Shown here: in pieces, positions 1 to 64,000 of the stretch | Numbering within the stretch: the first letter of the stretch is position 1 | How the letters are laid out: every line of letters starts with the position of its first letter | Assembly: GCA_002698995.1 (NCBI GenBank) | Contig: PAAX01000019.1 | Location: 124,001 to 188,000 of the forward strand | Reading direction: 5' to 3' | DNA from: Ignavibacteriota bacterium | GTDB lineage: Bacteria; Bacteroidota; Ignavibacteria; Ignavibacteriales; Melioribacteraceae | DNA: 64,000 bases | Made by a program: the position numbers and the translations under genes | Notes under the pieces: model-generated | Databases searched by the model: none | What the model was told of the DNA's origin: nothing | What the model saw: the letters and a program-made list of their open reading frames with translations, nothing else

Positions 1-402
1 CGAAAAATTAATTTCTAGAATTGATGGTTTTTCAACATCTTCAGGAAGTTCAGACTCAGCTTTATCAACTTTTTCCCTTACTTTTTGAAGTGCTTCATCT
101 ATATCATAACCACTTTCAAACTCAACTTGAATTAAAGAATATCCTTCATAAGAGGCTGAAGTAATTTTCTTCACTTCTGCAATTGCATTTATTTCCTTTT
201 CGATTGGCTGTGTAATTAATGATTCAATATCTTCTGGAGATACACCAAAATATGGTGTGGAAACAATCACCAAAGGAATAGAAATATCCGGTGATGATTC
301 TCTTGGAAGTGAACTATAAGCAGAAAGCCCAATTAGCGTAATAATTGCAACCAAAATAAAAATACTTGTTCTATTATCAACACTTACATCAGTTATTTTC
401 AT
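1..402 (-). CDS. RND efflux transporter, N-terminal part (cut by window edge)
   Basis: This is the start of an AcrB/HAE1-type inner-membrane pump. The ATG is at 402, and the 134 codons visible stay open to base 1. The start (MKITDVSVDNRTSIF) is followed by the first transmembrane helix (IFILVAIITLIGLSAYSSLP). Then come the RESSPDISIPLVIVSTPYFGV stretch and the EDIES-IT-PIEKEI segment of the first porter subdomain, all family hallmarks. The adaptor and TolC genes lie directly upstream in the same direction (12 bases to the adaptor), so the set forms a tripartite efflux operon. The substrate cannot be deduced because most of the protein is outside the window. Confidence 0.93.
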   Translation of the reverse strand, partial: MKITDVSVDNRTSIFILVAIITLIGLSAYSSLPRESSPDISIPLVIVSTPYFGVSPEDIESLITQPIEKEINAIAEVKKITSASYEGYSLIQVEFESGYDIDEALQKVREKVDKAESELPEDVEKPSILEINFS

Positions 403-414
403 AAATCAAATTCC

Positions 415-1461
415 TTAGTTAACTATATTAACGTTTTCACCTTCAACAATATTTTGATAACCAACAGTTATCACTTTTTCGCCCGAAACTAATCCATTGC
501 TTATTGCAACTTGTCCATTTGTTCTTTTGATAATATCAACTTTTTTCTGAACAGCTTTTCCATCACTAACTGTGTAAACTACATAACCATCATCAATCTT
601 TGTTACAACATCTTCGGGTACTACAACTACATTATCATATGTTCTTGTAAAGATTTTTAACTCAGCCAGCATTTCGGGTTTTATTGATCTATTTTTATTC
701 GATATTCTGATTTCAACTTCAAAAGTTCTATTATCCGGATTAAGTGCTTTAGAAATGAAACTTATTTTACCTTCAATTTTTCCTAAATCTAGTTCAGGAA
801 AGAATATTTCTACATTCTGATTTAGTTTCACATCATCGGCATATCTTTCTGGTATTCCGGCAATAATTTTTAATGAATTGTCATCAATAATTTGAAATAA
901 AGGAACTCCGGGAGCAGCAAACTCACCTACGTCAAAAAATCTTTGATTTATAAATCCATCAAATGGAGCTTTAACAAATGATTTTTCATAACTAGTTTTT
1001 GCCAAATCATAACCGGCTTTAGCTTGATCTCTTTGGTATTTAGATTGTAAATATTGAAATTCGCTATTTACATTTTCTTTAAAGATCTGTTCTTGTTTTT
1101 CAAAAGTCATTTGGGCTAAATCATATTGAGCTTTTGCAGCGTTATAATTAGCCTTTAAAATGTCATTTTCAATTTCAAGAACTACTTCCCCTTCTTTTAC
1201 AAAGCTGCCTTTATCTTTCTTTACTGCTTTTAATTGTCCGCCGGTTCCTTCAAAGCTTACATTTGCACTTTGGTTAGCATTAACTACACCTACTACATTT
1301 ATATAATCACTAAAAGATATTCCTTCCATAGTTTTTACTTCAACACTAACTGCCCTTTTTTCGGCAGATTTATTTTCTTCACCTTCAGTTTCTGAGCAAG
1401 CAATAAAATTTATTGATACTACAATAACCAAGATGAACATCATAATTCTTTTAATAGTCAT
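415..1461 (-). CDS. RND efflux periplasmic adaptor (membrane fusion) lipoprotein
   Basis: At 348 aa this has the usual length for a HlyD/AcrA-family adaptor linking an RND pump to TolC. The N-terminus is a lipoprotein signal (FILVIVVSINFIACSE), with Cys22 as the likely lipidated residue. A first lipoyl half (VKEGEVVLEIEND) is followed by a helical hairpin rich in Lys, Gln and Ala at about residues 105-160. The second lipoyl half (VKAPFDGFINQRFFDVGEFA) and the beta-barrel and membrane-proximal domains follow. It sits 11 bases downstream of the tolC gene and 12 bases upstream of the pump gene. Family membership is clear; the exported compound is unknown. Confidence 0.93.
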   Translation of the reverse strand: MTIKRIMMFILVIVVSINFIACSETEGEENKSAEKRAVSVEVKTMEGISFSDYINVVGVVNANQSANVSFEGTGGQLKAVKKDKGSFVKEGEVVLEIENDILKANYNAAKAQYDLAQMTFEKQEQIFKENVNSEFQYLQSKYQRDQAKAGYDLAKTSYEKSFVKAPFDGFINQRFFDVGEFAAPGVPLFQIIDDNSLKIIAGIPERYADDVKLNQNVEIFFPELDLGKIEGKISFISKALNPDNRTFEVEIRISNKNRSIKPEMLAELKIFTRTYDNVVVVPEDVVTKIDDGYVVYTVSDGKAVQKKVDIIKRTNGQVAISNGLVSGEKVITVGYQNIVEGENVNIVN

Positions 1462-1472
1462 CTAATTTATCC

Positions 1473-2807
1473 TTAATTACTTGTTAATAATTCGTTAATA
1501 GATTTTCCCAGCACTAAATCCAACTGAGAAAGTAAAATATTATACTCATAAACCGTACTTTGATAATTATATTCCGCTCTTGTTAATCCAACAATTGAAT
1601 CGGTTAATTCTAATTGTGTTCCTAAACCGGTTTCATATCTTTTTTTAGCAATCGAATAGGCTCTATCAGCTTCACCTAAAGCAGATTTATAAGCATCAAT
1701 CTTTTGTTTTGCATCATCAATATTTGCTAAAATATTTTCATATTGATTTTTTAGAGTTTTCTCTGTTTTATAAAGCTCTTCCAATGCAATTTTATGATCA
1801 ATTTCTGCTTGTTCAACTTTGGAATCGATTGTGAAACCTTTGAAAATAGGTACACGAAGATTTAATCCAACTGAAAATGAGTTTTTATATCTCCAATCGG
1901 TAAAACTTCTTGGATCATTCTCTTGAGATTGTGTCTGCCAATTTCCATAAGCATTTAATTCCGGAAAGTGTTTAGTGAATTCATAAGAAGCGACTAAATC
2001 TTTCATCTCAGCATCAAGTTCAACTTGTTTTAAGAGCTTATTTTGCGATAAGGTAATATCTAAACCATCTTCATAATTTGGAATTAATTTCGGTTTGTAT
2101 TCTAAAGAATCATTAATGTTAATTTTTTGATCCAAATCCAAACCAAGTAAAATTTTCAAATTGTTTTCAGACAAATTGTATTGAGTTTTAGAATTACTTA
2201 AAACCGGAATGGAATTTTGATACTGAACTTTTGCTTTAAGAAAATCATATTCAGAAACCAATCCAGCTTTATACATTGATTCAGTGTTTTTTAAGTTTTC
2301 TTCAGCTCTATTTAATTGAAGTTCGGATAATTTTACCAAATTTTTTGAAAGAAGTATAGTATAATAAGCATCTTTTACTTTTGAAATTATGTCTACCTTT
2401 GTGAAATCCGCATTTTCTTTAGAAATATCTGCAAAGGTTTGGGCAATTCTAACAGCCAAAAACATTGCACCAGTAAAAAGAGGCTGCTCTGCATTAACAG
2501 AAAATGTTAATGAATGATCTGAACCTACTTCAAAAGTTTGCGATTGTCCCATAAAATCAAAAACAAATACCGGTTTTTTAATTGCTCTTGCATAATTTCC
2601 GGTTCCTTCAATTGAAGGAAAAAGTGAAGAACCATAAGCTTCATTAACCTGTTCTTCTGCTTTTTCAAAATTAAGTGCTGCTTTTTTAATATCATGATTT
2701 CCTTCCAATGCCAATTCAAGAGATTTTTGCAAATCTAGATTAATAACATTTTGTGCGGAAAGACTAAAAATTACAGCAGTAAATAAAAACACAATTAATT
2801 TATTCAC
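1473..2807 (-). CDS. TolC-family outer membrane efflux protein
   Basis: This 444 aa protein has a signal peptide ending near SLSAQ. Two internally similar halves of long amphipathic helices follow, as in the OEP/TolC family that forms the outer membrane channel and periplasmic tunnel. Typical family signatures are the early LDLQKSLELALEGNHDIKKA segment, the YEFTKHFPELNAYGNW and FSVGLNLRVPIFKGF barrel segments, and the helix AYSIAKKRYETGLGTQLELTD near the C-terminus. It is the second gene of the tetR-tolC-adaptor-pump operon, 8 bases after tetR. A short overlapping reading frame inside it is a shadow. Confidence 0.94.
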   Translation of the reverse strand: MNKLIVFLFTAVIFSLSAQNVINLDLQKSLELALEGNHDIKKAALNFEKAEEQVNEAYGSSLFPSIEGTGNYARAIKKPVFVFDFMGQSQTFEVGSDHSLTFSVNAEQPLFTGAMFLAVRIAQTFADISKENADFTKVDIISKVKDAYYTILLSKNLVKLSELQLNRAEENLKNTESMYKAGLVSEYDFLKAKVQYQNSIPVLSNSKTQYNLSENNLKILLGLDLDQKININDSLEYKPKLIPNYEDGLDITLSQNKLLKQVELDAEMKDLVASYEFTKHFPELNAYGNWQTQSQENDPRSFTDWRYKNSFSVGLNLRVPIFKGFTIDSKVEQAEIDHKIALEELYKTEKTLKNQYENILANIDDAKQKIDAYKSALGEADRAYSIAKKRYETGLGTQLELTDSIVGLTRAEYNYQSTVYEYNILLSQLDLVLGKSINELLTSN

Positions 2808-2815
2808 ATTCTCCC

Positions 2816-3457
2816 CTAATTATTTTTAATTCCGTTAAATAAAAAGTCTAATAAAAACTGTGATTCTTTTTTTATATCAATATTTTCAAGCTTCTTGCAA
2901 TATTTTAAGTGATATATGTACGAAAAGGCTAAATTTCTATACAATACCAAAATGGTTTCATTATCAATTTTTCTAATTTCCCCGTTTTCTACAGATTTAT
3001 TGAAATACTTAGTGTAAATCTGGTTAACATTACTTAGATGTTCTTCCAACTTTTTACTTTTTTTGAGGTGAGATTCACCGTTTGGTATAGCTCTCATTTT
3101 TGTAAGGAGCAGAAATGCATCGTCGTTGTTAAGACTAAATTTTATTAATTCTTCCGTAACTATTTTTAGAAAATCAAAAATATTATCTGTTTTGTTGGCT
3201 GATTCGGAAAGCATATTAAGATAATTTTGAATAATCATTTCAAGAAGAGCCACATAAATATCTTCTTTATTTTGGAAATAATTATATAAAGTTCCCTTTC
3301 CATATTCCGAAGCTTCAGCAATTTCATCTAATGTAGAGTTTTCAAATCCTTTTTCAGCAAAAATTTTACATGCTGCTTTTAGTATTTCATTTCGTTTGAA
3401 TTGTCTTTCTCTCTCTTTTCTTGAAAGAATTTCTTCACTATTATTTATATAATCCAT
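2816..3457 (-). CDS. TetR/AcrR-family transcriptional regulator
   Basis: At 213 aa this is a standard TetR-family size. The N-terminal helix-turn-helix domain at about residues 18-65 is textbook (ILKAACKIFAEKGFENSTLDEIAEASEYGKGTLYNYFQNKEDI). The rest is an all-helical ligand-binding and dimerisation domain. As the first gene of an efflux operon it most likely represses its own operon and is released by a pumped compound. That role is inferred from position. The 148 bases upstream, before the tonB terminator, contain only weak AT-rich dyads, so no operator is claimed. Confidence 0.92.
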   Translation of the reverse strand: MDYINNSEEILSRKERERQFKRNEILKAACKIFAEKGFENSTLDEIAEASEYGKGTLYNYFQNKEDIYVALLEMIIQNYLNMLSESANKTDNIFDFLKIVTEELIKFSLNNDDAFLLLTKMRAIPNGESHLKKSKKLEEHLSNVNQIYTKYFNKSVENGEIRKIDNETILVLYRNLAFSYIYHLKYCKKLENIDIKKESQFLLDFLFNGIKNN

Positions 3458-3605
3458 ACTATCCTATTTTAATTAGGCTGTAAACGTAAAGTATATTATT
3501 CTGACTATCAAGTCATTATTTTGAAATAACGATACATTAGACGAAAAAGTTCTTCGAAAGTTTCTTATGGGATGTTAAAAAATTATTAAGAAGTATTTAA
3601 AAAAG

Positions 3606-3629
3606 AAAAAGCCGCAAAAGCGGCTTTTC
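3606..3629 (-). terminator. Rho-independent terminator after the TonB-family gene
   Basis: An inverted repeat GCCGC-AAAA-GCGGC is extended by flanking A and T runs on both sides. On the minus strand it reads AAAAGCCGC, loop, GCGGC and then a run of T. It begins 9 bases after the stop codon of the TonB-family gene. With T-runs on both flanks it could also stop transcription on the plus strand. Confidence 0.85.
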
Positions 3630-3637
3630 AAAGATTT

Positions 3638-4297
3638 TTACTGAAGTTTAAATAAGATTGGAATTGCAACTTGAACTTTAACTGCTTTTCCTCTTTGTTT
3701 ACCAGGAACAAATTTAGTGGATTTTACAGCTTCCATAGCTGCTTCATCACATCCTGCACCAATACCTTTAATAAGTTCAACTTTAACAACATTTCCGTTT
3801 TCGTCAACAAATGCTTTCACAAAAACTCTTCCTTGAACACCGGCTCTTTTTGCAATTTCAGGATAAACAATTCTTTTTTGAATTCCTTCAATTCCACCTA
3901 TTGGTTCCGGAGTTTGTTCAACGGCAACAAAGAAAACAGGTTCTTCTTCAACCTCTTCTTCCTCTTTTGCTGGAGGAGGAGGCGGAGCAGAAACAATCTC
4001 ATTAACATCAAGTTCTGTATCACCAATTTCAATATCTTCTAACACATCATCACTAGGTGCTTCAATTGGAATAGGTGGTTTTGGTGGAGGAGGTGGAGCA
4101 GTTTCCTGCTTTGTAATTTCAACATCTTCCACATTTAATAATTCCTGAGGTCCGTCTAATTTAATTTCTTCTTTCTTGAACTCAGGGAAAAATTTGAAAG
4201 ATAATATCAAAAGTGCTAACGAAATAATTATACTTACTTCGAGTACTCTTCTGTATTTTCTTCTTAAATCAACTTTTGGATTCTTATTAAGAGCCAC
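3638..4297 (-). CDS. TonB-family energy transducer
   Basis: This 219 aa protein has one N-terminal membrane anchor (residues about 20-38, VSIIISLALLILSFKFF). A periplasmic linker follows, with two proline runs (PPPPPKPPIPIE and APPPPPAKEEEE). It ends in a TonB C-terminal domain (YPEIAKRAGVQGRVFVKAFVDENGNVVKVELIKG through AAMEAVKSTKFVPGKQRGKAVKVQVAIPILFKL). TonB proteins pass proton-motive energy from ExbB/ExbD to outer membrane receptors. No exbB or exbD lies nearby, so the partners must be elsewhere. It has its own terminator and looks monocistronic. Confidence 0.92.
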   Translation of the reverse strand: MALNKNPKVDLRRKYRRVLEVSIIISLALLILSFKFFPEFKKEEIKLDGPQELLNVEDVEITKQETAPPPPPKPPIPIEAPSDDVLEDIEIGDTELDVNEIVSAPPPPPAKEEEEVEEEPVFFVAVEQTPEPIGGIEGIQKRIVYPEIAKRAGVQGRVFVKAFVDENGNVVKVELIKGIGAGCDEAAMEAVKSTKFVPGKQRGKAVKVQVAIPILFKLQ

Positions 4298-4396
4298 TGT
4301 TATCCTCCTTAAACGAAAAGATTAAACAAACTTAAAAAATGATACTTTGATAGTCAATTTCTTTCTATATCTTTTTGCAAAATTATTATAAAAATT

Positions 4397-4804
4397 TTAC
4401 TGTTCAATGCTATTTTTCTTCTCTCTTATCTTTAAAAAGAGAAAAAAGATAAATGTTCCCGTAAGCGCTCCTATAAAATTAGCTACCCAATCATAAAACT
4501 CTGCATACCTGCCCGGAATAAACAATTGATGCAGTTCATCTAAAAATCCGTAAAACGAACTAAGTACAATTGTGCTAATTAAATATTTTGCGGACAAAAA
4601 TCTATTTTTCTTTTGATAGAATAATGTACCGCTTAACAAAACAGCCAATCCAAAATAAGCTAAAAAATGATTTACTTTGTCTGAAAAAGCTTGTTTTGGC
4701 AGTGCATTTGAAGGAAGACTGGTTAACACTAACAATAAAATCCAGTAAAGAACTAATGGGATATAAAAAAAATATTTCGGATGATTATCTATTATTTTAA
4801 ACAA
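4397..4804 (-). CDS. VanZ-like family membrane protein
   Basis: This small 135 aa protein has about four membrane segments. The VanZ-family pattern is visible in YWILLLVLTSLPSNALP, DKVNHFLAYFGLAVLLSG and the SSFYGFLDELHQLFIPGRYAEFYDWVANFIGALTG block near residues 80-115. VanZ itself raises teicoplanin resistance, but most chromosomal homologues have no known function, so no resistance role is implied. The gene overlaps the end of the NAD(P)HX repair gene by 8 bases and is probably translationally coupled to it. Confidence 0.85.
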   Translation of the reverse strand: MFKIIDNHPKYFFYIPLVLYWILLLVLTSLPSNALPKQAFSDKVNHFLAYFGLAVLLSGTLFYQKKNRFLSAKYLISTIVLSSFYGFLDELHQLFIPGRYAEFYDWVANFIGALTGTFIFFLFLKIREKKNSIEQ

Positions 4805-6344
4805 TTGAATTCCTTAAAAACTTTATAGCATTTGGAATATTTTTCATTATTTCAGATGCTGTAATTCCATACTCAGTTTTATTTTCAACTAAAATATCTG
4901 CAGATAAACTATGTAAATAAACTGCAGAAATTAATGCACTTTCTAAATCGCCGCTTTGCGCAATAAATGATCCTAAAATACCGGATAAAACATCACCACT
5001 TCCAAACTTTGCCATACCTGGATTACCGGTAGTATTTATAAATGCTTCTCTATTTTTATTAAATATAACTGTCCTGCTCCCTTTCAAAACAAGATTGACA
5101 GAATTCTTTTCAGAAAAATCTTTCCCGTATTTAAGTAAATTTGTCTGGAATTCTTCTTTCGAAATGCCGGATAATTTTTCAAATTCACCATGATGCGGAG
5201 TTAGAACTGAATTTTGTAGTTTCAAATTCATTAATTCATCTGAAATAAGAAAAAGCGCATCAGCATCTATTACAAATTTCTTCTTATTAAATTTGGTCAA
5301 TAATTTAATAATGAAATCTTTAGTTGAATTTTTTCTAGATAAACCTGGACCTAAAACGATTGAATCAGCCCAATTAATTAAATTTGATAAAGAATCAATA
5401 TGAGGTAATTCAAAATATTTTGTTTCTTCTGTACCAATTTTATTTATAACTAAATCTGGATATGGGTTATTCATTTGTAAAGCAGCTTGATAAGGAACAG
5501 CTAAAACAACTGCACCTGCTCCCGAATATAAAGCAGAAATTCCAGATAATAATGGTGCTCCCGGTAAATCAAATGATCCGCCGATTACCAAAACTTTACC
5601 AGAATTATATTTATGATTATCCAATTCTTTTACAGGAAGACCATCAAACGCATCTTCCGGTTCAATTAAATAGTCTTCAACTTCAAATTGATCAAAATAC
5701 TTATCACTTATTCCTATTGAACCTTTTACTACTTTGCCGGAATACTTATATCCTTTTTCAAGAAACAAACCTCTTTTTAGTTCTGCTAAGGTAATTGTCA
5801 AATCAGAATCAAATACTAATTCTCCAAATCCGGTATCAGCATTTAGTCCAGTTGGAATATCGATTGCAACTTTATAAGCATCTAATTCATTTACTTCTTC
5901 AATAATATCCTTAATATTTCCTTGTAATTCTCCTTTTGCACCTGTACCTAAAACAGAATCTATTATAACTTCAACTTCTTTAAGAATATTCAAATCATTT
6001 TTTGATCTATAAACTCGATACTCTAATAGTGTAGTATTGTAATTTTCCAGAATTTTCCAATTTGATAATGAATCCCCTTTAAGGTTTTTAGGATTATCAA
6101 CAAATAATAATCTAACCGATTTCTCATTATTTATTAAATGTCTTGCTAATGCTAATCCATCTCCCCCATTATTCCCTTTTCCAACTAATATTCCAAATAC
6201 TTGTTCAGTTGGAAAGTTATTAATTATCTCATTAAAAATTGATAAAGACGCATTTTCCATTAAAGCAAAACTGGGAATACCAATTTCCTTTATTGCATAA
6301 TTATCAATTTCTCTTATTTGATTTGATGTAAATAGAGGTATCAT
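4797..6344 (-). CDS. nnr: Bifunctional NAD(P)H-hydrate epimerase / ADP-dependent NAD(P)HX dehydratase
   Basis: At 515 aa this has both halves of the metabolite-repair enzyme. The N-terminal YjeF_N epimerase domain covers about residues 1-215 (REIDNYAIKEIGIPSFALMENA, GKGNNGGDGLALARHL, DIPTGLNADTG). The C-terminal ribokinase-like dehydratase covers about 235-510 (KYNSGKVLVIGGSFDLPGAP, VLGPGLSR, DADALFLI, LTPHHGEFEKLSG, NTTGNPGMAKFGSGDVLSGILG). The enzyme epimerises and dehydrates damaged NAD(P)H hydrates back to NAD(P)H. It follows nuoN by only 21 bases, so a repair enzyme for NADH hydrate is co-transcribed with the NADH dehydrogenase membrane arm. Confidence 0.95.
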   Translation of the reverse strand: MIPLFTSNQIREIDNYAIKEIGIPSFALMENASLSIFNEIINNFPTEQVFGILVGKGNNGGDGLALARHLINNEKSVRLLFVDNPKNLKGDSLSNWKILENYNTTLLEYRVYRSKNDLNILKEVEVIIDSVLGTGAKGELQGNIKDIIEEVNELDAYKVAIDIPTGLNADTGFGELVFDSDLTITLAELKRGLFLEKGYKYSGKVVKGSIGISDKYFDQFEVEDYLIEPEDAFDGLPVKELDNHKYNSGKVLVIGGSFDLPGAPLLSGISALYSGAGAVVLAVPYQAALQMNNPYPDLVINKIGTEETKYFELPHIDSLSNLINWADSIVLGPGLSRKNSTKDFIIKLLTKFNKKKFVIDADALFLISDELMNLKLQNSVLTPHHGEFEKLSGISKEEFQTNLLKYGKDFSEKNSVNLVLKGSRTVIFNKNREAFINTTGNPGMAKFGSGDVLSGILGSFIAQSGDLESALISAVYLHSLSADILVENKTEYGITASEIMKNIPNAIKFLRNSIV

Positions 6345-6365
6345 TTTTTTCTTTCTTTTTATGAT

Positions 6366-7796
6366 TTAATTAACGACAGAAAGAATAAGATTCAACAACG
6401 AATCGGGTGAAATTCCAAAATAAATTACTAATATTCCGGATACAACTACTGAAAGGAGAGAATATTTGTCAATATGCAGATCAATATCCTTCTCAGATTC
6501 TTTGAAATACATATAAACAACTAATCTTAAGTAAAAATAAACACTTATAACACTTGAAAAAACACCTACAACAGCAAGCCAGGTTAAATCAGCTTCTATA
6601 GCAGAGATGAAGACATAATACTTTCCGAAAAATCCAGCTAAAGGAGGAATTCCGGCTAAAGCAAACATAAATAAACTCATAAATGCTGCTAAAATTGGAC
6701 TTTTAGAAGCCAGCCCAGCATAAGCAGTTAAGTCAGTATTTGCATCATTTTGTTTTTCAATAATTGAAATAATTCCGAATGCTCCGATATTCATGAAAGT
6801 ATAAGCTGCTAAATAAAATATAATACCGGAAAAAGCTTCGGAATTAGCTGCAGCCAATCCAATTGCCATATATCCGGCGTGAGAAATAGAAGAATAAGCA
6901 AGCATTCTTTTTAGATTTTTTTGAGCGATAGCAACAATACTTCCATACAGCATAGATAATGTGGCAATAACTGCAAAATAAGGAGCAAAAATATCTATAT
7001 TATAATTAATTAAGGAAGCAGAAAGAATAATAAGCAAAACGCTGAATGCAGCAGTTTTTCCTGTAGTTGACATTAATCCAGTTACAGTAGTTGCAGAACC
7101 TTGGTAAACATCAGGAACCCACATATGAAATGGAAAAGCTGCAATTTTGAATGAAAATCCAATTATAAAGAGGAGCAATCCAACAATAAACAAAATATTT
7201 TGAGTGAATGTACTAAAGTTTTGAATTATAGAATCAACACTTGTAGTAGAAGAAACTCCATAAATTAACGCAATACCATATACTATAAAGCCCGTCGCAA
7301 ACGCACCTAACAGAAAATATTTTAATGCCGCTTCATTTGAGGATGATTTCTTTTTATTAATTCCGGCTAAAACATAAAATGCGATCGACATTAATTCCAA
7401 TCCGATAAATATCATAAAAATATCTTTAGAACCGGCCATAACCATCATTCCAAGTATGGCAGATTGAATCAAAATGTAATATTCACCATGATTTGATTCA
7501 TATTTCTTGATGTAATCTATAGAATTGAGAATTAAAAGTGCAGCACCAATATTAAATATAAAATTAAATATTGCAGGTTTTCCGCCAACTTCAAGCATTC
7601 CCCCAAATAATATTTGATTTGCCGAAATATTAATTATTGAGTGAACTCCGGCAAAAACAAAAACAAAAAGAGAAATCCATGGTAAAATTGTTTCACTCTT
7701 TTTTGAATACATTTCTATTAAGAGTGAAATTACAATTCCAACTCCAATAACAACATGCGGAAGCATTAACAATATTTCTTGGCTATTCTGAGGCAT
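6366..7796 (-). CDS. nuoN: NADH-quinone oxidoreductase subunit N
   Basis: This 476 aa protein has about 14 hydrophobic helices and is an antiporter-like proton channel of the complex I membrane arm. Family signatures include FMIFIGLELMSIAFYVLAG, SSNEAALKYFLLGAFATGFIVYGIALIYG and IAAFPFHMWVPDVYQGSATTV. The segments KRMLAYSSISHAGYMAIGLA and LAGIPPLAGFFGKYY with the C-terminal helices complete the pattern. Key charged residues are the Glu in the LELMS helix and Lys in AALKYF. It is separated from nuoM by nhaD and a small unknown gene, which is unusual; in most nuo operons nuoM and nuoN are adjacent. Confidence 0.96.
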   Translation of the reverse strand: MPQNSQEILLMLPHVVIGVGIVISLLIEMYSKKSETILPWISLFVFVFAGVHSIINISANQILFGGMLEVGGKPAIFNFIFNIGAALLILNSIDYIKKYESNHGEYYILIQSAILGMMVMAGSKDIFMIFIGLELMSIAFYVLAGINKKKSSSNEAALKYFLLGAFATGFIVYGIALIYGVSSTTSVDSIIQNFSTFTQNILFIVGLLLFIIGFSFKIAAFPFHMWVPDVYQGSATTVTGLMSTTGKTAAFSVLLIILSASLINYNIDIFAPYFAVIATLSMLYGSIVAIAQKNLKRMLAYSSISHAGYMAIGLAAANSEAFSGIIFYLAAYTFMNIGAFGIISIIEKQNDANTDLTAYAGLASKSPILAAFMSLFMFALAGIPPLAGFFGKYYVFISAIEADLTWLAVVGVFSSVISVYFYLRLVVYMYFKESEKDIDLHIDKYSLLSVVVSGILVIYFGISPDSLLNLILSVVN

Positions 7797-7798
7797 AA

Positions 7799-8176
7799 TT
7801 ATTCAACAAATAAAGTTTCGTCATCAATTTCTTTAATTTGTAATTTATGGTTTTCTTTTACACTTAAACAAATTTTTCTGTGATTTTCAAAATCAAATAA
7901 ATCCTTCCCTTTTTCAACAATAACTAATTTGATATTTTCATATTGAGTAACTTTCTCTTCCAAAGATTCGAATGAATGAAAATAAATTTCTGTAAACCCA
8001 TCATTAATAACATATTCTGCATCTTCGGACATTGAGCTGAAATCGGTTATAATTGAAGAATCAACAACAATTTTTAATAACTCGCACTCAAAAGGAAGAA
8101 TTACTCGATTTCCATAATGAAGTCCAATTACGCTATTTTTTAAAACATGATCTAAAGTTCTCATATTATTTCCCAA
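7799..8176 (-). CDS. Hypothetical protein inside the nuo operon
   Basis: I do not recognise this 125 aa protein. It is soluble, acidic and appears rich in beta strands, with no signal peptide, membrane helix or cysteine-pair motif. It sits between nhaD and nuoN, 2 bases before nuoN, and its start overlaps the end of nhaD. The longer start (8176) overlaps nhaD by 11 bases. The internal ATG at 8164 (MRTLDHV) begins 1 base after the nhaD stop and is equally plausible. Tight packing supports translation and a link to the antiporter or complex I, but no function can be assigned. Confidence 0.75.
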   Translation of the reverse strand: MGNNMRTLDHVLKNSVIGLHYGNRVILPFECELLKIVVDSSIITDFSSMSEDAEYVINDGFTEIYFHSFESLEEKVTQYENIKLVIVEKGKDLFDFENHRKICLSVKENHKLQIKEIDDETLFVE

Positions 8177-9539
8177 AATAAAAGATTAACCAGACTAAAG
8201 TAAAAACCGGAATCAAAATTGGAATAGAATATTTTGCCATATATGCAAAAAAGCTTGGCATTTTAATGCCGGCTCTTTCACAAATTGATTTTACCATAAA
8301 ATTAGGACCATTGCCAATATAACTTAATGCTCCAAAAAATACTGCCGCAACTGAAATTGCCTGGAGATAAATTGGATATTCAATCGCAAATTGATGTACA
8401 TTTTCCTTAAACGAAATATCAAATCCAAATTTTCCCAATTCAGCACTCAAAAAGTTTAGATAGGTTGGAGCATTATCCAAAAATCCTGATAAAATACCAG
8501 TAGCCCAGTAGAAAATTGAAACGTTTAATTTATCACCAAGAACATTTGCTTCATAAGCAATTAGCTGCAGAGCTGGAATCATAGTAGCAAAAATTCCAAC
8601 AAATAAATATGCAACTTCTTTGATCGGTTCAAAATCAAATTCATTGGCTCTTAAAATTTCTTTATCCGCAGTTTTATATGATAAATAAACAATACTAAAC
8701 ATTATTATTTCTCTAATTCCGAATGGAAGCGGAGCAAGAGATGGAACCCATGACATAACTGCAGGATCAATAAATACAGAAATCAGTATTATTAATAAGA
8801 AAATAAAATTTTTTGTCCCGGAAACATGAATTTTACCGGAATACTCTTTAGAATTATCTTCTACTTTATTTCTTGAATCGATAAAATAGAAAATTATAAG
8901 AAGTAATATGACTGTTGGCAGCCAAATATACCATACATGCTGAATGAACCAGAAAAATTCAATTCCCTTTAAAAAACCTAAAAATAAAGGAGGATCTCCA
9001 ATTGGAGTTAAAGCTCCGCCAATATTACTAACCAGAAAAATAAAAAATATCACATGATAAGGTTTTATTCTACCTTGGTTTACCTTTATGAAAGGTCTGA
9101 TTAACAGCATTGATGCACCGGTTGTACCAATAATATTTGCAATTATTGATCCGAATAAAAGAATCAACACATTTAGCATTGGTGTAGATTTCTTATCAAC
9201 TTTAATTAAAATACCGCCGGATGCAACAAACAAGGAAGCTAAAAGAGCAATAAATGAAAGATATTCAGCTAAAGTGTGCATCAAACTTACATAATCACCA
9301 AGTACAATTAAATAGTAAACAACTGTAATCAATCCTAAAAATACTGCAATTTTGGGATAATGTTTTTCCCAAAAATGATGATAAAATAAAGGTCCGGTAG
9401 CAATCATTAGCAAAAGTAAAATAAAAGGGGCTATCATGTAGACTTCCGGAAGAACTGCAGTGTGATGCCCTCCTTCCGAAGCAAAAATTGAACTACTAAA
9501 AAGTAGAATTAACGAAAATATTTTCAATAATGTGTTCAA
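8166..9539 (-). CDS. nhaD: Sodium/proton antiporter, NhaD type
   Basis: This 457 aa, highly hydrophobic protein has a predicted signal-like first segment. It carries the NhaD/arsenite-permease (IT superfamily) fold. Features consistent with NhaD are GTTGASMLLIRPFIKVN, FIFLVSNIGGALTPIGDPPLFLGFLKG (the conserved GG-x-LTPIGDPPL loop) and the second half GFLDNAPTYLNFLSAELG and GALSYIGNGPNFMVKSICE. These transporters exchange cytoplasmic Na+ for periplasmic H+. The gene lies 2 bases downstream of nuoM and overlaps the next small gene, so it belongs to the nuo transcript. ArsB-like anion transport is less likely given the two paired loop motifs. Confidence 0.88.
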   Translation of the reverse strand: MNTLLKIFSLILLFSSSIFASEGGHHTAVLPEVYMIAPFILLLLMIATGPLFYHHFWEKHYPKIAVFLGLITVVYYLIVLGDYVSLMHTLAEYLSFIALLASLFVASGGILIKVDKKSTPMLNVLILLFGSIIANIIGTTGASMLLIRPFIKVNQGRIKPYHVIFFIFLVSNIGGALTPIGDPPLFLGFLKGIEFFWFIQHVWYIWLPTVILLLIIFYFIDSRNKVEDNSKEYSGKIHVSGTKNFIFLLIILISVFIDPAVMSWVPSLAPLPFGIREIIMFSIVYLSYKTADKEILRANEFDFEPIKEVAYLFVGIFATMIPALQLIAYEANVLGDKLNVSIFYWATGILSGFLDNAPTYLNFLSAELGKFGFDISFKENVHQFAIEYPIYLQAISVAAVFFGALSYIGNGPNFMVKSICERAGIKMPSFFAYMAKYSIPILIPVFTLVWLIFYFGK

Positions 9540-9541
9540 TA

Positions 9542-11065
9542 TTAATTCAGTAATTTAATTGTGAAATTTTGTACCTGTTCTAAAATATTTATTGTAGAAG
9601 TTTCTGTTATATCTAAAAAAGTTGTAGGATAAATACCAATCCAGAAAATCAATAAAATTATTGGAACTAGTACCAACCATTCTTTTCCATTCATATCAGA
9701 AAGATTTTCCAATTTTGGATTTGTTACATTACCAAAAACTACTCTTTGGTACATCCACAAAAGGTAAACTGCAGCAAAAATAACTCCCGATGCAGCAAAA
9801 ATTGTAAACCACCAATTATCTAACACTTGTGATTTAAATGAACCAAGAAGTATTAAGAATTCTCCGATGAAACCATTCATTCCCGGGAGGCCTATCGATG
9901 AAAGAGAAGCTATCATTAAGAAGGTTGCATAAACCGGGACTAATTTAGCAATACCACCATAAAATGATATTTCTCTGGAATGAGTCCTTTCGTAAATCAT
10001 TCCAACCAAAAGAAATAAAGCTCCGGTTGATAAACCATGATTAATCATCTGAATTACAGCACCTTGAACAGATTCTACTGTCATTGCAAAAATACCCAAA
10101 ACAACAAATCCCAAATGTGCAACTGAAGAATAAGCAACAAGCTTTTTCATATCAGTCTGAACCATAGCAACCAAAGCGCCGTAAATAATTCCAATTACTG
10201 CAAAAACAGAAATATATGGAGCAAATTCTACCGAAGCTTGAGGAAATAAAGGAAGATTAAACCTAATTAAACCGTAAGTTCCCATTTTTAAAAGGACTCC
10301 AGCCAAAATAACAGAACCGGCAGTTGGTGCTTGAACGTGTGCATCAGGAAGCCATGTATGAAGCGGAAATAAAGGTACTTTAATTGCAAAACTAAAAAAG
10401 AATGCTAAGAAGAGATAATTTTGAATATCTCTTGCAATAGTAGGTCCTACTTTATAAAGCTCCAATAAATTTGTAGTAAAATATCCAAGCTGCGAAGAAG
10501 CATCAACAGCAAGCCAAATAATTGCAACTAACATCAATAAACTTCCGAACATTGTATAAATGAAAAATTTTATTGATGCATAAATTCTATTTTCTCCTCC
10601 CCAAACTCCAATAATAAAATACATTGGAATCAACATTGCTTCCCAGAAAATATAGAACAGAAATAAATCTAATGAGATAAAAACTCCAAGCATTCCGGCT
10701 TCGAGAAAAAGCATAAAGAAAGTAAATAGTTTTATATTCTTTTTGATTGTTCCCCAAGTTGAAATGAGTGTGAGTGGAGTTAAAAAAGTAGTAAGCAGAA
10801 TAAGTAAAACAGAAATACCGTCAACACCAATATGATAACTAACATTTAATCCATCAATCCAAAGATATTTTTCTACTAACTGGAAGCTGCCATTAGATTG
10901 GTCAAAATTTGTAAACATAACCAATGATATAATAAAAGCAGCAAGACTAACAGCCAATCCAAACCATTGAATTAAATTTTCTTGTTCTTTTCTAATGAAC
11001 AAAAGAATTAAGCTTCCTAAAATTGGAGTTATAAGCAAGTATGTTAAGATTGAGCCGTTTTCCAT
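9542..11065 (-). CDS. nuoM: NADH-quinone oxidoreductase subunit M
   Basis: This 507 aa membrane protein is an antiporter-like subunit of complex I. Recognisable blocks are VDGISVLLILLTTFLTPL, FLFYIFWEAMLIPMYFIIGVWGG (with the key Glu), and AFFFSFAIKVPLFPLHTWLPDAHVQAPTAGSVILAGVLLKMG. Further blocks are DMKKLVAYSSVAHLGFVVLG, INHGLSTGALFLLVGMIYERTHSREI and LPGMNGFIGEFLILLG. It follows nuoL by 3 bases in a tight operon. The charged residues expected for proton translocation (Glu in WEAM, Lys in FAIKVP and LLKMG, the histidine in INHG) are all present. Confidence 0.97.
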   Translation of the reverse strand: MENGSILTYLLITPILGSLILLFIRKEQENLIQWFGLAVSLAAFIISLVMFTNFDQSNGSFQLVEKYLWIDGLNVSYHIGVDGISVLLILLTTFLTPLTLISTWGTIKKNIKLFTFFMLFLEAGMLGVFISLDLFLFYIFWEAMLIPMYFIIGVWGGENRIYASIKFFIYTMFGSLLMLVAIIWLAVDASSQLGYFTTNLLELYKVGPTIARDIQNYLFLAFFFSFAIKVPLFPLHTWLPDAHVQAPTAGSVILAGVLLKMGTYGLIRFNLPLFPQASVEFAPYISVFAVIGIIYGALVAMVQTDMKKLVAYSSVAHLGFVVLGIFAMTVESVQGAVIQMINHGLSTGALFLLVGMIYERTHSREISFYGGIAKLVPVYATFLMIASLSSIGLPGMNGFIGEFLILLGSFKSQVLDNWWFTIFAASGVIFAAVYLLWMYQRVVFGNVTNPKLENLSDMNGKEWLVLVPIILLIFWIGIYPTTFLDITETSTINILEQVQNFTIKLLN

Positions 11066-11068
11066 AGT

Positions 11069-13009
11069 TTATAAAGTTAATATTAACCAAAATAGTGCAA
11101 CAGAAATTCCTATCATCATTATTAATGCGTAAAACTGAGCTACGCCGGTTTGCATCTTCCTAATTATTATTGATATATAATAAATTAATTTTGCTGATCC
11201 GTTTACAATACCATCAATTAATTTATTATCAGTAACTTTCCATAATACTTTTTCAGAAATTATTAAAATAGGTTTGATTACAGAAGATTCATAAATTTCA
11301 TCGACGTAATATTTGTTAAGAAGAGTATTATATAATCCTTTAACAGACGATGCAGTTTTATCAGCAATCTCTTTTTTACGGGTATAAACTACATATGCGA
11401 AATAAATAGCTGAAAGTGCAGCCGCAACTGAAATTCCCATTAAGAGTAATTCTTCAAAATGTGAATGTGATCCAAAAGTTCTAAGTTTAGCTTCAGCAGG
11501 AGCAAAAATTGGTTTAAACCAATTCTTTAAAGCATTTCCCCCTTCTCCACTAAATATTTCCGGAATTCCAACATAACCTCCTACAATTGAGAGAAATGCA
11601 AGAACTATAAGTGGAATAGTCATAACTTTTGGTGATTCATGAGGATGGACATCTTTGCCAAATCTTTCTTTACCGAAAAATGTAAGAGAAACTAATCTGA
11701 ACATATAAAAAGCAGTTATTACTGCTGTTAAAGCACCAATAATCCAAAATGTCAAATTTCCTTTGCTGTAAGAATACCAGAGAATTTCATCTTTACTAAA
11801 GAATCCGGATAAACCTGGTACACCGGCAATTGCAAATGCAGCAATTATAAAAGTCAAATACGTAACCGGCATATATTTTTTAAGATTACCATAATTTCTA
11901 ATATCCTGCTGTTCATGCATTGCATGAATTACAGAACCGGCACCAAGAAAAAGAAGAGCTTTAAAGAAAGCATGAGTCATAACATGAAAAATTGCTGCAC
12001 CAAAAGCTCCAACTCCGGCAGCTAAAAACATATAACCTAATTGACTAACAGTAGAATAAGCTAAAACTTTTTTGATGTCTGTCTGAACAAGACCAATTGT
12101 AGCGGCAAAAAATGCAGTCAATAATCCGATTACGGCAACAAGTGTCATAATTGCGGGAGCAGAAGCAAAAATAATAGATGCACGAGCAACCATATAAACA
12201 CCAGCAGTTACCATTGTTGCAGCATGAATTAATGCCGATACAGGTGTTGGACCAGCCATTGCGTCAGGAAGCCAAACATAAAGTGGAATTTGTGCTGATT
12301 TACCAGTAGCTCCAATAAATAAAAATAAAGCTATAAAACTGAAAGTAGTTTCAGAAATCGGGAAATATTCTGCTTTAGAGAAAACTTCGAGAAAATTAAG
12401 ACTGTCGAAAGTCTGATAAATTAAAAACATCCCGAGTAAAAATCCGAAATCTCCAATTCTGTTAACAATAAAGGCTTTTTTTGCTGCTTCGGGAACAGTT
12501 CCTTTTTCGAATTTTCTGTCATAGTAAAAACCAATTAACAGATAAGAACAGAGACCAACACCTTCCCATCCAAGGAACAGAACGAGAAAGTTATCTCCTA
12601 AAATTAAATTCATCATTGCAAAGATGAATAAGTTTAGATAAGCAAAAAATCTCCAAAATCCTTTATCGCCATGCATGTAACCAATTGAGTAAACATGAAT
12701 TAAAAAGCCGACCCCGGTAACAATTAGGGACATCACAATCGAAAGCTGATCAACCAGGTAAGCAAATTTAATATTTAAACCGGCAACATTAAGCCAAGTA
12801 AACAGTTCTACTACTCTAGTTCTTTCATCTATTGGCAAATTTAGAAGCTGTATAAAAGATAATATTGTAAATAAGAATGACAGTCCAACTGCTGAAGAAC
12901 CAATAATTCCAATTATTTTTTCATTTTTGATTTTACTTCCGAATAAACCGTTAATCAAAAATCCGGCTAAAGGAAATAAAATTGTTAAATAAATGTAATC
13001 TATCATCAA
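11069..13009 (-). CDS. nuoL: NADH-quinone oxidoreductase subunit L
   Basis: This 646 aa protein is the distal antiporter-like subunit of complex I. The C-terminal extension includes the lateral amphipathic helix region (about residues 510-646). Conserved blocks are DQLSIVMSLIVTGVGFLIHVYSIGYM, NFLVLFLGWEGVGLCSYLLIGFY, AFIVNRIGDFGFLLG, and GKSAQIPLYVWLPDAMAGPTPVSALIHAATMVTAGVYM. The segments DIKKVLAYSTVSQLGYMFLA, MTHAFFKALLFLGAGSVIHAMHEQQDIRNYGNLKKYMP and GVPGLSGFFSKDEIL follow. A second, internal ATG start would give one residue fewer. It is 3 bases from nuoK upstream and 3 bases from nuoM downstream. Confidence 0.97.
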   Translation of the reverse strand: MMIDYIYLTILFPLAGFLINGLFGSKIKNEKIIGIIGSSAVGLSFLFTILSFIQLLNLPIDERTRVVELFTWLNVAGLNIKFAYLVDQLSIVMSLIVTGVGFLIHVYSIGYMHGDKGFWRFFAYLNLFIFAMMNLILGDNFLVLFLGWEGVGLCSYLLIGFYYDRKFEKGTVPEAAKKAFIVNRIGDFGFLLGMFLIYQTFDSLNFLEVFSKAEYFPISETTFSFIALFLFIGATGKSAQIPLYVWLPDAMAGPTPVSALIHAATMVTAGVYMVARASIIFASAPAIMTLVAVIGLLTAFFAATIGLVQTDIKKVLAYSTVSQLGYMFLAAGVGAFGAAIFHVMTHAFFKALLFLGAGSVIHAMHEQQDIRNYGNLKKYMPVTYLTFIIAAFAIAGVPGLSGFFSKDEILWYSYSKGNLTFWIIGALTAVITAFYMFRLVSLTFFGKERFGKDVHPHESPKVMTIPLIVLAFLSIVGGYVGIPEIFSGEGGNALKNWFKPIFAPAEAKLRTFGSHSHFEELLLMGISVAAALSAIYFAYVVYTRKKEIADKTASSVKGLYNTLLNKYYVDEIYESSVIKPILIISEKVLWKVTDNKLIDGIVNGSAKLIYYISIIIRKMQTGVAQFYALIMMIGISVALFWLILTL

Positions 13010-13012
13010 ACG

Positions 13013-13324
13013 TTACCACTTAAAGAGATTTATTTGATCAATATTAACTGTCAATTTATTTCTAAAAATTGCAATAACAATTGCAAGTCCAATAGCAGCT
13101 TCTGCTGCGGCAACAGTCATCACAAAAAACGCAAAAATCTGTCCGATTGAATTACCCATAAAAGAAGAGAATGTTATTAAGGCTAGATTTGCAGAATTAA
13201 GCATCAATTCAATACTCATCAAAATAATTATTGCATTGCGTCTAATCAAAACGCCAGCCACACCTACGCTGAACATAAAAGCACTTAAAATAAGATAATA
13301 TTCAATAGGAACTTGCATAAACAA
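13013..13324 (-). CDS. nuoK: NADH-quinone oxidoreductase subunit K
   Basis: This 103 aa protein has three membrane helices and the standard NuoK length. The family pattern shows in [43 protein letters not shown] (Glu in the IELMLN motif) and [22 protein letters not shown] (second conserved Glu). NuoK is part of the proton path between the quinone site and the antiporter-like subunits. It abuts nuoJ with no gap and precedes nuoL by 3 bases. Confidence 0.97.
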
Positions 13325-13840
13325 TTACTCAAATTTCTTTTTGGCTAAAATAATTGCTCCAATAGTTGCAACAAGAAGTAAATAACCGGCAATTAAAAAT
13401 GGTAAAATGTATGTAGTATAAAGTTCTCTTCCTATACTTTCAATTTGTCCCGCTTTGATTAAATTCTCGATAGTTCCATTTGACAATTCAGCAGGATTTG
13501 AATAAAAAATTAAGTACGCAATTTGTGCAAATACTAAAACTGCAATAAAAATTGCAAAAACTTTAATTGGTTTTTTATCTGCCAGAATTGATGCTTCATT
13601 TTCAGTATTAATAAGCATAATAACAAAAAGGAAAAGAATCATAATTGCACCGGCATAAACTATAACTTGAACTACCGACAAAAATTGAGCATTTAGTAAA
13701 AGATAAATTCCAGCTAATGCAAAGAAATTAAGTATAAGATAAACAGCACTAAGAATTGGATTTTTTCTAGTAATAACCATTACCGAAGAAAAAGCAGCAA
13801 CCAAGGTTAAAATCAGAAATAAAATCAATTCTAAGTTCAT
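13325..13840 (-). CDS. nuoJ: NADH-quinone oxidoreductase subunit J
   Basis: This 171 aa protein has five hydrophobic segments. The NuoJ core motif is NPILSAVYLILNFFALAGIYLLLNAQFLSVVQVIVYAGAIMILFLFVIMLIN, with the conserved tyrosine and glycine in VYAGAIM. It is the first complex I gene here and starts 2 bases after the asnS stop codon. The remaining nuo subunits (A-I) are not in this window, so the complex is encoded in at least two places. Confidence 0.95.
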   Translation of the reverse strand: MNLELILFLILTLVAAFSSVMVITRKNPILSAVYLILNFFALAGIYLLLNAQFLSVVQVIVYAGAIMILFLFVIMLINTENEASILADKKPIKVFAIFIAVLVFAQIAYLIFYSNPAELSNGTIENLIKAGQIESIGRELYTTYILPFLIAGYLLLVATIGAIILAKKKFE

Positions 13841-13842
13841 TG

Positions 13843-15141
13843 CTAAGGCGTATTCCTATAAATCATTCTTGGGAAAGGAATTGCTTCTCTAAGATGATCT
13901 AAACCGCAAATCCAGCTTATAGTTCTTTCCAATCCTAAACCGAAACCGGAATGAGGTACAGAACCAAATCTTCTTAAATCTAAATACCACTCAAAAAATT
14001 CTTGTGGTAAGTCATGTTCTTTAATTCTTTCCAATAATTTGTTTATATCATCTTCTCTTTGCGATCCGCCTATTATTTCGCCATACCCTTCTGAAGCAAG
14101 AACGTCAACACCTAAAGCTAGATTGTCATTTTCAGGATCGCGTTTCATATAGAATGCTTTTACTTGCTGCGGATACCTATGAACCATTACCGGTCTATCA
14201 TATGATTCAGAAATAACAGTTTCATCTGCGGCTCCTAAATCATTTCCATATTCAAACTCATGTCCTTTTTCATGAAGAAGCTTTACAGCTTCATCGTAGG
14301 ATATTCTTGGGAAAGGTCTTTTTACATTCTGCAGTTTTGTAATATCTCTTTCCAAAATTTCAAGTTCTTCTTTTCTTTCTTCTAAAATGGTTTGGACTAT
14401 ATATTCTAAGAATTCCTCAGCCAGATCCATTACGTCATCTAATTCGTAAAATGCTGCTTCAGGTTCAACCATCCAAAATTCTGTTAAATGTCTTCTTGTC
14501 TTAGATTTTTCAGCTCTGAAGGTTGGACCAAAAGTATAAACTTTTCCTAAAGCCATTGCTCCGGCTTCTGCATATAACTGTCCGGATTGCGTTAAGTAAG
14601 CTTTTCCCAAATCAAAATATGGTGTTTCAAACAAAGTTGAAGTTCCTTCAACAGCATTTGGAGTAATTATAGGAGGATCAAAAAGAACAAAACCTCTTTC
14701 ATCAAAAAAGTCTCTAATTGCTTTTACAATTCTATGTCTAATTTTAAGAATTGCAACTTGCTTTTTTGAACGAACCCACAAATGACGTTGATCCATTAAA
14801 AATTCAATACCATGTTCTTTTGGAGTAATAGGATAATCAACAGAATCTGATATCAATTCTATATTTATAACATCAAGTTCAAATCCGCCAACAGCTCTAG
14901 GTTCCGCTTTAACTTTACCGGTAACTCTAAATGATGATTCTTGAGTTATTGAATCAGCAAGATTAAAAACTTCTTCAGAAACATTTCCAATAAAAGTTAC
15001 GCATTGCAGGTAACCGGTACCGTCTCTTAGGATTAAAAATTTTACTTTTTTACTTGATCTTTTGTTATAAAGCCAGCCTTGCAGAGTCACTTCTTGATCT
15101 ACAAATTTAGCTAAGTCTGAGATGTAAATTATATTTTTCAT
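13843..15141 (-). CDS. asnS: Asparaginyl-tRNA synthetase
   Basis: This 432 aa class IIb synthetase charges tRNA-Asn. The N-terminal OB-fold anticodon-binding domain covers about residues 15-100 ([31 protein letters not shown]). The catalytic core then shows motif 1 ([17 protein letters not shown]), the [11 protein letters not shown] loop, motif 2 ([25 protein letters not shown]) and motif 3 ([15 protein letters not shown]). The ending [12 protein letters not shown] and the central AEAGAMAL segment favour AsnRS over AspRS. It leads directly into nuoJ with a 2-base gap, so transcription probably continues into the complex I genes. Confidence 0.95.
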
Positions 15142-15188
15142 AGGTCAGGATATTGTTAAAATTACAAGAAATAAATATATAGAGGTGT

Positions 15189-15233
15189 AAAACTAAAAGC
15201 AAAAAAAATATCTTTAATGAAATATTTAGTTTT
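15189..15233. repeat. AT-only inverted repeat between the Ppx gene and asnS
   Basis: AAAACTAAA at 15189-15197 is exactly complementary to TTTAGTTTT at 15225-15233. A shorter AAATAT/ATATTT pair lies inside, so the 45 bases could fold into a long weak hairpin. On the minus strand it begins 16 bases after the Ppx/GppA stop codon and contains a run of T, so it may be a poor terminator ahead of the asnS promoter. With no G/C clamp it could also be a chance feature of AT-rich DNA. Confidence 0.3.
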
Positions 15234-15248
15234 CTTAATTAGAACAAA

Positions 15249-16805
15249 CTAACTGCATTTAATTCTTACTTTTAGATCGAAAATTTCTTCAAACAATTTT
15301 TGTCTTCTTTCTAAATTCCATATTTCAACTTCAGGATACTTTCCGTTGCAATACAAATTAAAAATTATCTCTTTATCATTATTATCGATGGAAATTTTTT
15401 CTACCAGTTTTTGATGCGTCCTATCCAAGGAATCTGCAATTCTAAGTATTGCTGAAAGTTTTTCTACTTTTTCCCTCGATTGACTATTTAATGATGAAAA
15501 CTCTTTATGCCTCAATTTAGGATGACTTTTTCTATGATATCTTGAAATGTTGCCAATTATTTTGATCTCATTTTCATTAAAACCTAGTAATTCGCTGTTC
15601 TGAATTATATATTGTCCATGTTTATGATGCTGTGAGTGTGATATATGATAACCAATATCATGCAGTATTGATGCCGCATTTAGATATTCTTTATTTTCTT
15701 CATCAAGTTTATGGATATGATATGTCTGTTCAAAAATCTGTTCGGCTAGGTTTGAAACGTGTAAACAATGATCAAGATCATATTTTGATGATTTTGCCAA
15801 CTGCATAATGCTATTCATTCTTATATCTCTTAAATCTGGAAATTTATTTAAGAAACCTTTTTTCTGCAGTTCATCAATTACAATTCCTTCTCTTAGAGCA
15901 TAATCAGAGAGAGTTATTTTTTCAATATTTAATTCATCGACAATTGTTTGAAGAATAATTGCTCCGGCCGGAATTATATCTGCCCGCTTACTATCCAATC
16001 CTTTAATCTTTTTTCTATCTTCATAAGATTTTTTCTTAAGTATATCTTTTGAAATTGATTTTAAATCAGCACTAGAAATTTCAAAGTTGTTTAATATAGT
16101 ATAGCCTTGATCAGTATTTGAATTTTTTGAATAGACTAAAAATCCCAATGAGTTTATTGTTCCGGATGAACCCACAACTACTTCAATAGGATAATTTTTA
16201 ATCTGTTTGATTGAAGAAAATATTTCCCCTTTAACCCATTCCTTGCAATCATTAATTCTTTCTTTTGAAAGCTCATAATCCGGAAAGAATTTTTGTGTTA
16301 ATCTTACAGCTCCAATTTTATGACTGTTCGAAAACTGAATAATTCCTTCTTTACCAACAATCAGTTCAGTACTTCCTCCTCCAATATCAATACATAATGA
16401 ATATTTATTAAAAATTGGGACTGACTTTAATATTCCCAAATAGATTAATCTAGCTTCTTCAGTTCCGCTGATGACTTCAATATCAATATTGGTTTTTTCT
16501 TTAATTTCTCTTCTAAATTCATCTTTGTTCAGAGCTTCTCTAACTGCACTTGTAGCAACTGCTTTAATTTCTGCATTGTGTGAATCGGATATTTCTTTAA
16601 ATTTTTTAAGTGTTTCTATAGCTCTTTGAATTGCAGATTCTTTAATTTCTTTTATATCACCGGTGTTACCTTCACCTAAACGAATTACTTCCTTTTCTCT
16701 ATCGATAATTTCAAAATTTCCATCTTCTAAAATCTTCACAATTATTAAATGAAATGAATTAGTTCCAATATCAATTGCGGCAAGATTTTCATTTGTCATT
16801 TTCAA
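15249..16805 (-). CDS. Ppx/GppA-family phosphatase with C-terminal HD domain
   Basis: This 518 aa protein is related to exopolyphosphatase and pppGpp phosphatase. The ASKHA-type N-terminal half has the phosphate loop AIDIGTNSFHLIIV, the GTEEARLIYLGIL segment, and CIDIGGGSTELIVG. The C-terminal half (about residues 310-500) is an HD-type helical domain with LDHCLHVSNLAEQIF and ASILHDIGYHISHSQHHKHGQYII. The full-length two-domain architecture matches polyphosphate/pppGpp hydrolases. Which substrate is preferred cannot be read from sequence. Its start overlaps the end of the GT9 gene by 4 bases, indicating one operon. Confidence 0.92.
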   Translation of the reverse strand: MKMTNENLAAIDIGTNSFHLIIVKILEDGNFEIIDREKEVIRLGEGNTGDIKEIKESAIQRAIETLKKFKEISDSHNAEIKAVATSAVREALNKDEFRREIKEKTNIDIEVISGTEEARLIYLGILKSVPIFNKYSLCIDIGGGSTELIVGKEGIIQFSNSHKIGAVRLTQKFFPDYELSKERINDCKEWVKGEIFSSIKQIKNYPIEVVVGSSGTINSLGFLVYSKNSNTDQGYTILNNFEISSADLKSISKDILKKKSYEDRKKIKGLDSKRADIIPAGAIILQTIVDELNIEKITLSDYALREGIVIDELQKKGFLNKFPDLRDIRMNSIMQLAKSSKYDLDHCLHVSNLAEQIFEQTYHIHKLDEENKEYLNAASILHDIGYHISHSQHHKHGQYIIQNSELLGFNENEIKIIGNISRYHRKSHPKLRHKEFSSLNSQSREKVEKLSAILRIADSLDRTHQKLVEKISIDNNDKEIIFNLYCNGKYPEVEIWNLERRQKLFEEIFDLKVRIKCS

Positions 16806-17878
16806 TCTCCTAAAAATTTTACGGCAGCATCATAAACATCTTCTACATCAATATCATTAATATCATCTGAATTTCTTATATATAATTTATCAGTACCAAT
16901 CGGTGCCCAATTTTCCGGTTTTGTCGGACCAAAAAGTGAGATTTGTTTAACTTTAACTGCTCCAGCAACATGCATAACTCCAGTATCATTAGTTATAAAC
17001 AAATCGCTTTTAGCTATTATTGCGGCAAGTTCGGGTATTTTTTTGTTTAATGCAAAAATCTTTTCAATTTTCAATTTCGAACTGATATAATCAAGCTCCT
17101 CTTTATCGCTGTTACTTCCGGTAAAAAATATCTTGGCATTATATTTTTCATGTAATTTTTCGGCAAGTAAAATAAATTTATTCAAATCCCATCTATTAGG
17201 AGGTTTACCAGCTCCAACATGCATTCCAATAACTTTTTGGTTACTAGCTGCTTTTAATTCATCCCTAAAAAAAAGTTCAGCTTTTACTCTATCATTTTCA
17301 TCAAAAGTAATCTCTGATTGATAATTATCAGTATAAATTCCGAATGGTTTTACTAGTTCAAGAATAAATTGTGATACGTTTTGATCAGGATTAGCTCTCC
17401 AGTCTAAACTAATTCTTCTATCACATAAATAGCTGAATTGATTAATCTCACCATTTAATGAATCTGCACAAATTCTTGTATTAGCTTTTGCAAATCTCCC
17501 TAAAAAATGACTTGTAAAAGAAATAGAAACTGTAGTAGGAATAATTACAACATCATAATTATTTTTTAGAAATTTTATAAGTGATCTGAAGTAATCAATT
17601 TGATGCAGCTTATTTTTATCGAAATTAAACTGCTCATCAACAAATTTATTTTTTTCGATTGCGAAGTAATTATCATTACTGGTTAAAACACTTAATCTTG
17701 ATTTCGGATAAGTTTCTTTAATTGCTCTGAATAAAGGAACAGAAGCAAGCATATCTCCAAATTGATTATGCTGACGAATAATTAAGAAGTTTTTTGGTGA
17801 ATTTAATTCTCTGGATTTATTCTCTTTAACAGAAAAGAATAATTTAAAGAAGGAATTAAGAAAATTTGATTTTGCCAT
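16802..17878 (-). CDS. Glycosyltransferase family 9 (heptosyltransferase-like)
   Basis: This 358 aa protein has the ADP-heptose:LPS heptosyltransferase pattern. The N-terminal Rossmann half contains NFLIIRQHNQFGDMLASVPLFRAIKETYP. The C-terminal nucleotide-sugar half contains VIGMHVGAGKPPNRWDLNKFILLAEKL, DLFITNDTGVMHVAGAVKVKQISLFGPTKPENWAPIG. These are the HVGAG and NDTG-MH motifs of GT9. It probably adds a sugar to a cell-envelope glycolipid on the cytoplasmic face of the inner membrane. It is 2 bases after the preceding small membrane gene. The exact donor sugar is not predictable. Confidence 0.92.
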   Translation of the reverse strand: MAKSNFLNSFFKLFFSVKENKSRELNSPKNFLIIRQHNQFGDMLASVPLFRAIKETYPKSRLSVLTSNDNYFAIEKNKFVDEQFNFDKNKLHQIDYFRSLIKFLKNNYDVVIIPTTVSISFTSHFLGRFAKANTRICADSLNGEINQFSYLCDRRISLDWRANPDQNVSQFILELVKPFGIYTDNYQSEITFDENDRVKAELFFRDELKAASNQKVIGMHVGAGKPPNRWDLNKFILLAEKLHEKYNAKIFFTGSNSDKEELDYISSKLKIEKIFALNKKIPELAAIIAKSDLFITNDTGVMHVAGAVKVKQISLFGPTKPENWAPIGTDKLYIRNSDDINDIDVEDVYDAAVKFLGD

Positions 17879-17880
17879 TT

Positions 17881-18147
17881 TTACTTGGATTTATCTTCAT
17901 TCTCTTTAATTTCTTCGAACTCGGCTTCTATAATATCTTTTTTATCAATAGGTTCTTTTGGATCACCGGGATTTTGATTTGGTTTTGTTTTATTCTGTTT
18001 TTGTTTTGGAGAACTTGAATAAAAATTAAATCCGCTTCCGAAGTTTTTATTTTTCAAATCGAATCTTGTTGTAAAAAACATTCCAACAATTACTTTCAAA
18101 AATTTGTACGCTAAATAAGCAATTAAAAGATATAATAAAAATCTCAA
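17881..18147 (-). CDS. Small membrane-anchored hypothetical protein (DUF4834-like)
   Basis: This 88 aa protein has one hydrophobic N-terminal helix (residues 2-25, RFLLYLLIAYLAYKFLKVIVGMFF). A basic, asparagine/proline-rich linker follows, then an acidic tail (KKDIIEAEFEEIKENED). The layout of a single helix, polar linker and a conserved DIIEAEFEEI ending resembles a family of unknown function common in Bacteroidota (DUF4834). It overlaps the deoxynucleoside kinase gene by 4 bases and precedes the GT9 gene by 2. Function unknown. Confidence 0.75.
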   Translation of the reverse strand: MRFLLYLLIAYLAYKFLKVIVGMFFTTRFDLKNKNFGSGFNFYSSSPKQKQNKTKPNQNPGDPKEPIDKKDIIEAEFEEIKENEDKSK

Positions 18148-18797
18148 CTTTCTCTACTCCTTGGTTCGGGATTAAAATATGTCATAAATCCCTTTTCTTC
18201 TCTAAATATTTGTTTATATAATTCTTCAAAATCATTTTCATTTTTAACAAAGTCAATTTCAGAAGAATTTACAATTAGCAGCGGTGTTTGATTGTATTTG
18301 AAAAAATAATCATTATATGCTTCATTTAATTCATTCATATAATTTCTTGTAATCCATCTTTCAATTTTTCTGCCGCGCTTCTTAATATTAGCCATTACTC
18401 TATCAACGGTTGACTGCAGATATACAACCAAATCAGGTTTCCTTAATTCTCTTTCAAGTAATGGATAAATATTTTCGTAAAGTTTTAGTTCTTCCCCTTC
18501 CAAATTCAAGTATGCAAAAATCTGATCTTTGTTAAACATATAATCGGAAACAATATAATCTGCAAATAAATCTTCTTGATTAAGCTGCTGCTGCTGTTTG
18601 TATCTGTTCACTAAAAAAAACATCTGAGTTTGAAACGCATATCTTCTTCTGTCTTCATAAAATTTTCCTAGAAAAGGATTACTTTCAAATTCCTCTTCAA
18701 TCAATTTTGAATTTAGTCTTTGAGCCAATTTTTGAGCCAAAGAAGTTTTACCGGAACCAATAATTCCTTCAATTACAATATATTTTATTTCGTCCAA
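18144..18797 (-). CDS. Deoxynucleoside kinase (dNK family)
   Basis: This 217 aa protein is of the deoxyadenosine/deoxyguanosine kinase type. It has a P-loop (IEGIIGSGKTSLAQKLAQRL), an EEFESNPFL segment, and the QTQMFFLVNRYKQQQ helix typical of the family. It continues with a DYMFNKDQIFA (DRS-like) motif and the arginine-rich lid KKRGRKIERWI. It phosphorylates deoxynucleosides to dNMPs for DNA synthesis from salvage, complementing the cdd-tdk-nupC-PNP operon at 33-36 kb. It lies 8 bases downstream of folK, in the same operon. Confidence 0.92.
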   Translation of the reverse strand: MDEIKYIVIEGIIGSGKTSLAQKLAQRLNSKLIEEEFESNPFLGKFYEDRRRYAFQTQMFFLVNRYKQQQQLNQEDLFADYIVSDYMFNKDQIFAYLNLEGEELKLYENIYPLLERELRKPDLVVYLQSTVDRVMANIKKRGRKIERWITRNYMNELNEAYNDYFFKYNQTPLLIVNSSEIDFVKNENDFEELYKQIFREEKGFMTYFNPEPRSRES

Positions 18798-18805
18798 TAG
18801 CTTTC

Positions 18806-19306
18806 CTATACTTTTATATAGTCTAATTTACGAATTATGTTCACTTCTAAATTTTTTATTTCTAACTCTGATATTTTTTTCTTTTCAACTGGATGAAAAA
18901 TATAGGGTTCAATTTCAAGAAGAGGAACTAAAACAAAATCTCTATAAAGAACATCTCTATGCGGAATATTCAATTTTTCATCACAATAAACAACATCATT
19001 AAAAAATAGAATATCCAAATCAATTTCTCGCGGACCCCATTTTTCTCTTTTTACTCTTCCAATTTCAATTTCTATTGACTTAGTCTTAATAAATAATTCG
19101 ATAAGTGAATATTTTGTAGATATTTTAACAACACAATTTAAGAAATTATCTTGATCCGTATAACCATACGGTTTAGTCTCATAAATTGAAGATAATTTGA
19201 TAATATTTATATTAGGATCTTCTTCTAATAATTCCAATGCTTTTTGAATATACATCATTCTGCTTTCGAGATTGGAACCAATACCAATGAAACTAAGATT
19301 TTCCAT
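18806..19306 (-). CDS. folK: 6-hydroxymethyl-7,8-dihydropterin pyrophosphokinase
   Basis: This 166 aa enzyme transfers pyrophosphate from ATP to hydroxymethyl-dihydropterin in folate synthesis. The HPPK fingerprints are IGIGSNLESRMMYIQKALELL, SSIYETKPYGYTDQDNFLNCVV, and the catalytic block VKREKWGPREIDLDILFFNDVVYCDEKLNIPHRDVLYRDFVLVPLLEI. The Mg-binding aspartates in DLDIL are present. Its start overlaps the folB end by 14 bases, so the two consecutive folate enzymes are translationally coupled. Confidence 0.96.
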   Translation of the reverse strand: MENLSFIGIGSNLESRMMYIQKALELLEEDPNINIIKLSSIYETKPYGYTDQDNFLNCVVKISTKYSLIELFIKTKSIEIEIGRVKREKWGPREIDLDILFFNDVVYCDEKLNIPHRDVLYRDFVLVPLLEIEPYIFHPVEKKKISELEIKNLEVNIIRKLDYIKV

Positions 19307-19664
19307 TTTCCTTTGTTACCTCAGCTTCAACGTAATCAATAACTCCGCCAACCGGAACATTCTTTTTCCTTACAACTACATTAACTTTAAACACATTGGG
19401 AAAATGATGTAGAACTTTATCCGCAATAACTTCTGCTATTGTTTCAATTAAATAATATTTTTTTTGATGAATAATTTCATTTATATATTTATAAACATGA
19501 TGATAGTTTACAGTTTTGCTTAAATCATCATTTTTAACTGCTTCTGAAAAATCCGTATAAAGGTCAATATCAACTTCAAATTTGCCGCCGATTGATTGTT
19601 CTTCCGCCAAAGCACCATGGTAAGCATAAAATGAAGCTCCGCGCAGTCTAATTACATTACTCAT
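19293..19664 (-). CDS. folB: Dihydroneopterin aldolase
   Basis: This 123 aa protein matches FolB. It begins IRLRGASFYAYHGALAEEQSIGGKFEVDIDLY, containing the catalytic glutamate of the YHG-x3-EE-x3-G pattern. It continues with TVNYHHVYKYINEII, the YLIETIAEVIADKVL helix and VVVRKKNVPVGGVIDYVEAEV. It converts dihydroneopterin to hydroxymethyl-dihydropterin, the FolK substrate, and it is directly upstream of folK. The 103 bases upstream carry no gene and should contain the operon promoter. Confidence 0.95.
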   Translation of the reverse strand: MSNVIRLRGASFYAYHGALAEEQSIGGKFEVDIDLYTDFSEAVKNDDLSKTVNYHHVYKYINEIIHQKKYYLIETIAEVIADKVLHHFPNVFKVNVVVRKKNVPVGGVIDYVEAEVTKENGKS

Positions 19665-19767
19665 TTGGTTTTTGCACTCAATTTTTAGAATAATAAAGTT
19701 AGTAAATTAATTAAGAATTTAGAAGTAAGAATTATGGAGTTATGTAATAACTGAAGATAATACTGTA

Positions 19768-20253
19768 TTAGACACTAAATAAATAGGGCTTCCAAGAATC
19801 ATCAATTCGATTTACGCTGTTCTTTAAAAACATAATATGACTTGGAGCATAAGGTTTAATGAGTAGTTGCATTCCAGCTTCGGTTGGAGTTCTATCCCCT
19901 TTTTTATTATTACAAGGAAGACAAGCAGTAACAAGATTTTCCCAAGTATCTTCTCCTCCTCTTGCTTTTGGCTTTATATGATCTATTGTTAAAGGTAAAT
20001 CAGCTCTGCCGCAATAACCGCACTTATGTCTATCTCTTTTTAGAATATTTTTTCTTGTAAGAATTATTTTTTTATAAGGTACTTTAATAAACTGTAAAAG
20101 CCTTATAACACTTGGGAAAGGATAATTTTTGGATACGGTATGAATTGCTTTAGCATTATTATCTGAAACTAATTCTGCTTTACCCAAAAAAATTAAACAG
20201 ACAGCTTTCTTAACATTGCAAATAGTTAGAGGTTCGTAACTTGCATTTAACAA
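19768..20253 (-). CDS. HNH endonuclease family protein
   Basis: This 161 aa protein has an N-terminal half with LNASYEPLTICNVKKAVCLIFLGKAELVSDN. The HNH nuclease core is KCGYCGRADLPLTIDHIKPKARGGEDTWENLVTACLPCNNKKGDRTPTEAGM. It has two CxxC zinc pairs and the DHI-KARGG-NLV catalytic loop. The TTG at 20253 is the only ordinary start codon in frame. The frame is nevertheless open for 26 codons upstream, back to the mnmA stop, and would add SKVL ahead of LLNASYEPL. That matches the usual family start better. The role of these widespread non-Cas HNH proteins is not established. Confidence 0.88.
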   Translation of the reverse strand: MLNASYEPLTICNVKKAVCLIFLGKAELVSDNNAKAIHTVSKNYPFPSVIRLLQFIKVPYKKIILTRKNILKRDRHKCGYCGRADLPLTIDHIKPKARGGEDTWENLVTACLPCNNKKGDRTPTEAGMQLLIKPYAPSHIMFLKNSVNRIDDSWKPYLFSV

Positions 20254-20331
20254 AAGTACTTTTGAATTAAGAACACCATTATGTGAATATTTGGTTTCGA
20301 AGTTTTTCCCTTTAATTAAAATGTTAAAAAA

Positions 20332-21432
20332 TTATTTATTTTTAGAAATAATTCCTCCAGCCAAAACATAACCTTGTTCATCATATAAAACAACTGATTG
20401 TCCAGGTGTTATTGCACTTTTAGGCTCAAGAAAATTAATCGAAAAACTGCTTTCATTTGATTCTATAATTTCTGCCTGACTTCCACTGTCAAGGTATCTA
20501 ATTTTTGCTCTTACAATTGTTCCAGGCTCAAGCAAATCTGCTGATACGTAATTTACATCATCTGCATAAAGAATATTCTCATATAAATCTTCTTTATCAC
20601 CAATTTCAATCATATTTGTTTCTCTGTCAATATTTTTTACATAAACCGGTTTTCCTAGCGCCAAACCTAAACCTTTTCTCTGTCCAATCGTATAAAAAGG
20701 AATTCCCTTATGCTGTCCTATAACCTCACCTTTATAAAGGATGGCTCCCCCTTCAATTTGATTCATAACATCAGGAATTCTTTCTCTTAAAAATCTTTCA
20801 TAGTTATTATCAGCAACAAAACATATTTCCTGGCTGTCCGGTTTTTTGGCAGTTTTTAATCCAAATTTTTCTGCTAAATCTCTAACTTCTATTTTTGTGA
20901 ATTCTCCGAGTGGAAAAATCGTTCTGCTTAAACTTTCTTGAGTTAAACCCCAGAGTGCATAAGATTGATCTTTTTTAGCATCATTAGAATATTTAAGCAT
21001 GAATCTATTTGTAGTTTCGTTTTTTTCTACAATTGCATAATGACCTGTTGCAACATATTTTGCTTCAAGATCGTCAGCTTTCTTTAGTAACTCTTCCCAT
21101 TTAATTTTTCTATTGCAAACCACACAAGGATTTGGAGTTCTTCCGGCTAAATATTCATCAACAAAATCATCAATAACTGCAGATTCAAAAGCCTTAGTAA
21201 AATCAACTGTGTAATGAGGAAAGCCAAATTTCTGTGCTACATTTTTTGCATCATAAATTGCATCAAGAGAACAACAACCGGATTCATGTTTTGGAGCTCC
21301 TCCAACTTCCATAAATCCCCATGTCTTCATAGTAATTCCGATTACGTCGTATCCTTGGCTATGCAATAAAGCTGCAGCTACAGAAGAATCAACTCCTCCG
21401 CTCATTGCAACTATAACTCTATTATCCTTCAA
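20332..21432 (-). CDS. mnmA: tRNA-specific 2-thiouridylase
   Basis: This 366 aa enzyme thiolates U34 of tRNA-Lys, -Glu and -Gln. It has the PP-loop IVAMSGGVDSSVAAALLHSQGYDVIGITMKTW. The catalytic cysteine pair lies in GRTPNPCVVCNRKIKWEELL and in KPDSQEICFVADNNYERFL. The C-terminal domain includes GAILYKGEVIGQHKGIPFYTIGQRKGLGLA. The start is TTG at 21432. It is supported by a clear GAAAGGA Shine-Dalgarno sequence at 21439-21445, 6 bases before the start; no in-frame ATG is as well placed. Confidence 0.96.
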   Translation of the reverse strand: MKDNRVIVAMSGGVDSSVAAALLHSQGYDVIGITMKTWGFMEVGGAPKHESGCCSLDAIYDAKNVAQKFGFPHYTVDFTKAFESAVIDDFVDEYLAGRTPNPCVVCNRKIKWEELLKKADDLEAKYVATGHYAIVEKNETTNRFMLKYSNDAKKDQSYALWGLTQESLSRTIFPLGEFTKIEVRDLAEKFGLKTAKKPDSQEICFVADNNYERFLRERIPDVMNQIEGGAILYKGEVIGQHKGIPFYTIGQRKGLGLALGKPVYVKNIDRETNMIEIGDKEDLYENILYADDVNYVSADLLEPGTIVRAKIRYLDSGSQAEIIESNESSFSINFLEPKSAITPGQSVVLYDEQGYVLAGGIISKNK

Positions 21433-21558
21433 AACATTTCCTTTCTATTAAATAGATATACTATCTTATAATCCAAACATGTAATATAAGAAAATAGTTG
21501 CCTTTTTTCTTTATTTGATTTTAAGAATTGATTAACAATTTAATTTTAGACTGGTTAT

Positions 21559-21942
21559 TTAATTACCGTTTTTTGTATAAAGAATTGCCACAACAGCAAC
21601 ATAATTATCGGAATGACTCATACTGATTTGAAGTTCTTTATCAGGATTAACAAAATCATTTAATTCACCAAATAATCTAACTTTGGGCATGCCGTTTGGT
21701 TCATTATAAATCTCAATGTTTTTCCAAGTGGCTCCCTTTTTCCATCCAGTTGACATGGCTTTATAAATAGCTTCTTTAGCTGCAAATCTTGCTGCATAAT
21801 GTTGAAATTTATTTTTCTTTGTCTCACAATAATCTAATTCTTTCTCAGTATAAATTTTGTTTAGAAATTTATCTCCAAATTTTTCTATACTTTTTTTAAT
21901 TCTGCTTATTTCGATTATGTCAACGCCAATACCAAAAATCAT
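21559..21942 (-). CDS. acpS: Holo-[acyl-carrier-protein] synthase
   Basis: This 127 aa protein moves the 4'-phosphopantetheine arm of CoA to ACP. The family pattern is complete. It includes GIGVDIIEISRIKKSIEKFGDKFLNKIYTEKELDYC (Mg-binding Asp8), YAARFAAKEAIYKAMSTG (catalytic Glu/Lys), the WKNIEIYNEPNGMPKVRLFG block and the ending ISMSHSDNYVAVVAIL. It immediately follows ggt (1 base gap) rather than the fab cluster, which lies 22 kb away and encodes its substrate AcpP. Confidence 0.96.
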   Translation of the reverse strand: MIFGIGVDIIEISRIKKSIEKFGDKFLNKIYTEKELDYCETKKNKFQHYAARFAAKEAIYKAMSTGWKKGATWKNIEIYNEPNGMPKVRLFGELNDFVNPDKELQISMSHSDNYVAVVAILYTKNGN

Positions 21943-21943
21943 T

Positions 21944-23662
21944 TTAATATCCTATTGCTTTACCAAAACTTCTTGGATCAGATGCTCCCCAAATTAATCC
22001 TGTTTCAGAATCAATAAGTATGCATTGTGCTCTGCCAAGACTGGTTTCTTTTCCAAATTTATGTCCCATTTTACCAAGATTAGCTTTTGTATCATTTGTA
22101 AAACTAAATCTCTCATAGTCAATTTGATCAGGATACCATTGATGATGAATTCGAGGTGCATCAACTGCTTCTTGAATATTCATTTCAAAATCAACAACGT
22201 TAATAATTACTTGTAAGACAGTAGTAATAATTGTTGAACCTCCTGGAGAGCCAACAATTAGGTAAGGCTTTTTGTCTTTTAGAACAATTGTTGGAGTCAT
22301 TGAAGAGAGCATTCTTTTTGTTGGAGCAATCGAATTTGCTTCACTACCTAAAAGTCCAAACTGATTTGGAACTCCGGGTTTAACGCTGAAATCATCCATT
22401 TCATTATTCATCAGAAAGCCATATCCATCAACTACAATTTTATTTCCAAAAGATGAGTTTAATGTAACTGTTGTGCTTACTGCATTTCCATATTTATCAT
22501 AAACTGAGTAATGAGTTGTTTCTGTACTTTCTTCTAAAATATCTGATGGAAATATTTCTTTTGAATCAACTGCTTTAAGCGTATCTATTTCTGAAAACAT
22601 CTGTTTAGCGAAATCTTTTGAAATCAATTTGTTAACAGGAACATCATAAAAATCGGGATCACCTAAATGTTTCGATCTATCTGCATAAACTCTTTTTAAT
22701 ATTTCAACAAGTTTGTGAATATAATTACTGCTTCCAAAATCATATTTATCTAACTTATAATTTTCTAAAATGTTCAATGCTTGCAGAATTGCAACTCCTC
22801 CGCTTGAAGGAGGCGACATTGATATTATATCATAACCTCTATAATTTCCTATAACCGGAGGTCTTTCTACAGAACTATAATTTGCAAGATCTTCAAGAGT
22901 AATAAATCCATTTAATTCATTAGATGTATTTACAATAGCTTGAGCAACTTCACCTGAATAAAATCCTTCTCTTCCATATTTCTTAATTAAAGTAAGAGTT
23001 TTTGCCAAATCTTTTAATACAATTATAGAATCTTCCGGAAGCTTTTTTCCATCTTTAGTAAATATTTTTCTAGAAGATGAATACATAACAAACTGATTAT
23101 GATAATTATTTATAAATCTAACTAATCGATAATCCGGTATAAATCCATTGTATGCAAGCTCAATAGCAGGTTGAATAACTTCTTCAAGACTTAGTGTACC
23201 GTATTTCTGAAGAGCGAATAAAAGTCCGTCAACACTGCCGGGAACACCTGAAGCAGACATAGATTTTACACTTTTATCCTCAATTACATTACCATTTTCA
23301 TCTAAGTACATATTTTTTGAAGATGACAAAGGAGCAGTTTCTCTAAAATCGATTGCAGTATTAGTTCCATCATTAAAATGAATTACCATAAAACCGCCGC
23401 CGCCAAGATTTCCGGCAGAAGGATGTGTTACTGCTAAAGCAAATCCAGTTGCAACTGCTGCATCAACAGCATTTCCCCCTTTTTGTAATATATCAATTCC
23501 AACTTGACTTGCATAATCACTGGCTGAAACAACCATACCATTCTTAGCTCTAACAGGATCATTGGAAGAACCGAACAAATTTGCTGATATAAATCCCCAC
23601 AAAACAAAGAGGATAAATGGTTTGAAAAATTTCGTATTGTTAGAAAATATTTGCATCAACAT
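21944..23662 (-). CDS. ggt: Gamma-glutamyltransferase
   Basis: This 572 aa exported enzyme cleaves glutathione and other gamma-glutamyl compounds. The N-terminal signal region includes FILFVLWGFISANLFG. The large subunit begins AKNGMVVSASDYASQVGIDILQKGGNAVDAAVATGFALAVTHPSAGNLGGGGFMVI. The autoprocessing nucleophile Thr lies in ETTHYSVYDKYGNAVSTTVTLNSSFG, and the small-subunit motif PTIVLKDKKPYLIVGSPGGSTI follows. The start overlaps the end of the MCE gene by 23 bases; the second ATG (MQIFSNN, at 23656) is an alternative. It is likely periplasmic. Confidence 0.95.
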   Translation of the reverse strand: MLMQIFSNNTKFFKPFILFVLWGFISANLFGSSNDPVRAKNGMVVSASDYASQVGIDILQKGGNAVDAAVATGFALAVTHPSAGNLGGGGFMVIHFNDGTNTAIDFRETAPLSSSKNMYLDENGNVIEDKSVKSMSASGVPGSVDGLLFALQKYGTLSLEEVIQPAIELAYNGFIPDYRLVRFINNYHNQFVMYSSSRKIFTKDGKKLPEDSIIVLKDLAKTLTLIKKYGREGFYSGEVAQAIVNTSNELNGFITLEDLANYSSVERPPVIGNYRGYDIISMSPPSSGGVAILQALNILENYKLDKYDFGSSNYIHKLVEILKRVYADRSKHLGDPDFYDVPVNKLISKDFAKQMFSEIDTLKAVDSKEIFPSDILEESTETTHYSVYDKYGNAVSTTVTLNSSFGNKIVVDGYGFLMNNEMDDFSVKPGVPNQFGLLGSEANSIAPTKRMLSSMTPTIVLKDKKPYLIVGSPGGSTIITTVLQVIINVVDFEMNIQEAVDAPRIHHQWYPDQIDYERFSFTNDTKANLGKMGHKFGKETSLGRAQCILIDSETGLIWGASDPRSFGKAIGY

Positions 23663-24542
23663 TTAATCCTTCACCTTCAAGTTGTTCGGTAAATATTTTT
23701 AATAGCTTATTAGTTTTTTCAATTGTTGATTTTAGATCATTCAAAATATTTTCGTCGTATAAAATTCTACCCAGATTATTTTCTTTATTTTTTGTCTGAA
23801 CAACTATTTCATCAACCTCTTTTACTAATTTTTGAGATGATTTTAAAGTTGCAGTTAATTCTTTTATCAATGCAGCAAATGATTCTTCATTTTCTTTAAT
23901 AAATTTGTTGGAACTAGTGAGAAGTGAATCCCCTTTTATTAAAAGAGAATTTAGATTTTTTTTGTTATCAAGTATTAGTTGATTTGAATTTCTAGTTAAA
24001 TCTTTTAGAGAAGCAACTGATTCCTTCAAATCACTTTTTAATTGATCATCAGTTAAAAATTCATTCATTCCATCAAGAGTTATTAAAACAGATTTTAAGA
24101 GTCCGATTAAATCGTCTTGAATTGAAGTAAGCATACTCATTGTTGTTGAAATATCACCGGTAAATTTACCGTTATGATGTAATGTGAAATCTAATAAGTT
24201 GTTACTCTGTCCCGGATTAATTTCAACTTTCTTTTCCCCCATCAAATCATACATCATAATATAAAATTGTGCATCAGATTTTAATTCAACATCTTCATCT
24301 AAAATCATTTTAACAAATACATTATTGTTAGATGAATAGATGTCATCAACAAAACCTTTTTTTACACCTAATATTGTAACAAAATTTCCAATTTCAAGTC
24401 CGGCAACATTATCAAATGTTACAATTAATTCTTTTTTATCTTGATAAATTGACCAATTTTTAGCCCACCCCAAAATATAAAGAGTTAAAATTAGACCAAA
24501 AAAAACTGTTACACCTACTTTAATGTTAGTTTTGCGTTCCAT
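23640..24542 (-). CDS. MlaD/MCE-domain protein
   Basis: This 300 aa protein has one N-terminal membrane helix (VGVTVFFGLILTLYILGWAKNW) and a single MCE domain at about residues 38-115. The domain includes LIVTFDNVAGLEIGNFVTILGVKKGFVDDIY and FYIMMYDLMGEKKVEINPG. A long coiled-coil tail (about 140-285) follows. MCE proteins bind lipids in the periplasm as partners of an ABC transporter. No mlaE or mlaF permease/ATPase gene is next to it, so its transporter, if any, is elsewhere. It overlaps both neighbours (17 and 23 bases). Confidence 0.88.
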   Translation of the reverse strand: MERKTNIKVGVTVFFGLILTLYILGWAKNWSIYQDKKELIVTFDNVAGLEIGNFVTILGVKKGFVDDIYSSNNNVFVKMILDEDVELKSDAQFYIMMYDLMGEKKVEINPGQSNNLLDFTLHHNGKFTGDISTTMSMLTSIQDDLIGLLKSVLITLDGMNEFLTDDQLKSDLKESVASLKDLTRNSNQLILDNKKNLNSLLIKGDSLLTSSNKFIKENEESFAALIKELTATLKSSQKLVKEVDEIVVQTKNKENNLGRILYDENILNDLKSTIEKTNKLLKIFTEQLEGEGLNVDANIF

Positions 24543-24852
24543 CTTTTTCCAATAATTTCTTTATATGAAGGAATTTGTCTTTTTCATTAAGAAGATTAAA
24601 ATCTTTTATTTGAAGAACATATTCTTTTACAGAATTAAAATCAATTTGATCTGTATTTATTTTTTCCAATAAGTATTTACTTAATGAATCTTTATAAGCA
24701 GACTGAAAATTATTATCAATAAATTCTAAAACTATTCTTTCCTTAATGTTCTCTGAAAACTGAGTAATAACATATTTATCAATTATGTAATATCCTACAC
24801 CAATTACAAAAATAATTGTAAAAATGAATTTAGTGTAGCATCCGAGTTTCAA
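24526..24852 (-). CDS. Small membrane-anchored hypothetical protein
   Basis: This 108 aa protein has one N-terminal hydrophobic helix (residues about 8-30, FIFTIIFVIGVGYYIID). A charged, helical domain rich in Lys, Glu and Asn follows. No motif is recognised. It overlaps the MCE gene by 17 bases and the CorC-like gene by 4 bases, so it is probably translationally coupled to both. A role as an accessory subunit of the MCE protein is only a guess from position. Confidence 0.75.
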   Translation of the reverse strand: MKLGCYTKFIFTIIFVIGVGYYIIDKYVITQFSENIKERIVLEFIDNNFQSAYKDSLSKYLLEKINTDQIDFNSVKEYVLQIKDFNLLNEKDKFLHIKKLLEKDGTQN

Positions 24853-26144
24853 TCATCTTCCTCAACTTCAGGCATAATTTCTAATAATATTTTATTGATT
24901 CTTTTATTTTCAACTTCCTTAACCGTGAATTTGAATCGATCTTTTTGTAGAATATATCCTTCATCTGGAATTGAACCGGCAAGATTAAGAATAAATCCGC
25001 CAATTGTATCATAGTCGTCATTTTCGGAAGATAAATCCGTTTGAAGTAATTCATTTATTTCATCAATTGATACTTTACCAAGAACTAAATAACTGTTTTC
25101 CGAAATTTGATTTATTTCATTTTCTTCTTTATCGTATTCATCACGAATTTCACCAACAATTTCCTCAAGAATATCTTCCATAGATATTAATCCTGCAGTT
25201 CCGCCATATTCATCTACAACAATTCCCATGTGAGTATTAGTTGCTTGAAATTCTTCAAGTAAATCTCTGATTAATTTTGATTCAGGAATAAAGATTGCTT
25301 TTCTTGCAATTTTTCTAACTAAAAAATTTTCTTTTTTTGCTTCTGATCTCAAAAACGGAAGTAAATCTTTAGCATAAATAATTCCAACTATATTGTCTAA
25401 ACTATTTTCATAAAGAGGAATTCTGCTGTGACCGCTTTCAGTAATAATTTCCATTAATTCTTCAAAAGAAGAATCTACGGAAACCGCAGTAATATCAACT
25501 CTCGGAGTCATTACTTCTCTAACAGTAATATTTTTGAATGAAACCAAACCGTAAATAAGTCCATGTTCATTTTCTTCAATAGTTCCCTTTTCAACACCCA
25601 AATCGGCAAGTTCAGTTAACTCTGAAGTTCTTATTGCTGTTGATGATTTATCATATTTAATTTTAGACGCAAACGATTTTATTATATCTGTAAGAGTTTT
25701 GGAAATAGGATAGAATAAAACACTTATCCAATAAAGTGGAATACTTACAATTTTGGCAAAAGTGTAAGGATGCTTTGAAGCCCATACTTTTGGAGTTATT
25801 TCACCAAAAAGCAAAATTAGTATTGTTAAAAGAATAATTTGAACAATCAATGCAAGTTCTGTTGAAATATTATAAACAGCGGAAATATCCAAAGCAATTG
25901 TAACTGCTAAAATAGAAGCAGCAACATTAACAATTGTATTGCCAAGTAGAATTGTAACTAAAAGTCTGCGGGGGAATTCTAAAAGATTTTCAATATAGGC
26001 ATAAATTATACTTTTAGATTTTGTCTGCTCTTTTAACTTTTTCTTATCAATTGAAAAAAGTGAAACTTCAGAACCGGAAAAAAGAGCAGACACAATTAAT
26101 AATACAAATAATAAAATCAGCTTAAACTGCCAGTCGGTATCCAA
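24849..26144 (-). CDS. CNNM/CorC (HlyC) family transporter-associated protein
   Basis: This 431 aa protein has a DUF21 membrane domain with four helices at about residues 10-190 (ALFSGSEVSLFSIDKKKLKEQ, LLVTILLGNTIVNVAASILA, LLFGEITPKVWASKHP). A CBS pair follows (VREVMTPRVDITAVSVDSSFEELMEIITESGHSRIPLYENSLDNIVGIIYAKDLL, then HMGIVVDEYGGTAGLISMEDILEEIVGEIRDEYD). A C-terminal CorC/HlyC transporter-associated domain closes it. The family is linked to Mg or Co export, and in gliding Bacteroidota a member (GldE) acts in motility. It lies 34 bases after ssb. Confidence 0.92.
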   Translation of the reverse strand: MDTDWQFKLILLFVLLIVSALFSGSEVSLFSIDKKKLKEQTKSKSIIYAYIENLLEFPRRLLVTILLGNTIVNVAASILAVTIALDISAVYNISTELALIVQIILLTILILLFGEITPKVWASKHPYTFAKIVSIPLYWISVLFYPISKTLTDIIKSFASKIKYDKSSTAIRTSELTELADLGVEKGTIEENEHGLIYGLVSFKNITVREVMTPRVDITAVSVDSSFEELMEIITESGHSRIPLYENSLDNIVGIIYAKDLLPFLRSEAKKENFLVRKIARKAIFIPESKLIRDLLEEFQATNTHMGIVVDEYGGTAGLISMEDILEEIVGEIRDEYDKEENEINQISENSYLVLGKVSIDEINELLQTDLSSENDDYDTIGGFILNLAGSIPDEGYILQKDRFKFTVKEVENKRINKILLEIMPEVEEDD

Positions 26145-26178
26145 TAAATAATAAATCCTATCTTGTTATACAAAACAA

Positions 26179-26631
26179 TTAAAATGGTAAATCTTCATCA
26201 TTAGAAGCTTCACCGCTATCGAAACTTGAAGATGAAGGATTATAATTTCCGGAATCTTGAGAGGTAGAATAATCATTGCTACTCCCCCCTTCTCTAGAAT
26301 CAAGAGGAATTATTCCGCTGTAATTATCTGCAACAATTTCAGTTACATATCTTTTAATTCCTTCTTTATCTTCATAACTTCTTGTTTGAAGTCTTCCTTC
26401 GATATAAAACTTTTTCCCTTTCTTTAAAGCTTTTTGATAGAATTCAGAAAGATTCCAAGCAACAATATTATGCCATGTTGTTTCATTTACCCAGTTATCA
26501 TCTTTCCCTTTATAACTTCTTGTTGTTGCAATTGAAAACGAAGTAACAGGAATATTGTTCTGAGTAAACCTAGTTTCTGCATCCTGACCCAAATTCCCGA
26601 TCAATTGAACTTTATTAAGTGAAAACGCCAT
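26179..26631 (-). CDS. ssb: Single-stranded DNA-binding protein
   Basis: This 150 aa protein has an OB-fold at residues about 1-105 (SLNKVQLIGNLGQDAETRFTQNNIPVTSFSIATTRSYKG, TTWHNIVAWN, GKKFYIEGRLQTRSYEDKEG). A serine/asparagine-rich linker follows. The acidic tip EDLPF recruits repair and replication partners. The length is normal. The 70 bases upstream separate it from the end of the protease gene and should hold its promoter. Confidence 0.95.
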   Translation of the reverse strand: MAFSLNKVQLIGNLGQDAETRFTQNNIPVTSFSIATTRSYKGKDDNWVNETTWHNIVAWNLSEFYQKALKKGKKFYIEGRLQTRSYEDKEGIKRYVTEIVADNYSGIIPLDSREGGSSNDYSTSQDSGNYNPSSSSFDSGEASNDEDLPF

Positions 26632-26701
26632 TATAAACCTCTTTTTATTGAAATTTCAACAAATATAAACTTTAGATTAACATTTTACAAGTTGTATAAC
26701 T

Positions 26702-28684
26702 CTATTTAATTAACTGCATTTTTCTTGAAAAGCTAAAATCATTTCCATTCAGTTTGTAAATATAAACTCCACTAGATAAACTTTCAGCATTAAAATTTAC
26801 CGAATGCTTTCCAACATCAATTTCTTCACTTAACAGAGTTTGAATTTTATTACCGAGTATATCATAAACCGATAAATCAACAAATGTTTTTTCCGGAAGT
26901 GAAAAATTAATAGTAGTAACCGGATTAAATGGATTTGGATAATTCTGCATCAATTCAAAACCATTTAAATATTCTGCATTAACTTCAACTTCATGAGAAA
27001 ATGAGACTGAACCATCATAATCAATCTGCTTTAATCTATAATTTATTTTAGATGTATTTATATTTTCATCTACAAAAGAATAATTAACTTTTTCTGTAGA
27101 ATTTCCTTTCCCTTCAACAAATCCAATTCTTTCCCAATTTTTACTATCGGAAGAATTTGCAGTTTTTCTTTCAATTTCAAAACCAAGATTATTAGTTTCA
27201 GTTGCAGTTTCCCAATTCAAAACAATATTTTCATTAATTCTTTCAGCACTAAATGAAATTAATTCAACCGGAATTACTCCGTCAGGTAAAAGCTGAACAT
27301 CAAGATTTACTGTTTGATTATTAAGTACGGAAACATCATTTACAATTTTAGATTGATAACCGGGTGAATCAAATTGAAGATCGTAAGTTCCGGAATAAAT
27401 ATATCTATGATAATTTCCATTAATCGGATCAGAATAAATATGTGTACTATCAGCATCATGATTTAGAACGGTTACTTTAGCTTGTATAGGATTTCCGGAA
27501 TTATCAGTAATAATTCCTCTTATACCATAAAGAGATTGTTCCATAAAATTAAATAAGGATCTTCTTAAATAATTCCAATGTGCCGGAAGCAAAGAAGCAG
27601 ATAATAATTTTACATCCGAAATTTCAATAGTCACTTCTCTTCCGTGATTAAAATAAGTATAAAAATCCTGTCTTCCGCCATAAACCGGATACCAATCCCA
27701 ACCGTTTGTAATTCCATCATTAAATCCATTCATGTAAGATGACGGACTATAAAGCTGAGCAGTATCTGCAAACTGATGTGAAATATACTTATACCAATTA
27801 TCATCTTTATGAAGTCTTGAAAATGCATCCCATGGATAGTTTACAACTTCGGCACCTCCATGAAAATTAGCAGACAAAACAAAATTATTATTCTCGGCTA
27901 GATTCATCATTGCAATAGTTTCAGGCTGCCAAGGACCATTTGGATTAGGTCCTTGTGCCGGATCTGGAAAATTTCTGTTTATGTCATAAAAATTTGCATT
28001 GTAACGAGTTGCTCCATAAACGGTATTGTTGCCGCTTTTATATGTACCATCAGGATTCGCATTCGGATTAATCCAAATCTCAATATTATTAACTAAATTT
28101 GTTATTCTGCTGTCACTTCCATAGGTTGAAAGAAGAGAATCAATTAATCTGAGCATTAAAACATAACCTGTTGTTTCATCGCCATGCATTGTTGATGTAT
28201 ACATAAATTGAGGTTCTGCTTCTCTTTGATTTATATTATCGGAAATTTTAGCGAATAAAATCTTCCTTCCTTGAACTGTACTGCCTGCATCAACTATTTC
28301 ACAAATTTCGGGATAATCATTTTGAAACTGATACATCATATCAACATAAGCGGTGTAGGTTGGATAAGTATTCCAATTATTTTTTAGATCTTTTGAATTA
28401 GAAGACATTTCAACATAATCAACATCCCCTGGTTTTCTTAACAGTTTTATTTGAATACCATATTTCTGTAAAGCTTGATATTCATGATAATTAGAATAAG
28501 CAAATACAGTGTTTCCTTCTACTTTATCAATAGAAATTGATTTTGTAATACTGCTTAGCAATGATTTATCACTCAATTCAAATGAGAAATATATTTCGCC
28601 ATTCTGCTTAAAATAATTTTCATCAAGTTTTTGAGCAAAAATTGCAGAAACGAAAAAGAACATTAATAGAATTTTTTGAAGCAT
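26702..28684 (-). CDS. Secreted M14 zinc carboxypeptidase with T9SS sorting domain
   Basis: This 660 aa protein begins with a signal peptide (LLMFFFVSAIFAQ). The M14 peptidase domain spans about residues 105-385 with zinc ligands His167 and Glu170 (STMHGDETTGY), His275 (SANFHGGAEV), Arg237 in DINRNFPD, and catalytic Glu354 (REVTIEISDVK). A carboxypeptidase regulatory-like beta domain follows (GIRGIITDNSGNPIQAKVTV). A Por-type sorting domain ends it (MQNYPNPFNPVTTINFSLPE to the KMQLIK end). All catalytic residues are intact, so it should be an active extracellular or cell-surface exopeptidase. It lies 10 bases downstream of the trypsin-like protease gene, forming a two-protease operon. Confidence 0.93.
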   Translation of the reverse strand: MLQKILLMFFFVSAIFAQKLDENYFKQNGEIYFSFELSDKSLLSSITKSISIDKVEGNTVFAYSNYHEYQALQKYGIQIKLLRKPGDVDYVEMSSNSKDLKNNWNTYPTYTAYVDMMYQFQNDYPEICEIVDAGSTVQGRKILFAKISDNINQREAEPQFMYTSTMHGDETTGYVLMLRLIDSLLSTYGSDSRITNLVNNIEIWINPNANPDGTYKSGNNTVYGATRYNANFYDINRNFPDPAQGPNPNGPWQPETIAMMNLAENNNFVLSANFHGGAEVVNYPWDAFSRLHKDDNWYKYISHQFADTAQLYSPSSYMNGFNDGITNGWDWYPVYGGRQDFYTYFNHGREVTIEISDVKLLSASLLPAHWNYLRRSLFNFMEQSLYGIRGIITDNSGNPIQAKVTVLNHDADSTHIYSDPINGNYHRYIYSGTYDLQFDSPGYQSKIVNDVSVLNNQTVNLDVQLLPDGVIPVELISFSAERINENIVLNWETATETNNLGFEIERKTANSSDSKNWERIGFVEGKGNSTEKVNYSFVDENINTSKINYRLKQIDYDGSVSFSHEVEVNAEYLNGFELMQNYPNPFNPVTTINFSLPEKTFVDLSVYDILGNKIQTLLSEEIDVGKHSVNFNAESLSSGVYIYKLNGNDFSFSRKMQLIK

Positions 28685-28694
28685 TTTATTTCTC

Positions 28695-31600
28695 TTATTT
28701 AATTAACAACATTTTTTTAACATTTCTGAATTCATCATTATTTTCCAATGATTTAGCTGAAATAACATACAAATATAAACCCGAAGCTAAATCTGATGCA
28801 TTCCAAATTACTTCATAATAACCTGCATCTTTAATTCCATTTTCAATAACAGCTAATTTTTGTCCAAGCGTATTATAAACAGTTAGTTGTAAATCACTCT
28901 TAAATGGAAGTGCAAAATTAATTTTTGTAACCGGATTGAATGGATTAGGATAATTTTGACTGAGTTCATAAGCTGATGGAGTTAAATCAATTTCTATTAC
29001 ATCACTGAAATTAAATTTACCATCAAAGTCAATTTGCTTTAATCTGTAAGATACTTTATTTGATTTGATTGAAGAAATTTCATCTTCAAAATAGTATTTA
29101 GAAAGTTCGGTCGTTGTTCCTTTACCTGAAACAAAAGAAATATTTTCCCAATTATCTTTTGACTTCCTTTCAATTTCAAAACCAAGATTGTTTGTTTCTG
29201 TAGCAGTTGACCATGATATTTGAATTACTTTCTCATTCTTTTCTGCATTAAATGAAGTTAATTCAACAGGAATTTCACCACCAGAAAGATTTAAAGAAAC
29301 AGGAACTGTAATAGATGAATTATTTGGATCATTGCTTTCAATTACTACATCCATAGAATATAATCCGGGAGTTAAATCATCAGTTAAAAACTCTATAACC
29401 ATGTTTGCACTATTTCCATTATAAATCATTCCTTCATAATTATCCATTGCCATCCATTCAGGTTCAGCGGCAAATTCTAAAGCAAAATTATTTTTAATAT
29501 ATGCAGCATCTTTAACAACTTGTAACCCGTCTGTACCATCTTGATTTTCAATTCCAACTGTTGCACTTGTTAAAGTTCCGCTCATGTTATTGTAATAGAA
29601 ATTAATCTTGCCATTCTTTCTAATTACAATTTGAAACGTAAAACTGGAAGATGATGCTGCATATTTTTTCCATCCATCAAATTGGATTACGAATTTATCT
29701 GGATAAGATTTATAAAAAACTTTACCTAGTGAAGAACCATCCAAATCATCCCAGAATGGAGCAATTATACCATTCGGATCATCATCCAAAGGAATTGATC
29801 CGTTTGAAAAGCTATTAGAATTCAACTGAGTAAATGAAACAAATCCGTTTGATGAGATATAAACAGAATTATAATCAACATCATAAAAACTAAAATTAAA
29901 GCCAATATTAAATGGACCGGCATAACCCTCATCTTTGGGATCGTATGAACCGGTAGGAATCCAATTAACGGCTTCAGTTCCGTCTGGTGAGATATCTATC
30001 CATTGATAAACCAGACCGGATAATTCATCACTATCCATCCATTCATAACCAAATAAATCTGGTCCGCCAAAACCTCTAAAACTCAATCCATATTCTTCTT
30101 TAGGATTTCTTTTATCAAGATTATTTATATTTCTTCTAAATTTATTATCTGCAGTAAATTTTACTTTAGCAGCTTTTTCAGGAAATGTGTTGTTCTCTAA
30201 AGTTACAGCATATTGCAAAGTGCTGTTAACTGAAGTTATGTTTGATATTTTTAATGTATCACTTAAAACATCACCAACATTAACCGAATGCGAAATTTGA
30301 TTTGGAGTAACTAAAATTTGCGGAGCTTCAAATGTTGCTGCACTAACAACGTTTGATAATTCCGAAACATTATTCCATCTGTCGTTAGAACGGATAGCAA
30401 AATAATAAGTAGTATTAAATTCGAGTCCGTTTAGTATTAGTGATTCCGATTCTCCCGAATCAGCCGGTGCACCGGCAAAATTTAGTTCATCAGCATTTTT
30501 AAAATCATTGGTGTCGGCAATCGGATTTTGTGAATATCTAATATCATATTGTCTAACCCCACCGTAAGAAGTATCAAACGGAGCAGACCAAGTAAGTGTC
30601 AATCCCATTGAAGTAATATCTTCAACTTCTAAATCAGTGATTGCAGAAGGTGGAATTAAATCTGGATTACCAAGACTCGGATCAAATCCATCAATTTCTA
30701 ATATACCTGTATTTTCAGGATCCAGCCAATCTTTCAATCTGGTTGAAGGTGTAGTGCCTCTATCCCAAGACATTGAAAATTTTCCATAATAATCTTCTGT
30801 AATACTTGAGCAGGAAGCCCATCCGCCATGAAGCTGTCCAATTATTTTTTTATCCTGATTAAATAAAGGAGAACCGGAAGATCCGGGTTCGGTTGTACCA
30901 TCGTCCCATGCTGTTACTTCCCAGTGTGAATTAGCTAAATATGGTGAAGGATCATAGTCACTTGTAACAGAAGGATCATAATCAAAACTTATTTTCTTAA
31001 CATCACCAGCGGGATGATGAATACCAACAGAATATTCAGAAGGTTCATTAATTGCAGACCATCCAGCCCAATGCACATTATAATCTTGAGGTATTGCTTC
31101 GGTTATTTTTACCAAAGCAAAATCCGATGCAGAATTGCTCGCCAATAACGTTGATCCTTGAACTGTCATAGATGTTGGACCATCTTGATTTGGAGAACAT
31201 TGCGGACTATCATAATTAAACATAAATACCCAAGAGCTTACATTTCCTATTAAGCAATGATTTGCTGTTAAGAATAATTGCTCAAGATCACCACTTGTAT
31301 TATTTACCAATGACCCTGAACACATTCTTGAACCACCTACAATAATCATTGCAACCGATCTTATTTCATCGTGCCAATCATCACCAACTTCACATGCTAC
31401 GTTATTATTGCAGCTTCCTGATGAACCAAAATCCCTAACGAAGTATTTACTTAAAATATCTCTATAACCGTGTACAACTGTTGATATACTTATAATTCCA
31501 GGTTTATCAACCAAAGCAGGTTGATAATATTCTAATGTTACTGCTTCTCCGCTAATTAAACTTGTCGCAAATTCTCCATGTTCTTTATTATTCTTTTCAG

Positions 31601-32018
31601 TAAATGCACCAATTATTTCTGATTTGTCATCATTATATAAAAAGAATTTAGCTCCTTCAGGCATCCAGAACCAATCATAAAGTAAATTGGTAGTAAATGC
31701 ATCCGGACAAACAATTCTCAATCTCCATAATTTAGAACCATCACTTAATTCAGTCCAAGTACCGGAATTATTCATATCAAGATTTACAGAATGATCTTTA
31801 CCAAATCTCAGCGGAATTCCAAGTTTAGAATCATTTTCATCTTCTTCTAACAATCTTTCTACATCAACTGAAGGCATTGTGATTGTCTCAATGCTTCCTT
31901 TTATATTTTGTTTAATACTATAAGGAATTCCACCTTCAGATATTTGTGCTTTTAATGTGTATGCTCCCCCAAGCAATAAAAAGAATATAATTAAATTAGA
32001 GTAGATGTTTTTTTTCAT
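28695..32018 (-). CDS. Large secreted trypsin-like serine protease with FN3 and T9SS sorting domains
   Basis: This 1107 aa protein has an N-terminal signal peptide. A prodomain-like region precedes a trypsin-like domain resembling lysyl endopeptidases. The catalytic triad is His254 (LTANHCLIG), Asp299 (SDFALVKI) and Ser381 (GSSGSPLF). A fibronectin type III domain follows (IPPSAITDLEVEDITSMGLTLTW). A large beta-rich region includes a GYAGPFNIGFNFSFYDVDYNSVYIS segment. The protein closes with a T9SS sorting domain (LSQNYPNPFNPVTKINFALP). It is divergent from the GT2 gene with 45 bases between them. The substrate preference is inferred from family only. Confidence 0.92.
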   Translation of the reverse strand: MKKNIYSNLIIFFLLLGGAYTLKAQISEGGIPYSIKQNIKGSIETITMPSVDVERLLEEDENDSKLGIPLRFGKDHSVNLDMNNSGTWTELSDGSKLWRLRIVCPDAFTTNLLYDWFWMPEGAKFFLYNDDKSEIIGAFTEKNNKEHGEFATSLISGEAVTLEYYQPALVDKPGIISISTVVHGYRDILSKYFVRDFGSSGSCNNNVACEVGDDWHDEIRSVAMIIVGGSRMCSGSLVNNTSGDLEQLFLTANHCLIGNVSSWVFMFNYDSPQCSPNQDGPTSMTVQGSTLLASNSASDFALVKITEAIPQDYNVHWAGWSAINEPSEYSVGIHHPAGDVKKISFDYDPSVTSDYDPSPYLANSHWEVTAWDDGTTEPGSSGSPLFNQDKKIIGQLHGGWASCSSITEDYYGKFSMSWDRGTTPSTRLKDWLDPENTGILEIDGFDPSLGNPDLIPPSAITDLEVEDITSMGLTLTWSAPFDTSYGGVRQYDIRYSQNPIADTNDFKNADELNFAGAPADSGESESLILNGLEFNTTYYFAIRSNDRWNNVSELSNVVSAATFEAPQILVTPNQISHSVNVGDVLSDTLKISNITSVNSTLQYAVTLENNTFPEKAAKVKFTADNKFRRNINNLDKRNPKEEYGLSFRGFGGPDLFGYEWMDSDELSGLVYQWIDISPDGTEAVNWIPTGSYDPKDEGYAGPFNIGFNFSFYDVDYNSVYISSNGFVSFTQLNSNSFSNGSIPLDDDPNGIIAPFWDDLDGSSLGKVFYKSYPDKFVIQFDGWKKYAASSSSFTFQIVIRKNGKINFYYNNMSGTLTSATVGIENQDGTDGLQVVKDAAYIKNNFALEFAAEPEWMAMDNYEGMIYNGNSANMVIEFLTDDLTPGLYSMDVVIESNDPNNSSITVPVSLNLSGGEIPVELTSFNAEKNEKVIQISWSTATETNNLGFEIERKSKDNWENISFVSGKGTTTELSKYYFEDEISSIKSNKVSYRLKQIDFDGKFNFSDVIEIDLTPSAYELSQNYPNPFNPVTKINFALPFKSDLQLTVYNTLGQKLAVIENGIKDAGYYEVIWNASDLASGLYLYVISAKSLENNDEFRNVKKMLLIK

Positions 32019-32063
32019 TAAGAACTCTTTATTTTAGTGAATTGAAATAATTAATTAATACTT

Positions 32064-33146
32064 ATGATAATTTTAGTTATCCTTTTTTCGACACTATTGA
32101 TATTATCCAATCTTTTAATTTTAGTTAAGTTAAAGGAAGATGATGATTCACTTGGGAATAATAGGAATTCATGGTTAGATTTTTCTTTGTTAATTCCATT
32201 TAAAAATGAAGAAAAAAATTTAAAACAATTATTAAAGTCAATTAACAAACTAGATTACCCTCAAAAAGCGTATGAAATTCTTTTAATAAATGATAATTCA
32301 ACTGATAATTTCTTACAAATTATAGAAAATAATTTAGAATCAAAAGTTAATTTTAGACTTCTCACTCCAATAAATAAAAAATTGCCCGCAAAAAAAGGTG
32401 CTCTGGATTTCGGTTTAAAGAATTCTAAAAATAATTTTATTATTACTACGGACGCAGATGCAATATTGCCCCAAAGTATTTTAAAGATTTATTCAAATAA
32501 ATTTCATCAAGATTATGATATACTTTTCGGTCCAACTCATCTCATATGCAATAACAGTTTTGCCGGTAGGCTTTCTCAATTTTATAATCTCAGAAATCAG
32601 ATTTTAATTTTCTCAGCTTCTAAATGCAGAATTCCATACTCGGCAATGGGAAGTAATTTATCTTATAAAAAAGAGAGCTTCTTAAAATTAGGTGGTTATG
32701 AAAATTTTTCCGAAGTGATAAGCGGTGATGATGATCTTCTAATTAGAGAAGGAATTAAAAACAATTTAAAAGTAGGTTCAATTCTTTCTAAGGATTTATT
32801 AGTAAAATCAAATACAGTTAATACTTTCAAAGAATTTCTTAATCAAAAAGCGAGACATACAGCTACATCAAATTATTATTTACTTAAACATCAAATACTA
32901 CTAAGTGTATGGCATTTGATAAATATCTTTTCATTATTCTCTCCCATATTTATGATTATGGATAGTATTTTTGCTATTCCTTTCATCTTAAAAATCATTT
33001 TTGATATAATGATTATTAAATCAAAAGAAAAAATATTTGAATACAAGTTCACCTTTCTAGAAGTAATAAAATTTCAGATTATTTACGAAATACTTTTAAT
33101 AGTAAATTACATTAATGGATCATTAAAGAGATATAATTGGAAATAG
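32064..33146 (+). CDS. Family 2 glycosyltransferase, membrane-bound
   Basis: This 360 aa protein starts with a hydrophobic segment (MIILVILFSTLLILSNLLILV). A GT2 catalytic domain follows, with SLLIPFKNEEKNLKQLLKSINKLDYP, EILLINDNSTDNF, PAKKGALDFGLKNSKNNFIITTDADAILP (DxD-type motif) and SEVISGDDDLLIREGI. Two or three C-terminal membrane helices complete it. The architecture resembles processive or lipid-linked sugar transferases of envelope or exopolysaccharide synthesis. No other polysaccharide genes lie nearby, and it is 37 bases upstream of cdd, so it may share the transcript of the nucleoside operon. Donor and acceptor are unknown. Confidence 0.9.
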   Translation: MIILVILFSTLLILSNLLILVKLKEDDDSLGNNRNSWLDFSLLIPFKNEEKNLKQLLKSINKLDYPQKAYEILLINDNSTDNFLQIIENNLESKVNFRLLTPINKKLPAKKGALDFGLKNSKNNFIITTDADAILPQSILKIYSNKFHQDYDILFGPTHLICNNSFAGRLSQFYNLRNQILIFSASKCRIPYSAMGSNLSYKKESFLKLGGYENFSEVISGDDDLLIREGIKNNLKVGSILSKDLLVKSNTVNTFKEFLNQKARHTATSNYYLLKHQILLSVWHLINIFSLFSPIFMIMDSIFAIPFILKIIFDIMIIKSKEKIFEYKFTFLEVIKFQIIYEILLIVNYINGSLKRYNWK

Positions 33147-33183
33147 TTTTATAAAAAGATAATCTTTTCCTATTTTTGGCATT

Positions 33184-33573
33184 ATGAAAAATGAACTAAT
33201 CAAACAAGCCCATATCGCTAAGGAAAAAGCGATTCCTAAATACAGCAATTTCCACGTAGGTGCTGCACTGCTAACAAGCGATGATAAAATTTATCATGGT
33301 GCTAATATTGAATCATCCTCGTATGGATTAACAATATGCGCAGAAAGAACAGCATTATTTCAAGCATTACTTGATGGTAATAGAGAATTTAAAGCTATTG
33401 CAGTAGTTAGTGATTCGGATGATTTTTGTCCACCATGCGGTGCATGCAGACAATTACTCAGCGATTATTGTTCTCCTGAAATGGAAGTAATTTTATCAAA
33501 CAAAAGTGAAACAAAAGTATTAACACTAAAAGAACTTCTCCCCTTTTCATTTAATGAGGAATATCTAAAATAA
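33184..33573 (+). CDS. cdd: Cytidine deaminase
   Basis: This 129 aa enzyme deaminates cytidine and deoxycytidine to uridine and deoxyuridine. It has the short homotetrameric form with one zinc site. The zinc ligands and catalytic Glu are in [22 protein letters not shown] (Cys, with Glu) and [20 protein letters not shown] (PCGAC cysteines). The ATG is at 33184. It is the first enzyme of the cdd-tdk-nupC-PNP operon and overlaps tdk by one base. Confidence 0.96.
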
Positions 33574-34148
33574 TGGTTGAATTCTCTCCACATTCCGCTC
33601 CTAGAGATACAGGCTGGATTGAAGTTATTGCCGGATGTATGTTCAGTGGTAAAACTGAAGAATTAATTAGAAGACTAAGAAGAGCAAAAATTGCTAAACT
33701 GGAAGTGAAAATATTTAAACCGAAAATTGATAATAGATATTCTGAAAATGAAATTGTATCACACAGTGAACAATCATTACCATCAATTATAGTGGAGAAT
33801 TCGAAAGCAATTCTTGAGCAGTCTGAAAATGCGCAGGTAATTGGTATTGATGAAGCTCAATTCTTTGATAATGATTTAATTGATGTCTGCAATCAGCTTG
33901 CAGATAATGGAAAAAGAGTAATTGTTGCCGGTTTAGATCAAGATTATAGAGGAATTCCTTTTGAACCGATTCCACAGCTTTTAGCAGTTGCAGAATATAT
34001 AACGAAGACTTTGGCAATTTGTGTTAACTGCGGAAATCCAGCCGATAAAACACAGAGAAAAATAAAATCCGGTGAAAGAGTATTAGTTGGTGCATCGGAT
34101 AGTTACGAAGCACGCTGTAGAAAATGTCATTATATACCTGAGGAATAA
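33573..34148 (+). CDS. tdk: Thymidine kinase (type II)
   Basis: This 191 aa protein is a type II (TK1-like) thymidine kinase. Features are the P-loop [22 protein letters not shown], the Walker B region [16 protein letters not shown], and the lasso motif [26 protein letters not shown]. The four zinc cysteines lie in ICVNCGNPA and [10 protein letters not shown]. It phosphorylates thymidine and deoxyuridine. The start codon overlaps the last base of cdd, and the stop overlaps the nupC start by one base, so translation is coupled. Confidence 0.96.
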
Positions 34149-35503
34149 TGGAACTACTTTACTCAATTTTTAGAGGCTTAATTGGAATATTATTTTTAAT
34201 CGGAATTGCTTTTCTATTCTCTAATAATAAAAAGAATATTAATTGGAGATTAGTTTTAAGCGGATTAGGAATTCAAGCAATACTTGCAATTCTTCTAATT
34301 AAAGGAGATGTACTCGGAAGTTTCTTTTCTCCATTGGGCTGGCCTAAAGAATTCTTCAGATGGATAAGCAGTCTTTTCGTTCTAGTTCTAAATTTTACAA
34401 CTGAGGGAGCATTATTTGTATTTGGCGATTTAGCCAAAGCTCCGGGATCAGAAAATAGTTTAGGTTTCTTTTTTGCTTTTCAAGTTCTTCCAACAATAAT
34501 CTTTTTTGCTAGCCTAATGTCAGTTTTATATTATTTAGGAATTATGCAGCGTATAGTTCAAGGTATGGCTTGGGTAATGGCAAAATTAATGGGAACTAGT
34601 GGTGCCGAATCTCTTTCTTGTACTGCAAATATTTTTGTCGGACAAACAGAAGCTCCATTAATGATTAAACCTTTCCTCAAAGGAATGACTAAATCGGAAG
34701 TTCTTACAATAATGACCGGTGGAATGGCAACTATTGCCGGCGGTGTAATGGCCGCATACATTCAAATACTTAGCCAGTCATTTGCTGATAGTATGGGAAT
34801 GGAAATAAATGAAGCAAGATTAATGTTTGCAACTCACCTTCTTGGTGCAAGTGTTATGGCAGCTCCTGCCGCTTTACTTCTTTCAAAAATTATTTTTCCC
34901 GAAACAAAAATTCCGGAAACTAAAGGAAATGTTAAGGTAAAGGTTGAAAAAAATTCCTCTAACGTTTTAGAAGCAGCAGCTTCCGGTGCTTCAGATGGAT
35001 TAAGTTTAGCATTAAATGTTGGAGCTATGCTTGTCGCGTTTATTGCTTTAATTGCATTAGTAAACTATATGTTAGAAGGACTTGGAAGTTTAGTAGGTTT
35101 AAATGAAATACTAGTATCTCAATATGGTAAACCACTTAATCTTCAATTAGTGCTAGGATTGGTACTTCAATTTGTTGCAGTTGGAATTGGTGTTCCTTGG
35201 GAAAGTGCAGTTCAATTCGGCAGTTTAATAGGCTCCAAAATTGTGTTAAATGAATTTGTTGCTTACTTTGAAATGAGCAATCTTATTGCAGCAAAAGAGT
35301 TAATTAATGATAAAGCAATTGTTATGGCAACCTATGCTTTATGCGGATTTGCAAACTTTTCTTCAATTGCCATACAGATTGGAGGTTTAAGTCCGCTTGC
35401 TCCTGAAAGAAAATCAGATTTTGCTCAACTTGGTTTGAAAGCAGTTTTAGGAGGAACTCTTTCCACATTAATGACGGCAACTTTAGCGGGAATCTTATAT
35501 TGA
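34148..35503 (+). CDS. nupC: Concentrative nucleoside transporter (NupC/CNT family)
   Basis: This 451 aa membrane protein is of the CNT family, which imports nucleosides with H+ or Na+. Diagnostic blocks include the N-terminal helices, ALFVFGDLAKAPG, SLSCTANIFVGQTEAPLMIKPFLKGMTKSEVLTIMTGGMATIAGGVMAAYI, and AAASGASDGLSLALNVGAMLVAFIALIAL. ALCGFANFSSIAIQIGGLSPLAPERKSDFAQLGLKAVLGGTLSTLMTATLAGIL ends the protein. These carry the conserved QTEAP and EG/NV-type motifs. It is flanked by salvage enzymes that use its substrates. Confidence 0.95.
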   Translation: MELLYSIFRGLIGILFLIGIAFLFSNNKKNINWRLVLSGLGIQAILAILLIKGDVLGSFFSPLGWPKEFFRWISSLFVLVLNFTTEGALFVFGDLAKAPGSENSLGFFFAFQVLPTIIFFASLMSVLYYLGIMQRIVQGMAWVMAKLMGTSGAESLSCTANIFVGQTEAPLMIKPFLKGMTKSEVLTIMTGGMATIAGGVMAAYIQILSQSFADSMGMEINEARLMFATHLLGASVMAAPAALLLSKIIFPETKIPETKGNVKVKVEKNSSNVLEAAASGASDGLSLALNVGAMLVAFIALIALVNYMLEGLGSLVGLNEILVSQYGKPLNLQLVLGLVLQFVAVGIGVPWESAVQFGSLIGSKIVLNEFVAYFEMSNLIAAKELINDKAIVMATYALCGFANFSSIAIQIGGLSPLAPERKSDFAQLGLKAVLGGTLSTLMTATLAGILY

Positions 35504-36324
35504 TCGATTTTAATTTCAAATACAAAAAAGTTCTTGAAAAAATAAATTTAGAAAAACCGTTTAAACCGGTTTTAAGTATTGTTTTAGGAAGCGGTTTAGG
35601 AAATTTTGCTGATAAAGTAAATGTAATTAAATCTATTCCCACTGCCGAGATTGAAGATTATCCAAAGTCGACTGTAGAAGGTCATAAAGGATTTATTCAT
35701 TTTGCAGAATATAATAATGTTAATCTAATTTTATTTCAGGGAAGAATACATTTATATGAAGGATATTCAATCAGCGATTCTATCCTTCCGGTTTTCATTT
35801 CAAAAGAAGTCGGCTGTAAATACATTTTACTTACAAATGCAGCCGGAGGAATTCATCCAAATTTATCTCCCGGTAGTTTAATGCTTATTGAATCTGTAAA
35901 TGGTATTTCAATAAAAAAAGAATTAACTGAATTACTTGGTTTAGCTACGATTGAAACAAAAAATAGAATGCTGAATTTCCCTTCCAAATCATTTAATAAG
36001 ATTATTGAACAATCTGCAATTGAAATTAAATTTCCATTAAAGCATGGTACTTATTGGTTCTCAAAAGGTCCAACTTATGAAACCCCTTCAGAAATAAAAA
36101 TGGCAGAAAGACTCGGTGCAGATTCTGTCGGTATGTCAACTGTACATGAAGCAGTTTTTGCTATGAAATTAGGCTTAGAAGTCTCTGGAATATCGCTAAT
36201 AAGCAATTGGGCAGCCGGAATTTCAAACACTCCTCTATCTCATCAAGAAGTTGTAGAAACAGCCAATTTAGTTAATGAAAAATTTACAGAACTTGTTAAA
36301 CAGATTATTAAGAATATTATTTGA
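35500..36324 (+). CDS. punA: Purine nucleoside phosphorylase (trimeric class)
   Basis: This 274 aa enzyme cleaves inosine, guanosine and deoxy forms with phosphate. Class II trimeric PNP motifs are SIVLGSGLGNFADKV, STVEGHKGFIHFAEYNNVNLILFQGRIHLYEGYSISD and LLTNAAGGIHPNLSPGSLM. The purine-binding block GTYWFSKGPTYETPSEIKMAERLGADSVGMSTVHEAVFA follows. The start is a TTG overlapping the nupC stop (TTGA), so it is coupled to nupC. The stop codon overlaps that of rsmE on the other strand. Confidence 0.94.
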   Translation: MIDFNFKYKKVLEKINLEKPFKPVLSIVLGSGLGNFADKVNVIKSIPTAEIEDYPKSTVEGHKGFIHFAEYNNVNLILFQGRIHLYEGYSISDSILPVFISKEVGCKYILLTNAAGGIHPNLSPGSLMLIESVNGISIKKELTELLGLATIETKNRMLNFPSKSFNKIIEQSAIEIKFPLKHGTYWFSKGPTYETPSEIKMAERLGADSVGMSTVHEAVFAMKLGLEVSGISLISNWAAGISNTPLSHQEVVETANLVNEKFTELVKQIIKNII

Positions 36325-37036
36325 TTGTTGAATTAATAATAACTGCCGCATAAATTACAGCAGTTTCAGAACGTAGTCTGTTGTTGCTTAATTTTAATGA
36401 AGTTTTATCTCTCAAATAATTCATTTCACTATCTGAAAACCCGCTTTCAGAGCCGATAATCAGAACATAATTTTTATCATTAGAATAAGTATTCAAATAA
36501 CTTTCCAGATAATCTTCCCCTTTTTGATCAAAGTAAATTATTTCAGAGTTATCATTTTTAAGATCATTGATTGATTTTACAAAACTTATATTTGGCTTAA
36601 AAGCTTGAAGAGATTGTTTCATTGCCGCCAAAGCTATTTTATTTATTCTTTCTAAATTTGGCTTTGATTTAAAAGATTTATCACTAGAGTAATAGATAAA
36701 ATTTGTTATACCTAATTCAATGCTTTTCTCTAATGCAAATTCTTGTCGTTCTTTGTTCTTTAATAAAGGGAGGCAAAATGTGAGGTTACTAAATCGATTA
36801 TTATAACTATACTTTTTACTTATTTCTGCAGTCAGATTTTTCTTTTCTATAAATCTGATTTCACACTGATAAATTTTTCCAATTCCATCTGTTATAAATA
36901 TTTCATCGTAAACATTTTTTCTTAAAACTTTTACAGCATGATTAAATTCTTCATCATCTAAAAATACTTTAGATTGTTCTTCACTAATTTTAGAAGAATA
37001 AAAAAGATCAATATCAGAAAGAAAAACCTGTTCCAA
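36317..37036 (-). CDS. rsmE: 16S rRNA m3U1498 methyltransferase
   Basis: This 239 aa SPOUT-family enzyme has an N-terminal PUA-like part (LDDEEFNHAVKVLRKNVYDEIFITDGIGKIYQCEI). The C-terminal knot contains LKNKERQEFALEKSIELGITNFIYYSSDKS, KIALAAMKQSLQAFKPNISF, VLIIGSESGFSDSEMNYLRDK, and the final LSNNRLRSETAVIYAAVII, typical of RsmE. It overlaps the end of the upstream Omp85 gene by 23 bases and converges on the PNP gene with stop codons overlapping by 8 bases. Confidence 0.94.
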   Translation of the reverse strand: MEQVFLSDIDLFYSSKISEEQSKVFLDDEEFNHAVKVLRKNVYDEIFITDGIGKIYQCEIRFIEKKNLTAEISKKYSYNNRFSNLTFCLPLLKNKERQEFALEKSIELGITNFIYYSSDKSFKSKPNLERINKIALAAMKQSLQAFKPNISFVKSINDLKNDNSEIIYFDQKGEDYLESYLNTYSNDKNYVLIIGSESGFSDSEMNYLRDKTSLKLSNNRLRSETAVIYAAVIINSTIK

Positions 37037-38342
37037 TTAAAAATTCTCCATTTCTATTTTCATCTAATGCATATTCAAATCTAATTGAATTGTAAGGTAA
37101 AAATAAGAAAGTTATTCCAAAACCATATCCTGAAAGAAAATTGCTTGTTTTCCATCGTTCACCATTGTTGTAGGCAATTCCGGTATCTGCAAATAAATTT
37201 AATTGAATTCCAATTCTTGTCTTAGTTAAACTTTTGGGTATAAGGGGTAAATCTAGACTTAAATTCCATTCTTCTAAAATTGGATGATATATTTCTACCG
37301 ACATTAAAAAGTAGTTATTTCCTTCGCGGTTATCTCTTCTATGTCCTCTTACATATTCATTATAACCTAAGTAAGATAAAGAATAAAATGGAACAACTCT
37401 TCCAAAAGTAAATCTGTTTGCAATTCTCCATTTACCGTTTATTTTGCCGATTAGATTTCTGTATTCTCTAAAATCAATTTCAATAATATTATAATCTACA
37501 TTTTCTATTCCAAAACCTTTATGTAAATACTGCGCCGATAAGAACAATCCTTCTTTTGCAAACTGAGCTAAATCTCTTGAATCATAAATATACTGAGCAC
37601 CCAATTCAATGGTATTATCCTCAATATTTCCGCTGGCTGTTATACCTTTGATGTTTGCATTCGGAGCTTTATAATGATCGAATCCCGCTATCAAAAAAAT
37701 ATCATTAAATTGATTCAATCTTTTTCCAATCGAAAGCATTCCCCCGTAATAATTGTAATCGAATTCATTTCCGTGAAGCAATTCTGCAATTTCACTCTTA
37801 TTAGATAATTTTTGGTATGATGCCGAAATTAAAATATTGAGATCATGTTTAACATTAATTAAAGGATTATAATATGTAACGGCAAATGTTGGATCATAAC
37901 CTAAAGAAAAAAGTAATTGAAGAGTTTCGTTTCTTCCTCTAAAATTTTTGTATATAAAATTCATTCCATAAGATGCATCTTTTAAACCATCTTCTCTCAA
38001 TTGTACAAATGGAATCGGGTAGATATACCAGCTTTCTTGAACATCGATTACTAAAATATTTTTGTTTTGCTCTTGTAGGAAATAGAATTCTACTATGTTA
38101 AAAATTCCTAGACTATAAACTCTTTCTCTATTATAATTTAGAGTTTCCCCATCCACTTTATTTCCAATATCAAACGTTAACTCTCTCAGAATTACAAATT
38201 CTTCAGTTGTATTATTTCCTTTAATTTTGATAGAATCTACAACGATAGATGTAGATTTAGAAATTAAAAGTGAATCACTTTGAGATGCATTTATACATAT
38301 GCTTAGAAGTAGAAATAATTGTAGTAAAATAATTTTCTTCAA
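37014..38342 (-). CDS. Omp85-family outer membrane protein with a single POTRA domain
   Basis: This 442 aa protein has a signal peptide (IILLQLFLLLSICINASQ). One POTRA-like domain follows at about residues 30-105 (STSIVVDSIKIKGNNTTEEFVILRELTFDIGNKVDGETLNYNRERVYSLGIFN). A beta-barrel follows, with alternating hydrophobic strands and an aromatic C-terminus (LIGTGFSF). The D15-like barrel contains YVRGHRR, YNEYVRGH and IPLIPKSLTKTRIGIQL. BamA proteins have five POTRAs; a single one is unusually short, closer to TamA- or patatin-associated forms. Role unknown beyond outer membrane assembly or secretion. It overlaps rsmE by 23 bases. Confidence 0.83.
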   Translation of the reverse strand: MKKIILLQLFLLLSICINASQSDSLLISKSTSIVVDSIKIKGNNTTEEFVILRELTFDIGNKVDGETLNYNRERVYSLGIFNIVEFYFLQEQNKNILVIDVQESWYIYPIPFVQLREDGLKDASYGMNFIYKNFRGRNETLQLLFSLGYDPTFAVTYYNPLINVKHDLNILISASYQKLSNKSEIAELLHGNEFDYNYYGGMLSIGKRLNQFNDIFLIAGFDHYKAPNANIKGITASGNIEDNTIELGAQYIYDSRDLAQFAKEGLFLSAQYLHKGFGIENVDYNIIEIDFREYRNLIGKINGKWRIANRFTFGRVVPFYSLSYLGYNEYVRGHRRDNREGNNYFLMSVEIYHPILEEWNLSLDLPLIPKSLTKTRIGIQLNLFADTGIAYNNGERWKTSNFLSGYGFGITFLFLPYNSIRFEYALDENRNGEFLIGTGFSF

Positions 38343-38361
38343 AAGGATGCCTGAAAAAAAA

Positions 38362-38783
38362 TTAATTACTTTTTGATTTACACAAACTGTGCATAACAGC
38401 TATGCATGAATCTTGAATAACTTCTATTCCCTTTTCCATTGCGGGTTTTACTGCTTCATCATTATAAATTCCTTGCTGCAGCCATAAAACTTTAGGCTTA
38501 ACTTCAATTACGTTAGGAATTATTTGTGGGATGTCCTCAGATTTTCTGAAGACATCCACAATATCAATTGGTTCTTGTATTTCAATTAAAGAAGAATAAA
38601 CTGGAATACCATCAAAGCTTTCACCATTTGCACTCGGATTTACACCAATAACATTATAACCTTTATCAACTAGAAATTCGGCAATATTTCTGCTGGTTCT
38701 GTTGGGATTTCTGGAAATACCAACAACTGCAATGGTTTTTGCTTCTTCAAGTATTTTACAAATCTTCTTTAAATCATTCATAA

Positions 38784-38787
<4 letters not shown>
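38362..38787 (-). CDS. CoA-binding domain protein (YccU-like)
   Basis: This 141 aa protein is a single Rossmann-type CoA_binding domain. It matches [73 protein letters not shown] and ends in [35 protein letters not shown]. The same fold begins succinyl-CoA synthetase alpha, but this is the free-standing protein family of unknown cellular role. It overlaps the gcvP end by 4 bases. Confidence 0.9.
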
Positions 38788-41675
<2,888 letters not shown>

Positions 41676-41815
41676 GTTGTATTACCTTTTTATTAGGAAA
41701 CTAAAATCAGACAATTAATTGTTCCACAATGGAAAAATTTATCTTAGAAATATAATTAAAGTAATTCAATTTTATAGTGTGAGATATTTTATAAGGCAGA
41801 TTTATTTGAGATTTT

Positions 41816-42583
41816 TTAAAGAGATTTATCATTACTTTCAATAGTTTCTAAAGCAGATTTAGCAGCATTTTGTTCAGCGGTCTTTTTATTTTTTCCTTCA
41901 CCTTTTCCAAATTCTTCATTATTAATAAATACCGAAACTACAAATAGCTTATTATGCTCCGGACCTTCTTCTTGGATTATCTTATAAACAGGAGTCCCAA
42001 TTTTTTTACTATGAGTAAGTTCCAGAAGTTGTCCCTTATAATTTTTATCAATTTGATGATAACCTTTATTAAAACTCGGTTTTACAATATTTTTTATTAC
42101 AAATTTTTTAGTGTTTTCAAGTCCGGTATCCAAATAAATTGCGCCAATTAAAGCCTCTAAAGCATCGGCTCTAACTGTTTTTTTCCCATCTTCTAAATTA
42201 TTATGAAAATTCTCTTCGATTAGTAAAAATCTGTCTAAATTAAGACTTTCTGCAACGTTTGAAAGAGAAATTCTATCAACTAATCTGCTTCTAATTTTAG
42301 TTAATTCCCCTTCATCTTTCTCAGGCAAATTTTGGAATAGATATTCTGCAACAATTAAATCAAGAACTGCATCACCAAGAAATTCCAATCTTTCATTAGA
42401 TTTACTCCCTTCGGGAAGTATCTCAAGATATGATCTGTGGGTTAAAGCTTTTAAATAAAAAGAATGCTTCTGAATTTTATAACCCAGAAGCATTTCAATT
42501 TCCTTAATAATTTTCTTTTCTTTTATCGAAAGATTATTTTCGATTTTCTTAAATCTAGAGACTAGATTGAATAAAAAACCCAA
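41816..42583 (-). CDS. rnc: Ribonuclease III
   Basis: This 255 aa enzyme cleaves double-stranded RNA in rRNA and mRNA processing. The catalytic domain has YLKALTHRSYLEILPEGSKSNERLEFLGDAVLDLIVAEYLFQNLPEKDEGELTKIRSRLV (signature ERLEFLGDAVL). The second acidic site is in VRADALEALIGAIYLDTG. The double-stranded RNA binding domain covers the C-terminal 70 residues (KGQLLELTHSKKIGTPVYKIIQEEGPEH, GEGKNKKTAEQNAAKSALE). It follows fabF by 5 bases, a common arrangement with acpP-fabF. Confidence 0.96.
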   Translation of the reverse strand: MGFLFNLVSRFKKIENNLSIKEKKIIKEIEMLLGYKIQKHSFYLKALTHRSYLEILPEGSKSNERLEFLGDAVLDLIVAEYLFQNLPEKDEGELTKIRSRLVDRISLSNVAESLNLDRFLLIEENFHNNLEDGKKTVRADALEALIGAIYLDTGLENTKKFVIKNIVKPSFNKGYHQIDKNYKGQLLELTHSKKIGTPVYKIIQEEGPEHNKLFVVSVFINNEEFGKGEGKNKKTAEQNAAKSALETIESNDKSL

Positions 42584-42588
42584 GAAAA

Positions 42589-43833
42589 TTATTCCTCATA
42601 CTTTTTTAATAAGATCGTTGAATTATGTCCTCCAAAGCCAAAAGTATTGCTTAAAGCATATTTAATATTTCTTTCTTTCGGTTTTTTAGGGGTATAGTCC
42701 AAATCACACTCGGGATCAGGTTCATCAAGATTAATAGTAGGTGGTATAATTCCGTTCTTAAGAGCTAAAACCGTAGCGACTGCTTCAACAGCACCGGCAG
42801 CACCAAGTAAGTGACCAGTCATAGATTTTATAGAACTTACACTCAATTTATAAGCATGTTTACCAAATAATTTTTTGATAGCTTTTGTTTCATTAATATC
42901 ATTAAGTTCTGTTGAAGTTCCATGGGCATTAATATAGTCAATTTCTTCAATTGATATTCCGCCGTCTCTAACTGCATCTCTCATCGATCTATAAGCACCT
43001 TCACCTTCAGGAGCCGGAGCAGTTAAATGGAATGCGTCACCGGTTAAACCTGCACCGATTATTTCAGCATAAATTTTAGCACCCCGTTTTTTTGCATGTT
43101 CATATTCTTCAAGTATAATTGTACCAGAACCTTCTCCCATCACAAAACCATTTCTATCTTTATCAAATGGTCTTGAAGCTTCCAAAGGTCTATCATTCCA
43201 TGTAGAAAGTGCTCTGGCAGCATTAAATCCACCGATTGACATTGGAGTAATAGCAGCTTCTGAACCGCCGCAAACTATAGCGTCTGCTGATCCTCTTTGA
43301 ACCAAAAAGAATGCATCAGCAATAGCATTAGTGGAAGTTGCACATGCCGAAGTAGTTGCATAGTTAGGACCTTTGAAACCATAATGAATTGATATTTGTC
43401 CTGCGGCTATATCTGAAATCATCATCGGAACAAAGAATGGAGAAATACGTTTTGCTCCTCCTTCAATAAATTCCCTATGTTGTTTTTCAAAAGTATCCAT
43501 TCCACCTATACCGCTTCCGAAAACCACACCAATTCTTTCTTTATCAACTTCTTCCAGATTCATTGCAGAATCTTCAACAGCCATAATAGATGTTATTAAA
43601 GCATATTGAGTATAAGGATCCATTCTTCTAATTGACTTTTTATCAATATAATTAGAAGGATCATAATTTTTAATTTCACAACCAAACTTTGTAGTAAAAT
43701 CTGTAGTATCAAACTTTGTAATTGGACCGGCGCCGCTTTTACCTTCCATCATTGCCTGCCAAAATTCATTAACATTATTACCAATTGGTGTTAATACGCC
43801 AATACCGGTAACAACTACTCTTCTTTGTGTCAT
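42589..43833 (-). CDS. fabF: 3-oxoacyl-[acyl-carrier-protein] synthase II
   Basis: This 414 aa condensing enzyme extends acyl-ACP with malonyl-ACP. It has RRVVVTGIGVLTPIGNNVNEFWQAMMEGKSGAGPITKFD and the active-site Cys in NYATTSACATSTNAIADAF. The two histidines are in INAHGTSTELNDINETKAI and SIKSMTGHLLGAAGAVEA. The ending is NTFGFGGHNSTILLKKY. It is separated from acpP by 134 bases containing a strong nested inverted repeat. Confidence 0.97.
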   Translation of the reverse strand: MTQRRVVVTGIGVLTPIGNNVNEFWQAMMEGKSGAGPITKFDTTDFTTKFGCEIKNYDPSNYIDKKSIRRMDPYTQYALITSIMAVEDSAMNLEEVDKERIGVVFGSGIGGMDTFEKQHREFIEGGAKRISPFFVPMMISDIAAGQISIHYGFKGPNYATTSACATSTNAIADAFFLVQRGSADAIVCGGSEAAITPMSIGGFNAARALSTWNDRPLEASRPFDKDRNGFVMGEGSGTIILEEYEHAKKRGAKIYAEIIGAGLTGDAFHLTAPAPEGEGAYRSMRDAVRDGGISIEEIDYINAHGTSTELNDINETKAIKKLFGKHAYKLSVSSIKSMTGHLLGAAGAVEAVATVLALKNGIIPPTINLDEPDPECDLDYTPKKPKERNIKYALSNTFGFGGHNSTILLKKYEE

Positions 43834-43869
43834 TTGGATAATCCTTTTAAGTTTTGGATTATAATAAAA

Positions 43870-43945
43870 GAGGCTGTCTTATTTTCAATAAAATCAGCTG
43901 CAATAAACTTAAGTATAATTACAACTTGAGAAAACAGACAGCCTC
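43870..43945 (-). promoter_or_regulatory. Nested inverted repeat between acpP and fabF
   Basis: GAGGCTGTCT at 43870-43879 pairs perfectly with AGACAGCCTC at 43936-43945. Inside it, CTCAAGT and ACTTAAG (minus strand) form a second 7-bp stem with one mismatch around a 9-base loop. On the minus strand the outer stem ends in GCCTC followed by TTTTATTA. It lies 22 bases after the acpP stop and 36 bases before fabF. I read it as a transcription attenuator or processing signal that lowers fabF relative to acpP; this role is inferred. Confidence 0.6.
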
Positions 43946-43967
43946 AACATTCATAATTAGAAAATAT

Positions 43968-44204
43968 TTATTGTTGAGCTTTCTCTTTAATATATGATAC
44001 AGCATCACCAACAGTAGAGATTTTTTCAGCATCTTCATCAGGAATAGATAAATTAAAAGCTGATTCAAATCCCATTACTAATTCAACTATGTCCAAAGAA
44101 TCTGCACCTAAATCATTTGTGAAAGATGCTTCCGGTGTAATTTGTGACTCTTCAACACCTAGTTTATCCACAATGATTTCTTTTACTTTTGCTTCAATGT
44201 CCAT
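43968..44204 (-). CDS. acpP: Acyl carrier protein
   Basis: This 78 aa acidic protein carries growing fatty acids. It begins [46 protein letters not shown], with the phosphopantetheine Ser in the GADSLD motif at Ser36. It ends [23 protein letters not shown]. It follows fabG by 48 bases, and a stem-loop structure separates it from fabF. Confidence 0.98.
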
Positions 44205-44252
44205 AATTCTCCTCTACTTATTTTTTTTAGTTAATTAATTTATGAAAAAAAA

Positions 44253-44996
44253 TTACATCACCATTCCGCCATCGACGGTTATAACTTGACCGGTAATATA
44301 AGAAGATTCATCACCAGCCAAAAATTTAACTAAGTTAGAAACATCTTCCGGTTTACCCATTTTACTCATAGGTATATTCGATAATAAAGCTTTTCTTTGT
44401 TCATCATTTAAGGCATCAGTCATATCAGTTTCTATAAATCCAGGTGCAACTGCATTTATATTAATATTTCTTGATGCAAATTCTTTTGCAGTTGATTTTG
44501 TAAATCCGATAATTCCAGCTTTTGAAGCAGCGTAATTTGACTGTCCGGCATTTCCAATTAAACCTACAACAGAAGTTATATTAATTATTTTGCCATATCT
44601 CTGCTTCATCATTTGTCTTGATACTGCTTTTGTATAATTGAATACACTTTTTAAATTTACATTTAGAACTTTATCATAATCATCTTCAGTCATTCTTAAT
44701 AAAAGATTATCTTTAGTAACACCTGCATTATTTACCAGAATTTCAAGCTTTCCAAACTTTGCAACTACTTGATCTACAACATCTAGACTGCTGTTAAAAT
44801 TACTTACATCAGATTTTATCGGGAAAGCTTCACAATTTAACTTTTCAATTTCCTGTTTAAGAGTTTCTGCTAACTCATCACTGCTGTTATAAACAAATGC
44901 TAAATGACTGCATAAATTTTCTGCCAGCGAAAGTACAATTGATCTTCCTATTCCCCTTGTTCCACCGGTAACTAAAGCAACCTTATTTTTCTGCAA
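44253..44996 (-). CDS. fabG: 3-oxoacyl-[acyl-carrier-protein] reductase
   Basis: This 247 aa short-chain dehydrogenase is NADPH dependent. It has the glycine-rich ALVTGGTRGIGRSIVLSLAE, the LVNNAGVTKDNLLLRM signature, and the catalytic triad in INITSVVGLIGNAGQSNYAASKAGIIGFTKSTAKE. The ending is ESSYITGQVITVDGGMVM, typical of FabG. The start is TTG at 44996 and overlaps the end of the cysteine-rich gene by 14 bases, with a GGAAAG sequence just upstream. Confidence 0.96.
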   Translation of the reverse strand: MQKNKVALVTGGTRGIGRSIVLSLAENLCSHLAFVYNSSDELAETLKQEIEKLNCEAFPIKSDVSNFNSSLDVVDQVVAKFGKLEILVNNAGVTKDNLLLRMTEDDYDKVLNVNLKSVFNYTKAVSRQMMKQRYGKIINITSVVGLIGNAGQSNYAASKAGIIGFTKSTAKEFASRNININAVAPGFIETDMTDALNDEQRKALLSNIPMSKMGKPEDVSNLVKFLAGDESSYITGQVITVDGGMVM

Positions 44997-45597
44997 ATTT
45001 TCTTTCCTTTAATCCGTTTTGAGATAAATATTCTTCTCTATATAACTCTAATTCTTTAAATCCATCTTCACCTAACAAATATTTGAGCTCATCTTTACAT
45101 GCATCATAAATTGTTGATGTTTGATTTTCTGATTTATTGCAATAGTGCATTCGTTCTAAATGTTCATCATCAACAGTAATTGTGTCTTGATAAATAACAA
45201 TGGGAAATAATATACAATATAGAGGCTTATATTTCCACTTGAATTCTCCATCTTCATAAGCAATTTTTTGAAGAGTGCAGAATCCCTGTCTATCAAGAAA
45301 AACACACTTTCCATTATGAAGTTCAGTTCCAACAGCAATACCGGATTCAAAATCTTCATCTTTTTCAGGAGCTTCAAACCATTTTGATGTATCTGTAGTT
45401 TGAGAATCATCCATTGATTTAATTATTCTATCTTTCATTTCCATAATCTTGTCATGCTCTTTTAAATCAGTGTAAACACCGTAATAACAGCATTCACCAC
45501 TGCAAATACAAACATCACAAGATTTTACAAATTTATGAGTGAAAATCACCGGATCGATATAATAATCTTTTATTTGCTTATTAATTTCTTCTGACAC
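44983..45597 (-). CDS. Cysteine-rich protein inside the fab cluster (DUF3109/YkgJ-like)
   Basis: This 204 aa soluble protein has clustered cysteines (KSCDVCICSGECCYYGVYTDLKEHDKI near residues 26-52). More lie later (GKCVFLDRQGFCTLQKIAYEDGEFKWKYKPLYCILFPIVI and MHYCNKSE). The C-x8-C-x-C-type layout resembles the DUF3109/UPF0153 proteins thought to bind zinc or an iron-sulfur cluster. It lies between fabD and fabG, overlapping fabG by 14 bases and touching fabD. I do not know a biochemical role in fatty acid synthesis for this family; a redox or metal-linked regulatory role is speculation. Confidence 0.8.
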   Translation of the reverse strand: MSEEINKQIKDYYIDPVIFTHKFVKSCDVCICSGECCYYGVYTDLKEHDKIMEMKDRIIKSMDDSQTTDTSKWFEAPEKDEDFESGIAVGTELHNGKCVFLDRQGFCTLQKIAYEDGEFKWKYKPLYCILFPIVIYQDTITVDDEHLERMHYCNKSENQTSTIYDACKDELKYLLGEDGFKELELYREEYLSQNGLKERKFAEK

Positions 45598-46514
45598 TAT
45601 AAATACCTTTCAACATCTTCAAAAGTTGAAATACCAAATACTTTTACATTAGGGTCTATTCTTTTTACTAATCCTTGTAAAACTTTGCCCGGACCAATTT
45701 CATAGAATTCTTCAGCACCATCTCTAATCATATTTTTAACTGTTTCTTCCCATCTCACAGGAGAACTTAACTGCTTAAATAACATATCAGGAAATTCATC
45801 TTTATTGGTTAAAGGTTCTGCTGTAACATTAACATAAACCGGATATTTTGCATCATAAAAACTTGTTTGATTTAGTTTCTGCTGTAATTTTTCTTTAGCA
45901 CTTTCCATTAAAGGAGAATGAAAAGCACCGCTTACAACTAATTCCTTAACTAATTTTGCTCCGGATTCTTTTGCTTTTACCATCGCAGCTTTTACACCTT
46001 CAACCGATCCGGATATTACTATTTGTCCGGGTGAATTGTAATTAGCACATTGAACAATATCTACTTCAGCAGAGACTTCTTCACAAATTTTATCAATTAA
46101 AGTAGATTCCATACCAACAACTGCTGCCATAGTACCTGGTCGTTCAATTCCAGCTTGCAGCATTGCGCTTCCTCTTGTGTGGACTAATTTAACAGCATCA
46201 TAATACTGAATTACGTTTGCAGCTACAAGAGCTGAATATTCACCAAGAGAATGACCAGCAACCATATCAGGCTCAAGTAATCTAATAATACTTGAAAGTA
46301 CAACTGAATGAACAAAAATAGCTGGTTGGGTAATGTCAGTTTGTTTTAATGAATCTTCAGGACCATTAAACATTATATGAGATAATGCAACTCCCGTTGC
46401 CTCTTCAGCAGTTTTAATCATTTCTTTGGCTTCAACGGATTTATCAAATAAATCTTTTGCCATTCCAACATGCTGTGAGCCTTGTCCAGGGAATATAAAG
46501 GCTTTTTTACTCAT
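45597..46514 (-). CDS. fabD: Malonyl-CoA:ACP transacylase
   Basis: This 305 aa enzyme loads malonate on ACP. It has KAFIFPGQGSQHVGMAKDLF, the nucleophile Ser in VAGHSLGEYSALVAANVI (GHSLG), and VHTRGSAMLQAGIERPGTMAAVVGM. Other features are NYNSPGQIVISGSVEGV, the His in VVSGAFHSPLMESAKEKL and the FYEIGPGKVLQGLVKRI ending. It is 3 bases after fabH and overlaps the next gene by 1 base. Confidence 0.97.
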   Translation of the reverse strand: MSKKAFIFPGQGSQHVGMAKDLFDKSVEAKEMIKTAEEATGVALSHIMFNGPEDSLKQTDITQPAIFVHSVVLSSIIRLLEPDMVAGHSLGEYSALVAANVIQYYDAVKLVHTRGSAMLQAGIERPGTMAAVVGMESTLIDKICEEVSAEVDIVQCANYNSPGQIVISGSVEGVKAAMVKAKESGAKLVKELVVSGAFHSPLMESAKEKLQQKLNQTSFYDAKYPVYVNVTAEPLTNKDEFPDMLFKQLSSPVRWEETVKNMIRDGAEEFYEIGPGKVLQGLVKRIDPNVKVFGISTFEDVERYL

Positions 46515-46517
46515 AAT

Positions 46518-47540
46518 TTAATCCATGCTCCAAACTAAATAACAAGAACCCCAAGTATATCCGGCACCAAAAGCGGCTAAAATCAACTTATCCCCTTTTT
46601 TAACTTTTCCTTCTCTGTAATATTCTGTTAAACAAAGAGGAATTGTAGCAGCCGTGGTATTGCCGTATTTATTAATATTTATCATTACTTTATCTTTTGT
46701 AACACCCATTCTTGAAGCAGTAGCATCAATAATTCTTAAATTAGCTTGATGAGGAACTAAATATGCAACATCTTCCCCTTTCAATCCATGTTTATCCATC
46801 ATTTCAACAGAAACATCTGCCATTCCTTTTACAGCAACCTTAAATACTGCTTTGCCGTCTTGATAAATATAATGCATTTTATTTTTAATAGTTTCTTCGC
46901 TGGCAGGATTTAAACTTCCTCCCCCTTTCATATATAAAGATTCTTTTCCATTACCATCAACTCTTAGGATAGAATCAATAAGTCCATAATTTTTATCTTC
47001 TGTTGGCTCTAAAAGGACGGCTGAAGCAGCGTCACCAAAAAGAATGCAGGTGTTTCTATCTGTATAATCAACAATTGCACTCATTTTATCTGCACCAACA
47101 ACAATAACCTTTTTAAATTTTCCACTTTCAATTAAACTTGCACCGGTTTGCAAAGCAAATAAAAATCCAGAGCATGCAGCAGAAAGATCAAAACCCCATG
47201 CATTCGAAGCTCCTATTTTTTCTTGAACCAATGCAGCGGTTGATGGGAAAAACATATCAGGTGTAACAGTAGCAACTATAATAACATCAATTTCTTCGGG
47301 TGATAAATTCTTTGAAGAAAGTAAATCCTTAATAGCACCGGCAGCTAAATCACTTGTAGCTCCATTTTCTAAAATTCTTCTTTCACTTATTCCGGTTCTT
47401 GTTCTAATCCATTCATCATTTGTTTCAATTATTGATTCAAAGTATTTATTGTCTAGAACTTTTTCCGGAACATACATGCCGACAGCAGTAACAGCGGCAT
47501 TTAATTTATTTGACTGCATAATCTTTAATTGCTTCCTCAA
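46518..47540 (-). CDS. fabH: 3-oxoacyl-[acyl-carrier-protein] synthase III
   Basis: This is the first condensing enzyme of fatty acid synthesis, about 333-340 aa. Features are TGISERRILENGATSDLA, the catalytic Cys in DLSAACSGFLFALQTGASLI, the His in LVPHQANLRIIDATASRMG, and the Asn in NKYGNTTAATIPLCL. The extreme 5' TTG at 47540 is unlikely. The ATG at 47519 (MQSNKL) is preferred because GAGGAAG precedes it at 47532-47538. Even so the gene overlaps plsX by 14 bases. Confidence 0.96.
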   Translation of the reverse strand: MRKQLKIMQSNKLNAAVTAVGMYVPEKVLDNKYFESIIETNDEWIRTRTGISERRILENGATSDLAAGAIKDLLSSKNLSPEEIDVIIVATVTPDMFFPSTAALVQEKIGASNAWGFDLSAACSGFLFALQTGASLIESGKFKKVIVVGADKMSAIVDYTDRNTCILFGDAASAVLLEPTEDKNYGLIDSILRVDGNGKESLYMKGGGSLNPASEETIKNKMHYIYQDGKAVFKVAVKGMADVSVEMMDKHGLKGEDVAYLVPHQANLRIIDATASRMGVTKDKVMININKYGNTTAATIPLCLTEYYREGKVKKGDKLILAAFGAGYTWGSCYLVWSMD

Positions 47541-48534
47541 ATTTTGAAATTACATTTTTGTCATACATTTCTTTTGCTCTTAAAATCATATTTTCTATTG
47601 CCAAAGGAGTACTTGAACCATGACCGATAATACTAATTCCATTAACTCCTAACAGTGGAACACCACCATGCTTCTGGTAATCCAAATCACTCAATGCTTT
47701 TCTTAAAGCACCTTTTGCAATCAATACTTTGATTTTATCTAAAAGACTTCCTTCAGCAACAGTTCTCATTTTAGCTTTAAGAAAACCGATTACACTTTCA
47801 CCAAACTTCAATATTATATTTCCAACAAAACCATCACATACAACAACATTAACTGCGCCATTCAGTATATCTCTGCCTTCTACATTTCCGATATAGTTAA
47901 GCTTACTTTCCTTAAGCAGTTTGTTTGTGGCAAATGTTAACTCATTTCCTTTTGATTCTTCCTCACCAACGCTTAATAAACCTACAGAAGGATTAGCAAC
48001 ACCATAAATTTCTTTACAAAATATTGTTCCCATTGCAGAGTATTCCAATAAATGCTGAGGTTTAGAATCAACACTAGCACCGGCATCAAAAACTAAAGTG
48101 AATGAACCTAATTGATTTGGGAAAGAGGCTCCAATTGTTGGTCTCCCTACTCCCGGTATTCTTCCCATAATTAAAGTTGAAGCAGTTAGCATAGCTCCAG
48201 TATTACCGGCACTAACAAATGCATCTGCTTTTTTTTCTTTAACTAATGAAGCACCAATAACAATTGATGAGTTCTTTTTAGTTTTTATTGCAGTTGTTGG
48301 AGTATCAGACATTAAAATTTTTTCAGGAGCATGAACAATCCAATCTTCCGGAATATTCAAATTATTTTGACTGGCAACTTTTAGAATTTCATTTTTATCG
48401 CCGACAAGTAATAATTCAAACGACTTGAATTTAGTCCATGCATTATAAGCACCAATAACGTCGTTATGGGGAGAATTGTCACTCCCCATTGCATCGACCG
48501 CAATAACACACTTTTTATTATTATTGGAAATCAT
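47506..48534 (-). CDS. plsX: Phosphate acyltransferase PlsX
   Basis: This 342 aa protein makes acyl-phosphate from acyl-ACP for phospholipid synthesis. The family pattern includes CVIAVDAMGSDNSPHNDVIGAYNAW, KKNSSIVIGASLVKEKKADAFVSAGNTGAMLTASTLIMGRIPGVGRPTIGASFP, SVGEEESKGNELT, VVVCDGFVGNIILKFGES and HGGVPLLGVNGISIIGHGSS. It lies 11 bases after rpmF and overlaps fabH, as in the conserved yceD-rpmF-plsX-fabH order. Confidence 0.97.
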   Translation of the reverse strand: MISNNNKKCVIAVDAMGSDNSPHNDVIGAYNAWTKFKSFELLLVGDKNEILKVASQNNLNIPEDWIVHAPEKILMSDTPTTAIKTKKNSSIVIGASLVKEKKADAFVSAGNTGAMLTASTLIMGRIPGVGRPTIGASFPNQLGSFTLVFDAGASVDSKPQHLLEYSAMGTIFCKEIYGVANPSVGLLSVGEEESKGNELTFATNKLLKESKLNYIGNVEGRDILNGAVNVVVCDGFVGNIILKFGESVIGFLKAKMRTVAEGSLLDKIKVLIAKGALRKALSDLDYQKHGGVPLLGVNGISIIGHGSSTPLAIENMILRAKEMYDKNVISKFEEAIKDYAVK

Positions 48535-48545
48535 CTAGGATTGGA

Positions 48546-48725
48546 TTATGATTCGGGAACAAACATTGATCTGCCGGCATAGTAACCGCAATTAGGGCAT
48601 GCACGGTGGCTCAATTTAATTTCTCCGCAATTTGAGCATTTAGCTATAGAAGGTGCACTTGCTTTGTAGTGAGTTCTTCTTTTATCTCTTCTACTCTTTG
48701 ATATTTTTCGCTTTGGATGTGCCAT
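48546..48725 (-). CDS. rpmF: 50S ribosomal protein L32
   Basis: This 59-codon gene is too short for routine ORF lists. Its ATG is at 48725 and its TAA at 48546. The protein starts [21 protein letters not shown]. The zinc-binding cysteines sit in [21 protein letters not shown], the diagnostic CxxC...CxxC of L32. It ends [10 protein letters not shown]. It lies 16 bases after the YceD-like gene and 11 bases before plsX. Confidence 0.96.
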
Positions 48726-48741
48726 TTTTCTACCTTAGTTA

Positions 48742-49245
48742 TTATTTTAATTTATCTTTTAATTTCATTAACGGCAGCCATTGTGGATTAATTTCCCCTT
48801 GACTGCAGCTGCAAGTTTCATTATTTAAGTTAGTACCGCATCTCAAACATAATCCTTTGCAATTATCATCACAAAGAACTTTCATTGGAATTGAAAGATT
48901 AACATACTCTTTAACATCTTTAGAAATATTTATTCTATCTTGTTCAGGCTTTAAGAAATAAACTCCTTCATCTTCACTTACTTTTGAATCATCTCCCGAT
49001 ACAAGGTATGTCAAAACAAAATCATTAAAGACTTCTGCATCAAAATCTTCCGTACATCTATCACATGTTAAGTGAGCAAAAGCTGAGGTTTCGCAAAATA
49101 GAACTACTTGCGAAAATGATTTATCCATTTTAATACGGCATTTAACTTTATCAAAGAACTTTTCTTCGAGTCCTAATTCTTCAACTTTTTCGGATAATTC
49201 AAATTCATGAATTCCGTCTTCATAATTATTTATTTTAATAATCAT
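48742..49245 (-). CDS. yceD: YceD/DUF177 family protein
   Basis: This 167 aa protein belongs to the DUF177 family, usually upstream of rpmF as here. It has the SQVVLFCETSAFAHLTCDRCTEDFDAEVFNDFVLTYL middle region. The cysteine-rich end is LCDDNCKGLCLRCGTNLNNETCSC, then INPQWLPLMKLKDKLK. Bacterial and plant relatives have been tied to 23S rRNA accumulation. The start at 49245 is the first ATG. The upstream 177-base gap has no gene and should hold the operon promoter. Confidence 0.92.
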   Translation of the reverse strand: MIIKINNYEDGIHEFELSEKVEELGLEEKFFDKVKCRIKMDKSFSQVVLFCETSAFAHLTCDRCTEDFDAEVFNDFVLTYLVSGDDSKVSEDEGVYFLKPEQDRINISKDVKEYVNLSIPMKVLCDDNCKGLCLRCGTNLNNETCSCSQGEINPQWLPLMKLKDKLK

Positions 49246-49422
49246 CAGGGCATCCCCCGAAATTTCAAACGCAAAATATACGATTAGTTTGCATTTTAAT
49301 CAAGAATTTATCTTTAAGATGATTTCGACTTTATTGCAACTTAAATTATTCATTTATTATAAATTATTTGTGCCGCTTAATCTAAAATCTTATCATTATT
49401 AAAATAACTTACTTAAAAACAA

Positions 49423-51210
49423 CTAATTATCATTATAAATTGCAATAATAATATTTCCTTTTACAGGCAATAATTCATCTTCAACTGTAAATGGAATTAG
49501 TTTTCTATTATTATCAATTAAGAAAAGCGGAATTACAGAATCTCTATTTTTCTCCATAAATTTATCAAATGTAAATTCTTCTGAAAGTTTAGTTGATTTT
49601 ATTACAGCACCCCGCAAAAATTTTTGGTTAATCATACTATAATTCATTCCGCTGCCAAATAGATATCTTCCTCTTAAATGCTGAGGTGAAAAATTATTCT
49701 CTTCTGTTTCATTTTTTGGTATTAGTTGGAATAGATTTTCAACTTCAAATATTTCTGAAAAATTTAACACTCCCAATGAATTTACTTCATCATTGGAAGT
49801 TAAAGCTACAAACTTTCCCATTCCGTCTAGATTAATTTCGTCTGCAATATGTTCAGATATAATACTTTCATTTACAGCTTTAATTCCATTTAACTTAGCA
49901 TTTTTTACGTTAGATCTATTTGTATCGAACAGCAATACATCAAAACCGTTCTGATTTATAACTTTAGCAATATCCACAACCCAATCCTGTCCCCCAGCAA
50001 TTATAATTCCTTGCGGATTTGTTTGAGATATTTTTAAAATCTTAGCAGCTATCGGAGAGATTAATCCATAAAACAAAACTGTTCCAATAATAACCAAAAA
50101 TGTAATTGGAACAAGATATTCAATTTGATCGATGTTTATATTTGTTAATTTGATAGCAAATACCGATGATACAGCTGCTGCCACAATTCCACGAGGAGCC
50201 AGCAGAGAAATAAATATTTTATCTTTTAGTTTAAAATCAGATTTTAATGTTGCAGTAAAAACCGAAATCGGACGTGCAATTAAAATTATTATTCCTAAAA
50301 ATATTAATGAAGAAATACTAATGATTTCTAAATCACTCATTGTTAATCTTGCAGATAAGAGTATAAATAAAATGGGAATCATTATTACGGTAAGATTTTC
50401 TTTAAAATCCTTTATCTTTTTAATAGGAGTATAATTTTGATTTGCCAGAACAATTCCCATTAAAGTTGCAGCAAGAAGACCGGATTCTTCTTGAAAAAAA
50501 TTTGACAAATTAAATACTATAACAACAAATGCAAGCGTAGCTATTTCATGAAGATAATCGGGTATCCAGAATTTTTTTAGAAGATAGACTAACAATAGAG
50601 CAAAACCACCTCCAATTAATGAACCGAGTAAAATTGTTTTTAATAAACTGAACAAAATTGCTGTTGCTGCCTGCTGAACTTCTCCGATTAAAATAGCTTC
50701 AAAAACTAAAATTGCTAAAAGAGCGCCAATAGGATCAATTAAAATTCCTTCCCATTTTAACGTGTTAGATATAGTTTGTTTTGGTCTGATATTTCTAAGC
50801 ATTGGCCCAATTACAGTTGGACCGGTTACAGTTAATACTGCTCCTAATAAAATTGATACCTGCATGTTCAATTCAAATAAAAGATGCGCAGAAAAAGTTG
50901 TAATAATCCATGTAATTAAAACACCAACGGAAATTAAGGAAGCAACAACTTTTCCAATTTCTCTGAATTCATTAATCTTTAATGTTAATCCCCCTTCAAA
51001 TAAAATTATTGCTACTGAAAGAGAAACAAACGGAATTAATAATTCACCGAAAATTTTATCAGGATTTAAGTAGCCCCAAATTGGTCCAACTAAAATTCCA
51101 AATGATAATAAAAATAATATTGAAGGAATCTTAATTTTCCATGATAACCATTGTGCGGCAAACCCTAATAAAACAATTAGTGAAAGACTTAATAAAATTT
51201 CATGAGACAT
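49423..51210 (-). CDS. CPA1-family sodium/proton antiporter with C-terminal nucleotide-binding-like domain
   Basis: This 595 aa protein has about 12 membrane helices at residues 1-390. Motifs are FGILVGPIWGYLNPDKIFG, SVAIILFEGGLTLKINEF, LGAVLTVTGPTVIGPMLRNIRP, LKWEGILIDPIGALLAILVFEA (the acidic DP ion-binding region) and SLLAPRGIVAAAVSSVFAI. A C-terminal Rossmann-like TrkA-N region follows (PQGIIIAGGQDWVVDIAKVINQNGFDVLLFDTNRSNVKNAKLNGIKAV). Such domains can gate ion transport by ligand binding. The gene is monocistronic. Confidence 0.92.
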   Translation of the reverse strand: MSHEILLSLSLIVLLGFAAQWLSWKIKIPSILFLLSFGILVGPIWGYLNPDKIFGELLIPFVSLSVAIILFEGGLTLKINEFREIGKVVASLISVGVLITWIITTFSAHLLFELNMQVSILLGAVLTVTGPTVIGPMLRNIRPKQTISNTLKWEGILIDPIGALLAILVFEAILIGEVQQAATAILFSLLKTILLGSLIGGGFALLLVYLLKKFWIPDYLHEIATLAFVVIVFNLSNFFQEESGLLAATLMGIVLANQNYTPIKKIKDFKENLTVIMIPILFILLSARLTMSDLEIISISSLIFLGIIILIARPISVFTATLKSDFKLKDKIFISLLAPRGIVAAAVSSVFAIKLTNINIDQIEYLVPITFLVIIGTVLFYGLISPIAAKILKISQTNPQGIIIAGGQDWVVDIAKVINQNGFDVLLFDTNRSNVKNAKLNGIKAVNESIISEHIADEINLDGMGKFVALTSNDEVNSLGVLNFSEIFEVENLFQLIPKNETEENNFSPQHLRGRYLFGSGMNYSMINQKFLRGAVIKSTKLSEEFTFDKFMEKNRDSVIPLFLIDNNRKLIPFTVEDELLPVKGNIIIAIYNDN

Positions 51211-51246
51211 AAAAAGTATTCTTTTGTAATAAAATAATTTGATGAA

Positions 51247-52011
51247 CTAAATATTGAGATATTTCTCGAACATCTTTTTTGCTTCATTATAACCTTCATC
51301 AATAAGATTATCAATTTGATTTGTTTCAACCATATTATACTTGGAAAGATCAGGTTTAATAAGCATATCTGCTTCTTCAGTTTGAAGTTTTGTTGCAGTC
51401 ATAATAGTAAAATCAAAAGTATTAAGCAAAACTTCTATAATATTTTCCGGTCTTTTTTGATTTCTTCCGGCATTAAGATCCACAGCAATAATATAATCGG
51501 CTCCAAACTTCTTTAATGGAGAAATAGGAACATTCTCAACAATACCGCCGTCAACTAAAAGATCATTATTAATTTCAACCGGGGCAAATAAACCTGGTAT
51601 TGAAGTAGATGCCATAACTGCTTTATCAACTTTACATTTGGTCAGTATTACTTTTTTCCCGTTTGAAATATCGGTTGTAATTACTGCTAAAGGAATTGAA
51701 GAACTTTCAAAATTGGGATTTTTTATTTTATCAGAAATCAATGCACCGATATTTTTATTTGAGAGAAGTCCATATTGCGATAATGATATTGTTGAAATAT
51801 CCATCCAGTCCAAAGACAAAGCAATTTCTTTAATTGATTTCCAGTTAAAGCCAAATGCTGTAAAAGCGGCAATTAATGAACCGATACTTGTACCTGAGAT
51901 AAAACTTATCTTAATATTAACTTCATCTAAAGCTTTTAATACTCCAATATGAGCTGTGCCTAAAACAGCACCTCCACCAAGAGCCAGTCCTATTTTCTTA
52001 TCTTTGAGCAT
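51247..52011 (-). CDS. Patatin-like phospholipase (RssA family)
   Basis: This 254 aa protein has the patatin catalytic pattern. The oxyanion loop is LALGGGAVLGTAHIGVLKAL. The nucleophile Ser is in the GTSIGS elbow (residues about 40-45). The catalytic Asp is in VDGGIVENVPISPLKKFGADYIIAVDLNAG. It lacks a signal peptide and should be a cytoplasmic or peripheral membrane lipase acting on phospholipids or lysophospholipids. It lies 36 bases upstream of the CPA1 gene. The physiological substrate is unknown. Confidence 0.92.
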   Translation of the reverse strand: MLKDKKIGLALGGGAVLGTAHIGVLKALDEVNIKISFISGTSIGSLIAAFTAFGFNWKSIKEIALSLDWMDISTISLSQYGLLSNKNIGALISDKIKNPNFESSSIPLAVITTDISNGKKVILTKCKVDKAVMASTSIPGLFAPVEINNDLLVDGGIVENVPISPLKKFGADYIIAVDLNAGRNQKRPENIIEVLLNTFDFTIMTATKLQTEEADMLIKPDLSKYNMVETNQIDNLIDEGYNEAKKMFEKYLNI

Positions 52012-52110
52012 ATAATAATTCTATTTTTATTAATAAAACTAATTATGAAATATTTTCTGATAAATCTTAGAATGATATATATATAAGGATTTTACGAAGA
52101 AAAAGATTTA

Positions 52111-52788
52111 CTAAGGATTCTCTAAAATTTTGTATGCCCTTCTAGTTTCTTCAATAAACTTTTTAGTTTTATTGTAATCCTTTCTTCCATCAGCTGCTTC
52201 TATCCCTGTATGAACATCAACACCAAAAGGTTTAACGGTTAAAATTGCTTCTCTAACATTTTCATGATTCAATCCGCCAGCAAGTATAACAGGTTTTGGT
52301 GATAATTCAATTAATCGTTTACTAATATTCCAATCATGAGTTTTTCCGGTTGCACCTGAAGCTCCGGTTTCAGGATCAAATGTATCGGTAATATATAAGT
52401 CAATCCAATTTGAATTTTCTGCAATTACATTTTCTAACTCATTTAGGTTACTTCCGGTAATAACGAGGCTTTTTATTACTTCTATATCGGGGCGATTCGA
52501 TTTTAATTTTTGTAGCTGTACTGTTTCAATTTTACCATGCAGTTGAACCACTGTAACATTCAACTTATCGCAAAATTTTATTATTTCTTCTGCATCATCA
52601 AGATAAGTTATTAAAACTGCTTTGTAGGGAGCATGAATATTTTTAATAACTTCAGTTGCTTCCTCTTCGGTTAAGTCCTCTTTATTTACAGGAAGTCTCA
52701 ATGGAAATCCTAAATAATGAACTCCCAAATCCATTAACATTTGAGCTTCGCTTAAATCAATAATTCCGGCTGCTTGAATGATATACAT
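52111..52788 (-). CDS. TrpF-like (phosphoribosylanthranilate isomerase fold) protein lacking the catalytic cysteine
   Basis: This 225 aa TIM-barrel protein aligns end to end with TrpF. It has LGVHYLGFPL, VVQLHGKIETVQLQKLK, the DTFDPETGASGATGKTHDW block with the catalytic Asp, PVILAGGLNHENV, and FGVDVHTGIEAADGRKDYNKTKKFIE. The catalytic base Cys7 of TrpF (K-I-C-G-I) is here Ala7 (Q-A-A-G-I). No other trp gene is near. It may be a divergent isomerase or a binding protein using the same fold, so the enzyme name should not be transferred uncritically. Confidence 0.82.
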   Translation of the reverse strand: MYIIQAAGIIDLSEAQMLMDLGVHYLGFPLRLPVNKEDLTEEEATEVIKNIHAPYKAVLITYLDDAEEIIKFCDKLNVTVVQLHGKIETVQLQKLKSNRPDIEVIKSLVITGSNLNELENVIAENSNWIDLYITDTFDPETGASGATGKTHDWNISKRLIELSPKPVILAGGLNHENVREAILTVKPFGVDVHTGIEAADGRKDYNKTKKFIEETRRAYKILENP

Positions 52789-52874
52789 TATTATAATCCT
52801 TTATGAAAACACAAATATATGTGTTTTAAAGAAAAGTATTTGTTTGCTGCTAATGTTATAACAGTCTTATAGTT

Positions 52875-54467
52875 TTAAATAAGTTTCTTTTTTCTTTTTA
52901 GAATTTTTATATAAACCCAATCATAAAAACCAGAAAAAATAATAGCGAGGAAAAATAAAGAACCAAGTGGAACAATTAAAATATAGAAGCTTCCAACAAT
53001 TCCTTGAAAGAATCTTCCATTATGAATCTCAAATAGATAATTCCATAAAGACATTCTAAAATCATTAGTAATTTTATCCGGCATAATAAATCTGTCATCT
53101 ATTTTTGAACTGCCAAGAGGAATAATTCCTTGTTCATGTGCGGAAATAAACTCTTTACCATCGGGTAATTTAAAGTAACCGGTTACCATAATATCTGCGG
53201 GCATCACATTAGAGAAATCGTTTAACTCTTTTTTATTAATTAAATCGAATGGTTTTTCTGTATTACTTTTCACCTCAAATAATCCACCAAACGAACCAAC
53301 TAAATAGTTCTCATTTTCAAACATTTCAAAAACTGTTGCTCCCATTACAAAAATTGGAGCATTAATTTTATCCAATTCAAAATTTTCGGAAAAGTCATAT
53401 TTTCCGCTGAAAATTCCTTCCTTTGTTGCAATTAATATTTTTTCTTTATTAGGATTGTACAATGCATTCTGAATTTTTTCATGCCATATATTTTCCGGTA
53501 GAATGCCGGGATAAAATGCTGCATCAACAGAACCGTTAGCAATTACAGCCAATAATGGGGGACGCATAAAAAACGCTGTTCCGGCTATAATTAATGTTAT
53601 TGCTGCAGTCCAAATACCAAGTTTTAAATGATACTTAAAAAATAATCTGTAAAATAATTTTTCAGAATTGTTTAATGGAATTTTCCTTTCTCTTTTTCTT
53701 TTCAATCTTTTAGGAAAATACCAGACATAAAATGCTGATAGACTTAAGAAAAATATAATTAAGCCGACAAAATCAAACAACAATCTTCCCGGTAAACCCC
53801 AAACTCTTCCATCATGTAGGTGAAAGAAAAGATCAACAAGCGTAACTATTCTATTATTTTCTTTTCGCTTTAATTCAACTTTCCGAAAACTTAATAAATC
53901 ATTGTGAATATTCGATCTGTACACATTTGATTCAGTAAAGACAACTAATTGCTCTTCAACCGGTAATATTCTTTTAACACTCTCTTTTTCTTCGGATAGA
54001 TTAATTTGTTTCCAAACATTATCAATGAAGCTATTATAATACAGTCCGTCGTCAGCTGCTGCAAAGAGAATTTGCAAGGAATCATTTTCATGAAGAAATA
54101 AATCATTCGTTTTCAAATAATAGTAAGATTCCGTATAGCCTTTCATAAATGGGTAAAATGTTTTACCACCGTCATTACTTTCCCAAACACCAAGTTTACC
54201 GGAACCAAATAATCTTTCTTTATTCGTATTGGAATAAACAATCCTGGTAAGCGAACTTCTATTCCAGTTTTCAATATGATAATGACTAGGTATTAACCAG
54301 CCTGGGACTGAAATATTAGAAATAAGTTCAGGATGATTCATTAAAATTCCGGATGCACTTTCCCACATCAAAAAAAGTACTAATAACAATCCGATATATT
54401 TATGAATCCACTTAGAAAGCTTGAATAATTTTTTCATTAATTTATTATAAGATTTAATGAGAATCAC
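52875..54467 (-). CDS. PepSY-type membrane protein with large sensor-like periplasmic loops
   Basis: This 530 aa protein has four membrane segments at about residues 18-38, 226-248, 279-299 and 494-520. The pattern is that of PepSY-associated TM proteins (LSKWIHKYIGLLLVLFLMWESASGILMNHPEL, FHLHDGRVWGLPGRLLFDFVGLIIFF, EIHNGRFFQGIVGSFYIL). The two long periplasmic loops contain BNR/propeller-like repeats (LGVWESNDGGKTFYPF, EGIFSGKYDFSE, NYLVGSFGGLFEVKS). Relatives are linked to siderophore reduction or cell-envelope sensing. The function here is not known. The upstream region holds a CTTATAA/TTATAAG inverted repeat. Confidence 0.78.
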   Translation of the reverse strand: MILIKSYNKLMKKLFKLSKWIHKYIGLLLVLFLMWESASGILMNHPELISNISVPGWLIPSHYHIENWNRSSLTRIVYSNTNKERLFGSGKLGVWESNDGGKTFYPFMKGYTESYYYLKTNDLFLHENDSLQILFAAADDGLYYNSFIDNVWKQINLSEEKESVKRILPVEEQLVVFTESNVYRSNIHNDLLSFRKVELKRKENNRIVTLVDLFFHLHDGRVWGLPGRLLFDFVGLIIFFLSLSAFYVWYFPKRLKRKRERKIPLNNSEKLFYRLFFKYHLKLGIWTAAITLIIAGTAFFMRPPLLAVIANGSVDAAFYPGILPENIWHEKIQNALYNPNKEKILIATKEGIFSGKYDFSENFELDKINAPIFVMGATVFEMFENENYLVGSFGGLFEVKSNTEKPFDLINKKELNDFSNVMPADIMVTGYFKLPDGKEFISAHEQGIIPLGSSKIDDRFIMPDKITNDFRMSLWNYLFEIHNGRFFQGIVGSFYILIVPLGSLFFLAIIFSGFYDWVYIKILKRKKKLI

Positions 54468-54489
54468 AATTCAGAATTTTTCAATAAAA

Positions 54490-54513
54490 CTTATAAGCGA
54501 ACTTTGTTATAAG
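54490..54513. repeat. CTTATAA/TTATAAG inverted repeat
   Basis: A perfect 7-bp inverted repeat, CTTATAA at 54490-54496 and TTATAAG at 54507-54513, is separated by 10 bases. It lies 22 bases upstream of the PepSY-type gene start. A further CTTATAA-like copy occurs just before the ATG on the minus strand. It could be an operator or a promoter-proximal stem. In AT-rich DNA chance is possible, so the confidence is low. Confidence 0.3.
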
Positions 54514-54568
54514 ATATAAAAAATTTTGAAGTGTTAGAATAAGACATTTGACCTTATTACACAATACC

Positions 54569-54586
54569 TACAATTTGGTAATTGTA
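54569..54586. repeat. TACAATT/AATTGTA hairpin
   Basis: A perfect 7-bp stem, TACAATT at 54569-54575 and AATTGTA at 54580-54586, surrounds the 4-base loop TGGT. It lies 41 bases after the stop codon of the small minus-strand gene at 54628-54849. It may be the weak terminator of that gene, but there is no G/C clamp or long T-run. Confidence 0.35.
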
Positions 54587-54627
54587 AATATTAAGGCAAA
54601 TTAAGAAATGAGAACAGAAACTAGATT

Positions 54628-54849
54628 TTATTTTATATTGAAGTTTCTAAGCATTCTCGGTTTTGTTTTACAAAACTCTACTGCATCATCTAAGGATTCG
54701 GTTTCAAACAAAACATTATCGTCACTTATTAACTTACACTGGTACTTAGATTCAACAACTAATTCCTTCCCTTTCCAAAAGCGGTTAGTAGTTATTCGAT
54801 GTATCTGAATTCCGTTAATTCTTTTTATTATTGCCATAGTTTTTCCCAC
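54628..54849 (-). CDS. Small hypothetical protein
   Basis: This is a 69-73 aa protein that I do not recognise. The GTG at 54849 gives 73 residues. The ATG at 54837 (MAIIKRINGIQIHRITTNRFW) is the more natural start. The predicted product has a basic beta-like N-half (MAIIKRINGIQIHRI) and an acidic helix (DNVLFETESLDDAVEFCKTK). A plus-strand frame also runs across it, but that product looks non-protein-like. Gaps of 151-161 bases on both sides suggest a lone gene. Confidence 0.5.
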   Translation of the reverse strand: MGKTMAIIKRINGIQIHRITTNRFWKGKELVVESKYQCKLISDDNVLFETESLDDAVEFCKTKPRMLRNFNIK

Positions 54850-55000
54850 GTATCTAAATAATTAGACTGCAAGTTGTTGATTAAATAAAATATTCTAAAG
54901 TAAATTTTTCTCTCAGCAAAATTTAACACTATTTAATGAAGTTTGAAAGCCCTCTATAATTTTGAAATATCTAATTGAGTAAATCAATCTATTAAAGAAA

Positions 55001-55366
55001 TCATCCATCAATATATTTTGCAATAATCAATTTTAGAGCTTCAGCATTATTTATCTCTAAATTTTTAGATGAAAAAAGAAATGTAACATCATTATGTTTT
55101 TTTATTAGGGAAATAAATTCAATTAGATTTTCTTCATTACTCAATATTTCTTTTTCGTACTTTGCTATGAACTCATTCCACTTATTACCATCATGATTAT
55201 ACCATTTTCTTAATTCATTGCTCGGTGATATTTCCTTATACCATAAATCAATCTTCCCTTTTTCTTTTGATATTCCTCTAGGCCAGAGCCTATCAACTAA
55301 AATTCTAAATCCATCTTCATTTGAATATTCATCATAGATTCTTTTTACTCTTATCATTTTATCCAC
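55001..55366 (-). CDS. DUF488 family protein (YeaO-like)
   Basis: This 121 aa protein matches the DUF488 family. It has IRVKRIYDEYSNEDGFRILVDRLWPRGISKEKGKIDLWYKEISPSNELRKWYNHD and the ending VTFLFSSKNLEINNAEALKLII. The conserved DRLWPRG and KWY-HD motifs are present. The likely start is the ATG giving MIRVKRIYD, three codons inside the first possible start. The role of the family is unknown. Confidence 0.9.
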   Translation of the reverse strand: MDKMIRVKRIYDEYSNEDGFRILVDRLWPRGISKEKGKIDLWYKEISPSNELRKWYNHDGNKWNEFIAKYEKEILSNEENLIEFISLIKKHNDVTFLFSSKNLEINNAEALKLIIAKYIDG

Positions 55367-55501
55367 ACAATTTTTTTAATAATTAAATTAGCCATTTCAC
55401 GACAATTGTTCATGATTTTTTTACCATTAAATGTTAGATGGGATGTGTCATTAATTATAAATAAATATTTAATAACTTAGGTATGAAAATGATGAATAAG
55501 A

Positions 55502-55536
55502 ATAGAGACGCTTATTATCACGTCTCTATCTTTTTT
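55502..55536. terminator. Hairpin with T-run after the lipoprotein gene
   Basis: ATAGAGACG at 55502-55510 pairs with CGTCTCTAT at 55521-55529 around a 10-base loop, giving a 9-bp stem. TTTTTT follows at 55531-55536 on the plus strand. On the minus strand it lies downstream of the lipoprotein gene (ends 55588) and is followed by TTCTTATTC, so it could end that transcript. The clean T-run, though, is on the plus side, where no gene precedes it. Confidence 0.6.
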
Positions 55537-55587
55537 GAAGAGAATAAATAATTAAATAAACAGCTAAATATTTTCTAGCTTCATTTA

Positions 55588-56028
55588 CTAATATGGAAAT
55601 TCAAGTTCTTTTATTGAATATGCATTTCCATTGACTCTTAAAACAGCATCACCCAAATAAACCAAATTTCCACCCATCCAGCTTTCAGTTTTAAGTCCGG
55701 TATATTGAAGAGAATTATTTGTCCCATTTTCTTGTGCACTTAAAGTAAGTTTCTCTTCAGTTTTATTTCCGGTAAAATTAAAATTAAACTCAGTATAAGT
55801 AAAAGTTGAAGAACCATAAGCAAAAGTACCTGAGCCGTTCAATGCACCGTCTTTTTCGTTAAATGTTACATTTACTTTAATGCTGTCGGTAATACCATTT
55901 GTAGTTCCCCATTCAGAAACATTCCATGTTAATGTATTAGTGTTGGATGAAGATGCTGGATTATCTTCATCACTGCAGGAAGTTAGAACAAAAAGAAACA
56001 AAGCAAAAATTACCAAATATATTTTCAT
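55588..56028 (-). CDS. Hypothetical lipoprotein
   Basis: This 146 aa protein has a lipoprotein signal (IFALFLFVLTSCSDED) with Cys18 as the lipidation site and an adjacent acidic tail. A short Ser/Asn linker follows, then a beta-rich domain with repeating FNEKDGALNGSGTFAYGSSTFTYTEFNFNFTG segments. No domain is recognised. Genes of this type are common surface or periplasmic lipoproteins in this group. A hairpin 50 bases downstream likely ends the transcript. Confidence 0.8.
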   Translation of the reverse strand: MKIYLVIFALFLFVLTSCSDEDNPASSSNTNTLTWNVSEWGTTNGITDSIKVNVTFNEKDGALNGSGTFAYGSSTFTYTEFNFNFTGNKTEEKLTLSAQENGTNNSLQYTGLKTESWMGGNLVYLGDAVLRVNGNAYSIKELEFPY

Positions 56029-56113
56029 GATTTACTCTCCTAATTTGTTTTACAAATAATACTTTGCATTAATTGGGACACATTTTATGATTTTTATAAC
56101 TAGTTCAACTATA

Positions 56114-56800
56114 TCACTTGACTAACAACATTTTTCTAGTACTAATAAATTCATTTGTTTTTAGAGTATAAAAGTAAATGCCGCTTGAAAGGTTTTCTGC
56201 GTTAAAGTTTATTTTATATGAACCGTTTGACATTTCTGTATTAACTAATTCAGCAACTTCTTTTCCAAGTACGTCATAAACTTTTAATGAAACATTCGTC
56301 TGCTTTGGAATTGAGAAATTTATTGTTGTACTTGGATTAAAGGGATTTGGATAGTTTTGAGAAAGTAAAAAGTTTTGTGGTATTTCATTTAAAGATTCTA
56401 CATCAGTAGTTATTCCAAAATGAGATAATTTAATTCTGCTAATTACTGAATCCGCATGTGATACAAATAAATAAGTATCATTAGAAGTTATATCATCTAT
56501 TCTAGTGGAATAAATATCTTCGTTTGTATTTGTCCATACATTATTAGTTGATTGATTGCGATAAGAAATTGCTCTTCCTTGTGAACCGAAAAAGCTGACA
56601 AATTCTGTTTCACCAACTTGATGAATACTATATGCATTCACATTTATAAAATTAGGATCGAGTTCAAAGCTATTACCATAATCATTAGAATGAAATATAC
56701 CGCTTTCACCTGAACTGTAGAATTTTGCAATTGTAATATTCGAACCTGATTTGTTTACTGAAAAATCTCGAATGGAATTTCCAGTGAATAGTTTACTCAT
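56114..56800 (-). CDS. C-terminal part of a split secreted propeller protein with T9SS sorting domain
   Basis: This 228 aa frame starts at an internal ATG and has no signal peptide. Its first half continues BNR-like repeats (SGIFHSNDYGNSFELD). It ends in a Por sorting domain (LSQNYPNPFNPSTTINFSIPK to KMLLVK). It is in the same frame as the gene just upstream (56831-57406) and separated from it by one TAA codon and ten sense codons. It is therefore almost certainly the 3' half of one gene of 430 codons. If the TAA is real, this part lacks an export signal. Confidence 0.8.
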   Translation of the reverse strand: MSKLFTGNSIRDFSVNKSGSNITIAKFYSSGESGIFHSNDYGNSFELDPNFINVNAYSIHQVGETEFVSFFGSQGRAISYRNQSTNNVWTNTNEDIYSTRIDDITSNDTYLFVSHADSVISRIKLSHFGITTDVESLNEIPQNFLLSQNYPNPFNPSTTINFSIPKQTNVSLKVYDVLGKEVAELVNTEMSNGSYKINFNAENLSSGIYFYTLKTNEFISTRKMLLVK

Positions 56801-56830
56801 TGAAAATTCATCAAATGTTCTTTTTAACTT

Positions 56831-57406
56831 TTATATGTTCATTGGAGTATTTCCGCTCAAAACATAAAGTGTTGAATCGCTTCGCTCAATCTGTCTTATA
56901 ATTGAAAGTTCCAATTGCAAGTTCAATGGGAGTTCAAGCATTTCCCAATTATCACCGTTATCATTAGATCTATAGATTGAACCGGTAAAACCGGCATATA
57001 AATAGTCCCCATCCGAGGTTAAAGAATAATTATATTTACTATTTATGCCTTTATTCTTTTTTATCCAGGAAGAACCCAGATCTGAAGAAGCATAAATTCC
57101 GTTATCTGTACCTAAGAAAGTAATTCCATTATGCCATTCAATTGTGTACAGTCCAGTAACAGAATCAGGTAAACTTTGACTTAAATTAGTAAATGAATTA
57201 CCATCATCAGTAGACAATAATATTTGCGTTGGAGGATAACTACCACCCGTTGGACCTGCAAAGACAAATAGATTGTTATTTACAGTAAAAATATTAAAAA
57301 CTCTCGAATCACCATTAACAATCAATTTTTCCCATTGAGCATAAACGGTCGAACTTGTAAATAAACTAATAATAACTAATAGTAATATGTGTTTAGCAGC
57401 TTTCAT
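56831..57406 (-). CDS. N-terminal part of a split secreted propeller protein
   Basis: This 191 aa frame has a signal peptide (HILLLVIISLFTSSTVYAQ). It carries BNR/photosystem-stability-like repeats (ILLSTDDGNSFTNL, GIYASSDLGSSWIKKN, SIYRSNDNGDNWEML). It ends at TAA (56831-56833) after STLYVLSGNTPMNI. The next gene continues the same frame to a T9SS sorting domain, so this is probably the 5' half of a broken or readthrough gene. The regulator-like motif lies 55 bases upstream, and the start is preceded by GAGGGTG. Confidence 0.8.
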   Translation of the reverse strand: MKAAKHILLLVIISLFTSSTVYAQWEKLIVNGDSRVFNIFTVNNNLFVFAGPTGGSYPPTQILLSTDDGNSFTNLSQSLPDSVTGLYTIEWHNGITFLGTDNGIYASSDLGSSWIKKNKGINSKYNYSLTSDGDYLYAGFTGSIYRSNDNGDNWEMLELPLNLQLELSIIRQIERSDSTLYVLSGNTPMNI

Positions 57407-57461
57407 GTCACCCTCTTTTTTTGAAATTTACAACGACATGATATCTCATTATTCAAAATTC

Positions 57462-57485
57462 TTCAATAGCATCGTAATGCGATGT
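57462..57485 (-). promoter_or_regulatory. Copy A of a 24-bp motif upstream of the secreted protein gene
   Basis: On the minus strand it reads ACATCGCATTA, two variable bases (CG) and ATGCTATTGAA. The core dyad is GCAT-N4-ATGC at 57469-57480. It matches copy B (58159-58182) at 22 of 24 bases. It lies between the response regulator gene and the secreted gene, 55 bases before the latter's start. I interpret it as a binding site for the neighbouring NarL-type regulator. Confidence 0.6.
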
Positions 57486-57505
57486 ATGATCTTTTGAATT
57501 AGGAG

Positions 57506-58129
57506 TTAAATTTCGCCGCGAAGTTTCTTTGTAATTACTTCACCTTTGGAGTTTACATTTAGTTTTCTGTAAACATTTCTGATATGCTGTCTTACTGTAT
57601 CGAGAGAAATATCATATTTATCGGCAATCATTTTATAACTTAATCCTTCAACTAATGCCAATACAATATCATACTCCCTTTCTGATAGAGGCTTTTCAAG
57701 TTTTTTCTTCGGTTGGAAATACTCAATTACTTTTCTTGCAATTCTCGGCGACATTGGTGAACCGCCGATTGATAAAATACTTAGATAATGTTTAATTTCT
57801 TCTAAAGGAGAATTCTTTAATAAATATCCTGATGCTCCCCCCTGCAGACATTTGAAAATTCTTTCTGCATCATCATGAACAGTTAACATAACAACATCAC
57901 TATTAGGAAGTTTATCTTTAATCATTCTTATCGATTCATCACCTTGTCTGCCTGGTAAACCAATATCAGAAAGAATTATATCCGGTGCATTTTCTTCATT
58001 TAATTCTTTAAGAAAAGCTTCTATGGAATTAACACTCATTGTACATCTAAATTCATCTTGATGATTTAAAAATTTATAGAGCATTCCTCTTAATTCTTCA
58101 TCATCTTCAATTATGGCTAAATTTTTCAT
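57506..58129 (-). CDS. NarL/FixJ-family response regulator
   Basis: This 207 aa protein has a receiver domain with acidic pocket residues (LAIIEDDEELRGML), phospho-acceptor Asp55 (DIILSDIGLPGRQG) and conserved Lys in GGASGYLLKNSP. A LuxR-type helix-turn-helix follows at about residues 148-200 (PLSEREYDIVLALVEGLSYKMIADKYDISLDTVRQHIRNVYRKLNVNSKGEVITK). It follows the sensor kinase gene with a 62-base gap that contains copy B of the motif and a TATAAT sequence, so it probably has its own regulated promoter. Confidence 0.95.
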   Translation of the reverse strand: MKNLAIIEDDEELRGMLYKFLNHQDEFRCTMSVNSIEAFLKELNEENAPDIILSDIGLPGRQGDESIRMIKDKLPNSDVVMLTVHDDAERIFKCLQGGASGYLLKNSPLEEIKHYLSILSIGGSPMSPRIARKVIEYFQPKKKLEKPLSEREYDIVLALVEGLSYKMIADKYDISLDTVRQHIRNVYRKLNVNSKGEVITKKLRGEI

Positions 58130-58158
58130 GGTATAAAATTCTAATACATTATAATACT

Positions 58159-58182
58159 TTCAATAGCATTTTAATGCGATGT
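58159..58182 (-). promoter_or_regulatory. Copy B of the 24-bp motif, upstream of the response regulator gene
   Basis: On the minus strand it reads ACATCGCATTA, two variable bases (AA) and ATGCTATTGAA. The dyad GCAT-N4-ATGC is at 58166-58177. TATAAT (58148-58153) begins 5 bases further downstream, so the motif lies where a -35 box would be. This is the layout expected for an activator site. It begins 29 bases before the regulator's ATG, which suggests autoregulation. Confidence 0.6.
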
Positions 58183-58191
58183 TATCTCCCA

Positions 58192-61100
58192 TTATTTAAT
58201 AGGTGGAGCAGAAAGAACAATTTTAAATCCGTTTTCTTTAACATATTCCACCTTACCCTTTATTTTTTCTGCACGCATTTCAATATTTTTTAAACCTTGC
58301 CCGGTGCTAAATTCTTTTTGATAATAATTATTGCCGTTATCACTTATTATTAATTCAAGTTTTTCTGTTGAATTACATAAATAGATTTTTGCTGAATCAG
58401 CATTTGAATGTTTGGTAATATTGTGAACAGCTTCTTTAATTATTAGATAAATATTCTGTCGTACTTCCAAGGGAACTTTTAAATCACTAATAAGACCGGT
58501 TATTTCAAAATCAACTTTTATATTTTTTTCAACCAACATAGAGAAAACAGTATCTTTAATTTTATTGATTAGGTTTTCTGCATTATCGTTTCTGGAATCT
58601 ATTGCCCAGACAATATCCTGCATAGTAGAAACAGCATCAATCGCCTGTTCGGATATTCTTTTCAAATTATTAGATTCTTTTTCTCCGTTTATCTGCATTT
58701 CGAGCATTTGAGCCCGCATTGAAACTTTAGTTAATGTTGACCCAACTTCATCATGAAGATCACTGGCAATTTTTAACCGTAATTTTTCCATCTCAATAAT
58801 TTTGTTAATCTTTATTCTGTAAAATGAATAAATAATTGAAGAAATAAGTAAAACCATCAAAGTATAAAACCACCAAGTCTGCCAAAACGGTGGATTAATA
58901 ATTAAATCCAAAACTCTGCTGTTGTTTATGTTTGGTTGATTATTTTCAGCAGTAGTTACAATAAACCTGTATTCACCTGGAGATAGATTTGTGTAGGTAG
59001 CAAATCTCCTTTTATAATCAGTAAAAAACCAGTTATCATCAAAACCTTCAAGTTTATAAGCATAAGTAACTTTTTTTGGATTAGCCGGATTTACAGATGC
59101 AAATTCGAATTCTATAAAATTATCTTTGTAACTCAATACCATCTTATCTAAAACTTCCAAATTTTTTGGAAGTATTGGATTTGATCCGGGCGATACTTCT
59201 TTATTCATCAACTTAAATTTTCTTAGCATAAGATTATGTTCGGTAGAAAGCTCCAACAAAGAATCAGGATTAAAAATCGTAAGTCCTTCGTTTCCTCCGA
59301 ATATTATTAAATTAGATTGCAGTTTAATAAACGAATTCTGCCAAAATTCATTATTGGGAAGCCCATCTTCTAAATAATATGAAGTAATTCTTTCATCGGC
59401 ATCTATCAAAAACAGTCCGTTATTACTACTTACAAATTTATTCTTATTATTATCTTCAATTATTCCATAGTAGCTTAACTGTGAGTATTTATCATTTGAT
59501 AAATAAGTTACAATAGAATCATTAGTTGAATTAAACTTTACCACACCCATTTTGTCTGTAGTAAACCAAAGATTATTATCTGTATCTTCATAAATGCAGT
59601 ACGTTTTTGATAAATCGAACAACTTTTCATTTTTAGGTTTGGTTATAAGATTTTTATTAAAATCATATTTTAAAACTCCATATCCGTTTGTTCCTAACCA
59701 GATATTATTTTTAGAATCCCTAAAAATTGAAATAACTCCAAATTCTGAAGGAAGAGAAAGTGAACTATCATAAATTGGTTCAACTGCAGTGTTGTTCTCT
59801 TTATTATAAATCACTAAACCTTGCAGAAAAGAACCGAATAGAATATTGTCATCGTCAATTTGAAGTGATGAAATAGCTAAAGTTGCCTTTTTATCACCAA
59901 ATTTAGGAAGTCTTTTAACTTTATTATTCTCAATAATTGAGCTTCCTTTATAAAAATGATTTATCCATAATTTATTTTCATTTGTTATTAATAATCCCGC
60001 AATATTATTTGATGCAATTGAATTATTGTTATTCGGATTATTCTCTAAATGCTGTAATAGATTAAAATTCTTATCATATATTGCAACACCTTTATTGAAA
60101 GTACCAATATAAATATTATTTTCAGAATCTTCTACTAATGATATTACATTCTTTGAAGGTAATGAATTAGGATTGTTTTTACTTTCTGATAAAACTTTAA
60201 ATTGATTTTTTGTATTTGATATTTTCAGTAAACCAACTGCATCTGCCCCGAACCATATATTGTTATGGTTATCAATATTAATATCAGTAATAGTTAGGTT
60301 CTTTTCCTCTCCGCTGGATATTTCTTGTAATCTTATTTTTTCAAATCGATCTTCTTGTAAATTATATTTATGAAGCCCGGTTTTGCCGGCTGCTAATAAT
60401 TCTTCTTTCTTCTTAGTATTCATTTTGAAAAAATTATTTTCAGATGTGCTTTTATTCTGCAGATTATAGTATGAGAATTTTTTCGAAGAAATGTTATACT
60501 TTATTATTCCTTTTTCTAGTGTAGTAATCCAAATATCACCATTATTATCTGATTTAATTGACGTTATAAAGTCGGCAAATTTTTTATCACTATCATGAAG
60601 AATTTCTATCACTCTATTCTGTAAATTATAAAGATGAATTTCCCCTTTTCTAGAAGCTGAGTATATTATATCATTATAAATAGTAAAGTCTTCATAAAGA
60701 TGATTCTTTATCAGCTCCTTGTATTCAGAAGAATTTGAGAAATCTGTAAATGCCTTTTCTTCATAATTAAATTCAAAAAGCCCTTTTGAAGAAAAGCACC
60801 ATAAATTTCTTTTACTGTCTTCAATAATTCCGTAAATATCTAAATCATCAGTTTTATTGATTCTTATAAAATTATTCTGTTCTCTATTGTATAGGTTCAG
60901 TATTCCTTTAGTTATAATCCATAATCTGTTATCTGAATCTTCAAATAACTTTCCTATTGAGCTGTAAGCTATAGAAGTAGAATCATCTTTATCATTGAAA
61001 TATTGCTCGAAAGAATAACCATCAAATTTGTTTAGTCCATATGCAGTAGAAATCCATAAAAATCCTTCATGATCTTGAAGAATGTGAAATATTGTTACTT

Positions 61101-61200
61101 GCGATAAACCTTCATTGGAAGAAAATACATCGTATCTCAATGGAAATTGCTGCGGTAAAACTAAATTGAGAAATAAAACAAATAAAATGATTCCTTTCAT
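58192..61200 (-). CDS. Propeller-type sensor histidine kinase (Reg_prop/Y_Y_Y/HisKA_3)
   Basis: This 1002 aa protein has a signal peptide (IILFVLFLNLVLPQQ). A long periplasmic seven-bladed propeller region of repeats follows (GFLWISTAYGLNKFDGYSFEQY, NNIWFGADAVGLLKIS, NNIWLGTNGYGVLKYD). A Y_Y_Y domain comes next at about 690-770 (VTYAYKLEGFDDNWFFTDYKRRFATYTNLSPGEYRFIVTT), with one membrane helix at about 775-795. The HisKA_3 phospho-accepting His816 is in SDLHDEVGS, and an HATPase domain ends the protein. It likely senses an extracellular or periplasmic compound and phosphorylates the downstream NarL-type regulator. Confidence 0.93.
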   Translation of the reverse strand: MKGIILFVLFLNLVLPQQFPLRYDVFSSNEGLSQVTIFHILQDHEGFLWISTAYGLNKFDGYSFEQYFNDKDDSTSIAYSSIGKLFEDSDNRLWIITKGILNLYNREQNNFIRINKTDDLDIYGIIEDSKRNLWCFSSKGLFEFNYEEKAFTDFSNSSEYKELIKNHLYEDFTIYNDIIYSASRKGEIHLYNLQNRVIEILHDSDKKFADFITSIKSDNNGDIWITTLEKGIIKYNISSKKFSYYNLQNKSTSENNFFKMNTKKKEELLAAGKTGLHKYNLQEDRFEKIRLQEISSGEEKNLTITDINIDNHNNIWFGADAVGLLKISNTKNQFKVLSESKNNPNSLPSKNVISLVEDSENNIYIGTFNKGVAIYDKNFNLLQHLENNPNNNNSIASNNIAGLLITNENKLWINHFYKGSSIIENNKVKRLPKFGDKKATLAISSLQIDDDNILFGSFLQGLVIYNKENNTAVEPIYDSSLSLPSEFGVISIFRDSKNNIWLGTNGYGVLKYDFNKNLITKPKNEKLFDLSKTYCIYEDTDNNLWFTTDKMGVVKFNSTNDSIVTYLSNDKYSQLSYYGIIEDNNKNKFVSSNNGLFLIDADERITSYYLEDGLPNNEFWQNSFIKLQSNLIIFGGNEGLTIFNPDSLLELSTEHNLMLRKFKLMNKEVSPGSNPILPKNLEVLDKMVLSYKDNFIEFEFASVNPANPKKVTYAYKLEGFDDNWFFTDYKRRFATYTNLSPGEYRFIVTTAENNQPNINNSRVLDLIINPPFWQTWWFYTLMVLLISSIIYSFYRIKINKIIEMEKLRLKIASDLHDEVGSTLTKVSMRAQMLEMQINGEKESNNLKRISEQAIDAVSTMQDIVWAIDSRNDNAENLINKIKDTVFSMLVEKNIKVDFEITGLISDLKVPLEVRQNIYLIIKEAVHNITKHSNADSAKIYLCNSTEKLELIISDNGNNYYQKEFSTGQGLKNIEMRAEKIKGKVEYVKENGFKIVLSAPPIK

Positions 61201-61312
61201 ACACCCTCAAATCAATATTTCGAAATCAGTTATCTTTATTATTTGCAAAAACAATTAGAATATCTTTAAAATTCTGTAATGAATAAAAGTGAATATAATA
61301 TTTTTTATAAAG

Positions 61313-61343
61313 TTGACAATAAAAATAAATCGTTAATTATAAT
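61313..61343 (+). promoter_or_regulatory. Candidate sigma-70-like promoter for the TPR kinase gene
   Basis: TTGACA at 61313-61318 and TATAAT at 61338-61343 are exact consensus hexamers. The 19-base spacer is longer than the usual 17. They face the plus-strand kinase gene that starts at 61457, leaving a leader of about 105 bases. In AT-rich DNA a chance match is plausible. Confidence 0.3.
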
Positions 61344-61456
61344 GTGGAATCGAAGCAAAAGCTTTAATAAGTACTAATATTTGGTAAAGTTTTTCCGATT
61401 ATTATTATAATTATTCTTGAAATTATTTAACACTTTAATTTTTTATTCACATTGTT

Positions 61457-63496
61457 ATGATTAGATTTTTATTAATATTCATCCTCATTATAGTTAATTC
61501 CGTCAAGGGATACGAAGGACTTGACAGTATTGCTATAAATAGAATAAATGCATTAAAAGAACTTAATGAAAAAGAATTTGTAGATTCTGTGCAAAGTCTT
61601 TGGACTTATTTTAACAACTACAACATTTATCATTCACCTGATATATCCGATGCAATTATAACTATTGCTAAATCTAAAAGTGAAGAAGCATATTATCAAT
61701 CAATAATTCATTTTTGGTATACAAATAGAAATAGACAAAGATTGTTGGATTCTGCAATCACTATCCTCAAAAAGAGAAATGAGCCTGAGAAATTAGCTGA
61801 TCTATATGTTTCAAAAAGCTACGGTTTTAGAGAGAATGAATTGTATGATTCTTCAATGGTATATATAATTAAGGCAAGAAAGATTTATGAGCAATTAGGA
61901 AATAAGTTTTCGCTTGTTGGTGTTTACCACACATTAGGAGATTTGTACTACACTGCAGAATTATTATATAAATCAGAGTACTACTACAATAAGGCTTTAC
62001 AGCTAAAAAGTAAAACTGCTGACTGGGAATTATGGCGCGAACTTGTTATTCAAAATAATCTCGGATTAATAGAAATTGCTAAAGGAGATTACAATAAAGC
62101 AGAAGAATATTTTAATAAGAGCAGGCAATTTAGAGAAGCTAGATTAGGTGATATTAATTCTCAAAATTCTCATGCCTATATTTTAAGAAAACTATTAGAT
62201 ATATCGATAAGAAAAAATGATTATAAAAAAGCGGCTGATCTAATAAAATCTCTTTCTAATTATTCAGCAAATAATTTTATTGAGTCTGGTGAAAGAGCTG
62301 CAATTAACAATCTAATTGCAAGTTATTATTTTAGAAATAATGATATTAACAAAGCAAAATTTCATAACAATAAAGCAGATTCACTTGCTCTTGAAAAAGA
62401 AATTGCTTCAAAAGATAAATTAAATATATATAAGCTTTTTGCTGAGATTGCCTATAAAGAAAAAGATTATAAAATTGCCGGTGATTATTTATTAAGAGTA
62501 GTCACCTTAAAAGATTCTATAAATCAAGTTAATAGAGCAGCAAATTATTTACAAATTTTAGCCGAAGATGATTTTGAAAAATTTACTCATGAATTGGAAT
62601 TAAATAAAAAAGAATTAGAAGCACTAACAATAATCGGAATTCTTATTTCAATTCTTCTTCTAATATTAACAATCTTTTACTTTTATAAAATCAAACAGAA
62701 CAAAAAACTAACGAAAAAGAATATCGAAATTGAACGGCAGAAAGATTTATTAGAAGTACAAAAAAATGAACTCGATAAAATAAATAATGAACTTAAGCAG
62801 TTGTACGATGAAAGAAATAAATTCTTTTCTATTATTGCACATGATTTAAGAAGGCCCTTTACAGGAATTCTTGGTTATCTTGATATTTTAGTAAAGGAAT
62901 ATGATTCAATAGAGGAAAACGAAAAGAAAGAATTTATAGATCAACTTCATTCAACTACATATTCACTCCATCATTTATTGGAAAATTTACTTAACTGGGC
63001 TTCTATACAAAGGAAAACTATTAGAAATAATCCGCAGAAAATTAAAATCATAAATTCGCTTAATCGGACAATTTTAATATTTACAGAAAATTTAAGAAGA
63101 AAAGAAATCGAAATTGTTGCTACCGATTTTAATGATTATGAAGTATTAGTTGATGAGAATCATCTCGATTTGATTTTTAGAAACCTGCTCTCAAATGCAA
63201 TTAAATTTTCTTATAGAAAAAGTAAAATCGAAATCGGTTCATGCAGAATCGATAATAGTTTTGTTATGATTTATATAAAAGATTACGGTACCGGAATTTC
63301 ACAAGAAAATATTGAAAGATTATTCAAAACCAATCAGCAAATTGAATCTAATAAAGGAACTGAAAATGAAAGAAGTTCCGGACTAGGATTGACTTTATGC
63401 AGAGATTTTATTGAAACAATGGGTGGTACTCTTTCAATCGAATCTGAGCTTAATAACGGAAGTAAATTTATTTTTACAATTCCCGCAGCAGATTAA
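61457..63496 (+). CDS. TPR-repeat sensor histidine kinase
   Basis: This 679 aa protein has a signal sequence (FLLIFILIIVNSVKG). A periplasmic TPR-like region of about 300 residues follows (LADLYVSKSYGFRENELYDSSMVYIIKARKIYEQLG, VYHTLGDLYYTAELLYKSEYYYNKALQL). A membrane helix at about 390-410 (LTIIGILISILLLILTIFYFY) and a coiled-coil linker come next. A HisKA domain has His462 in FFSIIAHDLRRPFTG. The HATPase domain has FRNLLSNAIKF, IKDYGTGIS and SGLGLTLCRDFIE. No receiver gene is adjacent on the right. It is divergent from the propeller kinase across a 256-base gap. Confidence 0.93.
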   Translation: MIRFLLIFILIIVNSVKGYEGLDSIAINRINALKELNEKEFVDSVQSLWTYFNNYNIYHSPDISDAIITIAKSKSEEAYYQSIIHFWYTNRNRQRLLDSAITILKKRNEPEKLADLYVSKSYGFRENELYDSSMVYIIKARKIYEQLGNKFSLVGVYHTLGDLYYTAELLYKSEYYYNKALQLKSKTADWELWRELVIQNNLGLIEIAKGDYNKAEEYFNKSRQFREARLGDINSQNSHAYILRKLLDISIRKNDYKKAADLIKSLSNYSANNFIESGERAAINNLIASYYFRNNDINKAKFHNNKADSLALEKEIASKDKLNIYKLFAEIAYKEKDYKIAGDYLLRVVTLKDSINQVNRAANYLQILAEDDFEKFTHELELNKKELEALTIIGILISILLLILTIFYFYKIKQNKKLTKKNIEIERQKDLLEVQKNELDKINNELKQLYDERNKFFSIIAHDLRRPFTGILGYLDILVKEYDSIEENEKKEFIDQLHSTTYSLHHLLENLLNWASIQRKTIRNNPQKIKIINSLNRTILIFTENLRRKEIEIVATDFNDYEVLVDENHLDLIFRNLLSNAIKFSYRKSKIEIGSCRIDNSFVMIYIKDYGTGISQENIERLFKTNQQIESNKGTENERSSGLGLTLCRDFIETMGGTLSIESELNNGSKFIFTIPAAD

Positions 63497-63525
63497 CATC
63501 AGCAAATTATAATAAATCAAAATTA

Positions 63526-63547
63526 GGGATGCAAAAATATGCATCCC
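63526..63547. terminator. Hairpin between convergent kinase and lipoprotein genes
   Basis: GGGATGCA at 63526-63533 pairs with TGCATCCC at 63540-63547 around AAAATA. It lies 29 bases after the kinase stop and 23 bases from the lipoprotein gene end. On the minus strand the stem is followed by TAATTTTGATTTATT, so it best fits as the terminator of the lipoprotein gene. Confidence 0.65.
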
Positions 63548-63570
63548 CAAATTACTGATTATCAAATGAT

Positions 63571-63903
63571 TTATTCAAATAATTCATTTTCGTTCGATTT
63601 TTCAATTGCAATTATAAAATCTAATTTTGCTAATTCATTAATTGACTTAAGTCTTCCCTTTCCGGTAAAAATGTTCTTAATAACAGATTCGATTTTTATT
63701 CCGGTCTCTTCAATTTTCTTTCTCTCTAAATCCGTTATTTGCTCCTTAACTTTAGCTAAGAAATTATATTCTACAGAATCGGAAATTTCATCTGAATTAT
63801 TAATTTCAGCTCTTAAAATAGGATCAATCTTATATTGATAATCATTATTCATAGTACCGCAGCCGCTTATTAGAATTACTAACATAAATAATAGTCTAAA
63901 CAT
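63571..63903 (-). CDS. Hypothetical lipoprotein
   Basis: This 110 aa protein has a lipoprotein signal (LLFMLVILISGCGTMNND) with Cys15. A short acidic, helical domain rich in Lys, Glu and Ile follows (EINNSDEISDSVEYNFLAKVKEQITDLERKKIEETGI). No known domain is seen. It follows the partial T9SS protein gene by 20 bases in the same direction, so the two may form an operon. Confidence 0.8.
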   Translation of the reverse strand: MFRLLFMLVILISGCGTMNNDYQYKIDPILRAEINNSDEISDSVEYNFLAKVKEQITDLERKKIEETGIKIESVIKNIFTGKGRLKSINELAKLDFIIAIEKSNENELFE

Positions 63904-63923
63904 TTTTTCTCCTAATTGACATA

Positions 63924-64000
63924 CTATTTCAATAACATCATTTTACGAACTTGGTTAAAGCTGCCAGTTTTAATTCTGTAAAAATAAACACCGGACGACA
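63924..64000 (-). CDS. End of a T9SS-sorted protein (cut by window edge)
   Basis: The last 25 codons of a gene entering from the right. The visible frame reads SSGVYFYRIKTGSFNQVRKMMLLK and stops at TAG (63924-63926). This is the terminal strand of a Por-type sorting domain like those of the three other secreted proteins in the window. The rest of the protein and its function are out of view. Confidence 0.9.
   Translation of the reverse strand, partial: SSGVYFYRIKTGSFNQVRKMMLLK

Follow-up and report, generated by a model that had tools for sequence, protein, structure and literature searches.

A putative operator of a NarL/FixJ-type response regulator beside its own gene and before genes of exported proteins in Ignavibacteria

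Gene setting of the two motif copies

The window analysed here, a stretch of 64,000 nucleotides from an Ignavibacteriota bacterium, carries on its minus strand a pair of signalling genes surrounded by genes of exported proteins. In minus-strand order, the locus comprises the gene of a sensor kinase with Reg_prop, Y_Y_Y and HisKA_3 domains, copy B of a 24-bp motif, the gene of a response regulator (RR), copy A of the motif, a gene encoding a type IX secretion (T9SS) protein and a lipoprotein gene. In the following, G000 is the own genome of the window, the other G-numbers are the genomes compared and L-numbers are RR loci. The features are:

55588 to 56028, minus strand: small predicted lipoprotein gene, probably cotranscribed with the T9SS gene 56114 to 57406
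56114 to 57406, minus strand: T9SS exported protein gene with BNR/sortilin-like repeats and Por_Secre_tail, its frame broken by TAA at 56833-56831
57438 to 57466, minus strand: predicted promoter A, with TTG (57466-57464) in the operator edge, 20 bp, then TATCAT (57443-57438)
57462 to 57485, minus strand: copy A, putative operator behind the RR stop codon and ahead of the T9SS gene, core CGCAT-N4-ATGCT-ATTG from 57481 down to 57464, kept in RR orthologs
57506 to 58129, minus strand: NarL/FixJ-type RR, with receiver and GerE/LuxR helix-turn-helix (helix residues TVRQH)
58133 to 58163, minus strand: predicted promoter B, the weaker case, with TTG (58163-58161), 20 bp, then AATTTTAT (58140-58133), the orthologs having CAATTTTG or similar
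58159 to 58182, minus strand: copy B, putative operator between the kinase stop and the RR start, core CGCAT-N4-ATGCT-ATTG from 58178 down to 58161, kept in RR orthologs
58192 to 61200, minus strand: sensor histidine kinase (Reg_prop propeller, Y_Y_Y, HisKA_3), presumed partner of the RR and adjacent to it in orthologous loci
63571 to 63903, minus strand: small predicted lipoprotein gene, downstream of a T9SS subtilase gene whose start lies beyond the window

Read on the minus strand, copy A is ACATCGCATTACGATGCTATTGAA and copy B is ACATCGCATTAAAATGCTATTGAA. As the original prediction had stated, the two copies have the same orientation, are identical at 22 of 24 positions, contain a GCAT-N4-ATGC dyad and lie 55 bp (copy A, start codon at 57406) and 29 bp (copy B, start codon at 58129) upstream of a gene start; both differences are spacer bases. 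With up to three mismatches allowed, the motif has 2 matches in the window (0.00 expected over 100 shuffles), and a search of the whole genome (4,231,110 bases, 4.23 Mb) found no third copy at this threshold, the reversed control pattern giving 0 matches.

The RR combines a receiver domain (Response_reg, 5.3e-20), whose residues D9, D10, D55 and K105 are invariant in 11 orthologs, with a C-terminal GerE/LuxR helix-turn-helix (GerE, 3e-15) that aligns with NarL 1je8. The kinase (58192-61200) and the RR (57506-58129) are separate ORFs and do not form a hybrid on one polypeptide. The gene behind copy A had been presented as that of a secreted T9SS protein. It is indeed of the exported type and displays the C-terminal sorting domain Por_Secre_tail (5.8e-13) in its 3' part, but a single in-frame TAA (56831-56833, minus strand) cuts this domain off from the part with the signal peptide. 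An intact 430-aa homolog from G032 matches the two halves in their order (65% and 76% identity), and the interrupted frame is either a decaying gene or a sequence error.

Association of the dyad with the regulator and with exported proteins

The dyad ATMGCATNNNNATGCKAT, with at most one mismatch, is retained beside the RR gene in this locus and in all 10 orthologs that have the VRQH helix, across eight genera. These orthologs are 80-81% (G023, G032, G149, G150), 67% (G022), 62-63% (G024, G145) or 56-57% (G017, G010, G119) identical to the RR. In the form ATMGCAT-NNNN-ATGCKAT, the dyad lies in the kinase-RR gap, directly downstream of the RR gene or, in most cases, at both positions. An alignment of 28 sites, including those unlinked to an RR, shows no variation in the inner CAT and ATG or in the first two bases of ATTG, the last G of which is present in 26/28, the spacer, the flanks and the neighbouring genes diverging among sites. 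The gene behind the RR varies between genomes (T9SS protein, lipoprotein or, in G024, a second Reg_prop kinase); therefore, the dyad is kept while the cargo changes. No such site was found beside L187 of G043, a distant RR (~39% identical) that also has the VRQH helix, and the dyad is absent beside the second RR of G145 (58%, helix VRHH).

Among 164 genomes of the order, 11 carry the exact dyad (23 sites) and 12 encode a close homolog of the RR (E <= 1e-65). All 11 dyad-bearing genomes are among these 12, so that the site occurs only where the regulator is present, and none of the 152 genomes devoid of a close homolog has the exact dyad. The hypergeometric P of this co-occurrence is 3e-16, a value that does not count independent events since the genomes are related. 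The RR-bearing genome lacking the exact dyad, G106, has the most distant homolog (52%), with a VRTH helix instead of VRQH.

Five of the exact sites stand apart from the RR, always in RR-bearing genomes and, as a raw count, always ahead of genes of exported proteins. The original prediction would have been refuted by a motif that is abundant and scattered within genes, which was not the outcome: besides the two exact copies, the genome has two intergenic relatives with one mismatch each, a complete ATTG and the promoter layout. One of them (C24:190461, AGCATCAAAATGTTATTG, 20 bp, TATACT), ~2.5 kb past the window end, precedes the T9SS subtilase gene and the lipoprotein gene 63571-63903; in G032, this pair is located within the gene run behind the RR. 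The other (C36:2684, CGCATAAAAATGTTATTG, 20 bp, TATTAT) precedes the gene of a GLUG-repeat exported protein cut by the contig end, the ortholog of which in G150 (95% identical where the two overlap) is preceded by an exact site. Furthermore, a lipoprotein family (CGHTNELA/CAHTNDLA) has a site in G023, G150, G017 and G119, with two kinds of genomic surroundings, a pair of lipoprotein and T9SS genes carries one in G022, and the G145 homolog of the lipoprotein gene 55588-56028 has its own exact one. The proposal of a small regulon linking a sensor to surface proteins is thus supported as regards exported targets, in the own genome and in other genera; the predicted regulon remains small and is conserved, but it extends past the locus.

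Several other matches in the own genome were discarded as targets. Three with one mismatch (C7:211835, C19:177486, C35:16785) are intragenic, as are most of the inspected ones with two mismatches; about half of these were inspected, so that weaker targets may be missed. Two more, C19:115788 (ATGCG-GTTG) and C7:86512 (CCCAT-N4-ATGTG-ATTG), adjoin paralogous RRs and were assigned to these.

Promoter geometry and competing explanations

The ATTG at the 3' edge of the dyad holds the TTG of a -33/-35 box, and a -10/-7 element is found 17 bp past the hexamer. Across the RR family, downstream-gene sites match TATAAT best at spacer 17 (mean 3.8/6, against 3.0 for the next best spacer), 13 of the 21 sites having at least 4 of 6 matches. 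At these sites, the dyad therefore adjoins the -35 box at the correct distance from the -10 box, and its centre lies near -43.5 (43-44 bp upstream of the predicted transcription start). The layout of promoter A (TTG-N20) recurs, with TATAAT in place of TATCAT, in G023, G032, G022, G149 and G150. Several sites can also be read as TAnnTTTG, the Bacteroidetes promoter consensus (PMC10309648).

The promoter of the RR gene itself follows this scheme less closely. At copy B and its ortholog sites, spacer 17 is not preferred, and close orthologs share TTTT[GA] at TTG+20, just before the start codon; the -10/-7 element of copy B is poor, and an RR message started from it would be almost leaderless. 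The original prediction had instead taken a TATAAT (58153 down to 58148) as the -10 box of copy B, with the motif at -35. This had to be abandoned: it is badly spaced and absent in orthologs, the conserved layout being TTG-N20 followed by the -10/-7 element. As this TATAAT lies only 4 bp past the TTGAAA of the motif, its use would centre the dyad near -30, over the core promoter.

The motif is very probably the operator of the adjacent NarL/FixJ-type RR, through which the RR would regulate its own gene and those of exported proteins. The core of the original prediction, i.e. binding of the motif by the adjacent RR, with control of the RR gene and of the exported T9SS protein, is strongly supported, as a prediction from sequence, by the footprints in orthologs, by the co-occurrence in the 164 genomes and by the unlinked sites before exported proteins. 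The Reg_prop sensor kinase would phosphorylate the RR, a dimer of which would bind the dyad through two ATGC[GT] half-sites separated by a 4-bp spacer and followed by ATTG. The bound dimer would have its centre ~43-44 bp before the transcription start and would reach with its edge onto the -33/-35 TTG. It would activate the RR gene at copy B, the T9SS gene and the lipoprotein gene behind it at copy A and, via like sites elsewhere in the own genome, the T9SS subtilase unit and the GLUG-repeat exported protein.

Activation is the likely sign of this regulation, judging from site position only. Class II activator sites are usually arranged in this way (lux-box-like), with a dyad at about -43.5 and hexamers 17 bp apart. 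Repressors often overlap the core promoter, and contact of the site with the -33/-35 element could mean that the same RR represses through the same operator, or exerts opposite effects at copies A and B. This is nevertheless unlikely: although the promoter TTG sits inside the dyad edge, the overlap is limited to this outermost TTG, the centre and the spacing fit a class II activator, and the position of the site is constant at all downstream-gene sites.

Binding by a transcription factor other than the adjacent RR deserves consideration, as the own genome encodes several LuxR-type RRs, one of which (the paralog at C19:115860) is adjoined by the similar dyad CGCAT-N4-ATGCG-GTTG. However, the paralogous RRs have their own, different half-sites, and the dyad accompanies the RR in every ortholog while it is missing from 152 genomes that lack the RR and are rich in other LuxR-type RRs, which makes such a factor quite improbable. 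Still harder to defend is the view of the copies as a small duplicated repeat, an RNA hairpin or a terminator. Each copy comes after a stop codon and has an inverted repeat, but the flanks are unlike and there are only two copies; no T-run follows the site, where a promoter is found instead; and the unlinked sites stand upstream of genes. Furthermore, the outer arm bases of the 28 sites (C/T 11, A/T 9, C/G 4, A/G 4) do not covary, so that a hairpin is not what is kept.

Paralogous regulators and known systems

The wider family was examined through 124 distinct RRs with their flanks, from 58 genomes. For 15 of them, a perfect 5-4-5 dyad with ATTG behind it is present no more than 200 bp away (shuffle mean 1.24, maximum 4), and the same test with six other dyad spacers gave 0-3 RRs. 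Half-sites were grouped with one mismatch allowed in the arms, and helix residues were aligned with positions 188 and 189 of NarL, which are base-reading. The half-site is ATGC[GT] for VRQH, GTGGG for IKSH and IKYH, ATGGG for IRSH, GCGTG for VDSH, ATGTG for VRSH and GGGTA for VRAH. At loci with two copies, both half-sites agree (P = 0.003, 8 loci; P = 0.02 after reduction to 5 loci, the related pair L030/L165 still among them). Under these grouping criteria, ~100 of the 124 RRs have no site. The data do not amount to a strict residue-to-base code: VRTH goes with ATGCG-like sites in G027 but with ATGGG in G106, VRHH goes with several half-sites, and L187 has VRQH without a site. Since the analysis does not tell a true code from shared ancestry and sites are missing beside most RRs, the association between helix and half-site is a lead rather than a result. 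It is about as probable as its contrary that Ignavibacteria possess a family of sensor-RR modules with a fixed 5-4-5-ATTG scaffold and module-specific bases that follow the helix residues of the RR, forming an insulated set with private operators and exported targets.

Several members of this family were observed in the own genome and elsewhere. A sister kinase-RR-T9SS module (L033, G000:C24:195187-195958; RR at C24:195282, helix IKSH) is located ~14 kb away and has CCCCC-aaag-GTGGG-ATTG just before its T9SS gene, with no other exact copy in the genome. At L075 (G000:C7:86512-86529), beside an IRHH RR, CCCAT-N4-ATGTG-ATTG stands between a Reg_prop kinase gene and a T9SS gene in divergent orientation. 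In another family of the order, the VDSH RRs of L030 and L165 (G035 and G048) have perfect CACGC-N4-GCGTG-ATTG dyads on both sides. A CGCAT-N4-(A/G)TGCG-GTTG class is found beside RRs with VRHH or similar helices (L037 at G000:C19:115788; the L121-L200 set, e.g. G032:C57:6846), and it is possible that it is near enough to the present operator for cross-talk.

The literature searched contained no comparable regulon for this bacterial group. The result is a sequence-defined, testable predicted regulon in which a Reg_prop sensor would be connected with lipoproteins and type IX-secreted proteins. Furthermore, the half-site variants of the sister modules are natural material on how NarL-type regulators read DNA and on the insulation of paralogous two-component systems.

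The closest likeness is with NarL of Escherichia coli, which shares the receiver, the GerE output domain and the inverted half-sites. Read as TMGCATN-NN-NATGCKA, the present dyad fits the 7-2-7 site of NarL, TACCCCT-AA-AGGGGTA (PMC4549865), and the TVRQH helix aligns with TVKVH of NarL. However, the half-site is ATGC[GT] here and GGGGTA in NarL, the presumed partner is a Reg_prop propeller sensor, and the predicted targets are exported surface proteins and not nitrate respiration. LuxR/FixJ-type class II activators bind a dyad that is just upstream of the -35 box and touches it, centred near -42 to -44. The predicted operator position is alike, whereas the promoters here would resemble TATAAT or TAnnTTTG.

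The sensors of hybrid two-component systems (HTCSs) are propeller-type, as is the present kinase. In Bacteroides, HTCSs are a major class of regulators for polysaccharide utilisation genes (PMC11253607); the likeness lies in a sensor and a regulator that control neighbouring genes, as predicted here. In contrast with HTCSs, the kinase and the RR are separate and the output domain is GerE instead of the AraC type usual in HTCSs. A two-component system tied to type IX secretion is also known from Porphyromonas, PorY-PorX-SigP (PMC4800418, PMC5005315). PorX acts on the genes of the secretion machinery through SigP, whereas the present GerE-type RR has its predicted operators directly at the genes of the secreted cargo.
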